This document shows positions 1 to 64,000 of a stretch of DNA of 64,000 nucleotides, piece by piece. The stretch lies in IMG/VR virus record IMGVR_UViG_3300034101_002296, positions 1-64,000 of that record, one strand, 5' to 3'. The notes under the pieces are model-generated. The model was not told the origin of the DNA. It worked only from the letters and a program-made list of their open reading frames with translations, and made no database searches. The translations under genes were made by a program, and so were the position numbers. The DNA is from a virus. Within the stretch, counting starts at the first letter, position 1. Every line of letters begins with the position of its first letter.

Positions 1-147
1 CATAATGCCCCAAATTGGTTATTTTTTATGTTGCCACATGAACATATATTCAGTAGAATGTACGAAATTCTAGATTATTTACATGAAGTTAATGATTCAA
101 TAAATATTGATCTACTAGATAGATGGATATTCTTCACTAAAGAGTGA
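1..147 (+). CDS. C-terminal fragment of unknown protein (start outside window)
   Basis: One frame is open from the first base to TGA at 145-147, giving the last 48 residues of a protein. The fragment is rich in aromatic, acidic and His residues (PHEHIFSRMYEIL) and has no diagnostic motif. It ends 60 bases before the first DUF1501 gene on the same strand, so it may share that transcript. No function is assigned. Confidence 0.5.
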   Translation, partial: HNAPNWLFFMLPHEHIFSRMYEILDYLHEVNDSINIDLLDRWIFFTKE

Positions 148-207
148 CACATTAATAAATTGTGTATATTTATATATGATTCTACTACAAAAAATAGGAA
201 TTTATAT

Positions 208-1497
208 ATGAATAGAAGACATTTTTTATCAATAGGATCATTATGTTTTAGTAGCTATACCCTTGCTTTGCCAGATATATTGAAAGCAGATACAATCAAT
301 GGAAAAAAAAAGAATTTAATCAATATATTTTTGGCTGGAGGACCACCACATCTCGATTTGTGGGATTTAAAACCAGACGCTCCATCAGAAATAAGGGGAT
401 TATTTAAGCCAATTTCTACCAATGTAAATGGAATACAAATTTGTGAAGTATTCGATAAACTATCGAAAAGGATTGATAAATGTTCTATCATAAGATCAAT
501 AATTAATTCTCATGGAGATCATGCTGCATTTCAATGCATGACAGGATGGAAGCCAGATAATTTAAAAAATATTGGTGGTAGACCATCTATAGGCTCTGTT
601 ATATCTAGACTACATGGCTCAAACGATCCATCTATACCAGCATACATTGGTCTAGCAGCACCAACGCAGCACATGCCTTGGAGTGATTCTGGTACTGGAG
701 GATTTTTAGGCCAGACTTATAATCCATTTAAGCCAAGTGGGGATAGTATTAAAGATATGACTCTTCATATTGATGCTAAAAGATTGTATGATAGAAAAAA
801 TCTATTATTACAATTAGATCAACTTAAGCAAGATATTGATTTTAATCTAAGATTTAATAGTTATGATAAACATGTTGAAAAGTCATTTGAAATATTGACA
901 GATAATAAGTTATTACAAGCACTAGATATATCTAAGGTAAACAAAGACATATTAGAAAAATATGGAGATGGTAAGCCTTATAAATATCAATATGATGGAG
1001 CGCCCACAGATAATAGTCAATTATTAATAGCAAAAAGACTGCTTGAAGCAGGGGCTAGAGTTGTATCTTTGAGTTATGGTAGATGGGATAGTCATGGTGC
1101 TAATTTTGATTTAGTTAAAGATCATGGATCTAAATTAGATCAATGCTTATCGGCTTTAATAGATGACTTACAGACATCAGATATGCTTGATAATACATTA
1201 GTTATAGTTTGGGGAGAGTTTGGACGAACACCAAAAATTAATAAGGACGCAGGAAGAGATCATTGGCCTCAAGTAAATAGCGCTTTATTATTTGGTGGCG
1301 GATTGAAACATGGACAGGTTATTGGATCAACGAATAAACTTGGTGAATATGCTGTAGATAGACCTGTTGATTTTCAAGAAGTGGTAGCTACAATATATAA
1401 CACTCTTGGTGTAGAAACTTCCTCAACTACTATTATTGATACAACAGGAAGACCACAATACTTAGTAGACCATCCATATATGAAAGAATTGATATGA
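208..1497 (+). CDS. DUF1501 family protein, probable Tat export
   Basis: This 429-residue protein matches the DUF1501 family, which is related to the alkaline phosphatase/sulfatase superfamily and is usually exported. Visible landmarks are GGPPHLDLWDLKP near residue 45, a WDSHG motif in the second half, GEFGRTPKIN, and AGRDHWP, whose Asp/His residues are of the metal-binding type. The N-terminus MNRRHFL followed by a hydrophobic stretch looks like a twin-arginine signal. The start at 208 is preferred over an upstream in-frame ATG at 160 because AGGAA lies 7 bases upstream and the paralogue at 1494 begins the same way. It overlaps the next DUF1501 gene by 4 bases. Substrate unknown; family call firm. 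Confidence 0.85.
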   Translation: MNRRHFLSIGSLCFSSYTLALPDILKADTINGKKKNLINIFLAGGPPHLDLWDLKPDAPSEIRGLFKPISTNVNGIQICEVFDKLSKRIDKCSIIRSIINSHGDHAAFQCMTGWKPDNLKNIGGRPSIGSVISRLHGSNDPSIPAYIGLAAPTQHMPWSDSGTGGFLGQTYNPFKPSGDSIKDMTLHIDAKRLYDRKNLLLQLDQLKQDIDFNLRFNSYDKHVEKSFEILTDNKLLQALDISKVNKDILEKYGDGKPYKYQYDGAPTDNSQLLIAKRLLEAGARVVSLSYGRWDSHGANFDLVKDHGSKLDQCLSALIDDLQTSDMLDNTLVIVWGEFGRTPKINKDAGRDHWPQVNSALLFGGGLKHGQVIGSTNKLGEYAVDRPVDFQEVVATIYNTLGVETSSTTIIDTTGRPQYLVDHPYMKELI

Positions 1498-2738
1498 ACA
1501 GAAGACATTTTTTATCGCATCTCAATGGAACAATTGCACTTACATCAAGTACAGTTTTATTGCAGAATTCTATTTTAGCAAATGCTGAAAAACTTAAAAA
1601 ACAAAACAAAAGTACAATATTATTATGGATGAGCGGTGGTCCTAGTACTATAGATATTTGGGATTTAAAACCAAATAGTCCAAGCGGTGGACCATTTAAA
1701 CCAATATCTACTAATGTCGATGGAATACAAATATGCGAGCATTTACCATTATTATCTAAAAACATGGATAATCTTAGTATTGTTCGCAGTATGAGTACAA
1801 GGGAAGCTGATCATGGCAGAGGTAGATACTATATGCATACTGGATATGTGCCTAATCCTAATGTGGAATATCCAAGTTATGGATCAGTTATATCTCATGA
1901 ATTGTTAAAAAATACTACTAATCAGATAGGAATACCACCTTTTATTAGTATAGGTGGTGCCAGTATTGGTCCGGGGTTTTTAGGTGCTACATATTCCCCA
2001 CTTGTTGTTGATTATAATGGAACAATTAGAAATTTACAATCAAGTGTAGATTATCAAACCGTGCAAAGAAGATTAGAAGTTCTATCAGTAATAGAGAACA
2101 AATTTATTCAAGAAAAACGAGGAGAATTAGCAAGCGATCACGCTAAAATGTTGAATAAAACTGTTGATTTAATGTTTGGTCCACATACTCAAGTCTTAAA
2201 CATAAATAAAGAACCACAAAACATTCGTGATAGATATGGCAACACTTCATTTGGTAAAGGTTGTCTCATGGCAAGAAGACTAGTAGAAATTGGCGTACCA
2301 TTCATAGAAGTAGATATGGGTGGATGGGATAATCATATGGATATTTTTACAACACTACCAGATAAACTATCTCAAATGGATATTGGAATGAGTGCATTAA
2401 TTGAAGATCTAGTAAGTAGGGGATTGTATGACAATACCACCATTATATGGATGGGGGAATTTGGTAGAACTCCAGATATAAATAAAAATGCTGGTAGAGA
2501 TCACTGGGCTAGAAGCTGGAGTGCTGTAGTTGGTGGTGGAAAATTAAACAAAGGCATAGTTGTTGGTGAAACTGATGATGATGGAAAAAAGGTAATAAGT
2601 GAAGCTTATTCTTCAGAAGATTTAATGGCAACTATACTAAAAAGTTTGGATATTTCACTTGAAACTACATTTACCTCTAAAAATGGTCGTCCAATGAAGA
2701 TTGCTAATTCTGGACGAGTAATTAAAGAACTATTCTAA
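1494..2738 (+). CDS. DUF1501 family protein, second tandem copy
   Basis: A 414-residue DUF1501 protein starting in an ATGA overlap with the preceding paralogue, so translation is probably coupled. It has the same family landmarks: SGGPSTIDIWDLKP near residue 46, GGWDNHMD, GEFGRTPDIN and AGRDHWA. The MNRRHFLSH N-terminus resembles a Tat signal. The first 23 bases of this gene are almost identical to those of the upstream copy, but the proteins diverge strongly after that, which points to an old tandem duplication. In this family such proteins are mostly found in Planctomycetota and relatives. The enzymatic role is not established. Confidence 0.85.
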   Translation: MNRRHFLSHLNGTIALTSSTVLLQNSILANAEKLKKQNKSTILLWMSGGPSTIDIWDLKPNSPSGGPFKPISTNVDGIQICEHLPLLSKNMDNLSIVRSMSTREADHGRGRYYMHTGYVPNPNVEYPSYGSVISHELLKNTTNQIGIPPFISIGGASIGPGFLGATYSPLVVDYNGTIRNLQSSVDYQTVQRRLEVLSVIENKFIQEKRGELASDHAKMLNKTVDLMFGPHTQVLNINKEPQNIRDRYGNTSFGKGCLMARRLVEIGVPFIEVDMGGWDNHMDIFTTLPDKLSQMDIGMSALIEDLVSRGLYDNTTIIWMGEFGRTPDINKNAGRDHWARSWSAVVGGGKLNKGIVVGETDDDGKKVISEAYSSEDLMATILKSLDISLETTFTSKNGRPMKIANSGRVIKELF

Positions 2739-2753
2739 ATATAAAGGATGTGG

Positions 2754-2781
2754 TTGACTCTCAAGCCAAATCGTGTAGAAT
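2754..2781 (+). promoter_or_regulatory. Sigma70-like promoter candidate
   Basis: TTGACT at 2754-2759 and TAGAAT at 2776-2781 are separated by 16 bases, close to the bacterial housekeeping consensus. They lie in the gap between the DUF1501 pair and the nucleotide metabolism genes, about 30 bases upstream of the next start codon. This would drive the dCMP deaminase, thyX and tmRNA operon. Confidence 0.55.
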
Positions 2782-2812
2782 GACGATATAACAGAGCTTA
2801 TGGAGATAAACA

Positions 2813-3112
2813 ATGAAAAAAAGAATTGCTACTAAGCAAAAAACCCACAAACGATCAGACAAAATGGAAGTTATCGATCTAAAATCTACATCCATACCAC
2901 AAAATGAACTAGAAAACTTTGTAGGATATATAAAAAATCTACACAAGATAGATTGTATACGGATATGGGAAAATCATTTTAGAATCAATGTTTGGATAGA
3001 AAAATATTGTGATAATTCAGTTTATCCAAAATATTCTATTACAAAATCATTTTTTGTATTTTATGATGGATGGCATATCGTAGATAAAACAGATAATAAA
3101 ATACTAACATGA
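2813..3112 (+). CDS. Hypothetical protein, 99 aa
   Basis: Not recognised. The protein begins with a very basic stretch (KKRIATKQKTHKR) and continues as a mixed charged and aromatic sequence without membrane segments. A GGAG sequence lies just upstream of the ATG. It is the first gene after the predicted promoter and overlaps the dCMP deaminase gene by four bases, so it is probably co-translated with it. Confidence 0.7.
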   Translation: MKKRIATKQKTHKRSDKMEVIDLKSTSIPQNELENFVGYIKNLHKIDCIRIWENHFRINVWIEKYCDNSVYPKYSITKSFFVFYDGWHIVDKTDNKILT

Positions 3113-3549
3113 ATAGAACATTAAAATGGGATATTAGATTTCTTGAGCTAGCTAAGTTGATTTCAACTTGGTCTAAAGATCCATCAACGCAAGTTGGAGC
3201 AGTAATTACAGATGGCATCAAAGTAATATCTATTGGATATAATGGTTTACCAATGTCTGTACGTGACGATGTAAACATCCTCAATAATAGAGAAGAAAAA
3301 TATAAGTACATTATACATGCAGAAATGAATGCTATACTAGCTGCGAAATGTAATTTACATAATTTTACATTATACACATATCCATTTCTTCCATGTACTA
3401 ATTGTGCATCTATGACGATCCAAGCAGGAATAAAGAGAGTAGTATCTATAGTATGTCAAAATGACAGATGGAAAGAAAGATTAGAGCAATCTAAAGATAT
3501 TTTTAATCGTGCAAATATTGATGTAGTTGAACTTGGTGTGTATATATAA
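3109..3549 (+). CDS. dCMP deaminase (cytidine/deoxycytidylate deaminase family)
   Basis: Deoxycytidylate deaminase converts dCMP to dUMP, the substrate for thymidylate synthase. The 146-residue protein shows the family zinc site: HAEMNAI (His ligand plus catalytic Glu) near residue 71 and PCTNCA (two Cys ligands) near residue 96. The DPSTQVGAV segment near residue 25 is also typical. Length fits phage dCMP deaminases. It lies one gene upstream of thyX, consistent with a dCMP to dUMP to dTMP route. Confidence 0.92.
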   Translation: MNRTLKWDIRFLELAKLISTWSKDPSTQVGAVITDGIKVISIGYNGLPMSVRDDVNILNNREEKYKYIIHAEMNAILAAKCNLHNFTLYTYPFLPCTNCASMTIQAGIKRVVSIVCQNDRWKERLEQSKDIFNRANIDVVELGVYI

Positions 3550-3575
3550 TTGCATATATCACATGGAGTATCAAT

Positions 3576-3881
3576 ATGTTCTACAAAGAAGAGTTATGTG
3601 CAATAATGAATTTTGCATACGACTATCCAATAGACATAGAAGCCGCTTGGGCCGCTTATAATAGATTCAATCGACACATTCAAAGTGCTGACTTACATAC
3701 AATTAAATATTTTCTGAAGATAATTTGCTACACAGACAATGAATTACTTTCTTTAAGAAATATTATGGCTGAAAGTGGAAAAGAATTAACGCCAAGTGAA
3801 CTATCTCAGTATATTTTTATACTAAGCATATGTTTTTTTGATAGACTACATCAAACAATAGATACTCAAAAACATGAATAA
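3576..3881 (+). CDS. Hypothetical protein, 101 aa
   Basis: Not recognised. A small, mostly alpha-helical soluble protein with several Tyr, Phe and Cys residues. A GGAG sequence precedes the ATG. It sits between dCMP deaminase and thyX and overlaps thyX by 8 bases, so it belongs to the same operon. Confidence 0.65.
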   Translation: MFYKEELCAIMNFAYDYPIDIEAAWAAYNRFNRHIQSADLHTIKYFLKIICYTDNELLSLRNIMAESGKELTPSELSQYIFILSICFFDRLHQTIDTQKHE

Positions 3882-4497
3882 AGTACAATTGATTGGATAT
3901 TATGGTGGCGATGAAACACACGCATTATCAGCATGGACAAGCACATCAAGAGATTTAACAGAAGATAAAAGAAATAGAATAGACAAGTTGCTTTATATGC
4001 TAGCATCTGAGGGACATCATACGCCATTTGAAAAGTCTTCACTACATTTCTTGATATGTACAGACATAGCAACACACATACATATATTAAAGCATCGCAT
4101 TGGAATTTCTGTTAATGCAGAATCAGCCAGATATAAAGAAATCAAAGAGGATTGTTTTTATATACCTTCTGATTTTCCAGACACTTGGCAACAAAAACTA
4201 GAAACATATACTAAGGCTGGGTTAGATTTGTATCATGAGTGCATCAAGGATTTAGTGGATACTCATGGTTTTAGTAGAAAAAGGGCTAAAGAGGCAGCAA
4301 GATTTTTTAGAACCTATAATACTCAAATTTCAGCAGATGTTATGTTTAACTTCAGAAGTTTTGCTCATTTTCTTGGGCTACGTAACACAGAAAATGCTCA
4401 ATTAGAAGTCAAAAATATTGCAAAAGAAATGCTAGAATTAATAAAAAATATAGATGGTAATCCATTTAAGTATAGTTTAGAAGGTTTCAATCTATAG
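3874..4497 (+). CDS. thyX: Flavin-dependent thymidylate synthase ThyX
   Basis: ThyX makes dTMP from dUMP using FAD, NADPH and methylenetetrahydrofolate. The 207-residue protein carries a ThyX signature, HRIGISVNAESARY near residue 70, with Lys in place of the usual leading Arg. It also has EGHHTPFEKSS near residue 46 and the C-terminal segment FRSFAHFLGLRNTENAQLE. Length matches the family. The stop codon lies 3 bases before the tmRNA 5' end, so the RNA is probably cut from the same transcript. Upstream deaminase and downstream dUTPase supply dUMP. Confidence 0.93.
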   Translation: MNKVQLIGYYGGDETHALSAWTSTSRDLTEDKRNRIDKLLYMLASEGHHTPFEKSSLHFLICTDIATHIHILKHRIGISVNAESARYKEIKEDCFYIPSDFPDTWQQKLETYTKAGLDLYHECIKDLVDTHGFSRKRAKEAARFFRTYNTQISADVMFNFRSFAHFLGLRNTENAQLEVKNIAKEMLELIKNIDGNPFKYSLEGFNL

Positions 4498-4500
4498 AAA

Positions 4501-4850
4501 GGGCCGGTAAAGGTATCGATTGGATCGTAGTTATTATGGTTAGCAAGTAGTGGTTGATCGACAGGCCACTTTAAAAGTCGATTAAACGCTTTAACTGGCG
4601 TAACACAGTTAGCTCTTGCTGCTTGAGAAAGTAGCAACAATCTTAGGAAGCGATGAAGGTAGCGTCCAAAAGATTGTCGTTAAATCCTTCTGCTGCTAGA
4701 ATAGCCAACGGGTTCTAGCTAAGATTTGTTGGTACGGAAAGATGAATGTTGATTGTTCTTTAATCTTTCTTAAGAATTTATGAACAACTAAACTTGTAGA
4801 AGCTATATTAACACTATCACAAGACATGGGTTCGACTCCCATCCGGTCCA
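4501..4850 (+). ncRNA. ssrA: tmRNA (transfer-messenger RNA)
   Basis: tmRNA rescues stalled ribosomes by adding a degradation tag. The ends form a 7-bp acceptor stem (GGGCCGG at 4501-4507 with CCGGTCC at 4843-4849), including a G3:U pair, the alanine identity element. A T-arm (ATGGG, loop TTCGACT, CCCAT at 4826-4842) precedes it. A pseudoknot is visible: 4549-4553 pairs with 4566-4570 and 4554-4562 pairs with 4577-4585. Eleven bases later an open frame begins at GGC (4597) and ends with TGA at 4624-4626, encoding GVTQLALAA. A at position -4 and U at -5 of the resume codon fit the known rule. The discriminator A is encoded but the CCA tail is not. No smpB is seen here. Confidence 0.93.
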
Positions 4851-4861
4851 CTTAAATAATA

Positions 4862-5110
4862 ATGATCAAAAAATCAATCAAACATTTAAAAGAAAATAAC
4901 ATGCATTATGGTGAACATTTATTGTTTGCTTGGTCGCATGGTATAATGTGTATTGTGTCTGGTGCATTATTGATCATACATGGCATAATACCATCTTTAT
5001 TTCCTAAGATTGGCTCTAGATTGATAGAAATATTAAACTATAGTTTCACTAATCGTAGGGGGTTTAAAAATGGCACTACTATCAGCAAGAACACTGATCG
5101 CGTTAACTAA
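4862..5110 (+). CDS. DUF6356-like small membrane protein
   Basis: An 82-residue protein with the arrangement HYGEHLLFAWSHG followed by one or two hydrophobic segments and IHGIIPSLFPKIGSRLI. This resembles DUF6356 proteins, small inner membrane proteins of unknown role. It starts 12 bases after the tmRNA. Its C-terminal third overlaps the start region of the endonuclease VII gene in another frame, so the true end or the downstream start remains uncertain. Confidence 0.6.
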   Translation: MIKKSIKHLKENNMHYGEHLLFAWSHGIMCIVSGALLIIHGIIPSLFPKIGSRLIEILNYSFTNRRGFKNGTTISKNTDRVN

Positions 5111-5552
5111 AATTATTTTCTTTGGAAGAATGTTGTTTTCTGCTATATATCAAGTACTAATGAAAACTAAAAAATGTATATATTGTGGCATAGAAAAAAC
5201 TGTTGTTCATTTTCCTAAACATATTATGTATAAGGATAAATTGGACATGAGATGTAATACATGTATTAAAAGTCAAAGAAAAATAAGAAACTATCTTCAT
5301 AAGACGGCGCCACCAAAACCAGAAGTGTGTTCGTGTTGTGGTAAACAGCCAATAAAATGGTGTTTGGACCATGACCATATATCTAACGAATTTCGTGGTT
5401 GGATATGTGAAAAGTGTAACACTGGAATTGGTAAATTAGGAGATGATGTTAATGGTTTAGTAATGGCATTAAATTATCTTTTAAGCTACGAATTAGAAAG
5501 AAAAAAAATAGACATGTTGACTGAATCAGAGTCTGATGCTATAATAGAGTAG
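5070..5552 (+). CDS. Recombination endonuclease VII-like nuclease
   Basis: Endonuclease VII resolves branched phage DNA such as Holliday junctions before packaging. The core from about residue 31 has paired Cys (CIYCG, CNTC), then CSCCG, the His-Asp catalytic segment CLDHDHISNEFRGW and CEKCNTGIG. This is the zinc-binding beta-beta-alpha (His-Me) fold typical of T4 gp49-type enzymes. Two starts are possible: 5070, with AGGGGG just upstream but adding a 30-residue hydrophobic N-terminus, or 5160, which gives the usual protein but has no clear ribosome site. Function is confident; the start is not. Confidence 0.85.
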   Translation: MALLSARTLIALTKIIFFGRMLFSAIYQVLMKTKKCIYCGIEKTVVHFPKHIMYKDKLDMRCNTCIKSQRKIRNYLHKTAPPKPEVCSCCGKQPIKWCLDHDHISNEFRGWICEKCNTGIGKLGDDVNGLVMALNYLLSYELERKKIDMLTESESDAIIE

Positions 5553-5575
5553 ACTTAGAGAAGTCTAGGGTTTTG
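5550..5575 (+). terminator. Weak intrinsic terminator candidate
   Basis: A 7-bp stem (TAGACTT and AAGTCTA) with a four-base AGAG loop is followed by GGGTTTT. It begins at the stop codon of the endonuclease VII gene and lies before ssb. The stem is AT-rich and the T run short, so termination would be partial. Confidence 0.4.
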
Positions 5576-5595
5576 ATTAATTTTTAGGAGGTATT

Positions 5596-5925
5596 ATGTT
5601 AAACAATAGAATTATACTGAAGGGAAATTTGACTAAAGATCCAGAATATAAGACTGTTTCCGATAAGGAACTAGTCACATTTAGAATTGCTGTTAATGAA
5701 TCTCTTGGAAATGGTAAAGAGGAAACCGTTTATCTTGATGTAGATGGATGGGGTAGTCATGCAGAGTATTCTAGAAATGTGGAGCTATCTAAGGGCGATA
5801 GAGTAATTATTGATGGTCGCCTAAGACAGCGTGATTGGGAAGACAAAGAAGGAAATAGCAGAACATCATATAGCGTTCTACCAAGTACCTTCTCTAAAGT
5901 TGTAAAGCCAAGTTTATCAAAGTGA
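5596..5925 (+). CDS. ssb: Single-stranded DNA-binding protein
   Basis: A 109-residue OB-fold SSB. The N-terminus NRIILKGNLTKDPEYK, the VTFRIAVNES strand, LDVDGWG and KGDRVIIDGRLRQRDWEDKEG follow the bacterial SSB pattern. It lacks the long acidic-tipped C-terminal tail of cellular SSB. A perfect AGGAGG sits just upstream of the ATG, suggesting strong translation. A second SSB-like gene is found at 42057, so the two may act at different stages or with different partners. Confidence 0.9.
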   Translation: MLNNRIILKGNLTKDPEYKTVSDKELVTFRIAVNESLGNGKEETVYLDVDGWGSHAEYSRNVELSKGDRVIIDGRLRQRDWEDKEGNSRTSYSVLPSTFSKVVKPSLSK

Positions 5926-5931
5926 GTTCAT

Positions 5932-5968
5932 TGAGGTTCGTTGCCGCCTTCGGGCGGCACGAACTTCA
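5932..5968 (+). terminator. GC-rich UUCG hairpin after ssb
   Basis: TGAGGTTCG, a bulged T and GCCGCC pair with GGCGGC and CGAACTTCA around a TTCG tetraloop. This very stable stem stands out in an AT-rich genome and starts 6 bases after the ssb stop. No strong T run follows, so it may be a weak terminator or an mRNA 3' end stabiliser. Confidence 0.6.
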
Positions 5969-5976
5969 TTATTAAT

Positions 5977-6180
5977 ATGAGCATTAATAGTATAATTTCA
6001 AAATTAAACGCTATAGATCAACAAATGTCGGTTCTATCAGAACGACAATATCAACCACAAATTAGTGCTTCTGATCAAAGAGAGATTCTGAAAAGAAAAA
6101 AGAAGCTAGAAAAAGATCAGAAAAAATTACTTAAAAGACTTCAAGCAATAAAAAATGGAAATAATGATAACTATGAATAA
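5977..6180 (+). CDS. Small coiled-coil protein, 67 aa
   Basis: Not recognised by family. The sequence is strongly helical, with a lysine-rich coiled-coil in the second half (ILKRKKKLEKDQKKLLKRL). The ATG at 5977 is preferred over an upstream TTG that lies inside the GC-rich hairpin. It overlaps the next small basic gene. Confidence 0.55.
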   Translation: MSINSIISKLNAIDQQMSVLSERQYQPQISASDQREILKRKKKLEKDQKKLLKRLQAIKNGNNDNYE

Positions 6181-6430
6181 GAATCATCGACAAGCGAAAC
6201 ATGAAAGAAGGCGTAGACTAGCACTAAAGAAAAGAGCAGAAAAAGATACTAATAAACTAGAGAGAGAAATAGAAAAAATCCAAAATAAAAATACACATAT
6301 TGTAAAAGAAAGTTCTGAAAAGGAACATAGAAGAATTGCACTCTCTATGTTGCCTAAAGAAAAGATACAAATTACCAATATTAAAGAATATAGAAAAACA
6401 CGAAAAAAGAAATTTAAGGGCGTAAAATGA
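6173..6430 (+). CDS. Small basic helical protein, about 85 aa
   Basis: Not recognised. A highly charged Lys/Arg/Glu-rich helical protein, possibly nucleic acid binding. Three in-frame ATGs lie at 6155, 6164 and 6173 and none has a strong ribosome site. The last gives the smallest overlap with the upstream gene. Its end overlaps the next gene by four bases. Confidence 0.5.
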   Translation: MNKNHRQAKHERRRRLALKKRAEKDTNKLEREIEKIQNKNTHIVKESSEKEHRRIALSMLPKEKIQITNIKEYRKTRKKKFKGVK

Positions 6431-6819
6431 GTAATGCTGGCTTTGCAAATTCTAGTGGTGCTATTATATATTTAATTTTATTATTGCTGCCAACCACCCT
6501 ATGTTTGGCTACACCATTAATTAATAAATTATATTCTAGAAATTATATTCGACAGACATGTAATGCTTCAAATACAGTCTATAAGACGATATATGTTGAA
6601 AAACCAGCTAAGATCAACAAAACTGTAAGACTTAATAATGAAAAACAACTAGAAACTTCTGCTGAATTACTTACAAATACTAGGCAGGCATTAGTAAAAT
6701 TGGGATATAGGGTTAGAGATGCGAAGTCTGTAATAGAAAAAATGTGTAAAAATAAATGCTACACAGATGAGGTAAGTCTGATACGTGACTGTGTATCATA
6801 TACACACAAAAATAAATAG
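6427..6819 (+). CDS. Membrane-anchored hypothetical protein, 130 aa
   Basis: Not recognised. After a short N-terminus (MSNAGFANSS) there is one hydrophobic segment of about 20 residues (IYLILLLLPTTLCLATPL), then a soluble basic domain. The C-terminal part LVKLGYRVRDAKSVIEKM resembles a RuvA C-terminal-like helix-hairpin found in some phage proteins, but this is tentative. The first 17 of 18 bases match an internal segment of the next gene (6946 onward). Confidence 0.55.
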   Translation: MSNAGFANSSGAIIYLILLLLPTTLCLATPLINKLYSRNYIRQTCNASNTVYKTIYVEKPAKINKTVRLNNEKQLETSAELLTNTRQALVKLGYRVRDAKSVIEKMCKNKCYTDEVSLIRDCVSYTHKNK

Positions 6820-6828
6820 GAGAAAATC

Positions 6829-7743
6829 ATGCCACTACCAAAAAGAGGGGAAAAAGAAACAAGGGAACAATTCATGTCAAGATGCATGAGTGATGAAACA
6901 GTACAAAAAGATTTCCCAAATCAAGACCAAAGAGTGGCAGTTTGCATGAGTAATGCTGGATTTAATGCAAAGTCTATGGATACAGTAGATTTTGCATATA
7001 ATTATGAAACATTTGGCTTTACTGAAGACTTAAATGAAGATAATTTTTATACCCCACTAGAGTGCGAATATGTTGATTTAGGCGAACAAACACAAGAATG
7101 GGATATTTCTAAAGAAAATGCAAGTTTATGGGAAAATATACGTAAGAAAAAGGAAAGAGAAGGAAAAAACTATAAGCCAGCACAACCCGGAGATAAAGAT
7201 AGACCAACTAAACAAGCTTGGAAGCAAGCAAAGTCTGACAGCGGAGATGCAATGGCTATAGAGCAATTGCAAAAAATGCATGACCAATTGATGGGCATAG
7301 TATCAAAAATAAAAATGATGGATATTAAATTTCAAGATTGGACCAAAGATATGATATCTAAGGCAGAAATATATGTACAAAATGTTTATGATTTTGTTTC
7401 ATATTATGAGCCGGGTAAATATGAAGATGAATATGTGGAAGAGCCTTCAGAGCTTGAGGATGAGGATGAGGATATGGAAGATGACAGTGCATATGCCTCT
7501 GAGTATCAAGGAAGAAAAGTCACATTAAATAAACCATTTAGAACACCAAAAGGTCCAAAAAAGTTTAGTGTTTATGTCAAAAATGATAAAGGTAATGTAG
7601 TCAAAGTAAATTTTGGTGACCCAAATATGGAAATTAAAAGAGATATTCCAGCTAGGCGTAAAAGCTTTAGAGCAAGACATCAATGCGATACTAATCCGGG
7701 TCCAAAGTGGAAAGCAAGATATTGGTCATGCAAAATGTGGTGA
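6829..7743 (+). CDS. Phage protein with head-gene signatures, 304 aa
   Basis: The N-terminus (ETREQFMSRCMSDE, then DQRVAVCMSNAGF) and the C-terminus (SFRARHQCDTN, PGPKWKARYWSCKMW) are segments often seen in proteins near capsid and prohead protease genes of large phages. The middle is helical, followed by a very acidic run (ELEDEDEDMEDD, near residues 208-219) and a basic domain. A ribosome site (GGAG) precedes the start. A structural or head-assembly role is inferred from these signatures, not proven. Confidence 0.6.
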   Translation: MPLPKRGEKETREQFMSRCMSDETVQKDFPNQDQRVAVCMSNAGFNAKSMDTVDFAYNYETFGFTEDLNEDNFYTPLECEYVDLGEQTQEWDISKENASLWENIRKKKEREGKNYKPAQPGDKDRPTKQAWKQAKSDSGDAMAIEQLQKMHDQLMGIVSKIKMMDIKFQDWTKDMISKAEIYVQNVYDFVSYYEPGKYEDEYVEEPSELEDEDEDMEDDSAYASEYQGRKVTLNKPFRTPKGPKKFSVYVKNDKGNVVKVNFGDPNMEIKRDIPARRKSFRARHQCDTNPGPKWKARYWSCKMW

Positions 7744-7746
7744 CAT

Positions 7747-8166
7747 ATGAAAAAAAGAAATATACTTAAAGCAGTAGAAAATCAAATAGTTTGTCCAAAA
7801 TCTACACAAGATATTAGCATCAATCTACAAAATAGACAAATATGTGTGGATAAGGCTAATTATGGTCCAGCAAATCCATCATTAAATGATGAACAGTTTT
7901 GGCAAAAAAAGGCTTTATTATTTAAAACATCCATTGAAAATGCAAAAACAATGAGATGTGCAAATTGTGCAGCTTTTATAAAAACAGAAAAAATGTTAAA
8001 CTGTATACATAAAGGAATAGCTGAACTATCCGAAGAAGAGCAAGAACTAAAGATAGCAGAGGAAATAACAGATAAAGCTAATCTTGGATACTGTGAACTA
8101 TTTGATTTTAAATGTGCTGGTGATAGAACTTGTGATGCTTGGATTACTGGTGGTCCAATAACCTAG
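7747..8166 (+). CDS. Cys-rich phage protein, possible metal or Fe-S binding
   Basis: A 139-residue protein with a C-terminal cysteine set: MRCANCAAF, a single Cys (LNCIHK), GYCELFDFKCAGDRTCDAW and a GG near the end. This spacing occurs in small phage proteins and resembles high-potential iron-sulfur-type cysteine patterns. It follows the head-signature gene by 3 bases and probably belongs to the same structural cluster. Metal identity and role are unknown. Confidence 0.6.
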   Translation: MKKRNILKAVENQIVCPKSTQDISINLQNRQICVDKANYGPANPSLNDEQFWQKKALLFKTSIENAKTMRCANCAAFIKTEKMLNCIHKGIAELSEEEQELKIAEEITDKANLGYCELFDFKCAGDRTCDAWITGGPIT

Positions 8167-8192
8167 TATTAATTATAGAAATAAATATAAAA

Positions 8193-8642
8193 ATGATTAA
8201 CAAGTTTATTCAACTAATGTCAGAATATAACAAGTCTGATGCTTTACAATATGGGAAACCCGGCCCAAAAGATCCAAGAAAAACACCAGCACCTAAGAAG
8301 GATCAAAAAAGGGGTTCCAAAAAAAATCCACCAAAGAGTGCTGATAAACCAAATACCAAGATAGATTTTAGTAAGGATGTTGAAGATCAACTTAAAAGTA
8401 TGGTAGCAGAGCATAATAAAAAGAATAAAGGTAGCAAAGCCACCCTTGGTATGTTAAAAACAGTATATAGAAGAGGAGCAGGAGCGTTTAGTACAAGCCA
8501 TCATCCAAAGATGAGTAGACATGGATGGGCTATAGCAAGAATAAAAGCCTTTCTTTATCTCTTAAGAAATGGTAGACCGTCTAATCCAAACTATAAACAG
8601 GATAATGATTTATTACCAAGTGGACATCCAAAGAAAAAATAA
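8193..8642 (+). CDS. DUF5824-like phage protein, 149 aa
   Basis: After a basic Pro/Lys-rich linker (residues 20-55), the C-terminal half reads TVYRRGAGAFSTSHHPKMSR, followed by a WAIARIKAFLYLLRNG helix and a DLLPSGHP end. This pattern is shared by a phage family I associate with DUF5824, function unknown. The ATG at 8193 gives a clean N-terminus; an earlier in-frame ATG at 8139 would overlap the preceding gene. Likely part of the structural or head-maturation group. Confidence 0.6.
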   Translation: MINKFIQLMSEYNKSDALQYGKPGPKDPRKTPAPKKDQKRGSKKNPPKSADKPNTKIDFSKDVEDQLKSMVAEHNKKNKGSKATLGMLKTVYRRGAGAFSTSHHPKMSRHGWAIARIKAFLYLLRNGRPSNPNYKQDNDLLPSGHPKKK

Positions 8643-8663
8643 TATATACGTGGAATATATATA

Positions 8664-9494
8664 ATGCTTAATATCGGCTCTAATGAAATAAAAAAAATAT
8701 ACTTTAGCTCTCAAGAAGTGCAAAAAATATATGGTGGCTCATTATTAATTCCAACACAATCAACCACCACTACAACAACCACTGCTGCTCCAACAACCAC
8801 AACCACAACCACTGCGGCACCAACCACCACAACAACCTCAACTACTACTACCACTGCGGCACCATTTTCACCAATGGCAGTTATGCTAACAACTGGTTCT
8901 TCATATACAGTACCAACTGGTGCCACCACTATGAAAGCATGGGCTATTGGAAGTGGTGGAAACTACGAAAAGGGGGCTGGTGGAACAGCATATAAAACTT
9001 GGAATGTTAATGGCGGCTCTTCTGTAGCTTATACAGTTGGTGCTGCTGTTAATAATGCTAATTATGGCTCATTTGGTAATAATACAACAATAACATATGA
9101 TAACACAACCATTACCGGCTGTGGTGGAGGTAGGTTAATTAGTGGATTTGGATTCAATGGTGGTGACGGTGGCGCTAACGGTGGGGGTGGAGGATATCAA
9201 GGTGGTGGAGAATACGCTAACGGAGCAGTTGGTGGAAATACTCCACAGGGTGTGGGTAGGCCAGTATTTAAAGCAACAGATATAGACGGCCTATTTGCCG
9301 TATTAAATCTATTAGGAATAGATCCAACTACATACGTTAATTATAATTATGATATGACTAATCCAAATGTATTTGGTGCTGGTACTAAATTTGATAAGTA
9401 TGGAAGTTTTGCCTCTGGCGGTATAGGCGGCGGTAATGGATTCGGCACAGTAGAAACTAGAGAAACTGGAGCAGTAATACTTTACTTTACATAA
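8664..9494 (+). CDS. Thr-rich and Gly-rich tail-fibre-like protein
   Basis: A 276-residue virion-like protein. The first 30 residues (NEIKKIYFSSQEVQKIYGGS) resemble the N-terminal module of phage tail appendage proteins. Residues 31-69 are low complexity: three blocks of Thr runs ending in AAP. The rest is Gly/Asn-rich (GGGGGYQGGGEYANG), like Gly-rich phage adhesin tips. The Thr blocks are O-glycosylation-like linkers, notable next to glycosyltransferase genes. A receptor-binding or fibre role is inferred. Confidence 0.6.
   Translation: MLNIGSNEIKKIYFSSQEVQKIYGGSLLIPTQSTTTTTTTAAPTTTTTTTAAPTTTTTSTTTTTAAPFSPMAVMLTTGSSYTVPTGATTMKAWAIGSGGNYEKGAGGTAYKTWNVNGGSSVAYTVGAAVNNANYGSFGNNTTITYDNTTITGCGGGRLISGFGFNGGDGGANGGGGGYQGGGEYANGAVGGNTPQGVGRPVFKATDIDGLFAVLNLLGIDPTTYVNYNYDMTNPNVFGAGTKFDKYGSFASGGIGGGNGFGTVETRETGAVILYFT
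8756..8866 (+). repeat. ACC/ACA repeat tract encoding Thr-Ala-Pro blocks
   Basis: A run of ACC and ACA triplets interrupted by GCTGCTCCA or GCGGCACCA occurs three times within the tail-fibre-like gene. The codon variants are mixed, so selection at the protein level is likely. Such tracts can change length by slippage or recombination. Confidence 0.8.
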
Positions 9495-9496
9495 TC

Positions 9497-9973
9497 ATGC
9501 CAAGCATATTAACAAGCCCGAATGGAAATAGTATAATTCTAATTCCTCGCAGTGGATCGCACTCAATAGCAATGGCTATGTTACAGTCCTTTTATCCAGA
9601 TATAGAAATAACAGATTCATATCATCCTGCTTATTTTTATCCAATTAGCCAAGACAATGGTCAAAAATGTGTTATTGTTAGAAATCCAATTGAAAGATTT
9701 CGATCTATGGTGGCTCATGGAAATAGAACAGTTGAAGAACAATTAGAAAATCCAATATACGGCTGCGAGTTCTGCCATATTACAAATTATGACAGAGCAT
9801 TTTTATTTGAAACGCAATTACAAGATTGCGCAAATTGGCTTGGAATTACAGTGCCATTGCCACATTTGGATGCTAGTGAAAATAAACCTATTTTAACGCC
9901 AGAACAAGAAAATAGAGTTCGTGAAATATATGCAATAGATATTGAATTATGGGAGTCATTGATGAATCCATAA
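9497..9973 (+). CDS. Sulfotransferase-like protein, short
   Basis: Sulfotransferases move sulfate from PAPS to a sugar or other acceptor. This 158-residue protein shows a 5'-phosphosulfate binding loop, IPRSGSHSIAMAML near residue 15, and a 3'-phosphate binding segment, VIVRNPIERFRSM near residue 60. It is shorter than typical sulfotransferases, so it may be a minimal form. It follows the fibre-like gene directly and precedes a glycosyltransferase, suggesting glycan modification. Confidence 0.7.
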   Translation: MPSILTSPNGNSIILIPRSGSHSIAMAMLQSFYPDIEITDSYHPAYFYPISQDNGQKCVIVRNPIERFRSMVAHGNRTVEEQLENPIYGCEFCHITNYDRAFLFETQLQDCANWLGITVPLPHLDASENKPILTPEQENRVREIYAIDIELWESLMNP

Positions 9974-9977
9974 TTTT

Positions 9978-10847
9978 ATGAGTCAAAAATTATTAACAAT
10001 TGGTATGGCAACATATGATGATTATGATGGAGTATTTTTTACAATACAAAGTTTAAGAATGTATCATGAAATCTGTAACACAGATTCTGTAGAATATATT
10101 GTTTTAGATAATAATCCAAATAGCGAAAGCGGAAAAGTTACAAAAAAATTTGTTGAAAACGGATTAAATCAACTTGGTAAATACATACCAAAAGAAGATA
10201 AAAGTTCTAGTTTTAACAAATATGAAATAGTAAAACATGCTATTGGAAAATATGTTCTTATTATTGATTGTCATGTTTTATTAGTTAAAGGCGCTATTAA
10301 TTCGTTATTAAATTATTATGCAGAAAATAAGGATTGTAAGAACTTGATACAGGGACCGTTGATTTATGATGATCTAAAAAATTTTTCTACTCATTTTGAT
10401 CCCAATTGGAGCGGAGATATGTACGGAACATGGGCTACTGATCATGAAAAATATAAATCTAATAAACCATTTGAGATACTAATGCATGGTATGGGTTTGT
10501 GTTCTTTTGAAAAGAAAAACTGGCCGGGAATATGTGAACACTTTAAAGGATTTGGTGGAGAAGAAGGATATATAGCAGAAAAATTTAGAAGAAATGGTGG
10601 CAAAAATATATGCTTGCCACAACTTGGATGGGTACATAGATTTGGAAGACCGCTTGGTGTAAAATATCCATTAATACTTGAAGATAGGATATGGAATTAT
10701 TTTGTTGGATGGCTAGAATTAACTCAAGATCCAGATCATGAAATGATAAAACAAATTTTCTCATATTTTAAATCAAGAATACCAGAAAGCTCTATAGAAA
10801 ACATATTTAATTCCGCTCTAAATATAATCAAACTAAAAAATGAATAG
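9978..10847 (+). CDS. Family 2/27-like glycosyltransferase
   Basis: A 289-residue GT-A enzyme. The N-terminus LLTIGMATYDDYDGVFFTIQ is the nucleotide-binding strand and loop. IIDCHVLLVKG near residue 97 gives a D-x-H metal motif, and GFGGEEGYIAEKFRRNGGKN near residue 194 resembles the acceptor loop of polypeptide GalNAc-transferases. Sugar and acceptor cannot be told from sequence. It overlaps the third DUF1501 gene by 8 bases. Confidence 0.75.
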   Translation: MSQKLLTIGMATYDDYDGVFFTIQSLRMYHEICNTDSVEYIVLDNNPNSESGKVTKKFVENGLNQLGKYIPKEDKSSSFNKYEIVKHAIGKYVLIIDCHVLLVKGAINSLLNYYAENKDCKNLIQGPLIYDDLKNFSTHFDPNWSGDMYGTWATDHEKYKSNKPFEILMHGMGLCSFEKKNWPGICEHFKGFGGEEGYIAEKFRRNGGKNICLPQLGWVHRFGRPLGVKYPLILEDRIWNYFVGWLELTQDPDHEMIKQIFSYFKSRIPESSIENIFNSALNIIKLKNE

Positions 10848-12111
10848 AAGAAATATATTACAGCTTGGCGCATTGAGTTGTATTGGTATTAATAATACTA
10901 ATTATTCAATGTTAATTGCAGATGATAACATTGCTACAGAAGCAAAAGCAAAATCTGTAATTTACATATATTTACCCGGTGGATTTTCTACCCAAGAAAC
11001 ATTTGATCCTAAACCATTTGCCCCAGCAGAATACAGGGGGCCACTATCATCAATAGATACTTCAATTACTGGAATTAAATTTAGCGAATTATTGAAAGAT
11101 ACTGCCAAGATTGCAGATAAGATAACAGTAATACGATCTATGAACCATAATGAGGCAGCACATGAACGTGGAACACACAATATGTTTACCGGATGGCGAC
11201 CATCGCCAGCAATACAATACCCCAGTATTGGTTCTATAGTGGGTCATGAATTAGGTGGAAAAAACAATCTACCACCCTATATTACAGTACCAAATGTACC
11301 TAATGAATTCGCTGGTGCCGGTTATTTAAGTCATTCATATTCTTCTTTTAGTCTTGGTGGAAATCCAGAAGATCCCAATTTTAAAGTAAGAGATCTAAGA
11401 TTGCCAGAAGGAATATCGATACAAAGATTTGATAAAAGAAAAAAAATGTTGGAGGTCGTCAATAAAAATTTTGATGCAACACAAAAATCTGATGCTTTAG
11501 TTGCCATGAATTCATTTTATGAAAATGCTTTTGAGCTAATGGATTCTAATGCGGCTATAGAGGCATTTGATTTATCATTAGAAAAAGATGAAACAAAAGA
11601 AACATATGGCAAGAATTCTGCTGGCATGAGGATGTTATTATCAAGAAGGCTAGTAGAAGCTGGAGTAAGATTTATAACAATGACATATGGTGGATGGGAT
11701 CATCATGATAATATTGCTACTAATATGCAAACTCAATTACCACCTTTTGATAAAGCATTTTCAAGTTTAATACTTGATTTAGAATCAAGAGGATTATTAG
11801 AATCTACATTGGTAGTAGTTGGAACAGAGTTTGGAAGAACACCAAAAATAAATCCAACTGCCGGAAGAGATCATTGGCCCAAGCTATATAGTGGAATAAT
11901 GGCTGGTGGCGGTATAAAATCTGGAATAGTATATGGATCTAGCAATGATACGGCCACTGATCCACTAGATAATCCTGTGTCAGTAGAAGATTGGGCCTCG
12001 ACTATATATACACTACTTGGTATTAATCCAGAAAAACATATTATGGCTCCCGGCAATAGACCTGTAAAAATAGTAGATGGCGGAAAACCAATATTAGAAA
12101 TAATTGTATGA
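10840..12111 (+). CDS. DUF1501 family protein, third copy
   Basis: A 423-residue DUF1501 protein. It has PGGFSTQETFDPKP near residue 46, NEAAHERGTHNMFTG near 106, GGWDHHDN, GTEFGRTPKINP and AGRDHWP. The start MNRRNIL plus a weakly hydrophobic stretch suggests a Tat signal. It lies within the glycosyltransferase and sulfotransferase cluster, away from the tandem pair at 208-2738, and is followed by an overlapping exported thioredoxin gene. This context hints at a role outside the cytoplasm. Substrate unknown. Confidence 0.85.
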   Translation: MNRRNILQLGALSCIGINNTNYSMLIADDNIATEAKAKSVIYIYLPGGFSTQETFDPKPFAPAEYRGPLSSIDTSITGIKFSELLKDTAKIADKITVIRSMNHNEAAHERGTHNMFTGWRPSPAIQYPSIGSIVGHELGGKNNLPPYITVPNVPNEFAGAGYLSHSYSSFSLGGNPEDPNFKVRDLRLPEGISIQRFDKRKKMLEVVNKNFDATQKSDALVAMNSFYENAFELMDSNAAIEAFDLSLEKDETKETYGKNSAGMRMLLSRRLVEAGVRFITMTYGGWDHHDNIATNMQTQLPPFDKAFSSLILDLESRGLLESTLVVVGTEFGRTPKINPTAGRDHWPKLYSGIMAGGGIKSGIVYGSSNDTATDPLDNPVSVEDWASTIYTLLGINPEKHIMAPGNRPVKIVDGGKPILEIIV

Positions 12112-12443
12112 CACTTGTTAGATTCTTAAATACTTTTCTTTGTATATTAGTATTTGCTGGCTTGACATCAAAATATTGTATTGCGGATGATTTATATATT
12201 TTTAGTGCCAAATGGTGTCCTTCCTGTGTTAATTTAAAAAAATTTCTAGATGATAATACAGATCTACATGACATATACAATATTGTGATTATCGATATAG
12301 ATGAATCACCAGATCTAAAAAAACATTTTAAAATTAGAGTTGTGCCAACTACTATCATTCTAAATGATGATTCTTTAGAAGTAGCAAGAATAACTGGATA
12401 CGACAATTCTTATCAGAACAGACTAAAAAAATTAATGAAATAA
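12108..12443 (+). CDS. Exported thioredoxin-like protein
   Basis: A 111-residue protein with an N-terminal signal sequence (FLNTFLCILVFAGLTSKYCIA), followed by a thioredoxin fold. The active site is SAKWCPSC near residue 36, and the cis-proline loop is VVPTTIIL. Coupling to the DUF1501 gene through an ATGA overlap suggests a shared envelope location, perhaps to handle disulfides. Such a thioredoxin is unusual in a phage setting. Confidence 0.8.
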   Translation: MTLVRFLNTFLCILVFAGLTSKYCIADDLYIFSAKWCPSCVNLKKFLDDNTDLHDIYNIVIIDIDESPDLKKHFKIRVVPTTIILNDDSLEVARITGYDNSYQNRLKKLMK

Positions 12444-12454
12444 GGGAAAATAAA

Positions 12455-13318
12455 TTGGATATTGAAATCTTTGCTATCAATGAAACCAAGAAAAATAATC
12501 AACCAAAACAACTAGTACTAAATAATAAACAATATAAATTAGCTATTGATAGTTTTAAACACGAAATATCATATTACGAATTATCTGCTCAAATACATAA
12601 AATAAGTATTGATGATTTACCTAGCCAAGTAAAATCTAGTATTGTTATTATAGTTGATAATACATTTTATGTAGAAGATGATTACTTAAATAAGATCATT
12701 TCTATTAATAATTTATTAAGAGATGGTGGTATATTCTGTGGCCCAACTAATACACATACACACGCCTCACTTAATAATGGTATCCATAAGATAAATCAAA
12801 AATATCAAAGATATAATCTTGATAATGGTCATAATGTTATATCAGATCTTACTGAAGAAATACATCTATATCCAGATTTATTATACTGTGCCATATCTGG
12901 AAGAGCCTATAATGATTTTTCCTATAGGCCAGTAATTTCATATAGACATAAAAATATAAGTAATAAATTATTTATAGCACAAATGGCTAATAGATATCGT
13001 GTTTATTATTGTAGTACACTGAGTAAAATAAAATATCTAGATGAAATAGATTTTTCAATGGAAAAGATATCTGATTTTTATTATGATTCTGGATACCAAG
13101 ATGGATTATTAGTCAGCAATAAAAACTTAGATGAAAAAAGAAAAGAATTGTGGCATAGATTTGTAGAGTCTCCAGAAATGCTAGATAATGAAATGCCAAG
13201 ATGGCTATTAGATTCAAATCCAGACATGGATGGTGATTATTTGGAAAATTTGGTTATATGTAAGTGTAAATATCAAATAGGATTTTATGAGGGGATGCTA
13301 TCTAGAAAACTGATATGA
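12455..13318 (+). CDS. Hypothetical protein, 287 aa, in glycan cluster
   Basis: Not firmly recognised. The start is a TTG with AGGG about 8 bases upstream; no in-frame ATG lies near the N-terminus. Residues 65-100 (SIVIIVDNTFYVEDDYLNKI) look like a GT-A strand with an acidic motif, and the C-terminal half is helical. It sits between the exported thioredoxin and a glycosyltransferase, overlapping the latter by 4 bases. A degenerate glycosyltransferase or partner protein is possible. Confidence 0.6.
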   Translation: MDIEIFAINETKKNNQPKQLVLNNKQYKLAIDSFKHEISYYELSAQIHKISIDDLPSQVKSSIVIIVDNTFYVEDDYLNKIISINNLLRDGGIFCGPTNTHTHASLNNGIHKINQKYQRYNLDNGHNVISDLTEEIHLYPDLLYCAISGRAYNDFSYRPVISYRHKNISNKLFIAQMANRYRVYYCSTLSKIKYLDEIDFSMEKISDFYYDSGYQDGLLVSNKNLDEKRKELWHRFVESPEMLDNEMPRWLLDSNPDMDGDYLENLVICKCKYQIGFYEGMLSRKLI

Positions 13319-14280
13319 TTACAATTGATTTATCTAAGTCATCTGGATTTATACATCATAGATCTGGATGGCAGTTTTGTTTAAGCCAATTAAAAACACT
13401 ACACTCACGTAGTGGTATTTTTTGTGATGACTTTATTGAAAGATCTTTTTCTTGGTATTTATACGATCATTTTCGTGGAAAAAGTATTCATAAAATACCA
13501 TATAAGCATAAATGGATAGGTTTTTTGCATAACCCGCCAAATATGCCAAATTGGTTTAATTATTTTGATTCCCCAAATGCTATATTGAGTCGTCCAATTT
13601 TTCAAGAATCTTTAAAAACATGTAAGCTTTTAATTGTACTATCTAAGTATTTGAAAGAATGGCTTTCGTCGCGTGTTGATGTTCCAATAATAGATCTTAA
13701 GCATCCAACACAGATTCCAAAGTTAAAATGGTGTCCAGATAAATTTATACACCAGCGTTGCAAGCCAGTAATACAACTAGGATATTGGTTAAGAAAATTA
13801 GATTCACTACATAAATTAAATATAGGAACAGATTATACAAAAATCTGGCTTCCTAGTTCGTATGATTATACTTTAACTATGCTCGATGTATACAACAAAA
13901 CAAATCCAGACGCCCATCAATCTAGATATATGTGGGCTGGAGTATCAATGTTAAAATTTCTAGAAGCCGATCAATTTGATGAACTATTAACTAGGGGTGT
14001 AGTATTTTTGGATCTATATGATAGTTCTGCTAATAATGCGATCATAGAATCTATGTCTAGAAATACACCAATAATAGTAAATAAATTACCAGCAGTAGTT
14101 GAATATCTTGGTGCTGATTATCCATTATACTTTGATAATCTTTCTGAGGCTGAATCAAAAATAAGAAACACAGATTTAATCATCGAAGCCCATGAATATC
14201 TAAAAAATATGCCTAAATACTTTTTAAGTGGCAGATATTTTGTCAATGATTTTAAGAAAAAGTTAGAGAATATATTATGA
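13315..14280 (+). CDS. GT-B-like glycosyltransferase
   Basis: A 321-residue protein with features of GT-B enzymes. It contains FLHNPPNMPNWF in the N-terminal domain. In the C-terminal domain, LYDSSANNAIIESMSRNTPI is followed by a conserved-looking VVEYLG, like the E-x7-E donor site of GT4-type enzymes. Similarity is remote, so the family number is left open. It overlaps the sulfotransferase gene by four bases. Confidence 0.6.
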   Translation: MITIDLSKSSGFIHHRSGWQFCLSQLKTLHSRSGIFCDDFIERSFSWYLYDHFRGKSIHKIPYKHKWIGFLHNPPNMPNWFNYFDSPNAILSRPIFQESLKTCKLLIVLSKYLKEWLSSRVDVPIIDLKHPTQIPKLKWCPDKFIHQRCKPVIQLGYWLRKLDSLHKLNIGTDYTKIWLPSSYDYTLTMLDVYNKTNPDAHQSRYMWAGVSMLKFLEADQFDELLTRGVVFLDLYDSSANNAIIESMSRNTPIIVNKLPAVVEYLGADYPLYFDNLSEAESKIRNTDLIIEAHEYLKNMPKYFLSGRYFVNDFKKKLENIL

Positions 14281-15005
14281 AGTTAATTTTTTCACCAGTT
14301 CCAAGATCTGGTTCAACAGCTTTATGTGAGTATATAGCATATTCATCTGAAAGTACTTTGTCTGTGGAACCATATAATCCAGAGTGCAATGAAAATAGAC
14401 AAGTAACATTAAAAGATAAGTTCGAAGAAATACAAACATATGATATTATAAAAATATTAGGCTGGCCTCTAGATATATTAGATAATTTTGAAATAATAGA
14501 TGTGGCTGAAAAGATTATTTTTTTATATAGAGAAAGTGTCTTGGATACTATGCTATCTAATATTGTATCGATGACCTATTCTGGAGACTATAAAATATAC
14601 GAAAAGCATAGACTAAAAAATAGTTTTCAAAATGATGTAGCTCAGTCTTTATTAAATGATTTTTATTCTGAAGTAAGACCACCAATCGACTTAAAAGAAT
14701 TTGCTGTCTGTTATTTTGATTTCATAAAAAATATTCAATGTTATTACAATTATGTAAAATTTTATCATAGCAATAAAACCTTAATAGTGAAATATGAGGA
14801 TTTATATTCTGAAAATCAATCACTAGAACTAGATAAAATAATGCATTTTTTGAATTTGCAAGCAAAAAATATTGACAGTTTATCGCTGATGGACGCATCA
14901 AATAAATTAAATAATTATGATACATATAAAAAAATTATACCAAATCTGGATGAAGTGATGAATTGGCATAAATGTTTAAATGAAAATGAGTGTTTATCAA
15001 AATGA
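14277..15005 (+). CDS. Sulfotransferase-like protein
   Basis: A 242-residue protein with a PAPS-binding loop at the N-terminus, PVPRSGSTALCEYI near residue 7. IIFLYRESVLDTMLS near residue 80 occupies the place of the 3'-phosphate segment, and LIVKYEDLYSE near residue 167 is typical of sulfotransferases. It is the second sulfotransferase-like gene within 5 kb and sits among glycosyltransferases, consistent with sulfation of a glycan. The acceptor is unknown. Confidence 0.75.
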   Translation: MKLIFSPVPRSGSTALCEYIAYSSESTLSVEPYNPECNENRQVTLKDKFEEIQTYDIIKILGWPLDILDNFEIIDVAEKIIFLYRESVLDTMLSNIVSMTYSGDYKIYEKHRLKNSFQNDVAQSLLNDFYSEVRPPIDLKEFAVCYFDFIKNIQCYYNYVKFYHSNKTLIVKYEDLYSENQSLELDKIMHFLNLQAKNIDSLSLMDASNKLNNYDTYKKIIPNLDEVMNWHKCLNENECLSK

Positions 15006-15853
15006 AAAACTCAATATATACATCATATGGATTTGGAGTATTGAATAATAAAGAAAATATAGATTGGGTTAACTTGCAAAAAAATAAGATGATAGAATAT
15101 TGCAAGAAACATGGACTTGCTTTTAATGTAATAGATGAAAAAAATAAATTCATGCAAATTATACTCAATAATTTTCAGACAGATAAAAAACCTTCTTGTA
15201 AAGATTACAGTGTATATACATTAAGTGCAATAGCTGCAATATTGGATTTTTGTGATTCTGGTTATGACAATTTTTATTGGTTACATTTAGATATGGCTAT
15301 TAACTTAGATAATATTAATATCTTTGATATACTTAACATTGATAATAATCACGTTTATTGCTGGTCAAATAAAAAACCAACACAAGAAGACAAGATTGGT
15401 TGGGCAAATACAAAAATCGAATGGCTAAAATACCTCATATCTAAAATCAATTTATCGCAAGATGAAGAATTTTACACATTATCTAATGCGTCTCTAATTT
15501 TTGCAAACAAACAATCAGCTATGTCGTTTAAGCAAATATTGCTAGAACATCTTGATATATTAAATATCAAAATAGAAACAAAATGCATTGAGGAAACTAT
15601 TTTAGAATTAGTGTATTACATATGTAAAAAGAAAAATTTAAATCTAAACATTAAGGAGTTTTGGGGGGCTAGAAAAACAGGTCCATATGCCCCAGCACAA
15701 TTTTATGAAGAGTCATTTGATAATCTCTCCATAGATGAAACTGTAGACAAATATAAGAATGCGATATTTATACATTTTTGGGGTGAGAGCAAAAAACATA
15801 TACCAGAATTTTATAGGCGAAAAAATGAAAATAATAATAACACTGTCTGGTAA
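15002..15853 (+). CDS. GT-A-like glycosyltransferase candidate
   Basis: A 283-residue protein starting in an ATGA overlap. FYWLHLDMAINLD near residue 95 resembles the D-x-D region of galactosyltransferase-like (GMA12/MNN10-type) enzymes, and FIHFWGESKK near the C-terminus looks like the terminal His motif of such enzymes. YCWSNKKP follows the D-x-D region. The call rests on these short motifs and on neighbours, so it is moderate. Confidence 0.55.
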   Translation: MKNSIYTSYGFGVLNNKENIDWVNLQKNKMIEYCKKHGLAFNVIDEKNKFMQIILNNFQTDKKPSCKDYSVYTLSAIAAILDFCDSGYDNFYWLHLDMAINLDNINIFDILNIDNNHVYCWSNKKPTQEDKIGWANTKIEWLKYLISKINLSQDEEFYTLSNASLIFANKQSAMSFKQILLEHLDILNIKIETKCIEETILELVYYICKKKNLNLNIKEFWGARKTGPYAPAQFYEESFDNLSIDETVDKYKNAIFIHFWGESKKHIPEFYRRKNENNNNTVW

Positions 15854-16658
15854 AAGTGAAAGATTTACTAAAAATGGATATCCAGAAAAATCATTCATAA
15901 AAGTTGTAAATAAATACATGATTGAACATGTAATCAATATGTTTGATGGCATCTCACATGATAATATATATTTGATCACAAAAAATTGTAATGTTGCTAG
16001 TAATAGAATTCTACAAAAACTATTTCCAAAAATAAATATTAATCCAATATCGCCAAATTCAGATGGTCCAGTTGTATCAATATTATCGGCAAATTTAGAT
16101 ATCAATCCAGAAGAAGAAATTATTGTAAGCTATTGTGATCTAGTAAGTATCTTTAATTTAGACAAACTAATTTCATATGTTCATACAAATAATGCTGATG
16201 GATGTATATTGACACACTGTGGATTACATCCGCATAAATTTTACAATACTAATTTTGCACATGTTAGACATGATAGCAATAATAATGTATTAGAAATTAA
16301 AGAAAAAGGATGTTTTACAGCACATCCAATATTTGAACACGCATCTAATGGAATATATTATTTCAAATCATTCCAAATGATGAATCATTATTTTAGAAAA
16401 TTGATAGAATCTGGCAACAGAGTCAATAATGAATTTTATGTAACAATGCCATATAATTTAATTATTAACGACAATCTAAAGATATTGATGTATGAAACAG
16501 AACAATATATATGTCTTGGCACACCAAGAGATGTAGAATTAATAAATGCGTGGAATGATATCATAGTAAAGTCTAATATACATCAAGATGAAGATTTAAT
16601 TATGGTATATAACTATTGGAAGAAAATATTCAATGATAAATTTTATAGCTCCAATTAA
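15825..16658 (+). CDS. Sugar-phosphate nucleotidyltransferase-like protein
   Basis: A 277-residue protein of the NTP-transferase type, which activates sugar phosphates with CTP, UTP or GTP. The N-terminus IIITLSGKSERFTKNGYPEKSF follows the G-x-x-x-R...K pattern of these enzymes (Gly-Ser-like loop, then Lys). IVSYCDLVS near residue 100 is the second metal-binding strand. The ATG at 15825 starts the fold directly; an earlier in-frame ATG at 15759 would lie deep in the upstream gene. Confidence 0.7.
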   Translation: MKIIITLSGKSERFTKNGYPEKSFIKVVNKYMIEHVINMFDGISHDNIYLITKNCNVASNRILQKLFPKININPISPNSDGPVVSILSANLDINPEEEIIVSYCDLVSIFNLDKLISYVHTNNADGCILTHCGLHPHKFYNTNFAHVRHDSNNNVLEIKEKGCFTAHPIFEHASNGIYYFKSFQMMNHYFRKLIESGNRVNNEFYVTMPYNLIINDNLKILMYETEQYICLGTPRDVELINAWNDIIVKSNIHQDEDLIMVYNYWKKIFNDKFYSSN

Positions 16659-17706
16659 TAATCTCGGCTATGGTATAGCTGGATATAATCTACTGAAAGA
16701 ATTATATCAAATAGATAATACAATTGCATTATATCCAATTTCAAGACCAGAAAATATGGATGATACCCATATTATATCTATAAGTATTAATAATCAACTT
16801 TATTTTGATAAACATAGACCGTGTATAAAATTATGGCATCAACATGATTTACAGACCAAAGTTGGTAATGGTACATATTTTGGTTTTCCAATATTTGAAT
16901 TAACCAAATTTAATTCTCATGAAATAGTCAGTTTATCTCATTGTGATAAAATTATGGTATGTTCTAACTGGGCAAAAGAAGTCGTAATGAATAATGTGAA
17001 TAAATTTGATCAATCAGACATTCATGTAATTCCGCTTGGTGTAGATGCTACTGTATTTAGGCCATGTACACTGCCAAATAAAAGGTCAACTACAGTCTTT
17101 CTCAATTGTGGAAAATGGGAAATTAGAAAAGGTCACGATATTATTGTTGAGTGTTTTAATAGGGCATTTACCTATCATGACGATGTAGAACTATGGATGT
17201 TATGCGATAATCCTTTTATAGGCGAACAAAATAATGAATGGAAAAGCCTATATAAAAACTCACAGCTGGGTGAAAAAATAAGGATAATACCTAGACAGCA
17301 AACCCAAAAAGATGTGTATAATATTATGAGGCTCTCAGATTGTGGAATATTTCCATCTAGGGCTGAAGGGTGGAATTTAGAGTTACTTGAAATGATGTCA
17401 TGCGGAAAACATGTAATTACTACCAACTATTCTGCACATACAGAGTTTTGCAATAATCAAAATGCCATGCTTATAGATGTCGATAATCTAGAGACAGCGT
17501 TTGATGGAGTATTTTTTGATGGTAAATGTGGTTTTTGGGCTGAGTTGTCTGATAATCAAAAAGAAGAAACTATAAGTCATATGAGGCTGGTGCATAAGAA
17601 AAAACAGAACGGTGAACTAAATATTAATGTAGATGGTATTCAGACAGCAGAAAAATTTTCATGGCAAAACTCAGCTAAAGGAATATTAAATGCAACTCGA
17701 CTTTAG
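16633..17706 (+). CDS. Family 4 glycosyltransferase
   Basis: A 357-residue GT-B enzyme with a clear GT4 C-terminal domain: FLNCGKWEIRKGHDIIVE near residue 156, IIPRQQTQKDVYNIMRLSD, and SRAEGWNLELLEMMSCGKHV, the E-x7-E donor site. The N-terminal domain has a glycine loop (NNLGYGIAGYNLL) and VCSNWAKEVV. GT4 enzymes transfer sugars from nucleotide donors with retention. It closes the first glycan cluster and overlaps the protease gene by 17 bases. Confidence 0.88.
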   Translation: MINFIAPINNLGYGIAGYNLLKELYQIDNTIALYPISRPENMDDTHIISISINNQLYFDKHRPCIKLWHQHDLQTKVGNGTYFGFPIFELTKFNSHEIVSLSHCDKIMVCSNWAKEVVMNNVNKFDQSDIHVIPLGVDATVFRPCTLPNKRSTTVFLNCGKWEIRKGHDIIVECFNRAFTYHDDVELWMLCDNPFIGEQNNEWKSLYKNSQLGEKIRIIPRQQTQKDVYNIMRLSDCGIFPSRAEGWNLELLEMMSCGKHVITTNYSAHTEFCNNQNAMLIDVDNLETAFDGVFFDGKCGFWAELSDNQKEETISHMRLVHKKKQNGELNINVDGIQTAEKFSWQNSAKGILNATRL

Positions 17707-18619
17707 TACTCCATCAAAAATTCTAAAGACGTACAAGGATGGATTCGTCGGTAGCATTTGTGATCCAGAAGATACTGATAAATTATTGGGTGAATTAAGA
17801 CATCCATTATTCGGTGCTGCTGCATATAAATTATATGGAACAGGAAAAGGAAAATTATCTCTTCCATTTAAAAATCTATTAAAATTCGATCCTAATTTTG
17901 GTCCTTCAGAAAGACAAGTAGTTGGTGATTGTGTCTCACACTCTACTCGTAATGCAATAGATATCACTAGAAGCTGTGAAATTATCAATGGAGAAAATGA
18001 AGAGTTTGTTGCTCGCGGTGCTACAGAAGGCATATATGGTTCACGCGGACACGGTGGTGAAGGCATGACATGTTCTGGTGCGGCAAGATTTGTCAAACAA
18101 ACTGGTGGTGTATTAATTAGACAAAAATATGACAATATTGATTTAACATCATATCAAGGTAAACTTGCATCGTCTTGGGGACGAAGCGGGCCACCTAAGA
18201 CGCTTATAGAAGAAGCACAAAAGAGGCCAGTAAGAACAGCCAGTTTAATAACAACCGTAGAAGAGGCCAGAGACGCTCTGGCAAATGGATATGGCATAAG
18301 CGTATGTTCAATGTTTGGATTCAGTTCTCGTAGAGATAAGTATGGTATAGCCGCCCCATCTGGATCTTGGGCGCACGCTATGGCTTGGATAGCCGCAGAT
18401 GATACCCATGAAATATATAATGAAACTCTTTTCTTGGTTCAAAATAGTTGGGGAGTTTGGAATAATGGCCCAAAACGACACGATCAACCAGATGGAAGTT
18501 TTTGGATTAGAGAATCTGTAGCCCGTGATATGTTAGGCTCTAGTGGATCATGGGTGTTTAGTGATGTTGATGGCTTTCCAGCAAGAAATATAGATTGGAC
18601 TCTTGATGAGGTATTTTAA
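17690..18619 (+). CDS. Papain-like (C1) cysteine protease
   Basis: A 309-residue protein with a complete papain-type catalytic set in order: Cys81 in VVGDCVSHST, His229 in GSWAHAMAW and Asn252 in LVQNSWGVW. EEARDALANGYGISV near residue 190 is also typical of the fold. No signal peptide or long inhibitory propeptide is seen, so action inside the cell or within the virion is likely. Possible roles are prohead maturation or host protein cleavage; neither is shown. It precedes a group of small membrane proteins. Confidence 0.8.
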   Translation: MQLDFSTPSKILKTYKDGFVGSICDPEDTDKLLGELRHPLFGAAAYKLYGTGKGKLSLPFKNLLKFDPNFGPSERQVVGDCVSHSTRNAIDITRSCEIINGENEEFVARGATEGIYGSRGHGGEGMTCSGAARFVKQTGGVLIRQKYDNIDLTSYQGKLASSWGRSGPPKTLIEEAQKRPVRTASLITTVEEARDALANGYGISVCSMFGFSSRRDKYGIAAPSGSWAHAMAWIAADDTHEIYNETLFLVQNSWGVWNNGPKRHDQPDGSFWIRESVARDMLGSSGSWVFSDVDGFPARNIDWTLDEVF

Positions 18620-18620
18620 T

Positions 18621-18944
18621 ATGAGAAATCTTAAATTTGTAGCTTTATCACTTACATTATTATTGCCATTTATATTTCATGGAGTAATACAAACTCAAGA
18701 TTCTAACTTTAGTTCATCAAAAATAAACATAGAAGATCTTGTGTATAGTGCTAATAATGCTTTTAGTAAGGCAGAAAAAGAAATATTTGAAATTAAGCCA
18801 AAACCAGATGACAATATAATTAGACCAAATCCAGATCCTAAAAAGTGTCCATGCAAAGGAACTGGAAGAATAATACACGGTGATGGACATACAACAGAAT
18901 GTCCATTTCATGGCGCGGGGTTAATAATCAAACAACATCAATAG
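18621..18944 (+). CDS. Small exported protein with zinc-binding motifs
   Basis: A 107-residue protein with a signal or anchor segment (FVALSLTLLLPFIFHGV) at residues 5-21, a Pro/Asp-rich linker and a C-terminal cluster CPCKGTGRI, HGDGH and CPFHG. The first resembles the DnaJ-type CxCxGxG zinc motif. The ATG at 18621 places the signal at the N-terminus and avoids most of the overlap with the protease gene. Role unknown. Confidence 0.65.
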   Translation: MRNLKFVALSLTLLLPFIFHGVIQTQDSNFSSSKINIEDLVYSANNAFSKAEKEIFEIKPKPDDNIIRPNPDPKKCPCKGTGRIIHGDGHTTECPFHGAGLIIKQHQ

Positions 18945-18953
18945 GAGCGAAAA

Positions 18954-19130
18954 ATGAATAAAGTCAAATCTTTACTCACTTCAAGACGTTTTTGGGTTGC
19001 AGCAATTGGTTTAGCAACAGTAGTTTCATCTGAATTATTTGGTGTTCAACTTGATCATGAGCAACTTTTAGCGGTTACCAGTATTGTTGTAGCATGGGTA
19101 GTTGGAGATACTATTAGAGAGACAAAATGA
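18954..19130 (+). CDS. Holin-like small membrane protein, 58 aa
   Basis: Starts at ATG 18954 after TAGGAGCGAAAA, a good ribosome site, and ends in an ATGA overlap with the next gene. Two hydrophobic stretches (FWVAAIGLATVVSS and LAVTSIVVAWVVGD) with a basic N-terminus resemble small phage holins, which permeabilise the inner membrane at lysis. The holin call is based on topology only. Confidence 0.55.
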   Translation: MNKVKSLLTSRRFWVAAIGLATVVSSELFGVQLDHEQLLAVTSIVVAWVVGDTIRETK

Positions 19131-19444
19131 TGAAAGATATTTTAGGTTTATTAACTCCTACTCAATGGATTGTCTTGGGGTGTGGTGTATTGATGCTAAT
19201 ACTTGGTTCTAAAGATTATGTAGTATCAAATGTAAAAAGTTTGTTTGATAATAAACAGGAAGTAACACCCAAACCAACTACTAATACAGATTTAACATCT
19301 ATAGTAGCAAAGTGGGAAATATTATCAAATGCCTGTAAACAAGCTAATTTACTTGATGCTTACAATAAATTACAAGAAGTATTTCCAATGTTGGTATCTG
19401 TATATACACTAGAAAAAAATAGGAAAACTATTGATGAAAAGTAA
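19127..19444 (+). CDS. Membrane-anchored small protein, 105 aa
   Basis: Not recognised. One transmembrane segment (WIVLGCGVLMLILG) near residue 14 is followed by a short polar linker and a helical domain. It sits in a series of small overlapping genes after the holin-like gene and could be part of a lysis or virion-membrane group. Confidence 0.6.
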   Translation: MMKDILGLLTPTQWIVLGCGVLMLILGSKDYVVSNVKSLFDNKQEVTPKPTTNTDLTSIVAKWEILSNACKQANLLDAYNKLQEVFPMLVSVYTLEKNRKTIDEK

Positions 19445-19874
19445 TTATTTGCTTATTGCTGGATTAGCTCTGGTGGTTTTTGTATTTCTAAGCAAAATAT
19501 CTGGAGTAGAAAAGGATGTCACTCCAAGCCTTGGTATACAAAAACCAACAGATGCTATAGCACAACAAGTGTCTAAGATCACTAATATAGTCACAAATGA
19601 TACTGATAGATTAAACCTAGCAGTGTTTAATAAAGTATTTGCTGATAGAATTATATCATATGATATAGATACGCAAAAATTAAATCATTTATACACACTG
19701 GCTGGTAAATATTTTTTTGGGGATTCGCTCAAAGATAAATATGCAGATCTTGACATTTTCTTAATCAATAGTATAATAGACACGGTTGGAGATAAAAATC
19801 ATATACTATCTGATAATGAAAAGTTACTACTACAAGAAAAATTCTATGGAATTGCTTGGTACTTGAATAATTGA
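19434..19874 (+). CDS. Membrane-anchored small protein, 146 aa
   Basis: Not recognised. The N-terminus YLLIAGLALVVFVFLS is a membrane anchor or uncleaved signal, followed by a soluble helical domain. AGGA lies upstream of the ATG at 19434. It overlaps the previous gene by 11 bases. The arrangement of several single-span proteins in a row suggests a joint membrane complex. Confidence 0.6.
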   Translation: MKSNYLLIAGLALVVFVFLSKISGVEKDVTPSLGIQKPTDAIAQQVSKITNIVTNDTDRLNLAVFNKVFADRIISYDIDTQKLNHLYTLAGKYFFGDSLKDKYADLDIFLINSIIDTVGDKNHILSDNEKLLLQEKFYGIAWYLNN

Positions 19875-19884
19875 AAGGAAAATA

Positions 19885-20112
19885 ATGGATATTTTAGGAG
19901 CGGCTGAAAGCAGATTACAATCTATTATAGACGAAAATTCTTTTATTATCAATGTCTTAGTTAAAGATCAATCTAAGAATAATTCTTTAAATGAATTATT
20001 GAATGCTATTAGACAGTATCAAAGTGCGGCATCACAATTAGAAATTGTCAAAAATCTAAAATCACAAGTCCAATATACTACAACTAATTCTGATGCAAAA
20101 GAACCAACATGA
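19885..20112 (+). CDS. Hypothetical small helical protein, 75 aa
   Basis: Not recognised. A soluble, mainly helical protein without Cys or membrane segments. AAGGAAA lies upstream of the ATG. It overlaps the next gene by four bases. Confidence 0.55.
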   Translation: MDILGAAESRLQSIIDENSFIINVLVKDQSKNNSLNELLNAIRQYQSAASQLEIVKNLKSQVQYTTTNSDAKEPT

Positions 20113-20477
20113 AAGTAGCATTGACACTAATTGTCGTGCAACAAAATCCTAATGTACAGTATTCGCACGATGATTTTTTCAAATTCTTGCTCACAGAAGA
20201 AGGTCAATTTCCTAGTAAATATATCTCTACCAAAGATATAACAGATACCGCGAGGGACTTATTTTCTGAATATGTTAGTGTGTACTTTGATTGGACTTCA
20301 ATTGAGTTGATGGACTTTAGAAAAGTAAATACCACAGATTGTGAAGTAGTTTATGCAATAAAATTACCTAATTTGCTTGGTATAGAAAAACGTGGAAAAT
20401 TTGTTTCACACAACAATAAGCCAAATTTCGAAAGTTTTTATGGAAGAATTCTATCAAGAAAATTCAGAATATTCTAA
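20109..20477 (+). CDS. Hypothetical protein, 122 aa
   Basis: Not recognised. A mixed alpha/beta protein with the segments VALTLIVVQQNPNVQYS and CEVVYAIKLPNLLGI. It overlaps its neighbours on both sides, which supports it as part of the same transcript. Confidence 0.55.
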   Translation: MKVALTLIVVQQNPNVQYSHDDFFKFLLTEEGQFPSKYISTKDITDTARDLFSEYVSVYFDWTSIELMDFRKVNTTDCEVVYAIKLPNLLGIEKRGKFVSHNNKPNFESFYGRILSRKFRIF

Positions 20478-20769
20478 GCTAGATGTGTTAGCACAACTAT
20501 CTCTATACATTGAAAAAGAAACTAATGAATTAATGTTTGTTTGTGATTGGGACAATACACAAGATGGGGTAAAATATATATCACAGATCATATTTGAGTT
20601 AAAGTATGGAGATATTCTAGAAAGAATATTACAACATTTATACTCCCAATGTGTAGAAAATAATAGGCTTGATGAGTTTAATGAAATCAAGAATAATTTA
20701 TCACAATTACATAAAAACAAAATATCGAGCAATAATAGTATTGTAGTGCGCCCAAGAGATATCAAATAA
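20440..20769 (+). CDS. Hypothetical protein, 109 aa
   Basis: Not recognised. An acidic helical protein with an N-terminal MEEFYQENSEYSKLDVLAQL and a strand LMFVCDWDNTQDG. The ATG at 20440 is preferred because an upstream in-frame ATG at 20392 would double the overlap with the preceding gene. Confidence 0.55.
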   Translation: MEEFYQENSEYSKLDVLAQLSLYIEKETNELMFVCDWDNTQDGVKYISQIIFELKYGDILERILQHLYSQCVENNRLDEFNEIKNNLSQLHKNKISSNNSIVVRPRDIK

Positions 20770-20790
20770 TTCATCCAGTGAGGGATAATT

Positions 20791-21414
20791 ATGCACAAAA
20801 TAAAAAAAATAGCTTGGGAAAGTTGGAATTCTAAAGTAGAAGAATCTTTATCTGATAATGCCCTTAGTGAGGCAAGCGTAAGCTTGCTAGAAGATTCGGA
20901 TGACGAGTATCCATTACTTGCACATGATTTGTTATTTCAGAACAAAATAGTTCATACCCCTATGGGTCCATACCCACAAGATTCTCTATTAAAACCTTCT
21001 GATAGATGGGATTGCTGGATCGGACATACAAATTTTGATGTAACAGTTAATATTGCAGAAATAATTGAAAAAATAGAAGGAGTTGAAGCCTTAAAAATTA
21101 TGGGTAGATATTCTTTTTTTATAGGGGTTGCTAGACTATTTAATATTAAGCACGTAAGAAAAGATATAGAAAATGCTATCTGTAATTATACAGAAGAAGA
21201 AATATTATCAGATAATGATCTACGACAAACCGTAGATTTGGTCAAGAAACAGTTGCAATCTGTCGATTACTGGTCTATACTAGTGTCTCCAGACGGTGAA
21301 GTAGAATACATAGCTTCTGATAAAATGGATAAAACTTACTTAGACGGACTAAATAAGTTAACGGTTATGAAAAATAAAAAGGGTGGAATTATCTTAAGAG
21401 GTACTAATGGATAA
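20791..21414 (+). CDS. Phage hypothetical protein, 207 aa
   Basis: Not recognised by family. The sequence is soluble with a central HTPMGPYPQDSLLKPSDRWDCW segment (no more than moderate complexity) and a helical middle. It overlaps the sigma-like gene by 8 bases, so the two are probably co-expressed. A GAGG sequence precedes the ATG. Confidence 0.6.
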   Translation: MHKIKKIAWESWNSKVEESLSDNALSEASVSLLEDSDDEYPLLAHDLLFQNKIVHTPMGPYPQDSLLKPSDRWDCWIGHTNFDVTVNIAEIIEKIEGVEALKIMGRYSFFIGVARLFNIKHVRKDIENAICNYTEEEILSDNDLRQTVDLVKKQLQSVDYWSILVSPDGEVEYIASDKMDKTYLDGLNKLTVMKNKKGGIILRGTNG

Positions 21415-21868
21415 AAATATTGAAAACTATTTGAAAGACAGCAACATACGTAATATAATAAATTCTGTGTCCAATAAGTTCATGTATGCATTAGACCATA
21501 ATGACATATCTTCTATTGCTATGGTAACATTATGGAAATGCATAGAAAAGTATGACCCAACAAAGGGTGCAAAGTTTACATCTTATCTATATCAACAGCT
21601 TTTATATGCTCTTAAAAATGAACTAAAAAAGAAAAATATAGAATATGCTTCGGACAGCATAGAACAACCAATAAGTTTTTCTATTAAGAATGAAGTATTT
21701 GACATATTAGAGAGCCTGCCTAGCGGTATGAAAACTCTATTAGAGCAAAGATTTTTTCATAATATGACCATGACTGAAATTGCTGACGAGAATGGCTATA
21801 GTAGAGAAACAGCAAGAAGAAGATTAAAAAAAGCTATTAGGATGTGTAAAAATCTAGTTAAAAGTTAA
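21407..21868 (+). CDS. RNA polymerase sigma-70-like factor
   Basis: A 153-residue sigma-type protein. Region 2 is visible as TLWKCIEKYDPTKGAKFTSY (residues about 46-65), the core-binding helix with its KF/Y-Y end. Region 4 is LPSGMKTLLEQRFFHNMTMT (residues about 104-123), followed by a helix-turn-helix ending SRETARRRLKKAI. There is no separate region 3. A phage-encoded sigma factor would redirect host RNA polymerase to later genes; the adjacent gene at 21955 is a plausible target. Confidence 0.82.
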   Translation: MDKNIENYLKDSNIRNIINSVSNKFMYALDHNDISSIAMVTLWKCIEKYDPTKGAKFTSYLYQQLLYALKNELKKKNIEYASDSIEQPISFSIKNEVFDILESLPSGMKTLLEQRFFHNMTMTEIADENGYSRETARRRLKKAIRMCKNLVKS

Positions 21869-21900
21869 TACCATTTTGTGTATATAGCTATGGACATGGA

Positions 21901-21928
21901 TTGTATTTAGGATAATTAGGATTATGTT
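21901..21928 (+). promoter_or_regulatory. Weak promoter candidate before virion-like gene
   Basis: TTGTAT at 21901-21906 and TATGTT at 21923-21928 have a 16-base spacer. They lie in an 86-base gap after the sigma-like gene and upstream of a probable abundant virion protein. The -10 match is weak, and recognition by the phage sigma factor may follow other rules. Confidence 0.35.
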
Positions 21929-21954
21929 ATATTCAAATTACATGGAGCATAATT

Positions 21955-22635
21955 ATGCCAGTTCCTACATCTAAAGCTAATTATCTAAAAAATACAACAG
22001 GTGGCGCTTATAGTAGTACCAGACAGGGTGGAACTATCCTTGGCAATACTACAACAAGCACTGAAAGAATTACCAAAGCTCTTGCACTCAAGGATAATGC
22101 CACAGAATATACAGATGGCACTTTACCAAGAGTGAAAGATAATGGTCTTAGTCACAATCGTAAACCATACTCTAGTGGCACATTTGCCTATAGCGAAGCT
22201 GGTAAATATGTAATTGCAGCGAGTAGTGCTACACTATCTGGTGCTGCTAATACTAATATTCTAATTACTGGTAGGGGTGATAATACTAGATCTATTGCTC
22301 AATTTGAGCATGATTTTGGTGCTACTACTACTAGCTTTATTAGAAGTAATAGATTTGCCAGAAGTGGATATCTCAACAATGGTACTAAGCTTCAGTCGCG
22401 TAGACTATTCCTTAATGCTGCTGGTACAGCATCTGCTAAACCCACTGCTCTTAATACATTTAGTAGTGGTTATATGTGGAGTCCAGTTAATGATAATAAA
22501 GCTCGTCATATAGATAATGCCGCTAATCCAACCAGAGCAGTTCCCGGTGAACTAGTTATGAAGGTAGACTTCGTAACATTATCTGTGGCTAGTGGTGGCG
22601 ACTTCTTCAATTATAAAGCAATAACTGGTATGTGA
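21955..22635 (+). CDS. Probable virion structural protein, 226 aa
   Basis: Family not recognised. The protein is rich in Thr, Ser, Gly, Ala and Asn, with no Cys and few charged clusters, as in capsid or tail surface proteins. It stands alone, with a promoter candidate and a GGAG ribosome site upstream and a strong hairpin downstream, as expected for a highly expressed virion component. Identity (capsid, decoration or tail) cannot be decided. Confidence 0.55.
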   Translation: MPVPTSKANYLKNTTGGAYSSTRQGGTILGNTTTSTERITKALALKDNATEYTDGTLPRVKDNGLSHNRKPYSSGTFAYSEAGKYVIAASSATLSGAANTNILITGRGDNTRSIAQFEHDFGATTTSFIRSNRFARSGYLNNGTKLQSRRLFLNAAGTASAKPTALNTFSSGYMWSPVNDNKARHIDNAANPTRAVPGELVMKVDFVTLSVASGGDFFNYKAITGM

Positions 22636-22648
22636 TTTATGTTGGTGT

Positions 22649-22679
22649 GACATAGGGGGTATTAAAAGCCCCCTGTGTC
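22649..22679 (+). terminator. Strong hairpin without T tract
   Basis: GACATAGGGGG pairs with CCCCCTGTGTC around a 9-base AT-rich loop (11 pairs, one G:U). It follows the virion-like gene by 13 bases. There is no T run, so it may act as an mRNA stabiliser or need a cofactor to terminate. Confidence 0.55.
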
Positions 22680-22711
22680 TACCAAAATAATATCCTATAA
22701 GGAGTGCTATA

Positions 22712-23044
22712 ATGAACGATGCTTTAAATATTTGGTCACTATTTCACAATATCATAGAAGTACTTGGTATTATATTTATACCATTCATTGCTTGGGTTAT
22801 GTTAACATTGGTTAATCATGGCAAACAAATAATTATTCTTGAAGAAAAAGTCAATGATTCATTAAATAGAAGAATGCTGTCTTTAGAAGATAGGGTTGTT
22901 GGAATGGAAAGCAGACTAGAATCTAAAATAGATGCAATAGAGAAAAATGTAATTGATTGTAAGATATCAATAAATGAAAAGGCATCTTCGTTAAATCATA
23001 TCATACAAAAAATTGAAATACTACTCAATAAAGTAACACACTAA
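22712..23044 (+). CDS. Membrane-anchored coiled-coil protein, 110 aa
   Basis: An N-terminal hydrophobic segment (VLGIIFIPFIAWVMLTLV) is followed by a long coiled-coil (EEKVNDSLNRRMLSLEDRVV and onward). TAAGGAG precedes the ATG. The single span plus coiled-coil resembles phage spanin or membrane-tether proteins, but no lipobox or partner is seen. Function open. Confidence 0.6.
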   Translation: MNDALNIWSLFHNIIEVLGIIFIPFIAWVMLTLVNHGKQIIILEEKVNDSLNRRMLSLEDRVVGMESRLESKIDAIEKNVIDCKISINEKASSLNHIIQKIEILLNKVTH

Positions 23045-23047
23045 CAT

Positions 23048-23230
23048 ATGATACAAATCTTAGTTAATTCTATTATCAAAGAGCTTGGAATTAAAAAGAG
23101 TTTAGTTGACAAAATCACTACTTTGGCCGATAATGTAAATATCTATCAAAGGGATGATAAGACAGTAATTGAAATAAATCTCAATAAGATAACTATCACA
23201 CTAGAAAAAGATCCATCAGAGAAAGATTAA
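23048..23230 (+). CDS. Hypothetical small protein, 60 aa
   Basis: Not recognised. A short alpha/beta protein (VDKITTLADNVNIYQRDDK) starting 3 bases after the coiled-coil gene and ending 2 bases before the ribonucleotide reductase gene. The tight packing supports it as real. Confidence 0.55.
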   Translation: MIQILVNSIIKELGIKKSLVDKITTLADNVNIYQRDDKTVIEINLNKITITLEKDPSEKD

Positions 23231-23232
23231 AT

Positions 23233-25431
23233 ATGTCACTTAAAGCTCTTATGAATTATACGTTTGTGTCTAAGTACGCTAGATGGTGTCCAGAAAAAAA
23301 AAGAAGAGAAACTTGGAATGAGGCAGTAGACAGAGTAAAGCAAATGATGATTGACAAATATATTGATCAGTCTAATCCGGCCCATAAAGAACTTCAGCAA
23401 GAAATTGAATGGGCTTATGAGATGATGAGGAAGAAGAGGGTGCTTGGTTCACAAAGAGCTTTACAATTTGGCGGAAGTCCTATCTTTAAACACAACGCTA
23501 GAATATATAATTGCATTGCCTCATACGTAGATCGCGTTAGATTCTTCCAAGAGTGCATGTATCTATTACTATGTGGATGTGGTACAGGATTCTCAGTACA
23601 AAAACACCATATTAATAAACTTCCTAATTTAGTAAAAACTAAATCTGGAAATAAAAAGTTTACTATATCTGATTCAATCGAAGGATGGTCTGATGCTATT
23701 GGAATATTAGTCTCTAGTTATTTTGAAGATACAGACTTATTTCCAGAATATAATGGTAAAAATATAACATTCGATTTTTCTGAAATTAGACCGGCTGGAG
23801 CATTTTTACAATCTAGTGGTGGTAAGGCTCCGGGTCCAGAGCCATTACGCAAAGCCTTAAATAATATTAAAAAACTATTAGATAAGAGTATGAAGTCTGG
23901 AATAGGAAAATTACTTCCAATAGAAGCATATGATATAGTTATGTATAGTGCTGACGCTGTAATTAGTGGTGGAGTCAGACGTAGTGCTACTATTTGTGTT
24001 TTTAGTCCAGACGATCAAGATATGGCAAAGGCCAAAACTGGTAATTGGTTTATTGAAAATCCACAACGCGGTAGATCAAATAACTCAGCATTATTATTGA
24101 GAAAAGAAACTACTAAAGAACAATTTAATGAGTTAATGCAATCTGTCAAAGATTTTGGAGAGCCGGGATTTGTATGGTCAGATTCAACTGAGTTAATTGT
24201 TAATCCTTGTGTTGAAATTGGTATGTGGCCCGTAGATATAGAAACTGGACAAACTGGCTGGCAGGCATGTAACCTAAGTACAATCAATTGTGCCAAAGTA
24301 AAAACAGAAAATGATTTTTATGATGCATGTAGGGCCGCATCTATAATTGGAACACTACAAGCAGGATTTAATAAATTTGATTATTTGGGTTCTGTGTCAG
24401 AAAGAATTATCTCAAGAGAAGCACTACTTGGTGTTTCTATGACCGGAATCATGGAACAATATGATATATGTCTTAATGATACCATACAAAGCGCTGGAGC
24501 AAATATTGTTAGAGATACCAACGCTAAAATAGCTAATATGATAGCAATTAATCAAGCCGCAAGAACTACATGTGTTAAACCAGAAGGTACATCAAGTTGC
24601 ATTTTAGGCACATCCAGCGGTATACATCCTCATCATGCTAAAAGATATATTCGTAAGGTCCAAGCAAATAAAATGGAACCAATATATCAATACTTCAAAT
24701 CAGTTAATCCAAGGGCATGTGAAGATAGTGTATGGTCAAATAATGATAGTGATGATGTCATTTCATTTTGCGTAGAAGTTCCAGATGGGTCTAAAATAAA
24801 AAATCAAATTGACGCCATACAATTATTAGAGCATGTAAAAAATACCCAAAAAAACTGGGTATTAAATGGTACAAACAAGCATTTATGTACACAACCTTGG
24901 CTGGTACATAACGTATCAAATACGATAAATATTAAGCCAGAAGAGTGGTCTATTGTTACTGACTACATATATAATAATAGAGAATACTTTTGTGGGATAT
25001 CATTATTGCCAATTACTGGAGATAAAGATTATCCACAGGCACCATTTACAACAGTTTATACTCCACACGAACAAGTAAAACATTATGGAGATGCTTCATT
25101 GTTTGTGAGCGGCTTAATAGAAGTGGCATTAGAACTATGGGAAGATAATTTATGGGCCGCTTGTGATTCCTTGCTTGGAATAGGACAAAAAATCAAGGGA
25201 TCAGAAAAGAAAGAATTTGCAAATAGATGTAAAAAGTTTGCAGGTAAATATTTTGATGGGGATTTACGAAAATTAACATACTGTATGAAGGACGTATTTA
25301 ACTGGAAAGAGTGGGTAGATCTAAATCGTGAATATCAAGATATAGATTTCACCAGCGTCATAGAAGAAACAAACAATACAAAAGCAGAACAGGAATGGGC
25401 TTGTTCTGGCGGAACATGTGAACTAGTATAA
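23233..25431 (+). CDS. nrdJ: Adenosylcobalamin-dependent (class II) ribonucleotide reductase
   Basis: This 732-residue enzyme reduces ribonucleotides to deoxyribonucleotides using a coenzyme B12 radical. It resembles the monomeric Lactobacillus-type reductase. Visible features are YNCIASYVD near residue 91 (active-site Cys), SGGVRRSATI near 244, NPCVEIG near 325 (radical Cys and Glu), ACNLSTINC near 345 (partner Cys), KPEGTSSCILGTSSG near 449, and a C-terminal CSGGTC pair for thiol exchange. A single chain suits action without oxygen and without a small subunit. It is followed by dUTPase and feeds the dNTP pool for the replication genes downstream. Confidence 0.92.
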   Translation: MSLKALMNYTFVSKYARWCPEKKRRETWNEAVDRVKQMMIDKYIDQSNPAHKELQQEIEWAYEMMRKKRVLGSQRALQFGGSPIFKHNARIYNCIASYVDRVRFFQECMYLLLCGCGTGFSVQKHHINKLPNLVKTKSGNKKFTISDSIEGWSDAIGILVSSYFEDTDLFPEYNGKNITFDFSEIRPAGAFLQSSGGKAPGPEPLRKALNNIKKLLDKSMKSGIGKLLPIEAYDIVMYSADAVISGGVRRSATICVFSPDDQDMAKAKTGNWFIENPQRGRSNNSALLLRKETTKEQFNELMQSVKDFGEPGFVWSDSTELIVNPCVEIGMWPVDIETGQTGWQACNLSTINCAKVKTENDFYDACRAASIIGTLQAGFNKFDYLGSVSERIISREALLGVSMTGIMEQYDICLNDTIQSAGANIVRDTNAKIANMIAINQAARTTCVKPEGTSSCILGTSSGIHPHHAKRYIRKVQANKMEPIYQYFKSVNPRACEDSVWSNNDSDDVISFCVEVPDGSKIKNQIDAIQLLEHVKNTQKNWVLNGTNKHLCTQPWLVHNVSNTINIKPEEWSIVTDYIYNNREYFCGISLLPITGDKDYPQAPFTTVYTPHEQVKHYGDASLFVSGLIEVALELWEDNLWAACDSLLGIGQKIKGSEKKEFANRCKKFAGKYFDGDLRKLTYCMKDVFNWKEWVDLNREYQDIDFTSVIEETNNTKAEQEWACSGGTCELV

Positions 25432-25446
25432 CATTGGAGACATATT

Positions 25447-25935
25447 ATGTCAATTGATTTAACAACCTTGATAGATTGTTCAGCTATAAATATATCAAAT
25501 ACTACCTATAATCATAGTATCCATTTTAAGAAGCTAGATAAAAATGCTATAGCTCCATCTAAGGCTAATCATACAGATGCTGGCTATGATTTATATGCCC
25601 TAGAGGATTGCATAATACCATCACAGAATAGATTGATGATTAAAACTGGAATATCTATGGCAATTCCAGATGGCTATGTTGGTTTAATATGGCCTAGATC
25701 TGGATTGGCTGTTAAGCACGGGCTTGATACTATGGCTGGAGTGGTTGATAGTGGTTATCGTGGCGAAGTGTGTGTTGTGTTACAAAATCATGGATATGAA
25801 CCATATAATGTTAAGGCTGGGGATAGAATAGCACAAATATTATTTCAATCTATTTTATCTGTACAAATGATAGAGACTGAGGAATTAAATAATTCTGACA
25901 GAGGACAGTCTGGTTTTGGCAGTAGCGGAAATTAA
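25447..25935 (+). CDS. dut: dUTPase (trimeric type)
   Basis: Converts dUTP to dUMP and pyrophosphate, keeping uracil out of DNA and feeding ThyX. All five motifs of the trimeric family are present in order: HTDAGYDLYA, PRSGLAVKHGLD, AGVVDSGYRGEV, AGDRIAQILF and RGQSGFGSSG. The 162-residue length is normal, with about 30 extra residues at the N-terminus. GGAGA precedes the ATG. It directly follows the ribonucleotide reductase gene. Confidence 0.95.
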   Translation: MSIDLTTLIDCSAINISNTTYNHSIHFKKLDKNAIAPSKANHTDAGYDLYALEDCIIPSQNRLMIKTGISMAIPDGYVGLIWPRSGLAVKHGLDTMAGVVDSGYRGEVCVVLQNHGYEPYNVKAGDRIAQILFQSILSVQMIETEELNNSDRGQSGFGSSGN

Positions 25936-25937
25936 AT

Positions 25938-27035
25938 ATGTCTCAAAATAGAGTTTTCTATGCCTGTCAGGCTGTACTGTATAGAAAACGAAATACTAAA
26001 TCTGGTGGAACTTATGCATACTTAGATGGCGCTCAGTCAGTTGGCGTAAGTAGCACTAGCGAATCTTCATCTATAGTAGACATTGGTAGATTTCAAAGAA
26101 GGTTTCGTTTTGAAAATAAGAACCGTACTCATGAAATTAATATTTCTAGAATAATACCAAGGGGTGGACAATTATTCTACTATGATGAAAGTTCTAGTAC
26201 TAATTATAATCAGTGTCATCTACTATCTAATACAAATCTAGGATGTCAAGGATCAGACACATATACTAATAGTAGTGGATTAAAAAATTATGATATTATA
26301 ATAGTATATGGAGAAGATGATGTATCTTTAATACAAGATAGTGCAACACTGACAAAAGTGTCATATAAAAATTGCCTACTAACAAATATATCATATGATA
26401 TTGGTGTTGATCAAATCACAGAAACAATTACACTTATTAGTAATATTGTAAAATATGATGATGGCGATATTGATGCTTTACCCGATTCAGCTCAAGATGG
26501 AGATATTCTAAAAAGACAGCATATTAAAATGTCTTCTACTATCTTGCCAGAAGAAGCCAATCAAATTTTTAAATTGAATAGTCCACTATCTATAGACAAT
26601 AAAGATGTATTTGGTTTACAGTCAATACAAATTGAAGCTACAATAGATTATACAGAACTAAATGATATTGGTATTTGGAGAGGGGCAAATGATGAAACAG
26701 ATGTCAATCTCTGGAAGTTTGTGAACTTACCAATCAGTATAACCTGTTCATTGGTAGGTGTTATTAGAAGTATATACCTATATCAAGATATATTGCGCTT
26801 AGATAAAACATTCGAAGAAAACAAACAAATAAAAATTGTAGCTGATGCTTTAGGCAGTCAATATTTTGTGTGGGATTTAGGGACGAAAAACTACCTAGAT
26901 AATATCTCTACTTCTGGTGGAGATACCGGTGGAGGTAATGTGGAACTAACACTGTCATATAAAAATGATTATAGTGATTTAGTACAATACAAAGGTGCTA
27001 CTATTCGTTCAATCTCAAACACTGGGCCATATTAA
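25938..27035 (+). CDS. Putative virion or tail-tube-like protein, 365 aa
   Basis: Not firmly recognised. The protein is beta-rich. The region CLLTNISYDIGVDQITETIT near residue 150 resembles the core strands of phage tail tube proteins, in which a hydrophobic strand leads into a TEs-T segment. A Gly-rich stretch lies near the C-terminus. No transmembrane segment or signal is seen. It sits between dUTPase and PhoH, an odd place for a tail gene, so the call is cautious. Confidence 0.5.
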   Translation: MSQNRVFYACQAVLYRKRNTKSGGTYAYLDGAQSVGVSSTSESSSIVDIGRFQRRFRFENKNRTHEINISRIIPRGGQLFYYDESSSTNYNQCHLLSNTNLGCQGSDTYTNSSGLKNYDIIIVYGEDDVSLIQDSATLTKVSYKNCLLTNISYDIGVDQITETITLISNIVKYDDGDIDALPDSAQDGDILKRQHIKMSSTILPEEANQIFKLNSPLSIDNKDVFGLQSIQIEATIDYTELNDIGIWRGANDETDVNLWKFVNLPISITCSLVGVIRSIYLYQDILRLDKTFEENKQIKIVADALGSQYFVWDLGTKNYLDNISTSGGDTGGGNVELTLSYKNDYSDLVQYKGATIRSISNTGPY

Positions 27036-27036
27036 A

Positions 27037-27708
27037 ATGAGAAAAAAAAGAACAACAGATTCTAATAAAGAAAAAAAGCCACCATTAAGAAAAGTATTCA
27101 AACCTAAAACACAAAATCAAGTAGACTATATTAGAACAATGTCTGAATGCGATATAACTTTTTGCGTAGGACCAGCTGGTAGTGGTAAAACAGCTGTGGC
27201 CGTTGGATTGGCATGTGAATATTTACTAACTAATAGAATTGAGAAAATTATTATTACTAGACCTGTTGTAGAATCTGGTCGTGGTTTAGGATATTTGCCG
27301 GGAACATTAACAGAAAAGGTATTACCATACTTAATACCCACGTTGGAAGAAATGAAACTATATTTAAGTACTGACACATTTAATAATTACAAGAATACCA
27401 ATGCCATAGAATTATGTCCACTAGAATATATGAGAGGAAGAAATTTTCATAATTCATTTATGATATTAGATGAAGCACAAAATGCTACATATGAACAGAT
27501 AAAAATGTTCTTAACAAGAATTGGAACACAATCTAAAGCGGTAATTAATGGCGATATCACACAAACGGATTTGAACGAACAGTCTGACGGCGGTTTAGAT
27601 GACTGCATAGAAAGACTTAGGGGCGTTGAAGGTGTTGGGATATGTAAACTATCATCAGAGGATATTGTAAGAAATAAAATTATTGCTAGAATTATTGCCA
27701 GACTTTAG
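27037..27708 (+). CDS. phoH: PhoH-like ATPase
   Basis: A 223-residue P-loop ATPase of the PhoH family, common in phages and proposed to act as an RNA helicase-like or stress-related ATPase. Walker A is CVGPAGSGKTAVAVG near residue 46, the TRP...GRGLGYLPGTLTEKV segment follows, and Walker B is FMILDEAQNAT near residue 143. The ATG at 27037 follows the previous stop by one base; an in-frame ATG at 26995 lies inside the upstream gene. Exact role in phages is not settled. Confidence 0.9.
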   Translation: MRKKRTTDSNKEKKPPLRKVFKPKTQNQVDYIRTMSECDITFCVGPAGSGKTAVAVGLACEYLLTNRIEKIIITRPVVESGRGLGYLPGTLTEKVLPYLIPTLEEMKLYLSTDTFNNYKNTNAIELCPLEYMRGRNFHNSFMILDEAQNATYEQIKMFLTRIGTQSKAVINGDITQTDLNEQSDGGLDDCIERLRGVEGVGICKLSSEDIVRNKIIARIIARL

Positions 27709-27739
27709 TATGTTGTGTGTTTTTTGATTATGATCTATC

Positions 27740-27745
27740 TATAAT
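27740..27745 (+). promoter_or_regulatory. Consensus -10 box (TATAAT) before zinc ribbon gene
   Basis: A perfect TATAAT lies in the 67-base gap after phoH, 31 bases upstream of the next start. No good -35 box is found at the normal distance; TTGTGT lies 21 bases upstream. It may be a promoter that needs an activator. Confidence 0.35.
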
Positions 27746-27775
27746 GAAGGACAAAGGAAGGTTACGGAGAGCTAT

Positions 27776-28117
27776 ATGCCAACATACGATTTTGAGTGTG
27801 AGCCATGTGCGTTTTATATAGAAATTAAACAGGGATTTAATGATCCCTCTACTCATACTTGCCCAATCTGTGGAAAAGAAACATTAGTTAAAGTTTTTAT
27901 TAATCCACCAGCAATCATGATAAGGGGAGAACCTGTAACAATTGCACAACTAGCAGATAGAAATACCCAAAAAATGGGAAAATATGAGTTACAAGATAAG
28001 AATGCTAAAAATAATATTCATCAAGCATCAGAAATCACAGAACAACGTAAACTTAATAGAAGAATTAATAAAATGACCCAACAAGAAAAAGTACGTTGGA
28101 TTAAAGATGGTGACTGA
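27776..28117 (+). CDS. FmdB-type zinc ribbon protein
   Basis: The first 45 residues form the FmdB-like zinc ribbon: MPTYDFECEPCAF followed by THTCPICGKETLVKVF, with four Cys ligands. The rest is a basic helical tail. Such ribbons occur in small regulatory proteins of bacteria and phages. A TATAAT box and GGAGAG lie upstream. It overlaps the next gene by one base. Confidence 0.75.
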   Translation: MPTYDFECEPCAFYIEIKQGFNDPSTHTCPICGKETLVKVFINPPAIMIRGEPVTIAQLADRNTQKMGKYELQDKNAKNNIHQASEITEQRKLNRRINKMTQQEKVRWIKDGD

Positions 28118-28347
28118 TGAATCATAATTTGAGTAATAGAAAAGAACACCCACATCATGTCACTATTACAATGAAAATTGATATTAGAAAGATATTACCA
28201 GATGGAACGCTTGATCAACAAGTATTAGGAAATAAACTTCTATCTGATTATGGTATATCAAATAAAGCACAATTTTATTTTTCTGCCGTGTCAGAGGCAG
28301 AAGCAATTAAATATCTTAAACAAAAATTGGAGAGATTAAATGGCTAG
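28117..28347 (+). CDS. Hypothetical protein, 76 aa
   Basis: Not recognised. Short alpha/beta protein with HHVTITMKIDIRKILPDG and a helical C-terminus (AEAIKYLKQKLERL). Overlaps both neighbours by one to eight bases within the early or replication operon. Confidence 0.55.
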   Translation: MNHNLSNRKEHPHHVTITMKIDIRKILPDGTLDQQVLGNKLLSDYGISNKAQFYFSAVSEAEAIKYLKQKLERLNG

Positions 28348-28681
28348 GTGGGAAAATGAAGATGTAAGTGATCTAAATTTACCAGATCCAGTACATCTTG
28401 TCAGGACTTTCTTTGACAAAAACGCCAAAGAGACTAATAATGAAGAAGTAGCATTCGCCAAAAAAACAATTAATGACGATAAAGAATTATATTATATTAA
28501 ATATGCGCGTGGAGAGATTATAGATCCACATCATATAGATAGTAGCATACGCAATACTACATATCCAAAAATATTCAAAAAGGTTAATAAACAGGCATTC
28601 GATTCATATATAAAATTTCTTCAAACAAAAAATCGTTTATACTTTACAATGGCAAGAAGAATAGTAATGGAGCAAATATAA
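28340..28681 (+). CDS. Hypothetical protein, 113 aa
   Basis: Not recognised. A charged, soluble helical protein (DPVHLVRTFFDKNAKE). It overlaps the upstream gene by 8 bases and the downstream gene by one base, which supports translation as part of the operon. Confidence 0.55.
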   Translation: MARWENEDVSDLNLPDPVHLVRTFFDKNAKETNNEEVAFAKKTINDDKELYYIKYARGEIIDPHHIDSSIRNTTYPKIFKKVNKQAFDSYIKFLQTKNRLYFTMARRIVMEQI

Positions 28682-28995
28682 TGAGAAAAGGACCACTATC
28701 TAAAGCAGATAAAGAATTTATTGACGCTAATAGATCTAATATGACACTAGTTGAACTAGCCTCTAAATTACAAAGATCAGATAAGGTTGTTGAGACATAT
28801 TTGAAAACACTTACTCCTACAACTGATACCAATAATGGTGGTTCAGATATAAATCTATACGCAAGAAACAAAGAGCGTGGTGTAGTTGTTATGACAGAAT
28901 CTGCTTCAATGTCAGCGGATGAAAAAAAGACTAAATTAGATGTATACTCATCTAGAAAATATAGAGATGTAATTCATAAAATTCGGGAGGATTGA
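28681..28995 (+). CDS. Helix-turn-helix-like small protein, 104 aa
   Basis: The first 45 residues (LSKADKEFIDANRSNMTLVE, then LASKLQRSDKVVETYLK) look like a helix-turn-helix of the type that reads DNA or counts as a sigma-like region 4 module. The C-terminus is charged. It may be a regulator of nearby genes. Evidence is limited to the helical pattern. Confidence 0.5.
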   Translation: MRKGPLSKADKEFIDANRSNMTLVELASKLQRSDKVVETYLKTLTPTTDTNNGGSDINLYARNKERGVVVMTESASMSADEKKTKLDVYSSRKYRDVIHKIRED

Positions 28996-28996
28996 T

Positions 28997-29503
28997 ATGA
29001 TTTGCAAAAGTATAGATGGATACATGGAAAAATTATGCTATCATGATCTTATGATCAGTTGGCAAATTACTCTTAATGATGGCACAAAAGCTTATGGAGA
29101 TTATGACAGAGAAGGATTTGATAATCCTTGGATTAGACTTAAAAGATATTGTGCAGAGAATGATGTATATCCAGTAAAGGTGGAATTACATATGTTTGGT
29201 GCGCCTCATGAGATTTTCTTTGAAGATGAAGAAGGTCTAGATGGCGTGTTTGTTATGCGTGGCATGGCTAAAGATCAAGCAATGGATGGAAGTCATTCAC
29301 AGTCTTTTCAAACAATAACAGTTGGACTTTTAAGAGATGACTGTTCTTGTATAGATGTTGCAAAATATACTTGGCCTATTAGTCAGTTTGAAAAAAGACA
29401 TAGTACTAGAGTATTGACAGAAGAAAATGTTGCAAGCATGTTATTTAAAAATGGATCAAAAAAACGAGAACATCCAGAAATACAAAAGTTGCTCAACGGG
29501 TGA
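28997..29503 (+). CDS. Phage hypothetical protein, 168 aa
   Basis: Not recognised. A soluble alpha/beta protein with ISWQITLNDGTKAYGDYDRE near the N-terminus and WIRLKRYCAEN. GGGAGG precedes the ATG. Its last 53 bases overlap the next gene in another frame. Confidence 0.55.
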   Translation: MICKSIDGYMEKLCYHDLMISWQITLNDGTKAYGDYDREGFDNPWIRLKRYCAENDVYPVKVELHMFGAPHEIFFEDEEGLDGVFVMRGMAKDQAMDGSHSQSFQTITVGLLRDDCSCIDVAKYTWPISQFEKRHSTRVLTEENVASMLFKNGSKKREHPEIQKLLNG

Positions 29504-29930
29504 ACCCTGTACCGCAGCACAATATATAGCTGAATTGGTGTGTATTAGGAAAAGAGAAAAAGATAATACTGGTAATCTAGAATATAAATTTTGGAATAAA
29601 TCGCAAAAGGACGAGTATCAGATACAAATCCGAGTTGCCAATAAATTAATAAATAAATATTCAATAGAAGCAGTATTACATTATTTAAATACGGCACACG
29701 GTAAAAAAACATACTCGTTAGGTTTTTTACATTCATCTAAAAAATTTGTATTGATTTCTAAATATGTTGAAGATTATATTAAAATCAGTTTTGAAATAAC
29801 AGAAGCTGAAAAACAAAAACCAAAAAAGACTCTTGACACAGCAAACATTGACAAATTAGAATATACAACCAGACCAAAAAATTTAAAAACTACACTCTTG
29901 AATAAGATTAGGAAAGCACAAAATGGCTAA
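29451..29930 (+). CDS. Phage hypothetical protein with Cys motif, 159 aa
   Basis: Not recognised by name. The segment KSCSTGEPCTAAQYIAELVC and YKFWNKSQKDEYQIQIRVAN are typical of a small protein seen near recombination genes in large phages. A lysine-rich C-terminus follows. The start at 29451 is a compromise; it overlaps the upstream gene by 53 bases, and no better start is visible nearer. It overlaps the RecA-like gene by 8 bases. Confidence 0.55.
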   Translation: MDQKNENIQKYKSCSTGEPCTAAQYIAELVCIRKREKDNTGNLEYKFWNKSQKDEYQIQIRVANKLINKYSIEAVLHYLNTAHGKKTYSLGFLHSSKKFVLISKYVEDYIKISFEITEAEKQKPKKTLDTANIDKLEYTTRPKNLKTTLLNKIRKAQNG

Positions 29931-31002
29931 AGAAAAAGATCCAGAATATCTTACAAAGATTCTAAAACAGTATGGTAATATTATATCTAATGGTCAGCAG
30001 ATCCTAGAGGAAAAACGTAACTACAAAGTTATATCTGTGAGTCCAGCCATAGATATTGCTTTAGGTGGAGGTATTCGTGAAGGAACTTGGCTCACACTTA
30101 CTGGAGATCCAAAAAGCGGTAAGACAACAACTGCAATGCAAATAGCATCTAATTGCCAAAAGGAGGGAAGACCGGTTATATATTTAGATGTTGAGGGCAG
30201 ATTGAAAGATATGAACTTTGAAGTAAGAGATTTAGATGCCTCAAAAATGAAAATTATACATCCAGAAGATAAACCACTACCAGCAGAGGATTTTTTAGAT
30301 GTGGCACATAAGTTAATGAGTCATCCAGATTATCATGGTGCGGTACTTATTATAGATTCTATATCCTCATTAATGCCAGCAAAAGAATTAGATGGAGATA
30401 TGACCCCCGGTAGGGCTGGATTACCAAAGATTCTATCTATCTTTACTAAAAAGATGGGTCAGCTCTTACCAAGACAACGTGGCTTAATAATAGCAATTAC
30501 ACACTTCATAGCAAACACAGCTGGATTTGGTGCCACTAAAATGGCTGATGGTGGTACAAAAATTCAATATCAAGCAGATACAAGAATGGAAATCAAGAGT
30601 GGTGGAGAAAAGCTATCCGCTGTAACTCCTTGGACTAATAATAATCAAGAAAGAATTGGTCAGGTTGTGAACTGGAAAATTTTATGTTCATCGATGGGGC
30701 CACCCGGTGGACAAGTACAAAGTTGGATTAGATATGGTCATGGAATTGATAAAGTGCAAGAGGTATTGATTCTTGCTCTGGATCTTGGTATGATAGATAA
30801 GGCCGGTGCATGGATGACATGTTCCTTTATGGGGCAGCATAAAGACTTAATTAAGAAGATAAAACCAGATTTGGATATCGAAGATAGCGAAGCGATAGAA
30901 AAGGCTTTTAAGTTTCAAGGACAAGATAACCTATATCAATTTTTAGTATCTAATCCAGAAGTAGTGTCAATATTGGAAAATAATATTAAGTGTGTGATAT
31001 GA
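29923..31002 (+). CDS. RecA-like recombinase
   Basis: A 359-residue RecA/UvsX-type ATPase that would form filaments on single-stranded DNA and promote strand exchange. Walker A is GDPKSGKTTT at residues 61-70, and VIYLDVEGR holds the catalytic Glu region. Walker B is VLIIDSISSLMP near residue 140, followed by an ITHFIANTAGFG loop. The C-terminus is acidic and helical. It shares an operon with nucleases, helicase and primase, as in other large phages that couple recombination to replication. Confidence 0.88.
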   Translation: MAKEKDPEYLTKILKQYGNIISNGQQILEEKRNYKVISVSPAIDIALGGGIREGTWLTLTGDPKSGKTTTAMQIASNCQKEGRPVIYLDVEGRLKDMNFEVRDLDASKMKIIHPEDKPLPAEDFLDVAHKLMSHPDYHGAVLIIDSISSLMPAKELDGDMTPGRAGLPKILSIFTKKMGQLLPRQRGLIIAITHFIANTAGFGATKMADGGTKIQYQADTRMEIKSGGEKLSAVTPWTNNNQERIGQVVNWKILCSSMGPPGGQVQSWIRYGHGIDKVQEVLILALDLGMIDKAGAWMTCSFMGQHKDLIKKIKPDLDIEDSEAIEKAFKFQGQDNLYQFLVSNPEVVSILENNIKCVI

Positions 31003-31403
31003 ACATATTAGGACTAGATGGTAAAAACTATAGTTGGAACCCGTCTGCAAATCAAGCAGACACAGAAAATAGATCATCATTACATATGATGGCAAAAGAC
31101 TTATTGAATGAACTATTTCCACATGATAGAGTTTTAGAAGAGGTATCTTTACCCGGAAGTAAGACAAAGTACAGAAACACTGTATTGAGAGCCGATTTTT
31201 TCATACCAAATAGAAATTTGATCATAGAAGTTCATGGAGAGCAGCATTACAAATTCAATAAATTCTTCTTCAAAAACAAGTTACATTTTTATCGTGCAAA
31301 AGCCAGAGATAATGATAAAAGAGAGTGGTGTGATATTAATTCCATCAAGTTAGTTGAACTAAATTATAATGAGGATATAAATGAATGGAGAAGAAAGATT
31401 TGA
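30999..31403 (+). CDS. VSR/DUF559-type endonuclease-like protein
   Basis: A 134-residue protein of the restriction-endonuclease-like fold. Residues near 65-85, RADFFIPNRNLIIEVHGEQH, give the D...E-x-H...H pattern of DUF559/VSR-type nucleases; a C-terminal REWC...LVELNYNED strand completes the fold. It starts in an ATGA overlap with the recA-like gene. A role in DNA repair or processing is likely. A free-standing homing function is a less likely alternative. Confidence 0.7.
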   Translation: MNILGLDGKNYSWNPSANQADTENRSSLHMMAKDLLNELFPHDRVLEEVSLPGSKTKYRNTVLRADFFIPNRNLIIEVHGEQHYKFNKFFFKNKLHFYRAKARDNDKREWCDINSIKLVELNYNEDINEWRRKI

Positions 31404-31851
31404 AGTATTCAAATCTTCTATTGAAGATTGGATTAATTTGCATGGCATTCAAGCTGTCAAACCTAATCCCGCGATAGATGAAATATTGAATATTGGTAGG
31501 GATCAACTCAGAAAATTAACTCATAATCAATGCCTAGAGTATGCATATGAATTATATGCATATAGTGAATATTTAGATAGTTTATTGTGCAAAGAGCAAA
31601 TTGCCTTCGATTGGGCTGATGATAGCATATGGTATGTGATTGCAGACAAGATAGATCAGTACGGAGATAAATATACAAAATGGCAAGAGAAGTACTTTAA
31701 AGCAGTTAAGGAAAATCCATTAGCAACACAAATTGTTAAAGTAAAAACTTATTCTAGTGCTAGAATCAAGGTATTACAAAATAAAATCAGCACTATCAAA
31801 AAGATGTCAGAAATATTATCTAGTTTAGCTAAGAGGAAATATAATGAATAA
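31381..31851 (+). CDS. Phage hypothetical helical protein, 156 aa
   Basis: Not recognised. Almost entirely helical, with QCLEYAYELYAYSEYLDSLL in the middle and a basic C-terminal half. It lies between the nuclease and the zinc ribbon gene upstream of the helicase. A helicase loader or replication accessory role is possible by position but not shown. Confidence 0.55.
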   Translation: MNGEERFEVFKSSIEDWINLHGIQAVKPNPAIDEILNIGRDQLRKLTHNQCLEYAYELYAYSEYLDSLLCKEQIAFDWADDSIWYVIADKIDQYGDKYTKWQEKYFKAVKENPLATQIVKVKTYSSARIKVLQNKISTIKKMSEILSSLAKRKYNE

Positions 31852-32245
31852 AACAGAACACATAAAGAACCTATTAAAAAAAGCAATAGAAACAAATGAC
31901 GAAGAACTAATTGCACTAGCAAGTTCTTTAATGTCTGAACAAGACATAGCAGCACCAATAGAGAAAAAAGACGACAATAATGAATTCATCTTCACTATGC
32001 CAAAATCACAGAATGACAACAAAAGAGGGGTGCCTGTAAATGCCATCAAGAAACGTGTAAATACGTTTCAAGATGATGGAATAGAAGCCAAAGATATTAC
32101 TACACCAGATATAAAGCCAACAGAAAGAAAGCGACCAAGGTTTCAACCAATATATCAAACTTGTCAAAAGTGCAATAAATCAATTCAGACTCATCCAACA
32201 CATAAAAGAGATTTCTTTATCTGCGATAGATGTATAGGTAAATAA
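31844..32245 (+). CDS. Zinc ribbon replication-operon protein, 133 aa
   Basis: The N-terminal two thirds are polar and helical. The C-terminal segment has a zinc ribbon: YQTCQKCNKSIQTHP followed by FFICDRCIGK, two CxxC pairs. It overlaps the helicase gene by one base. It may bind DNA or act as a replisome adaptor; the family is not recognised. Confidence 0.6.
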   Translation: MNKTEHIKNLLKKAIETNDEELIALASSLMSEQDIAAPIEKKDDNNEFIFTMPKSQNDNKRGVPVNAIKKRVNTFQDDGIEAKDITTPDIKPTERKRPRFQPIYQTCQKCNKSIQTHPTHKRDFFICDRCIGK

Positions 32246-33705
32246 TGCAAAAGAAAAGCTTGCTAGAAAATGCTGCATCTGAAAGAGCCGTATTGGCTGG
32301 ATTATGCCAATATGGCTTAGATGTGTATCTCAATATAGACTTTGTTGATACCGACCATTTTCATAATAGCACCAATCAACTTATATTCAGTTGCTTAAAG
32401 GCCATAATAAACAATAATATCAAAGTTGATTTAACATCAATTCTATCTGCCGCTAGTGATCTAGGTATTTCTGAAAAGATTAATACTAAAGATGAAATAG
32501 GTTTCATTAGATCATTATTTAATTTCCCTATTCATAAAGAAAATGTTTCCATACATGCAGCTAAAATCGCTAAATTAAAATTAGCTAGAGATCTAAAGCA
32601 AACTCTTAAAGTTTGCTCTGAGAGACTAGAGACTATAAACGGTGAAGAAGATATCATGGATATGATATCTAGTATAGAAGAGCCAATATTAGATGCAACG
32701 TCTAGTATTTATCAATCATCTAATAAGTCTACTGAAATCATAGGATCAAATATAGAAGAGTATATTACATACCTATGCGACAATCCATCAGATTTTGCAG
32801 GTATTCCAACAGGCTTTAGTAGATATGATTTAGCCATAGGTGGTGGCTTGCGTAGAAAATGCGTAGATTTAATTGCCGCCAGACCAAAAATTGGTAAATC
32901 AATGTTTGGTGATGCTGTAGCTTTAAATGTATCCAAAGGACTTAAAATACCAGTTCTTATGCTCGATACTGAAATGTCAAAGGAAGATCATCTCAATCGC
33001 ATGATAGCAAATTTGAGCGGTGTAGAAATTAATAAGATATCTACTGGAAAATTTGGACAATGTGAATTAGATAAAGAGAAGGTATATAAGGCAGCAGAAG
33101 AACTTAAAAGTATTCCATATCACTACATCAGTATTGCTGGTCAGCCATTTGAAAATATAATATCAATCATGAGAAAATGGATATATCAATATGTAGGATT
33201 TAATGAGGATGGCTCTACTAAAGACTGTTTAATAATATATGACTATCTAAAATTAATGGGATCAGAAACAATAAACAATTCTATGCAAGAATATCAAGTT
33301 CTTGGTTTTCAAATTACTAAACTACATAATTTTTGCGTAAAGTATGATGTACCATGCCTTAGTTTTGTACAATTAAATAGAGATGGTATTACTAAGGAAT
33401 CTACAGATGTAGTTTCTGGATCAGATAGATTAATTTGGCTATGTACAAGTTTCTCAATATTCAAGCTAAAATCAGATGAAGAAATTGCTGAAGATAGGCA
33501 AGAAAATGGAAATCGTAAACTTGTACCAATCGTGTCAAGGCATGGTGGAGGACTAGATGATGGCGATTATATTAGCATGAAGATGTTTGGCTCTATTGGT
33601 AAAATAGAAGAAGGCAAGACTAGAAACGAAATACATCAAAAGGCAAAAAATAAACAAGAAGGATTTGAGATCGATGGAGAAATTGACTCAGAAACAGATA
33701 TATAG
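32245..33705 (+). CDS. dnaB: DnaB-like replicative helicase
   Basis: A 486-residue hexameric helicase that unwinds DNA ahead of the polymerase. The N-terminal domain (NAASERAVLAGLCQYG) is of DnaB type. The C-terminal RecA-like domain has GIPTGFSRYDLAIGGGL, Walker A RPKIGKSMFG near residue 213, a Walker B strand LIIYDYLKLMG near 330, and a late LSFVQLNR...VSGSDRL segment. The next gene is the primase, overlapping by 32 bases, the usual helicase-primase pairing. Length fits the family. Confidence 0.92.
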   Translation: MQKKSLLENAASERAVLAGLCQYGLDVYLNIDFVDTDHFHNSTNQLIFSCLKAIINNNIKVDLTSILSAASDLGISEKINTKDEIGFIRSLFNFPIHKENVSIHAAKIAKLKLARDLKQTLKVCSERLETINGEEDIMDMISSIEEPILDATSSIYQSSNKSTEIIGSNIEEYITYLCDNPSDFAGIPTGFSRYDLAIGGGLRRKCVDLIAARPKIGKSMFGDAVALNVSKGLKIPVLMLDTEMSKEDHLNRMIANLSGVEINKISTGKFGQCELDKEKVYKAAEELKSIPYHYISIAGQPFENIISIMRKWIYQYVGFNEDGSTKDCLIIYDYLKLMGSETINNSMQEYQVLGFQITKLHNFCVKYDVPCLSFVQLNRDGITKESTDVVSGSDRLIWLCTSFSIFKLKSDEEIAEDRQENGNRKLVPIVSRHGGGLDDGDYISMKMFGSIGKIEEGKTRNEIHQKAKNKQEGFEIDGEIDSETDI

Positions 33706-34714
33706 TATCTGTGTTAAATTGATAGACAATATTCCCAAAATATTGAATACATTTCAAATTGACTACATAGAATATCCAAATAGATTTTCATTTCCTTGTC
33801 CTGTGCATGGTGGTGATAATCCAGAGGGATGCAGTTTGTTTGTTGATGGCGATTCAGCTAAAGGTAATTGGAGATGCTGGACACATAATTGTCAAGAAGA
33901 ATATACTAGTAATATTTTTGGATTTGTTAGAGGGGCTATGTCTCACACACGAAGAAAAAAAATCTCATTAAATGAAACTCTATCATTTTGTGAAAATATA
34001 CTTGGCACAAAATTGAACCACTCTGATATAGAAATACCAACCAAAAATTTAGACATACTAGAAGTCTTTACAAAAAAACCACAAGATATAGGTAGTGAAT
34101 TATCTAGATCACAAGTTAGATTAAAACTAGATATACCATGCAAATACTTTATCAATAGAGGATTTCTACCAGAAACGTTAAACACATTTGATGTTGGTAT
34201 TTGTAAAGAAAAAAATAAACCTATGTCTGGCAGATCTGTAGTACCAATATATGATCAATCATATAAATATGTTGGATGTGCTGGTAGAGCATTGAACAAT
34301 GATTTGCAACCTAAGTGGTTATACAGTAAAGGCTTTAAAAAAGCTGTGTTATATGGTATGCATATAGCTAAATATGATATATTACAAACTGGTAACATAA
34401 TTTTGGTAGAAGGTCAGGGTGATGTATGGAGGATGCACGAAGCTGGATATAAACAAACAGTAGGTATTTTTGGTTCCAGTATCAGTGATGATCAACTATT
34501 ACTAATGGAAAATAGTGGAGCATGTAATGTAATTATATTAACGGACTCAGATGATGCTGGTGATATGGCCTATAAACAGATAGTCAAAAAATGCGGTCGT
34601 AGATTTAATTATTATCGACCACGAATTTCAGCCAAAGATGCTGGCGATATGAAAATATCAGATCTACAGAAAGAACTAGCACCCCAACTAAAAGGAGTAA
34701 TTGATGCAAACTAG
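33674..34714 (+). CDS. DnaG-type primase (CHC2 zinc finger and TOPRIM)
   Basis: A 346-residue primase that makes RNA primers. The zinc finger is FPCPVHGGDNPEGC followed by WRCWTHNC near residues 36-73. The TOPRIM core has ILVEGQGDVWRM near residue 244 and LTDSDDAGDMAYK near 290, holding the metal-binding Glu and Asp residues. It is shorter than bacterial DnaG and lacks its C-terminal helicase-binding domain, as is usual in phages. The ATG at 33674 is preferred over an upstream in-frame TTG. Confidence 0.9.
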   Translation: MEKLTQKQIYSICVKLIDNIPKILNTFQIDYIEYPNRFSFPCPVHGGDNPEGCSLFVDGDSAKGNWRCWTHNCQEEYTSNIFGFVRGAMSHTRRKKISLNETLSFCENILGTKLNHSDIEIPTKNLDILEVFTKKPQDIGSELSRSQVRLKLDIPCKYFINRGFLPETLNTFDVGICKEKNKPMSGRSVVPIYDQSYKYVGCAGRALNNDLQPKWLYSKGFKKAVLYGMHIAKYDILQTGNIILVEGQGDVWRMHEAGYKQTVGIFGSSISDDQLLLMENSGACNVIILTDSDDAGDMAYKQIVKKCGRRFNYYRPRISAKDAGDMKISDLQKELAPQLKGVIDAN

Positions 34715-35588
34715 AATTTTAGCTTTTGCTGGTCATAAACAGGCTGGAAAAACCACATGTTCTAATTTTTTACATGGCTATCAACTTAGGGCTAATGGCG
34801 TGATTGATGGATTTGATATTACTACAGATGGAAAGCTAGTTATAAAAACGGCCATCATAGACGATGACGGCAAAGAGAAAGAAGGATTGGGATTATTAGA
34901 GACTAACAGATTAGATGCAGAGTTTGCAGAGTGGGCGGTATATAATATGTGGCCGTTCATTAAGAACTATTCATTTGCCACTCCGCTCAAAGATATTTGC
35001 ATTGGTCTATTTGGTTTGCAACAAGAAAATATATATGGCAATAATTCCATGAAGAATGCGAATACATTCTATAGATGGGAAGATATGCCATCTGTTATTA
35101 CAGATAAAGATTTACTTACCAATCCAGAAATAAAGAAATTAGTAGATAGTGGAATATTACATTACCATCAAAAAGGCAAGATGACACACAGAGAATTTTT
35201 ACAATTCTTTGGCACAGATATATGTAGGAAAATATATGAAGATATTTGGTATAGTAGATTATTGAATGACATTAATCATGAACAACCATTAGTAGCAATT
35301 GTAGATGATTGTAGATTTATCAATGAAGTGAATGCTATACAGAATGCTGGTGGTAAAGTGATATATTTAACTAGAAATTTATATGACGATAGTCATAGTA
35401 GCGAAGCGGAACTAAAGGAGTGTAATCATTTTGATGCAACTATAGATAATCAAGATTTATCTATACACGAAACCAATATTAAGCTTATTGAAATATTAGA
35501 TAGCTGGGGTTGGCTAGGTAAAGAAATAATACCAAATAATAAATCAATGCTACAAAAGGTTGGTGGCATACATAAAATAAAGGAATAA
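34704..35588 (+). CDS. Deoxynucleoside monophosphate kinase
   Basis: A 294-residue P-loop kinase like the phage T4 gene 1 enzyme, which phosphorylates dNMPs for DNA synthesis. Walker A is FAGHKQAGKTTCSNF near residue 8; MTHREFLQFFGTDICRKIYE and the VAIVDDCRFINEVNAIQNAG strand are characteristic of this family. AGGAG lies just upstream of the ATG at 34704. It connects the nucleotide pathway to the replication operon. Confidence 0.82.
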   Translation: MQTRILAFAGHKQAGKTTCSNFLHGYQLRANGVIDGFDITTDGKLVIKTAIIDDDGKEKEGLGLLETNRLDAEFAEWAVYNMWPFIKNYSFATPLKDICIGLFGLQQENIYGNNSMKNANTFYRWEDMPSVITDKDLLTNPEIKKLVDSGILHYHQKGKMTHREFLQFFGTDICRKIYEDIWYSRLLNDINHEQPLVAIVDDCRFINEVNAIQNAGGKVIYLTRNLYDDSHSSEAELKECNHFDATIDNQDLSIHETNIKLIEILDSWGWLGKEIIPNNKSMLQKVGGIHKIKE

Positions 35589-35589
35589 A

Positions 35590-36612
35590 ATGATTATTAC
35601 ATATATTCGATCATCGAGCTATAACAATTATGAATATTGTCAGATGCAGTATTTTATTACATATGTTTTGGGACATCAAAGCATATCTGGAAAGAAAGCA
35701 CAGCTTGGTACGATTGTACATAAGGTTATGGAATGTTTAGCTAAATGCAAACAGGCATTACAATCCAGTAGTACAAAAAAATCTTTATCTATTAATGATG
35801 ACGCGATTGGAGATCTGTCATTTACTGCCAACTCTTTATTTACTAAGTCTTTTGTAGATAAGCTTATTAGTAAAAGCTATGATCATTACACAAGTAAATG
35901 CACTCATGACTATCATTCAGCAGATCTTGCTTTCTGTAAAGACTTAGTTAAAACAGCGTTAGAATATAATGATGGACAATTTGATCCACGTAATAGAAAA
36001 ATTATTGCCGCAGAACCACAATTTGATATTCCAATAGAAACTGGATGGGCTAAATACGAATATAAATTACCAAATGGTAAAATTGTTAAAGGTCAATTAG
36101 CTATTAAGGGTACTATTGATCTTGTAACAGAAGTAGATAAAGATGTGATAGAAATCATAGATTGGAAAACAGGAAAAAGACTTAATTGGGCAACAGGGGA
36201 AGAAAAAACATATGATAAATTATGTCAAGACCCACAGCTGATGTTATATAATTATGCCACATCTAAACTTTTTCCAGAATATAAACAATCAATTATGTCT
36301 ATCTTCTTTATTAAAGACGGTGGACCATTTAGTATGTGTTTTGATGAACAGGATCAAAATAATTTCTTGTCCATGCTAGAATCTAGATATAAGCAAATTC
36401 AACATAATGATTTTCCTAAGCCTATTTCTAATGATAGATCTAATTTTAAATGTACTAAATTATGTCACTTCTATAAGAACAATTGGCCGGGAACAAATAA
36501 ACCAATGTGCAATTATGTTGAAGATCATTTAAGAGCTTTTGGATATGATGAAACAATAGAAAAATGCACTAATGATAATTTTGATATAGGATATTATTCA
36601 GCGCCGGGTTAA
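35590..36612 (+). CDS. PD-(D/E)XK nuclease, Cas4/RecB-like
   Basis: A 340-residue nuclease of the RecB/Cas4 type. Motifs are SSYNNYEYCQMQYFITYV (first conserved Cys), QLGTIVHKVMECL, GTIDLVTEVDKD with Asp, and IEIIDWKTGKRL with the DxK active site. The C-terminal CTKLCHFYKNN and a later MC supply Cys for an iron-sulfur cluster. It likely resects DNA ends for recombination with the RecA-like protein. Confidence 0.85.
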   Translation: MIITYIRSSSYNNYEYCQMQYFITYVLGHQSISGKKAQLGTIVHKVMECLAKCKQALQSSSTKKSLSINDDAIGDLSFTANSLFTKSFVDKLISKSYDHYTSKCTHDYHSADLAFCKDLVKTALEYNDGQFDPRNRKIIAAEPQFDIPIETGWAKYEYKLPNGKIVKGQLAIKGTIDLVTEVDKDVIEIIDWKTGKRLNWATGEEKTYDKLCQDPQLMLYNYATSKLFPEYKQSIMSIFFIKDGGPFSMCFDEQDQNNFLSMLESRYKQIQHNDFPKPISNDRSNFKCTKLCHFYKNNWPGTNKPMCNYVEDHLRAFGYDETIEKCTNDNFDIGYYSAPG

Positions 36613-36614
36613 TT

Positions 36615-37097
36615 ATGTTAGAAGTAAAAATTACAGAACAGATGAAAGAGCGAGCTTTTCAAAAGGCCAAAGATATGGGTAAATTGGTTAATTCTATCAC
36701 TAATGGTGATGGTAATTTGGCTGGATTTTTAGGAGAAGAAATAGCCAATTCTGTTATTAATGGCACGATTAATAATACTTATGATTATGATATAATTAAA
36801 GAAGGAAAAAAATATGACGTAAAAACAAAAAGATGTACAAGTAAACCAAAAGAATATTACGAATGTTCGATAGCGGCATATAATACTAAACAAAAATGTG
36901 ACACATATGTATTCGTGCGAATAGAATACAAAAATAATAACTGGGGTAGGGCTTGGATTCTAGGATATTTTCCTAAAACAGAATATTTTCAAAAGGCAAG
37001 ATTTCTAAAACAGGGGGATATAGACCATAGTAATGGCTTTATTGTAAAAGCTAACTGTTATAATATGGCAATCAAGGATCTTAAACAATATGGCTGA
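36615..37097 (+). CDS. PD-(D/E)XK-fold nuclease, possible junction resolvase
   Basis: A 160-residue protein with AGFLGEEIANSVI near residue 37 (Glu) and a YDYDIIKEGKKYDVKTKR segment (Asp and the ExK-like YDVKTK). These place the active-site residues of a restriction-endonuclease-like fold. Its position beside a Cas4-like nuclease and recombinase suggests DNA repair or junction resolution. It overlaps an exostosin-like gene by 8 bases. Confidence 0.6.
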   Translation: MLEVKITEQMKERAFQKAKDMGKLVNSITNGDGNLAGFLGEEIANSVINGTINNTYDYDIIKEGKKYDVKTKRCTSKPKEYYECSIAAYNTKQKCDTYVFVRIEYKNNNWGRAWILGYFPKTEYFQKARFLKQGDIDHSNGFIVKANCYNMAIKDLKQYG

Positions 37098-37998
37098 ATT
37101 ACTCGACTTACATAAAGAATTTCATCTTGGTAATATGTTTACATATAACGTTGGAAAAAAATTAGCCAACTTATTATGTAATAAATTCAGAGTAATTCTA
37201 AAGTATGATAATGCAGAATTGCCAATATTTAATGATGATTTACTAAATATTGAAATAGCGACCTCAAGAGAAACACACTCTATACCTAATAATTTTTTTA
37301 GAGATGATGTTTACGCTATTTTTCAAAACTATTTTATGCTAGATAGATGGGAATATCCTATATATAATCCACTAGCATATCCAATGCCAATAGGAACATT
37401 TGTCGATTTTGATCAGTTGAAATCTATAGAAATCAAACCGATTCCAGAAAGGAAATATGATTTTTCTTTTGTGGGGCAAATACCACACACTGGTACTAGA
37501 GATTCTTTTAAAAGAAATATAGAACAATTAATATTAAAAACTGGCAAGAAGTTTAAATATGTATTAGAATTTACTAATGGTTTTAATAATGGACTATCAC
37601 ATACAGAATATGTTGAGCTATTAAACGACTCAAAAATAGCATTGTGTCCACCCGGCGCTTATAGCTTAGAAACATTTAGATTTTTTGAATGCATTAAAAT
37701 GGGCGCAATTCCAATGGTTGAAAGATTGCCCAAGCTGTGGTATTATGAGAATGCACCATTCTTCAAGTGTAGGTGGCACGAATTAGATTTTTATTTATCA
37801 ACATCTTTGAATTATCTAAATAGCACTATATCCAGAAACACATTTGAAAAATTAGCTATATATAATATGAACATACTAGATGAGCAACAACTCGCACTAC
37901 ATTTATATAAAGTATTACAAAATAGAAATAATATAGATAAAACAATTATACAATCAGAAATACAAAAAATAAGAAGAGAGCTAGAACAATATGTCTAA
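37090..37998 (+). CDS. Exostosin-like glycosyltransferase
   Basis: A 302-residue protein with the core of exostosin/GT47-type enzymes: YDFSFVGQIPHTGTRDSFKR near residue 122, then SKIALCPPGAYSLETFRFFE and CIKMGAIPMVE, which form the donor-binding region. It resembles the gene at 55970. Its place between a nuclease and the polymerase is unexpected for a sugar enzyme. Confidence 0.75.
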   Translation: MAELLDLHKEFHLGNMFTYNVGKKLANLLCNKFRVILKYDNAELPIFNDDLLNIEIATSRETHSIPNNFFRDDVYAIFQNYFMLDRWEYPIYNPLAYPMPIGTFVDFDQLKSIEIKPIPERKYDFSFVGQIPHTGTRDSFKRNIEQLILKTGKKFKYVLEFTNGFNNGLSHTEYVELLNDSKIALCPPGAYSLETFRFFECIKMGAIPMVERLPKLWYYENAPFFKCRWHELDFYLSTSLNYLNSTISRNTFEKLAIYNMNILDEQQLALHLYKVLQNRNNIDKTIIQSEIQKIRRELEQYV

Positions 37999-39586
37999 TA
38001 TTGCATTAAATTGTAAAACACATTTTAGTTTACTAAATGGCTTATCACAATGTGACGACTTAGCAAAGAGATGTAATGAGTATGGATATGATGGCTGTGT
38101 TATAGCAGATAAAAAAACCATATCTGGAGCAATAGAGTTTCATCAAGCCTGTAAAAAAAACAACATTAAACCAATTATAGGATGTGATTTTGGCGAATTT
38201 ATATTGATTGCAAAAAATAAATCTGGATGGTTTGAACTAATGAGAATAGTTTCAGATATTGATCATATCATGCTAGAGGATATTGCTAAAACCAACAATA
38301 TATTATGTATGTCTAACGATCTAAATATAGAAAAAATTTTTCTAGACAATTTTATTCAATGTAATATAAAGCAATATGCTATCTACTATGTAGATCAAAA
38401 GGACGTAGAGTGTCATCGTATTTTGTTATGTGCGGATCAGAAAACAACATTGCCAAATATAAAGAAAAAGATCAGAAACAATGAAGAATTTGAGCATATG
38501 GAATTTTTTACTAGAAATGATTTCTACTTAACTATTCCGCCAAGTGATACTATTTATCAATCAATTTCTGATAAGTTAAACATATTATGCGAGTCATATG
38601 ATATAACAGAAAAACCACGACTACCAAAATTTCAATGCCCAAATGATATTAATGAAAATGATTATTTGAGGCAGTTATGTAGAATTGGGTGGATGGATAG
38701 ATTAATCAAAACTGGTAAAATATTGAATGAAGATAAAAAGACGGAATATACTAATAGAATAAAACATGAACTGGATGTAATACTAAATGCAAATCTCGCC
38801 GGATATTTTCTAATTGTGCAAGATATAGTCAATGAAGTCAAGCGTAGAGGATGGTTAGCTGGTCCCGGTAGAGGTTCAGCCGCAGGGTGTCTGGTATCGT
38901 TTCTAGTAGGAATTACAGATGTGGACCCAATCCAACATGGTCTACTTTTTGAAAGATTCTACAACGAAGGTAGAAACACTAAAGACCACATCTCGTTACC
39001 AGATATTGATGTCGATGTACCAGCTGAATATAGAGATAACATTATTGACTATATCAAAACAAAATATGGACATGAAAATGTATCTCAAATGATTACATTC
39101 GGTAGACTACAAGGTAGAGCAGCATTAAAAGAGGTTTTAAGGATTAATGATGCCGTGTCATTTGCTGAAATGAATGAGATAACTAAAAGAATACCAAACG
39201 AGGCAGAAATCTCTGATCAGCTAGAATTAATGGGTGAAAAATCTATCATTAATTGGGCATTAGATAATGACGCTGAATCATTAAAGAATTGGTGCTATAA
39301 AAACGAAAATGGCACATTAGAAGGACCGCTAGCAGATATATTTAAACAGGCAATCGACATTGAGGGTACTAATAAGTCGCAAGGCAAACATGCGGCTGGA
39401 GTATTAATCTCTCAACAAAAACTTCTAGATATATGTCCAATGGTTAAAGACAAAAACGATCAAATGATAGCCGCATTTGAAATGAACGATTTAGAAAGCC
39501 AAGGACATATCAAGTTCGATATTCTTGGAATTGATTTATTAAGTAAGATCATGGAGATTATTGGAGACGAAAATGACAATAACTAA
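37991..39586 (+). CDS. dnaE: DNA polymerase III alpha, N-terminal half (PHP and palm)
   Basis: A 531-residue N-terminal portion of DnaE. The PHP domain starts at CKTHFSLLNGLSQCDDLAKR but lacks the metal-binding His and Asp set, as in E. coli. The palm has GPGRGSAAGCLVSFLVGITDVDP, PDIDVDV (Asp340 and Asp342) and KFDILGIDLL (Asp510), so all three catalytic aspartates are here. The protein stops 21 residues after the last one, just before the fingers domain, which is encoded separately at 40495. No intein is present. The first codon overlaps the exostosin-like gene. Confidence 0.92.
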   Translation: MSNIALNCKTHFSLLNGLSQCDDLAKRCNEYGYDGCVIADKKTISGAIEFHQACKKNNIKPIIGCDFGEFILIAKNKSGWFELMRIVSDIDHIMLEDIAKTNNILCMSNDLNIEKIFLDNFIQCNIKQYAIYYVDQKDVECHRILLCADQKTTLPNIKKKIRNNEEFEHMEFFTRNDFYLTIPPSDTIYQSISDKLNILCESYDITEKPRLPKFQCPNDINENDYLRQLCRIGWMDRLIKTGKILNEDKKTEYTNRIKHELDVILNANLAGYFLIVQDIVNEVKRRGWLAGPGRGSAAGCLVSFLVGITDVDPIQHGLLFERFYNEGRNTKDHISLPDIDVDVPAEYRDNIIDYIKTKYGHENVSQMITFGRLQGRAALKEVLRINDAVSFAEMNEITKRIPNEAEISDQLELMGEKSIINWALDNDAESLKNWCYKNENGTLEGPLADIFKQAIDIEGTNKSQGKHAAGVLISQQKLLDICPMVKDKNDQMIAAFEMNDLESQGHIKFDILGIDLLSKIMEIIGDENDNN

Positions 39587-39809
39587 GCAAGATATTAAAG
39601 CTGTTGTTTTTGCTGGATGCGCTGTAGATTGTGGTGGTGTGTCTATATGTAACATAGAAAATCATCTCAAGAACAAATTGATATCCAGAGCAGCAAAGTA
39701 CCAAGTTTGGTCAGATAAGCATCATTGTTATAATATGTATCATAATATTGATGAAGCTGTAGATAAATTTTTTGCATTAACCAGAGGAAAACTGAATGGC
39801 AAATCATAG
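39573..39809 (+). CDS. Hypothetical protein between polymerase halves, 78 aa
   Basis: Not recognised. A small protein with several Cys and His (FAGCAVDCGG, VWSDKHHCYN). The ATG at 39573 overlaps the polymerase gene by 14 bases and the exonuclease gene follows with a 14-base overlap. It is part of the same translational chain; a polymerase accessory role is only suggested by place. Confidence 0.55.
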   Translation: MTITKQDIKAVVFAGCAVDCGGVSICNIENHLKNKLISRAAKYQVWSDKHHCYNMYHNIDEAVDKFFALTRGKLNGKS

Positions 39810-40485
39810 AGATTATATTGTGTTCGACTTTGAAACTGGTGGCGCTGATCCAAATACATGTCAACCCACACAGATAGCCGCAGTAGCCATACATGCGAAG
39901 AAGTTGGAACTACAACCAAATGGAGTCTTTAATAGTGAAATTAGACCAATAATTGACGATGAAGAAGCTATTAAAGCTGGAGTAGGACCGCTTGAGGATA
40001 AGGCATTAGAGATTACCAGAAAAAATAGAGACACTTTAGCCAAAGCACCGCTACCAAAAGTTGTATGGAAAAAATTTGCAGAATTCTGTAATCAATACAA
40101 TTTTAAGAAAACATCATATACCGCACCAGTAGCTGTTGGCTATAATATCATTGGATATGATATGGTTATCGTAGATCGCTTATGTAAACAATATGGACCA
40201 TTTGATAAAATCAAAAATGAGCAAAAGATCTTTAATCCAATATTCAAGATAGATCTAATGAATCATATATATTGCTGGTTTGAAAATAATCACGATGTAA
40301 AAGGTTATAACATGGATTATTTAAGAGATTATTTCGGAATATCTTCAGAAAATTCACATGACGCCTTACAAGACGTTAAAGATACAGCAAATATACTGAT
40401 AAAATTTCTAAAGCTACAGCGTAATCTATTAAAGAAAATCAAGTTTGAAAAAGCCTTTGCAAATAGCGAACTCTATATACAATAG
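39796..40485 (+). CDS. DEDDh 3'-5' exonuclease (DnaQ-like)
   Basis: A 229-residue proofreading-type exonuclease. Exo I is YIVFDFETGGADP (Asp and Glu), Exo II is VGYNIIGYDMVIVDRL (Asp), and Exo III is ENSHDALQDVKDTANILI (His and Asp). This fits the DnaQ/epsilon fold. It lies between the two polymerase halves and probably proofreads for them, since neither half carries a DEDD domain. Confidence 0.88.
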   Translation: MANHRDYIVFDFETGGADPNTCQPTQIAAVAIHAKKLELQPNGVFNSEIRPIIDDEEAIKAGVGPLEDKALEITRKNRDTLAKAPLPKVVWKKFAEFCNQYNFKKTSYTAPVAVGYNIIGYDMVIVDRLCKQYGPFDKIKNEQKIFNPIFKIDLMNHIYCWFENNHDVKGYNMDYLRDYFGISSENSHDALQDVKDTANILIKFLKLQRNLLKKIKFEKAFANSELYIQ

Positions 40486-40494
40486 ACAATTAAC

Positions 40495-42042
40495 ATGAAA
40501 ACATTTAACATAAATGATTTTGATGACGACGAGGTTTGGGATTTGATTTGTACTGGAAAAACCAAAGGAGTTTTTCAATTAGAATCTAATCTTGGACGAC
40601 ATTGGGCTAAACAGCTAAAACCTAGAAACCTATCAGAACTTGCAGCTTTGATTAGTTTAATTAGACCGGGATGTCTAAAGGCGTATGTAGATGGCAAATC
40701 TATGACGCAACATTATATTGATAGAAAACATGCCAAAGACCCAGTAACATATCCTCATGACTCATTGGAGTCAATTTTAAGTGAGACATATGGTGTATTG
40801 GTATATCAAGAACAATCCATGATGATTGCACAAAAACTAGCAGGATTTTCACTAAAAGAAGCGGATTCACTGCGTAAAGCGATTGGCAAGAAAAATGCAG
40901 CACTCATGAATGAAGTCAAAGAACAATTTATTCAAGGATCAGAAAAACTAAATATAGTCACGAAAGAGTCAGCAGAAGAAATTTTCTCTTGGATAGAAAA
41001 ATCTAATAGATATGCATTTAATAAATCACATGCAGTCTCCTATGCTATCAATGCGTATTGGAGTGCGTATTGTAAAAAATGGAAACCACTAAGCTTCTAT
41101 AAAACTTACCTAAATCATGCACATAGAAAGCCAGACTCACAAAAAGAAATAAAGGAATTAATCACTGATGCAAAATCAAACGATATAGATGTATATCCAC
41201 CAAGGCTAGATAATCTATATACAGATTTCACAATCAAGAATGGTAAGATATTTTTTGGCTTAAATCATATTAAAAATGTTGGAGAAGCAGAGTGCAAAAA
41301 AATCCAAGAAATCAAATATAATCATGATATAACTAGATATACATGGCTAGATTGTTTGATAAATATTATTCATAGATACAACCTTAATAAGAGATCCGTT
41401 ATAGCTTTAATATCTGCTGGAGCATTTAATGGTAAATATAATCTAGAACATAGAAAAAAGATGTTATATGAATATGATAGTTGGAAATTACTTTCTAATA
41501 GAGAGCAAGATCATATAGCTAATAATTATGCTGGTAAAAAATCACTACATGACTGTATAATAGACTTATTATCAACACTAAAAATAGTACAAAGTAGACA
41601 GCAAATCGTATTAGATATTAGTAATTCACTGAAAAATCCAATGTACAACTTGGAAGATTCAATCGTAACTATAGCCGAAGAAGAATCGAAATATTTTGGA
41701 TGTTCTTTAACATGCAATAAGACAGATGCTTCTGACCAATTTCTTGCTGCTAATATGTGCAAAGATATATCCAATGGCTTGATAACAGGTAAGGCAAATA
41801 TAGTAGTGAGTATTAACTCTGTTCGTCAATACAAAACAAAAAAGGGTAAAAATCCCGGTCAGATAATGGCTTTTTTGTGTGCTGAAGACAGTAGTGGAAT
41901 GCTAGACTCTATTACCATTTTTCCAGAGACTTATTCAGAATATAAAGATTTATTGACAGAAGGCAATACAGTATATATTAATGGAGAAATCTCTAAAAAG
42001 GAAAACACATCATTAATTGTAAATAAAGTTACACAAGTTTGA
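40495..42042 (+). CDS. dnaE: DNA polymerase III alpha, C-terminal half (fingers and OB)
   Basis: A 515-residue C-terminal portion of DnaE, beginning where the palm ends. It has GVFQLESNLGRHWAKQLKP near residue 25, ALISLIRPG, GVLVYQEQSMMIAQKLAGFS, LRKAIGKK and RYAFNKSHAVSYAI, all of the fingers domain. A helix-hairpin-helix and an OB-type domain (ITGKANIVVSINSVRQYKTK) follow. Alone it has no catalytic Asp, so it must work with the 37991 product. The start at 40495 is 9 bases after the exonuclease stop. Confidence 0.92.
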   Translation: MKTFNINDFDDDEVWDLICTGKTKGVFQLESNLGRHWAKQLKPRNLSELAALISLIRPGCLKAYVDGKSMTQHYIDRKHAKDPVTYPHDSLESILSETYGVLVYQEQSMMIAQKLAGFSLKEADSLRKAIGKKNAALMNEVKEQFIQGSEKLNIVTKESAEEIFSWIEKSNRYAFNKSHAVSYAINAYWSAYCKKWKPLSFYKTYLNHAHRKPDSQKEIKELITDAKSNDIDVYPPRLDNLYTDFTIKNGKIFFGLNHIKNVGEAECKKIQEIKYNHDITRYTWLDCLINIIHRYNLNKRSVIALISAGAFNGKYNLEHRKKMLYEYDSWKLLSNREQDHIANNYAGKKSLHDCIIDLLSTLKIVQSRQQIVLDISNSLKNPMYNLEDSIVTIAEEESKYFGCSLTCNKTDASDQFLAANMCKDISNGLITGKANIVVSINSVRQYKTKKGKNPGQIMAFLCAEDSSGMLDSITIFPETYSEYKDLLTEGNTVYINGEISKKENTSLIVNKVTQV

Positions 42043-42056
42043 GGATTATAGATCAT

Positions 42057-42353
42057 ATGAATAAGTGTCATTTTCTTGGTAGGTTTGTAGATACGCCACA
42101 ATTGCAAACAAATGATTTTGCAAAATTCACTAGATTTCTTCTAGAAATAGAAGAATATAGAAAAGATAAAGATGGAAACAAGCGTAAAAGAAAAGATATA
42201 TTAGAATTTGAAGCATGGGATAGTGCTGCAATAGCGATTACCACTCAATCAATGGCTAATGACTATATAGTAGTAGAGGCCGTAGCTAGAAAAGAAAATA
42301 ATAATACTGTTTTTAGAATCACAACATTTAAAATATTTGTAAATCAAAATTGA
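42057..42353 (+). CDS. SSB-like OB-fold protein, second copy
   Basis: A 98-residue OB-fold protein beginning MNKCHFLGRFVDTPQLQ, with KFTRFLLEIEEYRK, a basic DKDGNKRKRKDILEFEAWDS loop and a final strand. It follows the SSB pattern weakly. The ATG at 42057 has GAGG upstream, unlike the in-frame TTG at 42039. It follows the polymerase C-terminal half, suggesting a replisome role. Confidence 0.75.
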   Translation: MNKCHFLGRFVDTPQLQTNDFAKFTRFLLEIEEYRKDKDGNKRKRKDILEFEAWDSAAIAITTQSMANDYIVVEAVARKENNNTVFRITTFKIFVNQN

Positions 42354-42354
42354 T

Positions 42355-43992
42355 ATGAAAAAGAAAGTTTTATTCTTATCAGAAGCTCCGTGGTATAGCA
42401 CTGGATATTCTGTATATGGAAATCAAGTCCTAAAAAGACTAGTACAAAATCCATCTTTAGATGTTGCACAAATAGCTATATACGCCTCTTCAGATGACCC
42501 ACATGTCAAAGATTTTCCTTGGAAAATTTATGGCAATAAACCATCAAGTAATCATCCACAATATAAGACTTATCAAGTAAGTCCTAGCGCTCAATTTGGG
42601 GATTTTTCTTTTAATGAAGTATTATTAGATTTTAATCCACATTTTGTATTAGATATTAGGGATTGGTGGATGATTGAGTTTCAGCAAAGATCGCCGTTTA
42701 GAAATTTTTTCAAGTGGGCAATAATGCCAACTGTTGATGCTGAACCACAAAATAATCAATGGATTAATACATATGAATCAGCAGATGCTGTTTTTACATA
42801 TTCAGAATTTGGTAGAGATGTACTATTAAATCAGTGTGATAATATTAAGTTTTTAGACATTGCATCTCCAGCAGCAAGTGAATGTTTTACTCCTGTTGCT
42901 AACAAGGCACAACATAAATCACAATGCGGTTTAAGACCAGATTCATTGATATTTGGCACCGTCATGCGTAATCAAAAAAGAAAACTTTATCCAGACTTGT
43001 TTGAATCATTTAGAGAATTTCTAAATCTATCAAATAGAAATGATGTATTTTTATATTGCCATACATATTATCCAGATATCGGATGGAATATACCAGAATT
43101 ATTAGACACGTATTCTTTATCTAACAGGGTATTATTTACATACAAATGTAAAAAATGTGGTAAAATTACTACTGATTTTTTTCAAGATGCTATGCAGTTT
43201 TGTAAGTCGTGTGGTAATTTTACTAATGCGTTGGTTGGTATTGGCAATAGCATTACAGAAAAAGAATTAGCTAAAATCTATAATATATTTGATGTATATA
43301 TACAATATGCAAATAGTGAGGGTTTTGGTATGCCGCAATTAGAAGCAGCATACTGTGGTTTACCAGTTGTTTCTATATATTATTCAGCAATGAAGTCTGT
43401 CATTGATAATATCGGAGGTATAGGTGTAAATCCAATTGCGTTTAGTAAAGAATGCGAAACCGGTTGCAATAGAGCTATTCCAAACAATCAAGAGTTTATT
43501 GATATATTATTAAGGCTATCAGAAAAAACTCAAGATGAATTAAAAAATATAGGTACTAGCGTATGCAATAAAGCAAGAAAAGCATATAGTTGGGACCAGA
43601 CAGCAAATAAGTGGATGGACTATATATTAAATACAGAAATTATACCAGAGCATCTTTCTTGGAAATCACCATCAAAATTATTTAGTCCAGCACATGCTAT
43701 TCCAGAACAGTTGACTACATCTTTAGATAAGGTTAATTTCATTTTTAATAACGTATTGGGAAAACCAGAATGGATTGGCGGATATCTTTGGAGAAGAGTA
43801 TTAAGAGATTGTAGTTTTGGATATAGGTGTGAAAATCTTGAGCATGATTTTTACTTTAATGAATCGCATATACAATCATATAGTACTGTTAAACCATTTT
43901 CTATAGATGAAGCCATGAAAGAAATGACAAATTTTAGACTACAAATGAATCATTGGGAACAGGCCAGATTGGAAAAATTTAAAATATCATGA
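42355..43992 (+). CDS. Family 4-like glycosyltransferase with zinc ribbon insert
   Basis: A 545-residue GT-B enzyme. The N-terminal domain has SEAPWYSTGYSVYGNQVLKR and the C-terminal domain ANSEGFGMPQLEAAYCGLPV, the E-x7-E donor site. Between them, near residues 263-287, is a four-Cys insert (CKKCGKI, then FCKSCGNF) resembling a zinc ribbon, rarely seen in such enzymes. A C-terminal extension of about 100 residues follows. It opens the large glycosylation cluster. Confidence 0.8.
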   Translation: MKKKVLFLSEAPWYSTGYSVYGNQVLKRLVQNPSLDVAQIAIYASSDDPHVKDFPWKIYGNKPSSNHPQYKTYQVSPSAQFGDFSFNEVLLDFNPHFVLDIRDWWMIEFQQRSPFRNFFKWAIMPTVDAEPQNNQWINTYESADAVFTYSEFGRDVLLNQCDNIKFLDIASPAASECFTPVANKAQHKSQCGLRPDSLIFGTVMRNQKRKLYPDLFESFREFLNLSNRNDVFLYCHTYYPDIGWNIPELLDTYSLSNRVLFTYKCKKCGKITTDFFQDAMQFCKSCGNFTNALVGIGNSITEKELAKIYNIFDVYIQYANSEGFGMPQLEAAYCGLPVVSIYYSAMKSVIDNIGGIGVNPIAFSKECETGCNRAIPNNQEFIDILLRLSEKTQDELKNIGTSVCNKARKAYSWDQTANKWMDYILNTEIIPEHLSWKSPSKLFSPAHAIPEQLTTSLDKVNFIFNNVLGKPEWIGGYLWRRVLRDCSFGYRCENLEHDFYFNESHIQSYSTVKPFSIDEAMKEMTNFRLQMNHWEQARLEKFKIS

Positions 43993-45077
43993 AAGTTTTA
44001 TATATAGGTAACTATAGAGATGGTAGTGGCTGGTCTGATGCCTGTATTAACAATATTTTGGCAATGGACAAAATAGGTATTGATGTTGTGCCAAGATGTG
44101 TCTCGTATTCTGTGCAACATGGAAATCCACCAGAGAAGATTTTAGAACTAGAAAAAAAATCAAGTTATAATTGCGATATATGTATTCAGCATGTTTTACC
44201 AGATTCATATGTATATGATTCTACATATAAAAAAAATATAGGATTTTTAGCCGTAGAAAGCTCTAATTTTAAAGATACTGCATGGCAACATCATGCAAAT
44301 TTATTAGATGAAATATGGGTGCCTAGTTTATATTCTAAGGCGGCATGTAGAAGAAGTGGTATTACTGTTCCTATTCATGTGGTTCCACATTCTTTAGATA
44401 TAAATCAATATCTAAATGCACAATTTACAAAAAAAATTGTAGAATTAGAGAATACTTTTAATTTTCTATTTATTGGCGAGTTTATTGAAAGAAAGAATAT
44501 ATCAGCTTTAATAAAAGCATTTCATACTGAATTTGATATGACAGAGCCTGTCAATCTTATGATTAAAACATCTAGGCAGAACATTGACTATATCAATAAT
44601 TATAGTGAATCAATAAAAAGAGGGCTTAAAATTAGAACCTCATATAAAAAAGAAATCATCATTTGTGGTAAGCTTAATAAAAATGATTATCTTTCTGTAA
44701 TAAAACAGTGCCATTGTTTTGTAATGCCAAGTAGGGCAGAGGGATTTTGTATACCAGCTTTAGAAGCTATGGCCCTTGGATTACCAGTAATACATGCTAG
44801 TAATACTGGAATGGATGATTTTAGTTATGGCATAAAAGTAATGTCAAGAACTACACCATGCTTTGGGGCGGTTGATACAATTCCATTTTTGGACAATGCG
44901 CATAGTGATTGGTCAGAAATAGATATAAGATCTCTAATGATAGCTATGAGAAACTATTATATGAAATGGAATACAGTAGAAGCAAAAAATGATACACATA
45001 ATGCCATAGAAAAAGCTAAGTTATATAGTCATCAGTCTGTTGGCACAACAATAAAGGATTTATTAAATGATTGCTAG
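43989..45077 (+). CDS. Family 4-like glycosyltransferase
   Basis: A 362-residue GT-B enzyme with GSGWSDACINNILAM near residue 12, IWVPSLYSKAACRRSGI, FNFLFIGEFIERKNISALIK and the donor site SRAEGFCIPALEAMALGLPV near residue 246. The start overlaps the upstream gene by ATGA. Sugar specificity cannot be read. Confidence 0.85.
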   Translation: MKVLYIGNYRDGSGWSDACINNILAMDKIGIDVVPRCVSYSVQHGNPPEKILELEKKSSYNCDICIQHVLPDSYVYDSTYKKNIGFLAVESSNFKDTAWQHHANLLDEIWVPSLYSKAACRRSGITVPIHVVPHSLDINQYLNAQFTKKIVELENTFNFLFIGEFIERKNISALIKAFHTEFDMTEPVNLMIKTSRQNIDYINNYSESIKRGLKIRTSYKKEIIICGKLNKNDYLSVIKQCHCFVMPSRAEGFCIPALEAMALGLPVIHASNTGMDDFSYGIKVMSRTTPCFGAVDTIPFLDNAHSDWSEIDIRSLMIAMRNYYMKWNTVEAKNDTHNAIEKAKLYSHQSVGTTIKDLLNDC

Positions 45078-46092
45078 TGCAATTCCAAAAAACATAAAAG
45101 CAATACTAAAACATCCACAGCGTGAAGATAAGCTAAATATTCTTACATTTACCACGCATGAAAGATATGAACAAAATTTATCAAAAACTGGTCATAATTT
45201 CTATGCTTTAAATTATGGCAAATCTTGGGATAAAGACTATGGAGTAATTCCAGAAAATTACAACATCATAAATGAAGTACCGCCATATTTAGACATAGAT
45301 ATAGTTTTATCACACACATCCTGTGATAGATTACAATATGCTCACGACACATTATCTAACACTAAAAATGCTGGATTGTCAATGTTGGCTATACCAATCC
45401 TAAGACATACACATGTTCTTCCAGATATAAGAATGGATGTAGAACAACAAAAATCTATATTTCAAAATATACCAGTATTTGCAAATTCTTTTATATCTGA
45501 TTACAGCAGAAAGAAATGGGGCTATAATGAATCTAATTCTAATGTAGTTGAACATGGTGTGGATACAGATTTTTGGTTTCCAACAAAAGATAAGCGAGAT
45601 AACGTATGTTTATCCGTTGTAAATGATTGGCCCAATAGAGATTGGTGCTGTGGTTTTAATTTATGGAGAGAGACATCATACGGATTACCAGTTCGCGTAT
45701 ATGGTAAAAGTGCCGGTTTTTCTCAACCAGCAGAATCAGTAGAACACTTAAGAGATATATATTCTTCATCTATGATTTTTTATAATACATCCATACATTC
45801 GCCAGTTCCGACAGTGTTATTAGAAGCAATGGCTTGTGGTTGTGCCATAGTATCAACTGCTAATTGTATGATACCAGAAATCATTACACACAAGTATGAT
45901 GGCTTAATATCAAATGATCCATCAGAACTTAGATCGTTTTTAGAATTGTTATTAAACAACAATGATTTAGCTCGTCAAATCGGAGATAATGCAAGAAAAA
46001 CCATACTAGAAAAGTTCAACCTAAACAGGTTTTGTGATAACTGGAACAATCTACTATATACAACTATAGAACGTTACAAGGGAAAAATATGA
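45067..46092 (+). CDS. Family 4-like glycosyltransferase
   Basis: A 341-residue GT-B enzyme. VEHGVDTDFWFPTKDKRDN precedes the C-terminal domain, which holds SPVPTVLLEAMACGCAIVS near residue 242 and PEIITHKYDG. The N-terminal domain is less typical. It overlaps both neighbours and belongs to the same transcript. Confidence 0.85.
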   Translation: MIASAIPKNIKAILKHPQREDKLNILTFTTHERYEQNLSKTGHNFYALNYGKSWDKDYGVIPENYNIINEVPPYLDIDIVLSHTSCDRLQYAHDTLSNTKNAGLSMLAIPILRHTHVLPDIRMDVEQQKSIFQNIPVFANSFISDYSRKKWGYNESNSNVVEHGVDTDFWFPTKDKRDNVCLSVVNDWPNRDWCCGFNLWRETSYGLPVRVYGKSAGFSQPAESVEHLRDIYSSSMIFYNTSIHSPVPTVLLEAMACGCAIVSTANCMIPEIITHKYDGLISNDPSELRSFLELLLNNNDLARQIGDNARKTILEKFNLNRFCDNWNNLLYTTIERYKGKI

Positions 46093-46508
46093 AGATTTTT
46101 TTATCAAATCATAAGCCAAGTATAGATAACTATATATGGATTAATAATCTATCACAGCTAAATGATTCAGTTTTACCATCAGAAGCTACCGAAATTATTT
46201 GTGAAGATTTTTTGTCATCATTTGCTATAAATGAACAACAAGAACTACTTAATAAAATAACTGAAAAATTGAGACTTAATTCTAAACTAATAATATCAGA
46301 AGTTGACTGTGGTTTAATAACAAAGAGATTTTATTTGGAAGAAATTAATTTGGATGAATTAAATGAAAAAATGTTTAGCGGGAAAAGAAAAAGTATTTTA
46401 TCGGTTCATGAGATTATAAAAAATCTACCAGATAAATTACAAGTAAATAATAAACACTTCCAGTATAATGAGTGTAAGATCATTTTGACATGCAGGAGGC
46501 ACAAATGA
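46089..46508 (+). CDS. Methyltransferase-like fragment, 139 aa
   Basis: Not firmly recognised. The central region TEIICEDFLSSF and the helix LLNKITEKLRLNSKLIISEV resemble the late part of class I SAM methyltransferases, as found in phage glycan clusters. The SAM-binding glycine motif is absent, so it may be inactive or a different fold. AGGAGG at its end serves the next gene. Confidence 0.45.
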   Translation: MKIFLSNHKPSIDNYIWINNLSQLNDSVLPSEATEIICEDFLSSFAINEQQELLNKITEKLRLNSKLIISEVDCGLITKRFYLEEINLDELNEKMFSGKRKSILSVHEIIKNLPDKLQVNNKHFQYNECKIILTCRRHK

Positions 46509-47299
46509 ATATCAATACAAAATGTAATGGATGCGTGTTTAGTGTTTATGAAAATAACATACAGATATCATGCAAGCTAGATAGACATAATAAATTAACA
46601 TATGATACGCACGATGAAGAGGGGGCTTTTATCTTAAATAGATTTTGTAGCACATATCGTCCACAAAATTGGCTAGAGGAATTGTCTGTACAAGAAAGCG
46701 AAAATATAGTTTCAACTGTCTTACGAGAGATTATCCCGTGTGTAGGATTTTTTGTTTTGTTAAAAACAGATTCTTTGGATGCTATGAGTAAATTAGAAAG
46801 CACTATAAAAGACATAAAGAATCAATCTTTTGCTGCCAGATATGTTGTAGTATCAACAGATAAAGTAGAATACAATGAAGGCATACAAGAGCTGTTATGT
46901 AAATATTTTGATTTTGATACCACTAATCATCATATTGTACAATTAATACAACAGCCATCATCAATGCCATTTATTATAGACGAATGTTTCAAACATGCAA
47001 AAAATGGGTGGGCATATGTGTGTGAGTCTGGAGAATCAATAGATAATAAGCTAATTGAAAAAATCCATAAACGAGTTAATTTAGATCTAAAACGTCTTAG
47101 TGTTGTCAAGCCATATAAAGAACCACTTAATGGTTTATTATTTCAAACAGCTTTATTCAAATTTCTCCACGGAAACACCGTGAAATTGTTTAAAGATGAT
47201 GTTGTAGATAATAGAGAATTTCTAGATAAAGTGGCTAATGCCGCAATTAAAAGTGATCCAGACACATTTATCACATGGGAACAATTCAATGAATCCTAA
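46505..47299 (+). CDS. Cys-motif protein in glycan cluster, 264 aa
   Basis: Not firmly recognised. The N-terminus has TKCNGCVFSV, ISCKL and RFCSTYRP, four Cys suited to zinc or iron-sulfur binding. The middle (SKLESTIKDIKNQSFAARYV, then VVSTDKVEYN) looks like a GT-A nucleotide-binding domain without a clear D-x-D. AGGAGG lies 5 bases before the ATG at 46505. It may be a divergent glycosyltransferase. Confidence 0.5.
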   Translation: MNINTKCNGCVFSVYENNIQISCKLDRHNKLTYDTHDEEGAFILNRFCSTYRPQNWLEELSVQESENIVSTVLREIIPCVGFFVLLKTDSLDAMSKLESTIKDIKNQSFAARYVVVSTDKVEYNEGIQELLCKYFDFDTTNHHIVQLIQQPSSMPFIIDECFKHAKNGWAYVCESGESIDNKLIEKIHKRVNLDLKRLSVVKPYKEPLNGLLFQTALFKFLHGNTVKLFKDDVVDNREFLDKVANAAIKSDPDTFITWEQFNES

Positions 47300-48065
47300 T
47301 GTAGCTATTATTATTACTAACTATAATTATGGTAAATATGTTATACAAGCAATAAATAGCGCCACTAATCAAGATTACGCTGGTAACTTGCGTGTATATG
47401 TTTTAGATGATGGATCTAGTGATGACTCTTGGGAAAAAATTTCGAATATCACAGATCACCAATATTGTGCAACAATAAATGAACCCTATTATTCTGGCCC
47501 AATTGACCACAGACAAAAGGATAATATTTATGCTTTTAGGATTAATAATTCTGGAGCAAGTACTGGCAGAAATGTAGCTATATGGCAGTCATGGGATTGG
47601 GCTGAAATTTTTGGTATATTAGATGCTGATGATGCCTATTTTGAAAATAAGGTGTCTATCTTGGTAGAAAAATTAATTGAATACGAAGAAGTAGGAGTGG
47701 CATACGCTGATTATAATAATGTATATTCAGGTTATCGTAAAACAGAATTTAAAGAATCATATAGTAGAGATATATTGTTAAATCGCTGTATAGTGCATAG
47801 CAACTCCCTTATTAAAAAATCAAAAATAGAGTCTGTCATACTTCCAAATAAAGAAATTTTTGATTCTAGGTTACATGGCGCAGCTAGCAAGGGATTTATA
47901 GGATGTACTGAAGATTATGACTTATGGTTAAGATTATCTAAGGTTTGTATTTTCACGCACGTTCCAAAAATATTAGCCATTGCTAATCAAACTGGACAAA
48001 ATCAATCATATAAAATGACATCAGAAATCTTTAAAGAAAACGCTAAAATATTAAGTAGCAGATAA
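47289..48065 (+). CDS. Family 2 glycosyltransferase
   Basis: A 258-residue GT2 enzyme: VAIIITNYNYGKYVIQAI at the N-terminus, VLDDGSSDDSWEKI near residue 38, GASTGRNVAIWQSW, and FGILDADDAYFENK with the D-x-D metal site near residue 112. GT2 enzymes invert the anomeric centre. The ATG at 47289 opens the fold; an in-frame ATG at 47238 would overlap the upstream gene more. Confidence 0.9.
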   Translation: MNPNVAIIITNYNYGKYVIQAINSATNQDYAGNLRVYVLDDGSSDDSWEKISNITDHQYCATINEPYYSGPIDHRQKDNIYAFRINNSGASTGRNVAIWQSWDWAEIFGILDADDAYFENKVSILVEKLIEYEEVGVAYADYNNVYSGYRKTEFKESYSRDILLNRCIVHSNSLIKKSKIESVILPNKEIFDSRLHGAASKGFIGCTEDYDLWLRLSKVCIFTHVPKILAIANQTGQNQSYKMTSEIFKENAKILSSR

Positions 48066-48787
48066 TGAATAGATTTACAACTAATATTACTAAGATAAGA
48101 ATTAATCCTAAAACTTCTAAGAAGACAAGCAATATTAGTATCATCATGCTTTGTGCTGGAGTTGGATTAAGAATTAAATCATATGAGCCTCGTAGTATTC
48201 TGAAAATAAAAAATAAAACACTACTAGAACATCAAATAGACATACTAAATACTGTATTTGATTGTCCAGAAATTATTTGCGTAGTTGGATACGACGCCCA
48301 AAAAATCATCAAAAAAAATTACAATGTCAGAATTGTGGAAAACCAATTATATGAAACCACAAACGCAGCTGAAAGTTTAAGACTAGCCTTTAATAATACA
48401 TTAAATGACAACATACTATTTCTACATGGTGATTTATTCTTTAATAAAGAAACATTTAATGTCAAGTATAATAAATCCTTTATATTAGTAGATAGCAATA
48501 AAAGATTTAACAATAGTGAAGTTGGTGTAACAATATGTAGTGACACCAACAAGGCTAGTATTTTATCGTATGGATTAAATACTAAATGGTGTCAGATCGC
48601 ATACTTAACTGGTAAAGAAACAAAAATAGCTAAAAATTTATTCCAAAAATTTGAAACAACACATAAAAAAATGTTGTGTTTTGAATTATTAAATGAGATG
48701 ATAAATACTGGAGCTTGTTTTGAATGTCATGAGCCTAACAATATGAGCATAACAGAAATAGATAGAATAAAGGATATTGATATATGA
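48065..48787 (+). CDS. NTP-transferase-like sugar nucleotidyltransferase
   Basis: A 240-residue protein with ISIIMLCAGVGLRIKSYEPR near residue 25, a nucleotidyltransferase loop, then SILKIKNKTLLEHQIDIL and ICVVGYDAQKI. NILFLHGDLFF near residue 117 holds the metal-binding Asp. It probably activates a sugar or alcohol phosphate for the transferases around it. It is the second such gene in the window. Confidence 0.75.
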   Translation: MNRFTTNITKIRINPKTSKKTSNISIIMLCAGVGLRIKSYEPRSILKIKNKTLLEHQIDILNTVFDCPEIICVVGYDAQKIIKKNYNVRIVENQLYETTNAAESLRLAFNNTLNDNILFLHGDLFFNKETFNVKYNKSFILVDSNKRFNNSEVGVTICSDTNKASILSYGLNTKWCQIAYLTGKETKIAKNLFQKFETTHKKMLCFELLNEMINTGACFECHEPNNMSITEIDRIKDIDI

Positions 48788-49821
48788 AAGTATTGATAGC
48801 GAGTGATGGTGTACATGCTCATTTTTTTGAACGAGCAGCTTGGGCAAACGCATTTAATGCGTGTGGTATACAATCGATATTGTGGGATTGTAAAAAAATA
48901 CCAGCATTTGATATATTTGATACATATGAACCAGATATTTTTTTAGGACAGACATATAATTTAGAACCAGCTTTGATTAAATGTATCTATGAAAGACCAC
49001 ATTTAAAAGTGGCTTTACGTGCTGGAGATTGGGGAGATCAAGAATCTATAGTTGATAAATCGCAGTATAATATTTTATACTGCTCATCGTCAGAAAAACA
49101 GATTTTGCAGAAATTAAAAGATGAGACAGGAAAACCAGATTTTGTATATATTCATTATGATGAAACATCAATAAATATTACCCATAATCATTTTAGATCT
49201 ATTGGCATTGAACCTAAATCAGTAATGATGAGCGCGGACATAATGATGTATTCTAATGCACAGTATGATCCCAAACTAGATTGTGATATAGCGTTTGTTG
49301 GTGGCTATTGGCCCTATAAGGGTTTAGTAATCAATCAGTATCTATTTCCATTAATGAACGATGTTGGTAAATATAATATTAAAATCTTTGGAAATCAAGT
49401 ATGGCCCTCAAATCAATATTGTGGTATGATAAGTGACACAGAAGTAAAGAATCTCTTTGTATCTGCGAAAATTTGTCCAAATTTAAGCGAGCCACATGCA
49501 CATGCGTTTGGTATAGATGTCAATGAGAGAATTTTCAAGATTTTATTTGCTGGCGGATTTTGTATATCTGATTATGTAGATTCATATAAATTATTTGGTG
49601 ATGGTTTGATTATGGCTAAAACACCAGACGAATTTCAAAACAAAATAGAATATTATCTAAATCATCCGTCAGAAAGAATAAAGGTTGCTAATATTGGACA
49701 ATCAATAGTAAAAAAATATCACACATCTTTTGATAGAATAGCACAAATCATGCATTATTTTAATATGCCACAAATTGCAAATCTTATTCTTACAAAAAAA
49801 TTGGAGATAATAAATGTCTAA
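48784..49821 (+). CDS. CgeB-like glycosyltransferase
   Basis: A 345-residue GT-B protein. The C-terminal region has DIAFVGGYWPYKGLVIN near residue 169, SAKICPNLSEPHAHAFGIDV and NERIFKILFAGGFCISDYVD near residue 245. These match CgeB/DUF3880-like transferases found in spore-coat and phage clusters. Substrate unknown. It overlaps the epimerase gene by 8 bases. Confidence 0.72.
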   Translation: MKVLIASDGVHAHFFERAAWANAFNACGIQSILWDCKKIPAFDIFDTYEPDIFLGQTYNLEPALIKCIYERPHLKVALRAGDWGDQESIVDKSQYNILYCSSSEKQILQKLKDETGKPDFVYIHYDETSINITHNHFRSIGIEPKSVMMSADIMMYSNAQYDPKLDCDIAFVGGYWPYKGLVINQYLFPLMNDVGKYNIKIFGNQVWPSNQYCGMISDTEVKNLFVSAKICPNLSEPHAHAFGIDVNERIFKILFAGGFCISDYVDSYKLFGDGLIMAKTPDEFQNKIEYYLNHPSERIKVANIGQSIVKKYHTSFDRIAQIMHYFNMPQIANLILTKKLEIINV

Positions 49822-50773
49822 AAAAGTATTAGTAACTGGAGCAAATGGATTTCTTGGCACTGCTGTAATTAAAAAACTATCAGAAGAAACTAAATACGAT
49901 ATACTTCCAGCAAATGGAAAAGCGAAGTGGGATCTAACAAATAAGAAATATGTTGATTGTATGTTGGCTCATTATCAACCAGATATTGTTGTACACTTGG
50001 CGGCAAGAGTTGGGGGTATTCAAGCAAATAAAGAAAATCCGGGTTTATTCTTTTATGAAAATTTAATAATGGGTGTTAATTTAATAGAAGCCTGTAGACA
50101 ATATGACAAGTTAGAAAATTTCGTAATGGCCGGAACAGTATGCGCATATCCCAAATTTACTCCAGTTCCATTTAATGAAGATGATATATGGAATGGTTTT
50201 CCAGAAGAAACCAATGCTCCATACGGGATAGCAAAAAAAACATTAATGCAAATGCTTATAGCGTATAAACAACAATATAATTTTAATTGTGTCAATTTAA
50301 TTCCAGTAAATATGTATGGACCAAATGATAATTTTGATCCAAGAATTAGTCATGTTATACCAGCTCTTATCTTGAAATATAAGCGAGCAATAATCAAAAA
50401 AGAAGATGTAGTAGAAATATGGGGTACTGGTAACGCTAGTAGAGAATTTTTATATGTAGATGATTGTGCAGAAGCCATAGTAAAATCCATTACGGCTAAT
50501 GTGTCTCCAGAACCTATTAATATAGGAACTGGTAATGAAATTAATATTAGAGATCTGGCATCGCTTATTGGAAAAGAAATGGGATATACTGGAAGCATAC
50601 AATTTAATTCAAATTTTCCAGATGGACAACCAAGGAGATGTTTAGATACTAACAGGGCGAAGTCGTTGCTGGGCTTTCAAGCCAAAACATCCTTTATGGA
50701 TGGTATAAAATATACCGTTGAGTGGTTTAATCAAAATGAGGGTAGATTTAATGATTACATCAATAATTTTTAG
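49814..50773 (+). CDS. GDP-L-fucose synthase or ColC-like epimerase-reductase
   Basis: A 319-residue short-chain-type enzyme acting on a GDP-4-keto-6-deoxy sugar. It has the NAD(P) loop VTGANGFLGTAV, RVGGIQANKENP, AGTVCAYPK with the epimerase Cys, APYGIAKKTLM (Tyr-x3-Lys) and ISHVIPALI with the epimerase His. These match Fcl; the related ColC makes GDP-L-colitose. The nearby ColD-like gene at 54802 makes the ColC role as likely as the Fcl role. No GDP-mannose 4,6-dehydratase is seen here. Confidence 0.88.
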   Translation: MSKKVLVTGANGFLGTAVIKKLSEETKYDILPANGKAKWDLTNKKYVDCMLAHYQPDIVVHLAARVGGIQANKENPGLFFYENLIMGVNLIEACRQYDKLENFVMAGTVCAYPKFTPVPFNEDDIWNGFPEETNAPYGIAKKTLMQMLIAYKQQYNFNCVNLIPVNMYGPNDNFDPRISHVIPALILKYKRAIIKKEDVVEIWGTGNASREFLYVDDCAEAIVKSITANVSPEPINIGTGNEINIRDLASLIGKEMGYTGSIQFNSNFPDGQPRRCLDTNRAKSLLGFQAKTSFMDGIKYTVEWFNQNEGRFNDYINNF

Positions 50774-51602
50774 TAAAAATCGCCCACTACAATTAGATCT
50801 ATGCATTAAATCAATTAAAAGAAATTTTCTTGATTGTAATCAAATATTAGTTTTAGAAAAATATGATGATAATTATAGTAAGATGCTTGATATATTAAGC
50901 AATGAACATCAAGATATAAATATTTTTCAACAAACGTCTTCTATATACCATGACTGTTTAGACCTATGTAAAAATGCCGTTAACCAGTATATCTGTTTAT
51001 TTACAGATGATGATATTGTATATAAAAATACAAACCACATAATATGTGATCAAATATTTAATCATGAAGAATTTTGTACTATATCATTAAGACTAGGTTT
51101 GAATACAATTAAAAGAGAACACTTACATGAAGTAATTGATGATATTCCGAGAATTTGTTTTGAAACTACAGATTATTTATTAATCCCAAAAACAGCTTAT
51201 AACTATGGTTCTTATTGGAGTTATTCACATTCTTTAGATGGTCATATTTTTCGTAAAGCCGATCTAATTCAAATATTTGATGAATTGTCTTATTTAGATA
51301 AGAAATATCACTTTAAACAATCTCCAAACGAATTAGAAACACAAATGCAAAGATATTGGGCAGTCACACCAAATATTATTGTTTGTCAAAAAAATAGCAC
51401 AGTAGTTAATAGTCCAAATAATAGAATACAAAATACTCATCTATCAAATAAAGCTGGATCATATTTTAACTATAGTCCAGAAAAATTATCTACTCTATAC
51501 AAGAATGGATATAGAATACAACTTAGTACATTAAATTTTGATAACATTGATTGTCCACATAAAGAAATTGATATATTGAGCGACATAAACTATGATATAT
51601 GA
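50751..51602 (+). CDS. GT-A-like glycosyltransferase, 283 aa
   Basis: A probable GT-A enzyme: TSIIFSKNRPLQLDLCIKSI at the N-terminus, and YICLFTDDDIVYKN near residue 83 with a triple Asp metal site. SYWSYSHSLDGHIFRKADLI follows in the acceptor part. The ATG at 50751 starts inside the end of the epimerase gene. Family number not assigned. Confidence 0.7.
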   Translation: MITSIIFSKNRPLQLDLCIKSIKRNFLDCNQILVLEKYDDNYSKMLDILSNEHQDINIFQQTSSIYHDCLDLCKNAVNQYICLFTDDDIVYKNTNHIICDQIFNHEEFCTISLRLGLNTIKREHLHEVIDDIPRICFETTDYLLIPKTAYNYGSYWSYSHSLDGHIFRKADLIQIFDELSYLDKKYHFKQSPNELETQMQRYWAVTPNIIVCQKNSTVVNSPNNRIQNTHLSNKAGSYFNYSPEKLSTLYKNGYRIQLSTLNFDNIDCPHKEIDILSDINYDI

Positions 51603-52299
51603 TGCTATAATTTTATCACATCCAAAAGACTATAACAAGATTTCATTTTGTCTAGATTCTTTACGTAATCTAGATCCATCTCCGATGCATACATATCTGG
51701 TTACTCCAGATGCTGTTTCTATTGATGGACTAATATCAATTAGCGATAAAGAAGCAATAAACGTAGATATTGAACAAATACATTATAAAAGACCAAACTG
51801 GATTTATCAACAGCTAATTAAGTTATATCAAGATTTTACAGCAAATAATATCTACATGTGCATAGATAGTGATGTTATTTTTAATCGTCCAATACATTTT
51901 ACTGGAAAAACATTCTTTATCAGCGATAGGGCGCAGCATCATGAACCATATTTCAATTTTATGAAATCATATTTTGGAATAACTGAGTGGGCTAATCATA
52001 CTTTTATTAATGACTTCATGATATTTGACAAACAGCTTTGTAGAATAATGCTACCAGAAATAAATAGATTTGTCGAACACTTAAATACCTATCTGTCCGA
52101 TGATAGATATTTATTTTCTGAATTTGAAACATATGGTAATTTTGTGGCTCATAACTTTAGTGGGATGTATACATTTAGATTGACAAAGACTAAAACTCTT
52201 GGTAAATATACTTCATGGGATACACAAGAATTAATAATTGCTAAAGAGCTATGTAAAACACTTCCAATAGACTTATTTACTGTACACACTTGGACATAG
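51592..52299 (+). CDS. DUF6492-like glycosyltransferase
   Basis: A 235-residue protein with AIILSHPKDYNKISFCLDSL, GWIYQQ-type WIYQQLIKLYQDF and NIYMCIDSDVIFNRPIHF near residue 85, a D-x-D site. This matches the DUF6492 group of putative glycosyltransferases. It overlaps the upstream gene by 11 bases. Confidence 0.7.
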   Translation: MIYDAIILSHPKDYNKISFCLDSLRNLDPSPMHTYLVTPDAVSIDGLISISDKEAINVDIEQIHYKRPNWIYQQLIKLYQDFTANNIYMCIDSDVIFNRPIHFTGKTFFISDRAQHHEPYFNFMKSYFGITEWANHTFINDFMIFDKQLCRIMLPEINRFVEHLNTYLSDDRYLFSEFETYGNFVAHNFSGMYTFRLTKTKTLGKYTSWDTQELIIAKELCKTLPIDLFTVHTWT

Positions 52300-52300
52300 C

Positions 52301-53146
52301 ATGAAACTCATAAATACATTCATATCAGACAAAAACGATGTTCCAGATTATGTTGCACTATCTTTAGAACAAGCTAGACATTTTAATCCAGAAATTGAGA
52401 TTTATTTTATTTGTAAATATAAACAAGAATTTTTTGATAAGTTAAATATTAAGTGGGTTGATCAAGAGTCACTAGCTGAAGGGCAAACACTAAAAAGATT
52501 TAATCAAGTATGTTCATTTAGGCGTCATGGCACACCAAATACTACATATCCTAGTCCAGATTTGTTTTGGCATAGAACGGCTGAAAGAATATTCTATATA
52601 TTAGAACTAATGCTAAGAGATACAATGGATGAAGTATTCCATTTTGAGAATGATGTTTTAATATACCATGATTTAAAAGATGTAGAAGTTTCTCAAAATG
52701 TAATTATTACACCAATGTCATTAACACATACAACATTTGCATTTTCATATTTTCCAACGCCAGCAAAGTTGTTTGATTTATGTTCGTATTTTATTATGTT
52801 GTTAGAACATGGGGAGCAAAATTTATTATCGTTTGGCTATGATCATATTAGTGAAATGTCACTATTAAATATGGCCCTAAGAAACAATTTAGTTAAATGT
52901 TTTCCAATATTTCAAAATTATAATGGTTTTATATATGATCCGGGTTCTTATGGTCAGTATTTAGGTGGCACAAATAATGGTCATGGGGCTGGTTTTGTAG
53001 ATCCATCACATTATATAGGGCAAAAAATTCTACTAAATGAAATACATCCAGTATTTGATGTTAAGCCATATACGGAACATAATCCTATTTTCAATCTACA
53101 TATACATAGTAAAAATTTGGGACAATTTATATGCAAGACTACATAG
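52301..53146 (+). CDS. GT-A-like glycosyltransferase candidate, 281 aa
   Basis: A probable glycosyltransferase with DYVALSLEQARHFNPEIEIY at the N-terminus, RTAERIFYILELMLRDTMDE and VFHFENDVLIYHDL near residue 113 (acidic metal-type site). The C-terminal part is Gly/His-rich. The family is not clear. It overlaps an exostosin-like gene by 16 bases. Confidence 0.6.
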   Translation: MKLINTFISDKNDVPDYVALSLEQARHFNPEIEIYFICKYKQEFFDKLNIKWVDQESLAEGQTLKRFNQVCSFRRHGTPNTTYPSPDLFWHRTAERIFYILELMLRDTMDEVFHFENDVLIYHDLKDVEVSQNVIITPMSLTHTTFAFSYFPTPAKLFDLCSYFIMLLEHGEQNLLSFGYDHISEMSLLNMALRNNLVKCFPIFQNYNGFIYDPGSYGQYLGGTNNGHGAGFVDPSHYIGQKILLNEIHPVFDVKPYTEHNPIFNLHIHSKNLGQFICKTT

Positions 53147-53907
53147 ATGGGAATGGTTTTAAAAAAGTCTGTGAATGTACTTGGCAAGATGCAATCCCAA
53201 ATAAGGATAAAGTAATTATTTATGCTAATACGCACGAATATCAACAAGCATTGAATAGAATAGCGCAATATACAAATATAAAATTTATATTAGTGACACA
53301 TAATAGTGACCATTCTATTGAACGCACAGATATACCAATTAACTTAATTAAGTGGTACGGTACAAATGTTAACTATGTCCATGAAAAGATCTCACCTATT
53401 CCAATAGGATTAGAAAATGAGCATTGGCATCCTAATAAAAGAAACTTAATTAATAAAGCAATATATAGCAAACAAGAGAGAAAAAATAGAATTTTTGCAC
53501 AATTTAATCCAGATACTTTTCCATCCGAAAGATATAATCTTTGTTACGATATTTGGATGAAAAAAATAAATGCTGATATGTATAGATGTATAAATGGTAT
53601 AGCATTTGATTCATATGTTAATAATTTATGCACATATAAATATTGCCTATGCCCACGCGGAAATGGCATAGATACGCATAGAGTATGGGAAGCTCTATAT
53701 CTTGGATGTATACCAATAGTAAAAAAACATATAACACATTTTTTTAATGAAAAGCTACCAATAGTTTATATAGACGATTGGAAAGAAGTAACAGAGGATT
53801 TTTTAAAAAATATAATTGACAATTTTGATTATTCGCTATTTAAATCTAAAACATTAACAATGACATACTGGAAAGAAAGAATTTTAAATGAGGCAAATCA
53901 AGATTAA
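53131..53907 (+). CDS. Exostosin-like glycosyltransferase
   Basis: A 258-residue protein with the exostosin/GT47-like donor region CLCPRGNGIDTHRVWEALYL followed by GCIPIVKKHIT near residue 170. PIPIGLENEHWHP is in the first half. It is related in layout to genes at 37090 and 55970. Acceptor unknown. Confidence 0.72.
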   Translation: MQDYIDGNGFKKVCECTWQDAIPNKDKVIIYANTHEYQQALNRIAQYTNIKFILVTHNSDHSIERTDIPINLIKWYGTNVNYVHEKISPIPIGLENEHWHPNKRNLINKAIYSKQERKNRIFAQFNPDTFPSERYNLCYDIWMKKINADMYRCINGIAFDSYVNNLCTYKYCLCPRGNGIDTHRVWEALYLGCIPIVKKHITHFFNEKLPIVYIDDWKEVTEDFLKNIIDNFDYSLFKSKTLTMTYWKERILNEANQD

Positions 53908-54805
53908 TTTTTATAATATGTGGGGAGGATTTTTCCCTCATGATAATCTTATCACCAACACACTAAAATTAAAGTATGATGTTATTGCTAACTTACAAAA
54001 CGAAACTCCAGATATCGTTATATGCCAAAATACAGAAAGTGTAGCGGCTAAAAATGTTACTAGAGCATTTAGGGGTAAATCTAAAATTATTCACTGGTAT
54101 GTAGAGTCACTGGATAGAATTGGAGATCCAAATTATACAGAATGTGATTTTTCTATAACATCATGCAAGTTTAACCATGACAAAAATATAAGAATACCAT
54201 TATGGTCTATGTATATAGATTGGTTTAATAACCAATATCATCCCGGTAGAAATCAAGCCTATTTAGTTAGCCCCAAAAAACTAATAACGCCAAAAGAAAA
54301 ACAAACAAAAGATAAATTTTGTTCAGCTTTAACAAATAATTCTTTAGGATATCGTGCTACAGCTTATCCACAATTCATAAATTTTGCAACCTCAAAGGGT
54401 CTATTGGTAGAAAGCCGTGGCAATTTTTGTCAAACCTGCCCAAAACTGAATGGGGACGAAAAAGATAAAATAGATTTTATAAAGAATTTTAAATTTCATT
54501 TAACATATGATAATAGTGATTTACCGGGATGGATTACAGAAAAATTAATACACCCAATGTCTGAGGGGTCAATACCAATTTATTGGGGCGGAATTGATGT
54601 AGAAGAAGAGTTTAATAAAGATGGGTTTATACATGTGAGAAGGTTTGATAATCTAGATGAAGTGCATGATCGTGTTTTTCAGATATACAAAAATGAAGAA
54701 TTATTCTACGATATACAAACACAACCATGTTTTCCAGATAATAAAATACCAGAATGTGCCACTCCAGAATTTATACTCTCTAAATTAGAAACGATTGTAG
54801 AATGA
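53888..54805 (+). CDS. GT10 family fucosyltransferase-like enzyme
   Basis: A 305-residue protein with the GT10 core: FKFHLTYDNSDLPGWITEKL near residue 200, then IHPMSEGSIPIYWGG. KIIHWYVESLDRIG lies in the first half. GT10 enzymes transfer fucose from GDP-fucose to acceptor sugars. Its position between the Fcl/ColC-like and ColD-like genes suggests it uses the GDP-6-deoxy or 3,6-dideoxy sugar made by them. Confidence 0.85.
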   Translation: MRQIKINFYNMWGGFFPHDNLITNTLKLKYDVIANLQNETPDIVICQNTESVAAKNVTRAFRGKSKIIHWYVESLDRIGDPNYTECDFSITSCKFNHDKNIRIPLWSMYIDWFNNQYHPGRNQAYLVSPKKLITPKEKQTKDKFCSALTNNSLGYRATAYPQFINFATSKGLLVESRGNFCQTCPKLNGDEKDKIDFIKNFKFHLTYDNSDLPGWITEKLIHPMSEGSIPIYWGGIDVEEEFNKDGFIHVRRFDNLDEVHDRVFQIYKNEELFYDIQTQPCFPDNKIPECATPEFILSKLETIVE

Positions 54806-55977
54806 ATAAACCAATAAAATTGTGTTCAGATATTATAGACAAATATGATATACAAAAGTTGGCGTTTTGGCTTCAAAACATGCCACAGCTAACAAAGGGC
54901 GAACAAACAATTAAGTTTGAAAAAGAATTTTCTGAATTTATTGGATGTGAACATTCTATCTATTGTAATTCTGGTTCTTCTGCGAATCTATTAATAGTTT
55001 CTGGTTTACTCCAATCTGGAATGTTAAAAAATGACAAAATAATAGTTCCACAAATTTCATGGTCTACAACAGTTTTTCCAGCAATGCAGCTTGGATTGAT
55101 TCCAATACTGTGTGACTGTGATATGCATAACCTTGGCATTGACATAGAAGATCTAGAAAGAATTATTAAAGAAGAAAATCCAGCAGCAATTATGCTAGTA
55201 CATGTGCTTGGTTTAAATTCTAATATTCAAAAGATTATTGATCTATGCAACGAAAAAAATATATTAATAATTGAGGATACATGTGAAAGCCTTGGCTCTG
55301 AGGTAAATAGTAAAAAGCTTGGATCTTTTGGATTAGCTTCATCTTTCTCATTTTATTTTGGGCATCACATATCAACAATTGAAGGCGGAATGGTATGTAC
55401 AAACAATAAAGACCTAGCAAATATTATAAAAATGATTAGAAGTCATGGATGGGATAGGGACTTAGACAGCAACACAAAAGCTTTCTATAGAGCATCTAAT
55501 AATATACCAGAAAATTCTATATCATCATTATATACATTTTATCATATGGGATTTAATTTAAGATCAACTGATCTACAGGCGTTTATTGGAATTAACCAAA
55601 TGGATAAAATATCAGACATAGTAACAAAGAGGCAGAAAAATTATTTTCAATATGTAAATTGTATTCGAAAAGACTTATGGAAGCCAATAGCCACAAAAGA
55701 TCAAAATGTTATATCGAATATGGGATACCCGCTAATTGTAAAAAATAAAGATATAATGTATCAAATATTTAAAACAAATAATATAGAATGTAGGCCACTA
55801 ATATCTGGAAGCATGGGAACACAGCCAGCTTGGAAAAAAAAGTATAAAGAGTATAAGAGCAAAAATTCAAATTTGATTGATAATTATGGTATGTACTTGC
55901 CTAATCATCAAGATTTGACCGAAAAAGATATACATAAAATATGCAATCTAATAAACGAGTACGGAAATAATGTCTGA
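54802..55977 (+). CDS. ColD-like GDP-4-keto-6-deoxymannose 3-dehydratase
   Basis: A 391-residue fold-type I PLP enzyme of the DegT/DnrJ family. CNSGSSANLLIVSGL binds phosphate, and LIIEDTCESLGSE carries the Asp. In place of the usual PLP lysine it has His188 in YFGHHISTIEGG, as in E. coli ColD, which removes the 3-hydroxyl of GDP-4-keto-6-deoxymannose on the way to colitose. This position and number fit ColD, not an aminotransferase. No iron-sulfur cysteines of the RfbH type are apparent. It overlaps the GT10 gene by four bases. Confidence 0.85.
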   Translation: MNKPIKLCSDIIDKYDIQKLAFWLQNMPQLTKGEQTIKFEKEFSEFIGCEHSIYCNSGSSANLLIVSGLLQSGMLKNDKIIVPQISWSTTVFPAMQLGLIPILCDCDMHNLGIDIEDLERIIKEENPAAIMLVHVLGLNSNIQKIIDLCNEKNILIIEDTCESLGSEVNSKKLGSFGLASSFSFYFGHHISTIEGGMVCTNNKDLANIIKMIRSHGWDRDLDSNTKAFYRASNNIPENSISSLYTFYHMGFNLRSTDLQAFIGINQMDKISDIVTKRQKNYFQYVNCIRKDLWKPIATKDQNVISNMGYPLIVKNKDIMYQIFKTNNIECRPLISGSMGTQPAWKKKYKEYKSKNSNLIDNYGMYLPNHQDLTEKDIHKICNLINEYGNNV

Positions 55978-56785
55978 AATAATTAATCTAATTGATAAAA
56001 ATCCAGACTCTCATGTATACCAAAAGGCGGCAGAGATACTTTCCAAACAATTACAAGATGATTTTTCTTTTGTCTTACAGGTTTGGAGTGATGCAACGCC
56101 AAAAACAAAACATAAAAAGATATTAATACTAACATCAGACGAAACACATAAAATACCACAACAGATTAATGATCCAGATGTTGCTTATATTTTTAAACAA
56201 TATATACCAATGTCAAATTATCGTGATGTTAATTCTGTAGAAAATATACCACGGATATTTGCCCTGCCATTGTGTGAGTTAAATGGATTTACCGATTTTA
56301 GCAAAAATATACATGATAGGGAGTACGATTGGTGCTGGATGGGCCAATATGACCCATACAGAAGGACAGATTTTAAAAATGCTATAGAGATAGCCAAGAC
56401 TTTAAATGGTGTCAAATACAAGGAATTATGGTACAATGGATGGAATAATGGGGCTAAAATAGAAGACTATTGTGCGATAATGAATAATACCAAAATAGCA
56501 CTTGTTCCAACCGGATCGGCTAGTTTTGAAACATTTAGGTTTTTTGAAGCTATGATGTGTGGGTGTGTTGTTTTATCTGTTCCACAGCCAAATGTTGACT
56601 TTTATAATACTGCCCCATTTATACCAATAAATAACTGGGTTAATGAAATATCGGATACTATTAGATCTGTTCTTAATAAAAAGAACTTAATGTCCACAAT
56701 ATCTATGTCTGGAAGAAAATGGCATAACTATTATTGCTCTCCCGAAGGTTTGTCTAACTATATGCTGGAGAAGATCAATGCTTAA
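55970..56785 (+). CDS. Exostosin-like glycosyltransferase
   Basis: A 271-residue protein resembling the gene at 37090: REYDWCWMGQYDPYRRTDFK near residue 119, then KIALVPTGSASFETFRFFEA and MMCGCVVLSVPQP. The donor-binding region is intact. The paralogy within one genome suggests transfer of related sugars. Confidence 0.75.
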   Translation: MSEIINLIDKNPDSHVYQKAAEILSKQLQDDFSFVLQVWSDATPKTKHKKILILTSDETHKIPQQINDPDVAYIFKQYIPMSNYRDVNSVENIPRIFALPLCELNGFTDFSKNIHDREYDWCWMGQYDPYRRTDFKNAIEIAKTLNGVKYKELWYNGWNNGAKIEDYCAIMNNTKIALVPTGSASFETFRFFEAMMCGCVVLSVPQPNVDFYNTAPFIPINNWVNEISDTIRSVLNKKNLMSTISMSGRKWHNYYCSPEGLSNYMLEKINA

Positions 56786-57461
56786 AACTCACATATTGCA
56801 CTATCAAAAATTAACAGATAGAAAAAAACACATAGAGGACCAGCTTGAAAAACAAAATATACAAGACTATAGTTTTATAACAGATTTTGACAAAGAACAA
56901 CTAACAAAAGATATAATTGATAAATATTATATTAATGATAAGGCCACAACTGACAAGCACTCAAATGTAACGCTCAAACATAGCATGTCCCCATATTCTG
57001 TGTATAGGGAGCTTTCGTTAGCATCAATATCTCTATGTATTAAGCATATAAAATCATTAGAATTGTTTCTTGAAAGCGATTACGATGAATTACTAGTTCT
57101 TGAAGATGATTGTAATTTTTATGAAAATAGTATTACATTAAATGATGTTATATCTGATGCTCCAAGCGATTGGGACATAATATTTATAGGCGGCGCTTTT
57201 AGTCACAATATATTACCGGTTAAGCAAATATTTAATGGGTATATCTTGTCAGGGCATCCAGCAACTAATACAACATCATCACTAATATATAATAAGAAAT
57301 CAGCACAAAAAACATTAGATACAATAGTGCCATTTGCTTTACCGATTGATTGGCATCTAAATCATATTTTTCATTTAAACAATTTTAATGTTTATCACAC
57401 TTATCCATATTTATGTAATCAACTCAGCAACATATCGTTTAGCGGTACGATAGAAAGGTAA
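56778..57461 (+). CDS. GT25-like glycosyltransferase
   Basis: A 227-residue protein of the LPS-type GT25 family: THILHYQKLTDRKKHIEDQL at the N-terminus, ISLCIKHIKSLELFLESDYD, ELLVLEDDCNFYEN near residue 110 with Glu-Asp-Asp, and WDIIFIGG. These are the usual conserved spots. Acceptor unknown. Confidence 0.82.
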   Translation: MLKTHILHYQKLTDRKKHIEDQLEKQNIQDYSFITDFDKEQLTKDIIDKYYINDKATTDKHSNVTLKHSMSPYSVYRELSLASISLCIKHIKSLELFLESDYDELLVLEDDCNFYENSITLNDVISDAPSDWDIIFIGGAFSHNILPVKQIFNGYILSGHPATNTTSSLIYNKKSAQKTLDTIVPFALPIDWHLNHIFHLNNFNVYHTYPYLCNQLSNISFSGTIER

Positions 57462-57466
57462 TTATT

Positions 57467-57940
57467 ATGAACATAGCGGCTATTGTTGACAACCTTGGGC
57501 CATCACAAAAGTCATTTTATCTCATAAAAGAATTTAATAAAACATTATCACAAAATGATTTATGTGTATCGGTTTTCTTTAAAAGAGCTTCTGTTCCAGT
57601 AATACCAGCTATGTTTTCATGCAAAAGCGTATCATTTTTGTCTGGATATCACCATACGGCAATTGCTACAACTATAGATGAAGCTAGTATTTTATTAAAA
57701 TCTAATAATAATGCAAATAAATTTTTATACTTATGGAATCTAGAATGGTTAACGTATCCATCAAAATATTCCGCTATAACAAATATATTACGTGATTCAA
57801 GATTAAAAATCATTGCCCGTAGTGAGTCACATGAGGCTATGATATACAATTTTTGCAATAAGAAAACAGTAGGAATTGTTGACAACTGGAATGTTAGTCA
57901 GTTACTTTCTCTTACTCAACAGGATTATTCTAATGTCTGA
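57467..57940 (+). CDS. GT-B N-domain-like protein, 157 aa
   Basis: Not firmly recognised. NIAAIVDNLGPSQKSFYLIK is like the start of a GT-B or nucleotide-binding domain, and KFLYLWNLEWLTYPSKYS and IARSESHEAMIYNF follow. It is short, with no donor site, so it may be a partial or accessory form. It overlaps the nuclease gene by 8 bases. Confidence 0.5.
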   Translation: MNIAAIVDNLGPSQKSFYLIKEFNKTLSQNDLCVSVFFKRASVPVIPAMFSCKSVSFLSGYHHTAIATTIDEASILLKSNNNANKFLYLWNLEWLTYPSKYSAITNILRDSRLKIIARSESHEAMIYNFCNKKTVGIVDNWNVSQLLSLTQQDYSNV

Positions 57941-58715
57941 TCTAAACGAAGAATATATTGTAGAACAATACGTTATTAAAAATAAGAGTACGTGTAGTAT
58001 AGCAAAAGAATTAAATACTTATCCAAAGAAAATTGAACGTATTCTCAAAAAGAACGGACAACAATTACGAGATAAATCTGAAGCTCAATCATTAGCTCTA
58101 AAAAGCGGTAGAATAAAACATCCCACTAGAGGAAAAAAAAGAACAGAACAAGAAAAAGATAAGATTGGCATAGCAATAAGACAAAACTGGAAAGAGATGC
58201 CAAAATCCAAAAAAGATGATTTTTGTTCACAGGTTAAAAAACGATGGGATGAAATGTCGGCTATTAAAAAAAGAGAACTACAAGAGATGGCTGGACGAGC
58301 ATTGCGTCAGGCATCAATTGAAGGATCTAAGGCGGAAAAAATATTGAGAATTAAATTAGAAAAACTTGGTTATGATATTATGTTGCACAAGAATAATCTC
58401 ATACCGGGAGATTTTGAAATAGATTTGTTTTTGCCACAACTTCGCACTATAATAGAGATAGATGGGCCACAGCATTTTCTTCCATTATGGGGCGAAGATA
58501 AGCTTCAAAAAATTATTAAATCTGATGAAAGAAAAAATGGTTTATTGTTAACACATGGATATTGTGTTATTAGAATAAAATATCTTTGTAAACATATGAC
58601 AAGATCTATTGGTAATAAGTTGTGCAAATTGGTATTAGATCACATATCCAGTATTGAAAATAAGTTTCCACCTAAAGGTCAAAGATTTATTGAATTGGAG
58701 ATAAATAATGAGTGA
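57933..58715 (+). CDS. VSR/DUF559-like nuclease with DNA-binding N-terminus
   Basis: A 260-residue protein. Residues 1-50 have a helix-turn-helix-like segment (CSIAKELNTYPKKIERILKK). A basic middle region holds TRGKKRTEQEKDKIGIAIRQ, like the NUMOD-type modules of homing endonucleases. The C-terminal domain, GDFEIDLFLPQLRTIIEIDG plus PQHF, is a VSR/DUF559-type nuclease. The ATG at 57933 is preferred over an upstream one. It lies at the edge of the sugar cluster and could be a free-standing homing endonuclease. Confidence 0.72.
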   Translation: MSDLNEEYIVEQYVIKNKSTCSIAKELNTYPKKIERILKKNGQQLRDKSEAQSLALKSGRIKHPTRGKKRTEQEKDKIGIAIRQNWKEMPKSKKDDFCSQVKKRWDEMSAIKKRELQEMAGRALRQASIEGSKAEKILRIKLEKLGYDIMLHKNNLIPGDFEIDLFLPQLRTIIEIDGPQHFLPLWGEDKLQKIIKSDERKNGLLLTHGYCVIRIKYLCKHMTRSIGNKLCKLVLDHISSIENKFPPKGQRFIELEINNE

Positions 58716-59460
58716 ACAGTTTTTTGACATAGAAGAACAAACTAATGATACATTAGAAAAAGAAAGAGATAATATACCATCTTATGGCTCACAAGAATGG
58801 CATGACTATATTATGTCGAAGTTTGAAACTAAAGAATTAATAGATGGTAACCCAACTTGTGCCGGATTAAGAAGGGTAGCGGAAGATGTGCTTGGTAGCA
58901 TTGTTATCAGTAGACCGGTGCAGATTTTTCCATCTTTAGATCCCAATGGACCGGGAAGAGCCACTGTGGTGTTTGAAGTAGTATTTGATTGGATGAATTC
59001 TGGAAATATGAGAACATATTCTGATGTAGCTGATGTTTGGCATGGAAATACGGATGATTTATTTTGCGCCCATCCTGTGGCAACAGCAAGCACTAGGGCT
59101 GAAGGTAGAGCATTAAGAAAAGCTTTAAAGATTAGATGTTTGTCAGCGGAAGAACTTACTAGAAAGAAAGATGTTGAATCTATAGTAAGAGAGACAATAA
59201 ATTCAAGCAAAACTATTGATGGGGAGTGGCAAGAAGAAGACTCTATTAGCAATCCCCAAATAAATTTTATTGACACTAAGTGTAAACAATTAGATATTAA
59301 TGTATTGAAGTTTATTAATTCTGGATCAGAACAATATGATTCAATTAATAGTGTTAGCAAGAAAACGGGTATCCGTATGCTATCAACATTGAATGAATAT
59401 CAAAACAAGAAACGCAAAATCTCAGAAGAGATTGCGGGGTATGATCCAAACTGGAGGTAA
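58708..59460 (+). CDS. Rad52-like single-strand annealing protein candidate
   Basis: A 250-residue protein. The region GRATVVFEVVFDWMNSGNMR near residue 86 and the later PVATASTRAEGRALRKALKI near residue 129 resemble the beta-beta-alpha core of Rad52/Sak-type annealing proteins (paired strands, then an RA-x-RAL helix). The C-terminal third is acidic and helical, perhaps for SSB contact. Evidence is pattern-based. It sits between a nuclease and a zinc ribbon gene. Confidence 0.5.
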   Translation: MSEQFFDIEEQTNDTLEKERDNIPSYGSQEWHDYIMSKFETKELIDGNPTCAGLRRVAEDVLGSIVISRPVQIFPSLDPNGPGRATVVFEVVFDWMNSGNMRTYSDVADVWHGNTDDLFCAHPVATASTRAEGRALRKALKIRCLSAEELTRKKDVESIVRETINSSKTIDGEWQEEDSISNPQINFIDTKCKQLDINVLKFINSGSEQYDSINSVSKKTGIRMLSTLNEYQNKKRKISEEIAGYDPNWR

Positions 59461-59462
59461 AA

Positions 59463-59792
59463 ATGAAGATTACAAAGACCATCGGAAATCTCACAATAGA
59501 TATTGAAAGAGAAACACAGAAGGAAATTTTCAAAGATTTAGCAACATTTGAAGAAGTGTTTGGCGAAAATGTTTGTGGTAAGTGTTCTTCTGAAAATTTA
59601 AGATATGTTGTTAGAGAAAACGATGGTAATGAATATTATGAATTGAGATGTATGGATTGTGGTGCCAAATTAGCTTTTGGTGTCCATAAAAAGGGTGGCG
59701 GATTGTTCCCACGAAGGAAGGACGCAGAAGGTAATTATTTACCAGATAAGGGATGGCAAAAGTGGGATGGTAAATCCAAAACCACTAAGTGA
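59463..59792 (+). CDS. Zinc ribbon protein, 109 aa
   Basis: A small protein with NVCGKCSSENLRYVV and LRCMDCGAKLAFG, two CxxC pairs forming a zinc ribbon near residues 38-76, followed by a basic tail rich in Lys and Trp. Such proteins appear next to recombination genes in phages. It is the last + strand gene before the terminator. Confidence 0.7.
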   Translation: MKITKTIGNLTIDIERETQKEIFKDLATFEEVFGENVCGKCSSENLRYVVRENDGNEYYELRCMDCGAKLAFGVHKKGGGLFPRRKDAEGNYLPDKGWQKWDGKSKTTK

Positions 59793-59798
59793 AAAAAG

Positions 59799-59827
59799 AA
59801 AACCCCGCCTTTTGAGCGGGGTTTTTT
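59799..59827. terminator. Bidirectional intrinsic terminator
   Basis: AAAACCCCGC pairs with GCGGGGTTTT around a 7-base loop (CTTTTGA), followed by a T run on the + strand and preceded by an A run that gives a T run on the - strand. It lies between convergent genes and probably ends both transcripts. Confidence 0.92.
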
Positions 59828-59849
59828 ATTACACAGTATATAGAGAATA

Positions 59850-60815
59850 TTAGAGATATTCTAATGAGATATATAATCCGTACTGCTCTTTGCTTCCGAT
59901 AGAGAGAGGAGAAGCAGAAAGAGCGACGGCCCATGTATGGTGAGTATCTACACCAGTGCCACCATATGTCTTTGGCCTGTTAGATCCTGTAGATCCATCA
60001 CCAAAACTATTAATAGCACCCAACATTGTTGTTTGATTACTACTATTAGTAACATACTGTGTCCACTTGGGCCAGATCTGACCCTCTGCACCAGCTACTT
60101 GACTTCTTTGTAATAACTTTTGACCACTACCGGGGCTATTAGCTAATGGCACAACAATACCTGTACCACCCACTGTGGTATAAGAGCCAGCAATGCCAGC
60201 AGCGGATAATCTTGAGTCACCATTTACGTTTGTACCAGCTGCGCCATTTCTAAATACTTCACCAGAACTATTGGTGTAGTAGTTTTGTGAGACAAACTGC
60301 GTGGGCCAAGCCTCGCCCCACCAGAAAGCATCACCACTACCAACAACAATAGAAGAACCAGTGCCACCCTGAGTGTTAAATGCGCTGCCATTATGATTAA
60401 TAATTTCTGCTACTTTAGTATTTACGCCACTAGCAGGATAATTGATGTTGCTTCTATCATATATGCGAAGCTGAACATTTTGAGTTTTCACGGCAGATGA
60501 ATGGCTAAATTCAATACCAAGTGTAGCTTGATAAGACTTAATACCAGATAGACCACATGTGAATTCAGAGCTACCAAACTCATCAACGGTTGTCATACCG
60601 CTTGGATATACGTTTGGTATATATTTTATATTGTTTGTGGCATTTTTATAGACACTACCATCTGCGTTAGCAACATAGGTATTGTCTTGATAAGAGCCTA
60701 TTTGTACAGATGAACCAGCTGATGTGCCATAAAAAGCCAAACCAGATCCACTTAGGGTATAAAGGCTTGGCACCATATTTGCCCCGCCAATTACTTGAAA
60801 TCTAATATCTGCCAT
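59850..60815 (-). CDS. Probable virion structural protein, 321 aa
   Basis: Family not recognised. The protein is rich in Gly, Ser, Thr and Asn, with many small beta-type segments and aromatic residues, like phage tail or surface proteins. No signal peptide is seen. AAGGAG lies upstream of the ATG. It is the last gene of the - strand block, ending at the shared terminator. Confidence 0.6.
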   Translation of the reverse strand: MADIRFQVIGGANMVPSLYTLSGSGLAFYGTSAGSSVQIGSYQDNTYVANADGSVYKNATNNIKYIPNVYPSGMTTVDEFGSSEFTCGLSGIKSYQATLGIEFSHSSAVKTQNVQLRIYDRSNINYPASGVNTKVAEIINHNGSAFNTQGGTGSSIVVGSGDAFWWGEAWPTQFVSQNYYTNSSGEVFRNGAAGTNVNGDSRLSAAGIAGSYTTVGGTGIVVPLANSPGSGQKLLQRSQVAGAEGQIWPKWTQYVTNSSNQTTMLGAINSFGDGSTGSNRPKTYGGTGVDTHHTWAVALSASPLSIGSKEQYGLYISLEYL

Positions 60816-60865
60816 GTTTAATAGTCTCCTTAAATGAGATTAATCTAGTATTGTATACACAATTT

Positions 60866-61180
60866 TTATTTGATATTTGCATTTTTTTTAGCTCTTTTTA
60901 TAGCTAATTTTATGATAATACGTGCTATTATTTCTATAAATGGAAGTCCACGTTTTGTAGCCTCTTCTTTAAGCCATCCTACAATTGTATCAATATTTTT
61001 TTCACACCAGTTTGTACCAAGATCATCCATGAGTTTAGCTCGATTTAAACAAGAACAATTACCAGTAATTTTAATATAAAAAGGCCATCTTAAAAGTAGT
61101 TTTTTTAATTCTGTGCCGGGAAACTCAAAGACATTTTGTGTTGGTGGAATTAATGGTGGTATCATTGGTGGTGTTGTCAT
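60866..61180 (-). CDS. Hypothetical protein, 104 aa
   Basis: Not recognised. A Pro-rich N-terminus (TTPPMIPPLIPPTQ) is followed by a Cys-containing region (NCSCLNRAKLMDDLGTNWC) and a helical, basic C-terminus. AAGG precedes the ATG. It lies between two virion-like genes and may be a small chaperone or virion component. Confidence 0.55.
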   Translation of the reverse strand: MTTPPMIPPLIPPTQNVFEFPGTELKKLLLRWPFYIKITGNCSCLNRAKLMDDLGTNWCEKNIDTIVGWLKEEATKRGLPFIEIIARIIIKLAIKRAKKNANIK

Positions 61181-61200
61181 AGATACAATACCTTTCTTGA

Positions 61201-61743
61201 TTAAGAAGAAAATGTAGCACTACTATTTAAACTATCACACAAAAATATAGCATTTACCATACCATTTGCATTGTTAGTTGTTTTATGCGCCCAAACAAAA
61301 CCTAATAAACTATCAGTTGTATCTTCTGTTATTGTAAGACGAAATCTAGAATTCGTCCCCCTTTGCCCGTCTGCCCTGAATATCTCATCAGAATATTGAT
61401 TATATTCTCCTTGTCTATATGCGCTAGAAGGCCGAGCCAAATCAAGAATCACAGATTCAGCATATCCAACAACAGAATATATATGTGATTCACCCCGTTC
61501 CATTGCTGAAGATAGCACAATAATTTTCTTTGGTTTTTTCCCATCAAAAGTAAGTGAAACACTAGATGGATCGTTACCTGTTTGCCATCGCCCTTGCCAA
61601 AATCCATTTGGTACTCCATCATAAGTCCCATATCTAATAATAGATCCAGTAATAGAAATTTTTAAACCGGGCCATCCCGAGTTTTCAGCTCCATTCAAAA
61701 TATCGATCAATTTACAACCTCCAGTACAACAACAATATATCAT
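61201..61743 (-). CDS. Hypothetical protein, 180 aa, possible virion component
   Basis: Not recognised. The N-terminus has a Cys cluster (MIYCCCTGGCKL), followed by a beta-rich sequence without membrane segments. AAGGAAA precedes the ATG. Location between the repeat protein and other virion-like genes suggests a tail or fibre-related role. Confidence 0.5.
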   Translation of the reverse strand: MIYCCCTGGCKLIDILNGAENSGWPGLKISITGSIIRYGTYDGVPNGFWQGRWQTGNDPSSVSLTFDGKKPKKIIVLSSAMERGESHIYSVVGYAESVILDLARPSSAYRQGEYNQYSDEIFRADGQRGTNSRFRLTITEDTTDSLLGFVWAHKTTNNANGMVNAIFLCDSLNSSATFSS

Positions 61744-61760
61744 TAGTTTCCTTTTATTTA

Positions 61761-64000
61761 TTAATATGGTGTGTTAGATGTATTACTATCATCACAATCT
61801 GGTATAGCCGCTATTAAATAGTAAGTATTACCAATTTTTACATATATGGCACTTCCTTGCGAAACATTAGTCCAAGGATTTAAAACAATATCTATAGTGC
61901 CTTTACTGCTTGGTGGCCCACCACCGACTCTTGTTACACTTTTATTTTGTCCTTTTGCCCACTTACCCGAAAAATTACCTATATAAATACTATCATATTG
62001 TTGTACAGAAATAATATAGTATTGATTACCAATCTTTGTAAAGGCACAGACTTGATTGCTAGCACCGGGTTCTCCTATTTCGTCATAAATAAGATTTATT
62101 GCTTGCACTTCGGAGTCTTCTGGATTTGGCTGTGGATGGGTTTGAGTAACTGTTACACTATTGCCCTTTTTCCATGAACTATTGAAAGTACCAAATCTAG
62201 TAGATGGTTCATTATCGGCAGATATTAAATAATACTCATCATCTATTTTTGTAAAACTACACCAATGCTGTTTAGTACCATCAATGCCTACTTCATTAAA
62301 AATTTTATTTAGCACAGTATAATCTGGTCCATCATCGCCCGGCTCTGGATATACCTGTGTTACTTCCTTTTCTTCATTTATTCTCCATTTGTCACCAAAA
62401 TATCCTATTCTTAATTCAGAACCAGTTTCTTCTGCTGCGACTAATAAATATTTATCTGATTCACCTTGACCCAAATCATCTCCATGAGCGGGGGCTAGTC
62501 TAACAAAATGACAATAATTTGGTGTATTATTTCCAGAGGAACCAAGTTTTTCATAGATCAAATTTTCAACATTGAATTCGGTATTTCCACCGATCTGTCT
62601 AGGAGTGGTAACTGTAACTGTTTTAAATTCATTTTTTTTCCACTCACCAGTGAATGTGCCAAAATAATTTTCATTTCTTGGCTGTATAGAAATAAGATCA
62701 TATCTATCATCTATTTTAGTAAAACAACAATAATTACGAACACCACCAAATTCTCCAGCCCTATCAAAAACTCCATTTCTAACTTCTACTGGTTGTTGAT
62801 CTTGTGGATCTGGTTGTGGATATAATTGAAAAACTGCTAATGTTTGCCCACGTTTAGCTTCCCCTGTAAAATAACCAAAAAATATTTGATTAGTTTGTTG
62901 TTCAACAGAAACTAAATAATAAGTATCTTCTATTTTAGTAAATGAACATGTAGTTTGTTGGTTATTTGGTTTATGGATATCTGATTCATAGAGTAGATTT
63001 CTAACGGTTACCTCTTCCTTGCCTTCTTCTGGATCTGGCTTAGTTTGTCTTACTGTTTTATCTTCATTTAATTTCCACTTACCACTAAAGTAGCCAAAAA
63101 ATAATGGCGATGATTCTTCTTCTGCTGCTACTAATAAATATCGATCCGGTTCAGTAAGTCCAAGATTGCTTCCGTATGCTGGTGCTAATTTTATGAAATA
63201 ACAATATCTAGGTTTATCATCTTGTGACGATCCTATTGTGGTATAAATAAGATTTTCTACTTCATATGTATCATTTGCAGCGTCCGGTCTTGGTACAACA
63301 ACTTTAACAGATTTTTTTTCCGTTTTTTTCCACTCTCCGGTAAATGTACCAAAGTAATGTTGATTACGCTGCTGTATAGATATTAACTCATACTTATCAC
63401 CTATTTTAGTATATGAGCAATAATTTTTGATTCCATCTACTTCACCTGCGCGATCAAAAAGATTATTTTCAACAGTAACAGATCCATCCTCTGGATCTGG
63501 CTCTGGATATAACTGAAAGACTTCTAATGGCACACCACGTTTAGCATCGTTAGTAAAATAACCAATATACATTTCGGGTTGCTGTTCAACTGATACTAAA
63601 TAATATTCATCTTCTATCTTTGTAAAGGAACATGTTGTTTGTTCGTTTTCGGGTTTGTGTATATCCTTTTCAAAAAGTATATTTTTTACTTCTACTTCTT
63701 CTTTGCCCGGTTCTGGCTCTGGCTTGGTTTGTCTAACAGTTTTGGTATCGTTTAATTCCCATTTACCACTAAAATATCCATAAAGCACTTCAGACGCTTT
63801 TTGTTCTACGGAAATAAGATAATATCTTTCTTGTTCTGGAACATATATAAAAGAACAAGTGGTACGTTCTTCTTTTACTCCAACGCTCTCAAATAAGTTA
63901 TTATATACTTGAACTTCTTCTTTACCCTGTTCTGGTTCTGGAATTGTTTGTCTAACAGTTTTTAAATCCAGCTTTTTCCAATCATCATCAAAATATCCAA
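61761..64000 (-). CDS. Tandem-repeat virion-like protein, 5' end outside window
   Basis: The frame stays open to the window edge, so the start is not here; a GTG at 63788 is internal. At least 746 residues are made of about ten units of 71-85 residues. Each runs from G-[YTN]-F and a Lys/Trp segment, through a Pro/Glu-rich linker and an NL[IF]Y-type strand, to CSFTKI and a YYL[IV]S strand. The end, PDCDDSNTSNTPY, is different. The units look like beta-domains in a fibre or surface stalk. Function unknown; family not recognised. Confidence 0.75.
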   Translation of the reverse strand, partial: GYFDDDWKKLDLKTVRQTIPEPEQGKEEVQVYNNLFESVGVKEERTTCSFIYVPEQERYYLISVEQKASEVLYGYFSGKWELNDTKTVRQTKPEPEPGKEEVEVKNILFEKDIHKPENEQTTCSFTKIEDEYYLVSVEQQPEMYIGYFTNDAKRGVPLEVFQLYPEPDPEDGSVTVENNLFDRAGEVDGIKNYCSYTKIGDKYELISIQQRNQHYFGTFTGEWKKTEKKSVKVVVPRPDAANDTYEVENLIYTTIGSSQDDKPRYCYFIKLAPAYGSNLGLTEPDRYLLVAAEEESSPLFFGYFSGKWKLNEDKTVRQTKPDPEEGKEEVTVRNLLYESDIHKPNNQQTTCSFTKIEDTYYLVSVEQQTNQIFFGYFTGEAKRGQTLAVFQLYPQPDPQDQQPVEVRNGVFDRAGEFGGVRNYCCFTKIDDRYDLISIQPRNENYFGTFTGEWKKNEFKTVTVTTPRQIGGNTEFNVENLIYEKLGSSGNNTPNYCHFVRLAPAHGDDLGQGESDKYLLVAAEETGSELRIGYFGDKWRINEEKEVTQVYPEPGDDGPDYTVLNKIFNEVGIDGTKQHWCSFTKIDDEYYLISADNEPSTRFGTFNSSWKKGNSVTVTQTHPQPNPEDSEVQAINLIYDEIGEPGASNQVCAFTKIGNQYYIISVQQYDSIYIGNFSGKWAKGQNKSVTRVGGGPPSSKGTIDIVLNPWTNVSQGSAIYVKIGNTYYLIAAIPDCDDSNTSNTPY
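61790..63998 (-). repeat. Divergent units of about 215 bp in A-A-B-C-A-B-C order
   Basis: Unit boundaries (at the G-[YT]-F position) fall near 63998, 63779, 63563, 63350, 63095, 62876, 62660, 62405, 62192 and 61979. Units starting at 63998, 63779 and 63095 share the VRQT/GKEEV type, those at 63563 and 62876 the FQLYP type, and those at 63350 and 62660 the longer LAPA type. So a block of about 690 bp is repeated, followed by three more divergent units. Confidence 0.85.

Follow-up and report, generated by a model that had tools for sequence, protein, structure and literature searches.

Two genes for a predicted phage DnaE-type DNA polymerase III alpha subunit, divided between palm and fingers around an exonuclease gene

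The phage represented by the window (the whole 64,000-nucleotide stretch of DNA that was analyzed) probably makes its own family C replicative polymerase as two polypeptides, which would assemble without covalent joining. Family C replicases are normally one large chain, and their fingers move relative to the palm in nucleotide selection. Here, the two halves of a DnaE-type DNA polymerase III (Pol III) alpha subunit are encoded by separate genes, hereafter polN and polC (Table 1), and they do not form the single polypeptide of a family C polymerase, since a stop codon and 908 nt separate them. The break is occupied by the remainder of a small gene, for which the ORF list also gives an alternative upstream TTG start at 39561, and by a DEDDh exonuclease gene. 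An earlier sequence-only reading had placed both genes between the halves, overlapping or nearly so, and the ORF coordinates agree: polN and the small gene overlap by 14 nt, as do the small gene and the exonuclease gene, and 9 nt lie between the exonuclease gene and polC. A scan of positions 37900-42400 returned 26 promoter-like sites (25.5 expected) and 1 terminator-like site (1.5 expected).

Table 1. Genes of the split polymerase locus and the break between its halves (window positions)
Feature	Position	Strand	Size and remarks
polN, N-terminal half of DnaE-type Pol III alpha	37991..39586	+	531 aa ORF
Small gene	39573..39809	+	78 aa counted from ATG at 39573
DEDDh exonuclease	39796..40485	+	229 aa ORF
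polC, C-terminal half of DnaE-type Pol III alpha	40495..42042	+	515 aa ORF
Break between halves	39587..40494	+	908 nt, polN stop to polC start

Judged by their sequences, polN and polC are neighboring parts of a single DnaE-type alpha subunit, each fitting a contiguous stretch of DnaE profiles and structures. In Pfam searches, polN matched PHP (6e-16) and DNA_pol3_alpha (1e-72), and polC matched DNA_pol3_finger (8e-48) and HHH_6 (3e-11) along with a weak OB-fold match (20.8 bits, under the cut-off of 27). The palm (PF07733, 245 bits) and fingers (PF17657, 162.3 bits) both scored above their curated cut-offs, on two proteins; the thumb region presumably also lies within polN, according to the domain limits. 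On the 1190 positions of PHROG 405, polN covers up to 609 and polC starts at 627. In the alignment to E. coli alpha, residue 519 of polN pairs with 564 and residue 9 of polC with 591, so the cut falls directly after the third catalytic aspartate. The profiles and the E. coli alignment thus bear out the proposed division between palm and fingers. The same alignment places all three catalytic aspartates in polN, as had been claimed, and retains the one at 510; the other two, previously given as 340 and 342, are instead D338 and D340. We take the E. coli counterparts of D338, D340, and D510 to be D401, D403, and D555.

To our reading of the comparative data, the split is a fixed trait of a lineage. 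The three catalytic aspartates are kept in all 99 unique polN relatives and in 59/59 of a further set, and the finger and catalytic motifs are retained jointly in all relatives examined. The search for the same split and gene order in other phages was positive: each of the 110 distinct relatives with both halves is split and has the exonuclease in between, and the small gene is present in 106 of them. Among the 80 loci listed in a wider scan, 77/77 showed the split with the exonuclease between, and the other 3/80 carried separate single-copy halves; in two of these three relatives, the palm and fingers genes are about 7 kb apart. The exonuclease gene stays beside polC even where the halves lie that far from each other. 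All four genes are under strong purifying selection, with median dN/dS values of 0.037 (polN), 0.062 (small gene), 0.014 (exonuclease), and 0.032 (polC); the highest polC value, 0.40 (L088 versus L092), comes from rows with intein-shifted start positions.

These data also bear on whether the arrangement is an assembly artefact or a decaying gene, which we consider vanishingly unlikely. The window does come from an uncultured virus record, and polN of one distant relative (L332) is in overlapping pieces that may reflect a sequence error. Against this stand six other metagenome contigs that carry proteins identical to those of the window, the 110/110 distinct relatives with the same arrangement, and the low dN/dS. 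An assembly error was looked for on these grounds and not found, and a pseudogene was rejected along with it.

Split sequences formed one clade (100/100) in both trees, and this clade is a large group of uncultured phages. No close unsplit relative was among the matches listed in scans of viral contigs, in which up to 80 loci each were considered, and of GTDB contigs; the only unsplit relatives among the matches listed were L239 and L240, both distant. In the phage collection, 1,267 records matched polC and 1,314 matched polN, all below 60% identity; the 60 listed per half reached at most 31.0% (polC) and 33.7% (polN), and none of the listed matches was a close cultured relative.

Whether the halves could be joined after all, either by trans-splicing of an unrecognised split intein or through an intron spanning the small and exonuclease genes, was assessed at the break itself. 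Searches with Intein, Hint, TIGR01443, and TIGR01445 gave no match in polN or polC of the window, including their ends at the break, in agreement with the sequence-only reading, which had seen no intein. The end of polN and the start of polC are ordinary DnaE sequence. An intein at the break was therefore rejected, and so was an intron spanning the gap, since no Rfam intron was found in positions 37000-43000, where the one sub-threshold match was a Chlorobi-RRM motif (E 0.98). What keeps joining in consideration is that relatives have split inteins elsewhere in the same polymerase, as well as breaks that resemble those of introns or inteins. In addition to the lack of splicing signals, however, the gap genes are conserved and under selection, and the gap content varies between relatives. 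The two relatives whose halves are about 7 kb apart, with several further genes in between, argue against joining in those phages. Overall, we regard joining as very unlikely.

Within the proposed two-polypeptide enzyme, polN, with PHP, palm, thumb, and the three metal-binding aspartates, would dock with polC, carrying fingers, HhH, and OB, to restore the alpha fold, and the docking interface would be the natural palm/fingers boundary. The overlapping or near-touching genes would allow coupled and roughly equal synthesis of the chains. The exonuclease would join the complex as an epsilon-like proofreader. It matched RNase_T (2e-11, Pfam) and PHROG 192 (“DNA polymerase exonuclease subunit”), and its DEDDh residues D11, E13, D122, H188, and D193 were found in all 84 unique relatives. 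In a further set of 65, a strict site pattern matched 41, and an alignment check gave all five residues in 65/65. The exonuclease is thus likely an epsilon-like proofreader by its sequence features. The PHP domain of polN, in turn, appears from the alignment to have lost metal ligands, with N7, K9, and K41 at positions where Thermus alpha has histidine. Because of this loss, the exonuclease would most likely bind as an epsilon-like proofreader; support for its binding to alpha comes from the gene neighborhood.

Alongside the exonuclease, the small protein would join the polymerase complex, probably as an accessory. No Pfam or PHROG family was matched at E 0.001 (best of 86 members, E 0.005), and the best match to PDB sequences reached only E 0.62. 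A fold search with its AF2 model (pLDDT 79.5) gave nothing at E 0.001; among viral models, an unnamed phage protein came closest (E 0.013, TM-score 0.65 to 0.70).

A more far-reaching reading, which we put forward only tentatively, is that the split is part of how the enzyme works: the replicase of this clade would be an obligate complex with three or four chains, its palm and fingers bridged by the exonuclease and by a small protein that differs from branch to branch although its gene occupies one slot. Assembly would thereby be tied to proofreading and open to regulation. The constant position of the exonuclease gene next to polC, even across the 7-kb separation, fits this reading. For the simpler two-polypeptide enzyme, a clade whose palm-fingers joint is a two-protein interface would offer a natural way to test what a replicative polymerase gains from a covalently continuous chain, and the break point could be used for split-polymerase designs. 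The clade would further show the outcome of a fracture in an essential gene once the break is fixed, and many uncultured phages may easily have their main polymerase annotated as fragments.

It is also conceivable that the halves do not make up a single polymerase, and that one or both have other roles (polN as a nuclease or regulator, for instance) or each pairs with the host alpha, with the host replicase copying the phage. Consistent with this, the 82.8-kb record, which may be a fragment, gave no match to the beta-clamp (PF02768). On the other hand, the phage encodes its own helicase and primase in addition to the proofreader, every relative examined retains all catalytic motifs along with those of the fingers, and the dN/dS values of polN and polC are alike and both low. 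We therefore judge separate roles or a host replicase to be unlikely. A full-length DnaE elsewhere in the genome was also sought, and no second Pol III alpha was present in this possibly fragmentary record, which held one PF07733 and one PF17657 match and no match to PolA (PF00476) or PolB (PF00136). PolA and PolB were likewise absent from 7/7 long relatives, perhaps fragments themselves, with one palm copy each.

The sequence-only reading had called a two-chain polymerase core unusual. This holds, with the qualification that precedents exist: split phage polymerases are already published, among them another split Pol III alpha. According to Iyer et al. (2021, PMC7824862), group 2.2 jumbo phages encode a minimal Pol III alpha in two proteins proposed to come together as the enzyme, as the window phage also encodes its family C alpha as two proteins. 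According to that description, the jumbo phage version consists of catalytic and template-binding domains alone, its genes are far apart, a family B polymerase is present, and the cut runs between the parts that bind NTP and those that bind Mg2+ (PMC7824862). In contrast, the window keeps PHP, HhH, and OB, has the exonuclease between the halves, and shows no PolB in the record or the seven long relatives, perhaps fragments; compared by description, the jumbo phage cut probably lies at a different place. Bacillus phage Jayan (PQ299153.1) and Tenacibaculum phage Larrie (ON950054.1) likewise have two adjacent genes annotated as DNA polymerase or Pol III alpha; both are outside the clade of the window, their breaks lie inside the palm directly before the PDxD motif, and no Rfam intron was found. 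In cyanobacteria, DnaE is also encoded by two genes, cut in the fingers and mended by split-intein trans-splicing. Both systems have a replicative DnaE in two genes, whereas the window is cut between palm and fingers with no intein seen.

Dassa and colleagues are said to have described, in 2009, fractured genes in which split inteins occur together with homing endonucleases. The window resembles these in that an essential phage gene is broken and other genes lie between its parts, yet its palm/fingers break has no intein. Friedrich and colleagues reportedly described, in 2007, a genes-in-pieces ribonucleotide reductase that arose by homing endonuclease insertion and whose two chains work without splicing. 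That enzyme is a different one, and the gap of the window has no homing gene, unlike that of some relatives. Phage MIJ3 carries a split PolB with a split intein, according to its description (PMC6892783). Fragmented polymerase genes, the parts separated by an ORF or endonuclease, are described for OM43 phages (PMC10580990) and for Jug phages of the gut (PMC12363816), with introns as the proposed or partial explanation; unlike the present case, the passages of those accounts that deal with the splits name neither a family C alpha nor a palm/fingers cut.

A single origin of the split, in the ancestor of the clade, is most likely; the direction from unsplit to split rests on the rarity of splits, the tree being unrooted. 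Plausibly, an invading element, either a split intein or a homing endonuclease, fractured the ancestral gene and was lost later. The gap of the window, with just the small and exonuclease genes, contains no homing endonuclease. Homing elements nevertheless continue to enter this gene in relatives: gap content differs among them, some gaps hold homing-type genes, among them an Endonuclease_7 cluster, whose 12 sequences occur at 23 loci, and further nuclease ORFs, and inteins interrupt the same polymerase at other sites. In the relative L014, polN, exonuclease, and polC lie in one shared reading frame. A read-through model of this locus (polN from residue 205, exonuclease, and polC), built on a 9-row alignment with stops entered as a residue, failed as a model of the complex, with a pLDDT of 50.0 and a pTM of 0.34. 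Two other relatives, L092 and L155, look like intein-split fractured genes, with the break between FNK and SHA.

The polymerase III alpha subunit encoded in the window comes as an N-terminal and a C-terminal half (polN and polC), which follow each other head to tail on the + strand in the order polN, small gene, exonuclease, polC. As the sequence-only reading had described, both a small 78-residue ORF and a DEDDh exonuclease gene lie between the halves, at 39573-40485. Against PHROG 405, a phage polymerase family of 1190 positions, the polN match ends at 609 and the polC match starts at 627, so that the two are adjoining parts of a single protein. According to the alignment to solved alpha structures, polN residue 519 pairs with residue 564 of the E. 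coli subunit and polN stops shortly past the third catalytic aspartate, while polC residue 9 pairs with residue 591 and polC opens where the fingers start. These two comparisons bear out the earlier proposal of a split between palm and fingers. The catalytic aspartates had been placed at 340, 342, and 510; the last assignment holds, but the first two were off by two, the residues being D338, D340, and D510.

Genes of the split polymerase block in the window
Feature	Position	Strand	Domains
polN	37991-39586	+	PHP and DNA_pol3_alpha palm domain
small gene	39573-39809	+	
exonuclease	39796-40485	+	
polC	40495-42042	+	fingers, HhH, weak OB match

An assembly error would be an alternative origin of such a break, but the arrangement is real, since six other metagenome contigs encode polN, small, and exonuclease proteins identical to those of the window and an identical polC as far as each contig reaches (loci L002-L005 are complete, L009 and L010 end within polC). 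A first set of relatives came from five scans, four over viral contigs and one over GTDB contigs, with the best 80 loci taken per scan; L001, L011, L012, and L158 were left out, as were two distant bacterial alphas that are unsplit (L239 and L240). Among the matches listed, both halves were present in 231 of 234 loci, corresponding to 110 distinct DNA segments, and L095, L137, and L140 were not counted, as they stop short of polC. In all 110 segments among these matches, polC is preceded by a stop and the gap holds the exonuclease; the small gene is present in 106 and absent from L234, L235, L236, and L238. These four loci come from GTDB bins (L234 Chitinophagia, L235 and L236 Lokiarchaeota, L238 SAR202) and have a phage-type polymerase block; they are thus probably phage contigs within those bins. 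Where the window has its small gene, some distant relatives encode different ORFs of 60-71 residues (L234 3145-3333, L235 2806-3021, L325 4101-4283), also placed between polN and the exonuclease but with no clear likeness to that gene.

A more distant member served as query for a fifth scan, whose listed matches form a second set of 80 further loci that may overlap the first. Both halves were found in 77 of these 80, and all 77 (68 distinct by junction sequence) are split with the exonuclease between. Among the matches listed, the split with the exonuclease between the halves recurs wherever the fetched segment held both halves (110/110 and 77/77). For L262, L310, and L314, polN was missing from the fetched flank. 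In their records, palm and fingers each occur once and occupy different open frames; the distance between them is about 0.8 kb in L262 and about 7 kb in L310 and L314 (records G008 and G009). In the latter two, the exonuclease still adjoins polC, and about five other genes lie 5′ of it, at the expected place of polN.

The three catalytic aspartates are kept in 99/99 unique polN sequences and in 59/59 unique full-length ones of the wider (second) set, and the five DEDDh residues in 84/84 and 65/65 unique exonucleases of the first and wider sets. The FQLES-region residues are present in 78 of 81 unique polC sequences, the three exceptions fitting the intein-bearing L088, L092, and L155. Ratios of dN/dS were estimated by the Nei-Gojobori method for 28 close pairs, keeping those with dS between 0.05 and 1.8, of which the higher values are near saturation. 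Medians were 0.037 for polN (23 pairs), 0.062 for the small gene (20 pairs), 0.014 for the exonuclease (22 pairs), and 0.032 for polC (21 pairs, including an outlier of 0.40 caused by wrongly set starts). The PHP domain of the window polN is unlikely to act as a nuclease, given that N7, K9, and K41 stand at the positions of histidines in the Thermus subunit. By a simple pattern search, 48 of the 59 unique full-length polN sequences of the wider set carry HxH[ST] close to their N-terminus; in one alignment this motif is kept in L079 and absent from the window and five other rows, a distribution from which the PHP ligands seem to have been lost after the split.

The halves could still be rejoined by an intein or an intron. 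The earlier reading saw no intein at the split, in agreement with our domain search, which found none in polN or polC of the window, and no Rfam intron was found in 37000-43000. The ends of both halves align as ordinary DnaE to within a few residues of the break, and the gap content varies between relatives, all of which suggests that covalent joining probably does not occur in the window. The relatives' gaps contain 44 distinct extra ORFs of at least 60 residues. Twelve of these sequences form an Endonuclease_7 cluster that occurs at 23 loci, some of which overlap on a single contig. Others encode one protein each with HNH_3 and T5orf172/MUG113 matches, or are methyltransferase and sugar-nucleotide genes; 3 of 10 representatives had no Pfam match.

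Mobile elements do interrupt the polymerase elsewhere in relatives. In polC, inteins occur in L088 (5093-7249), L092 (6650-10086), and L155 (3530-6443). L088 and L092 share one at RPG/C. In L092 and L155, an N-intein half follows FNK and is succeeded by a nuclease-like gene; the next part begins with what by eye resembles a C-intein, ahead of SHG or SHA. The nuclease-like gene matches NUMOD3 and DUF559 in L155 and, weakly, Vsr along with DUF559 in L092, both below cut-off. We take this FNK/SH split-intein site to be near, but not at, that of cyanobacterial DnaE. In L303 (1062-4122), polN is in two pieces: the first closes with an intein-like stretch scoring 36.3 bits (cut-off 35.8), and an ORF with a sub-threshold nuclease match separates it from the second. 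In L325 (1108-4101), polN breaks at the catalytic motif ahead of a LAGLIDADG-domain ORF. Given such breaks, it is plausible that the old palm/fingers break goes back to a homing element. Separately, the window carries an HNH or homing-endonuclease-like gene at 57876-58715 (PHROG 559, E 3e-8).

The split sequences form one clade. In two unrooted trees of the joined halves with other phage and bacterial alphas, a branch with 100/100 support sets them apart: 16 versus 15 rows in the first tree and 23 versus 12 in the second, from which four split rows and three others, including two long branches, were dropped. The named phages Jayan and Larrie, whose alpha is also split, fall outside this clade, and their break lies elsewhere, directly before the PDxD motif. 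In Bacillus phage Jayan (L011, ~4740-5060), the break at KMP/DID shows 10 odd residues and then a stop, and ~270 nt separate the two parts. This resembles an intron missed in annotation, although the Rfam search found no intron there. Bacillus phage vB_BpsS-140 (L251, MH884512.1) has a DnaE-like match in a stretch without an annotated gene. Among titles and the starts of abstracts, largely outside the subscription literature, we found no description of a palm/fingers split of this type, the closest published case found being a minimal split Pol III alpha in some jumbo phages (PMC7824862).

The split enzyme is probably the replicase of this phage. Other replication-type genes in the record, which may be a fragment, are those for a primase, a DnaB-like helicase, an SSB, a ribonucleotide reductase, and a UvsX-like protein; there is no match to PolA, PolB, or beta-clamp (PF02768). 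In each of seven long relatives (97-154 kb, possibly also fragments), the palm domain occurs once and neither PolA nor PolB is matched. A model of polN (from residue 205), exonuclease, and polC of relative L014, built on a 9-sequence alignment, was unsuccessful (mean pLDDT 50.0, pTM 0.34). The small protein is predicted to adopt a compact alpha-beta fold (pLDDT 79.5, pTM 0.67); family and fold searches found no known relative, and a place for it in a putative polymerase complex is a guess.

Elsewhere in the window, a tmRNA gene at 4501-4853 encodes the tag GVTQLALAA (ARAGORN; Rfam RF00023, 99.5 bits). Three DUF1501 proteins (PF07394, E 1.9e-82 to 1.8e-109) are encoded at 160-1497, 1494-2738, and 10840-12111; since DUF1501 is frequent in Planctomycetes, they may hint at a host in that group.
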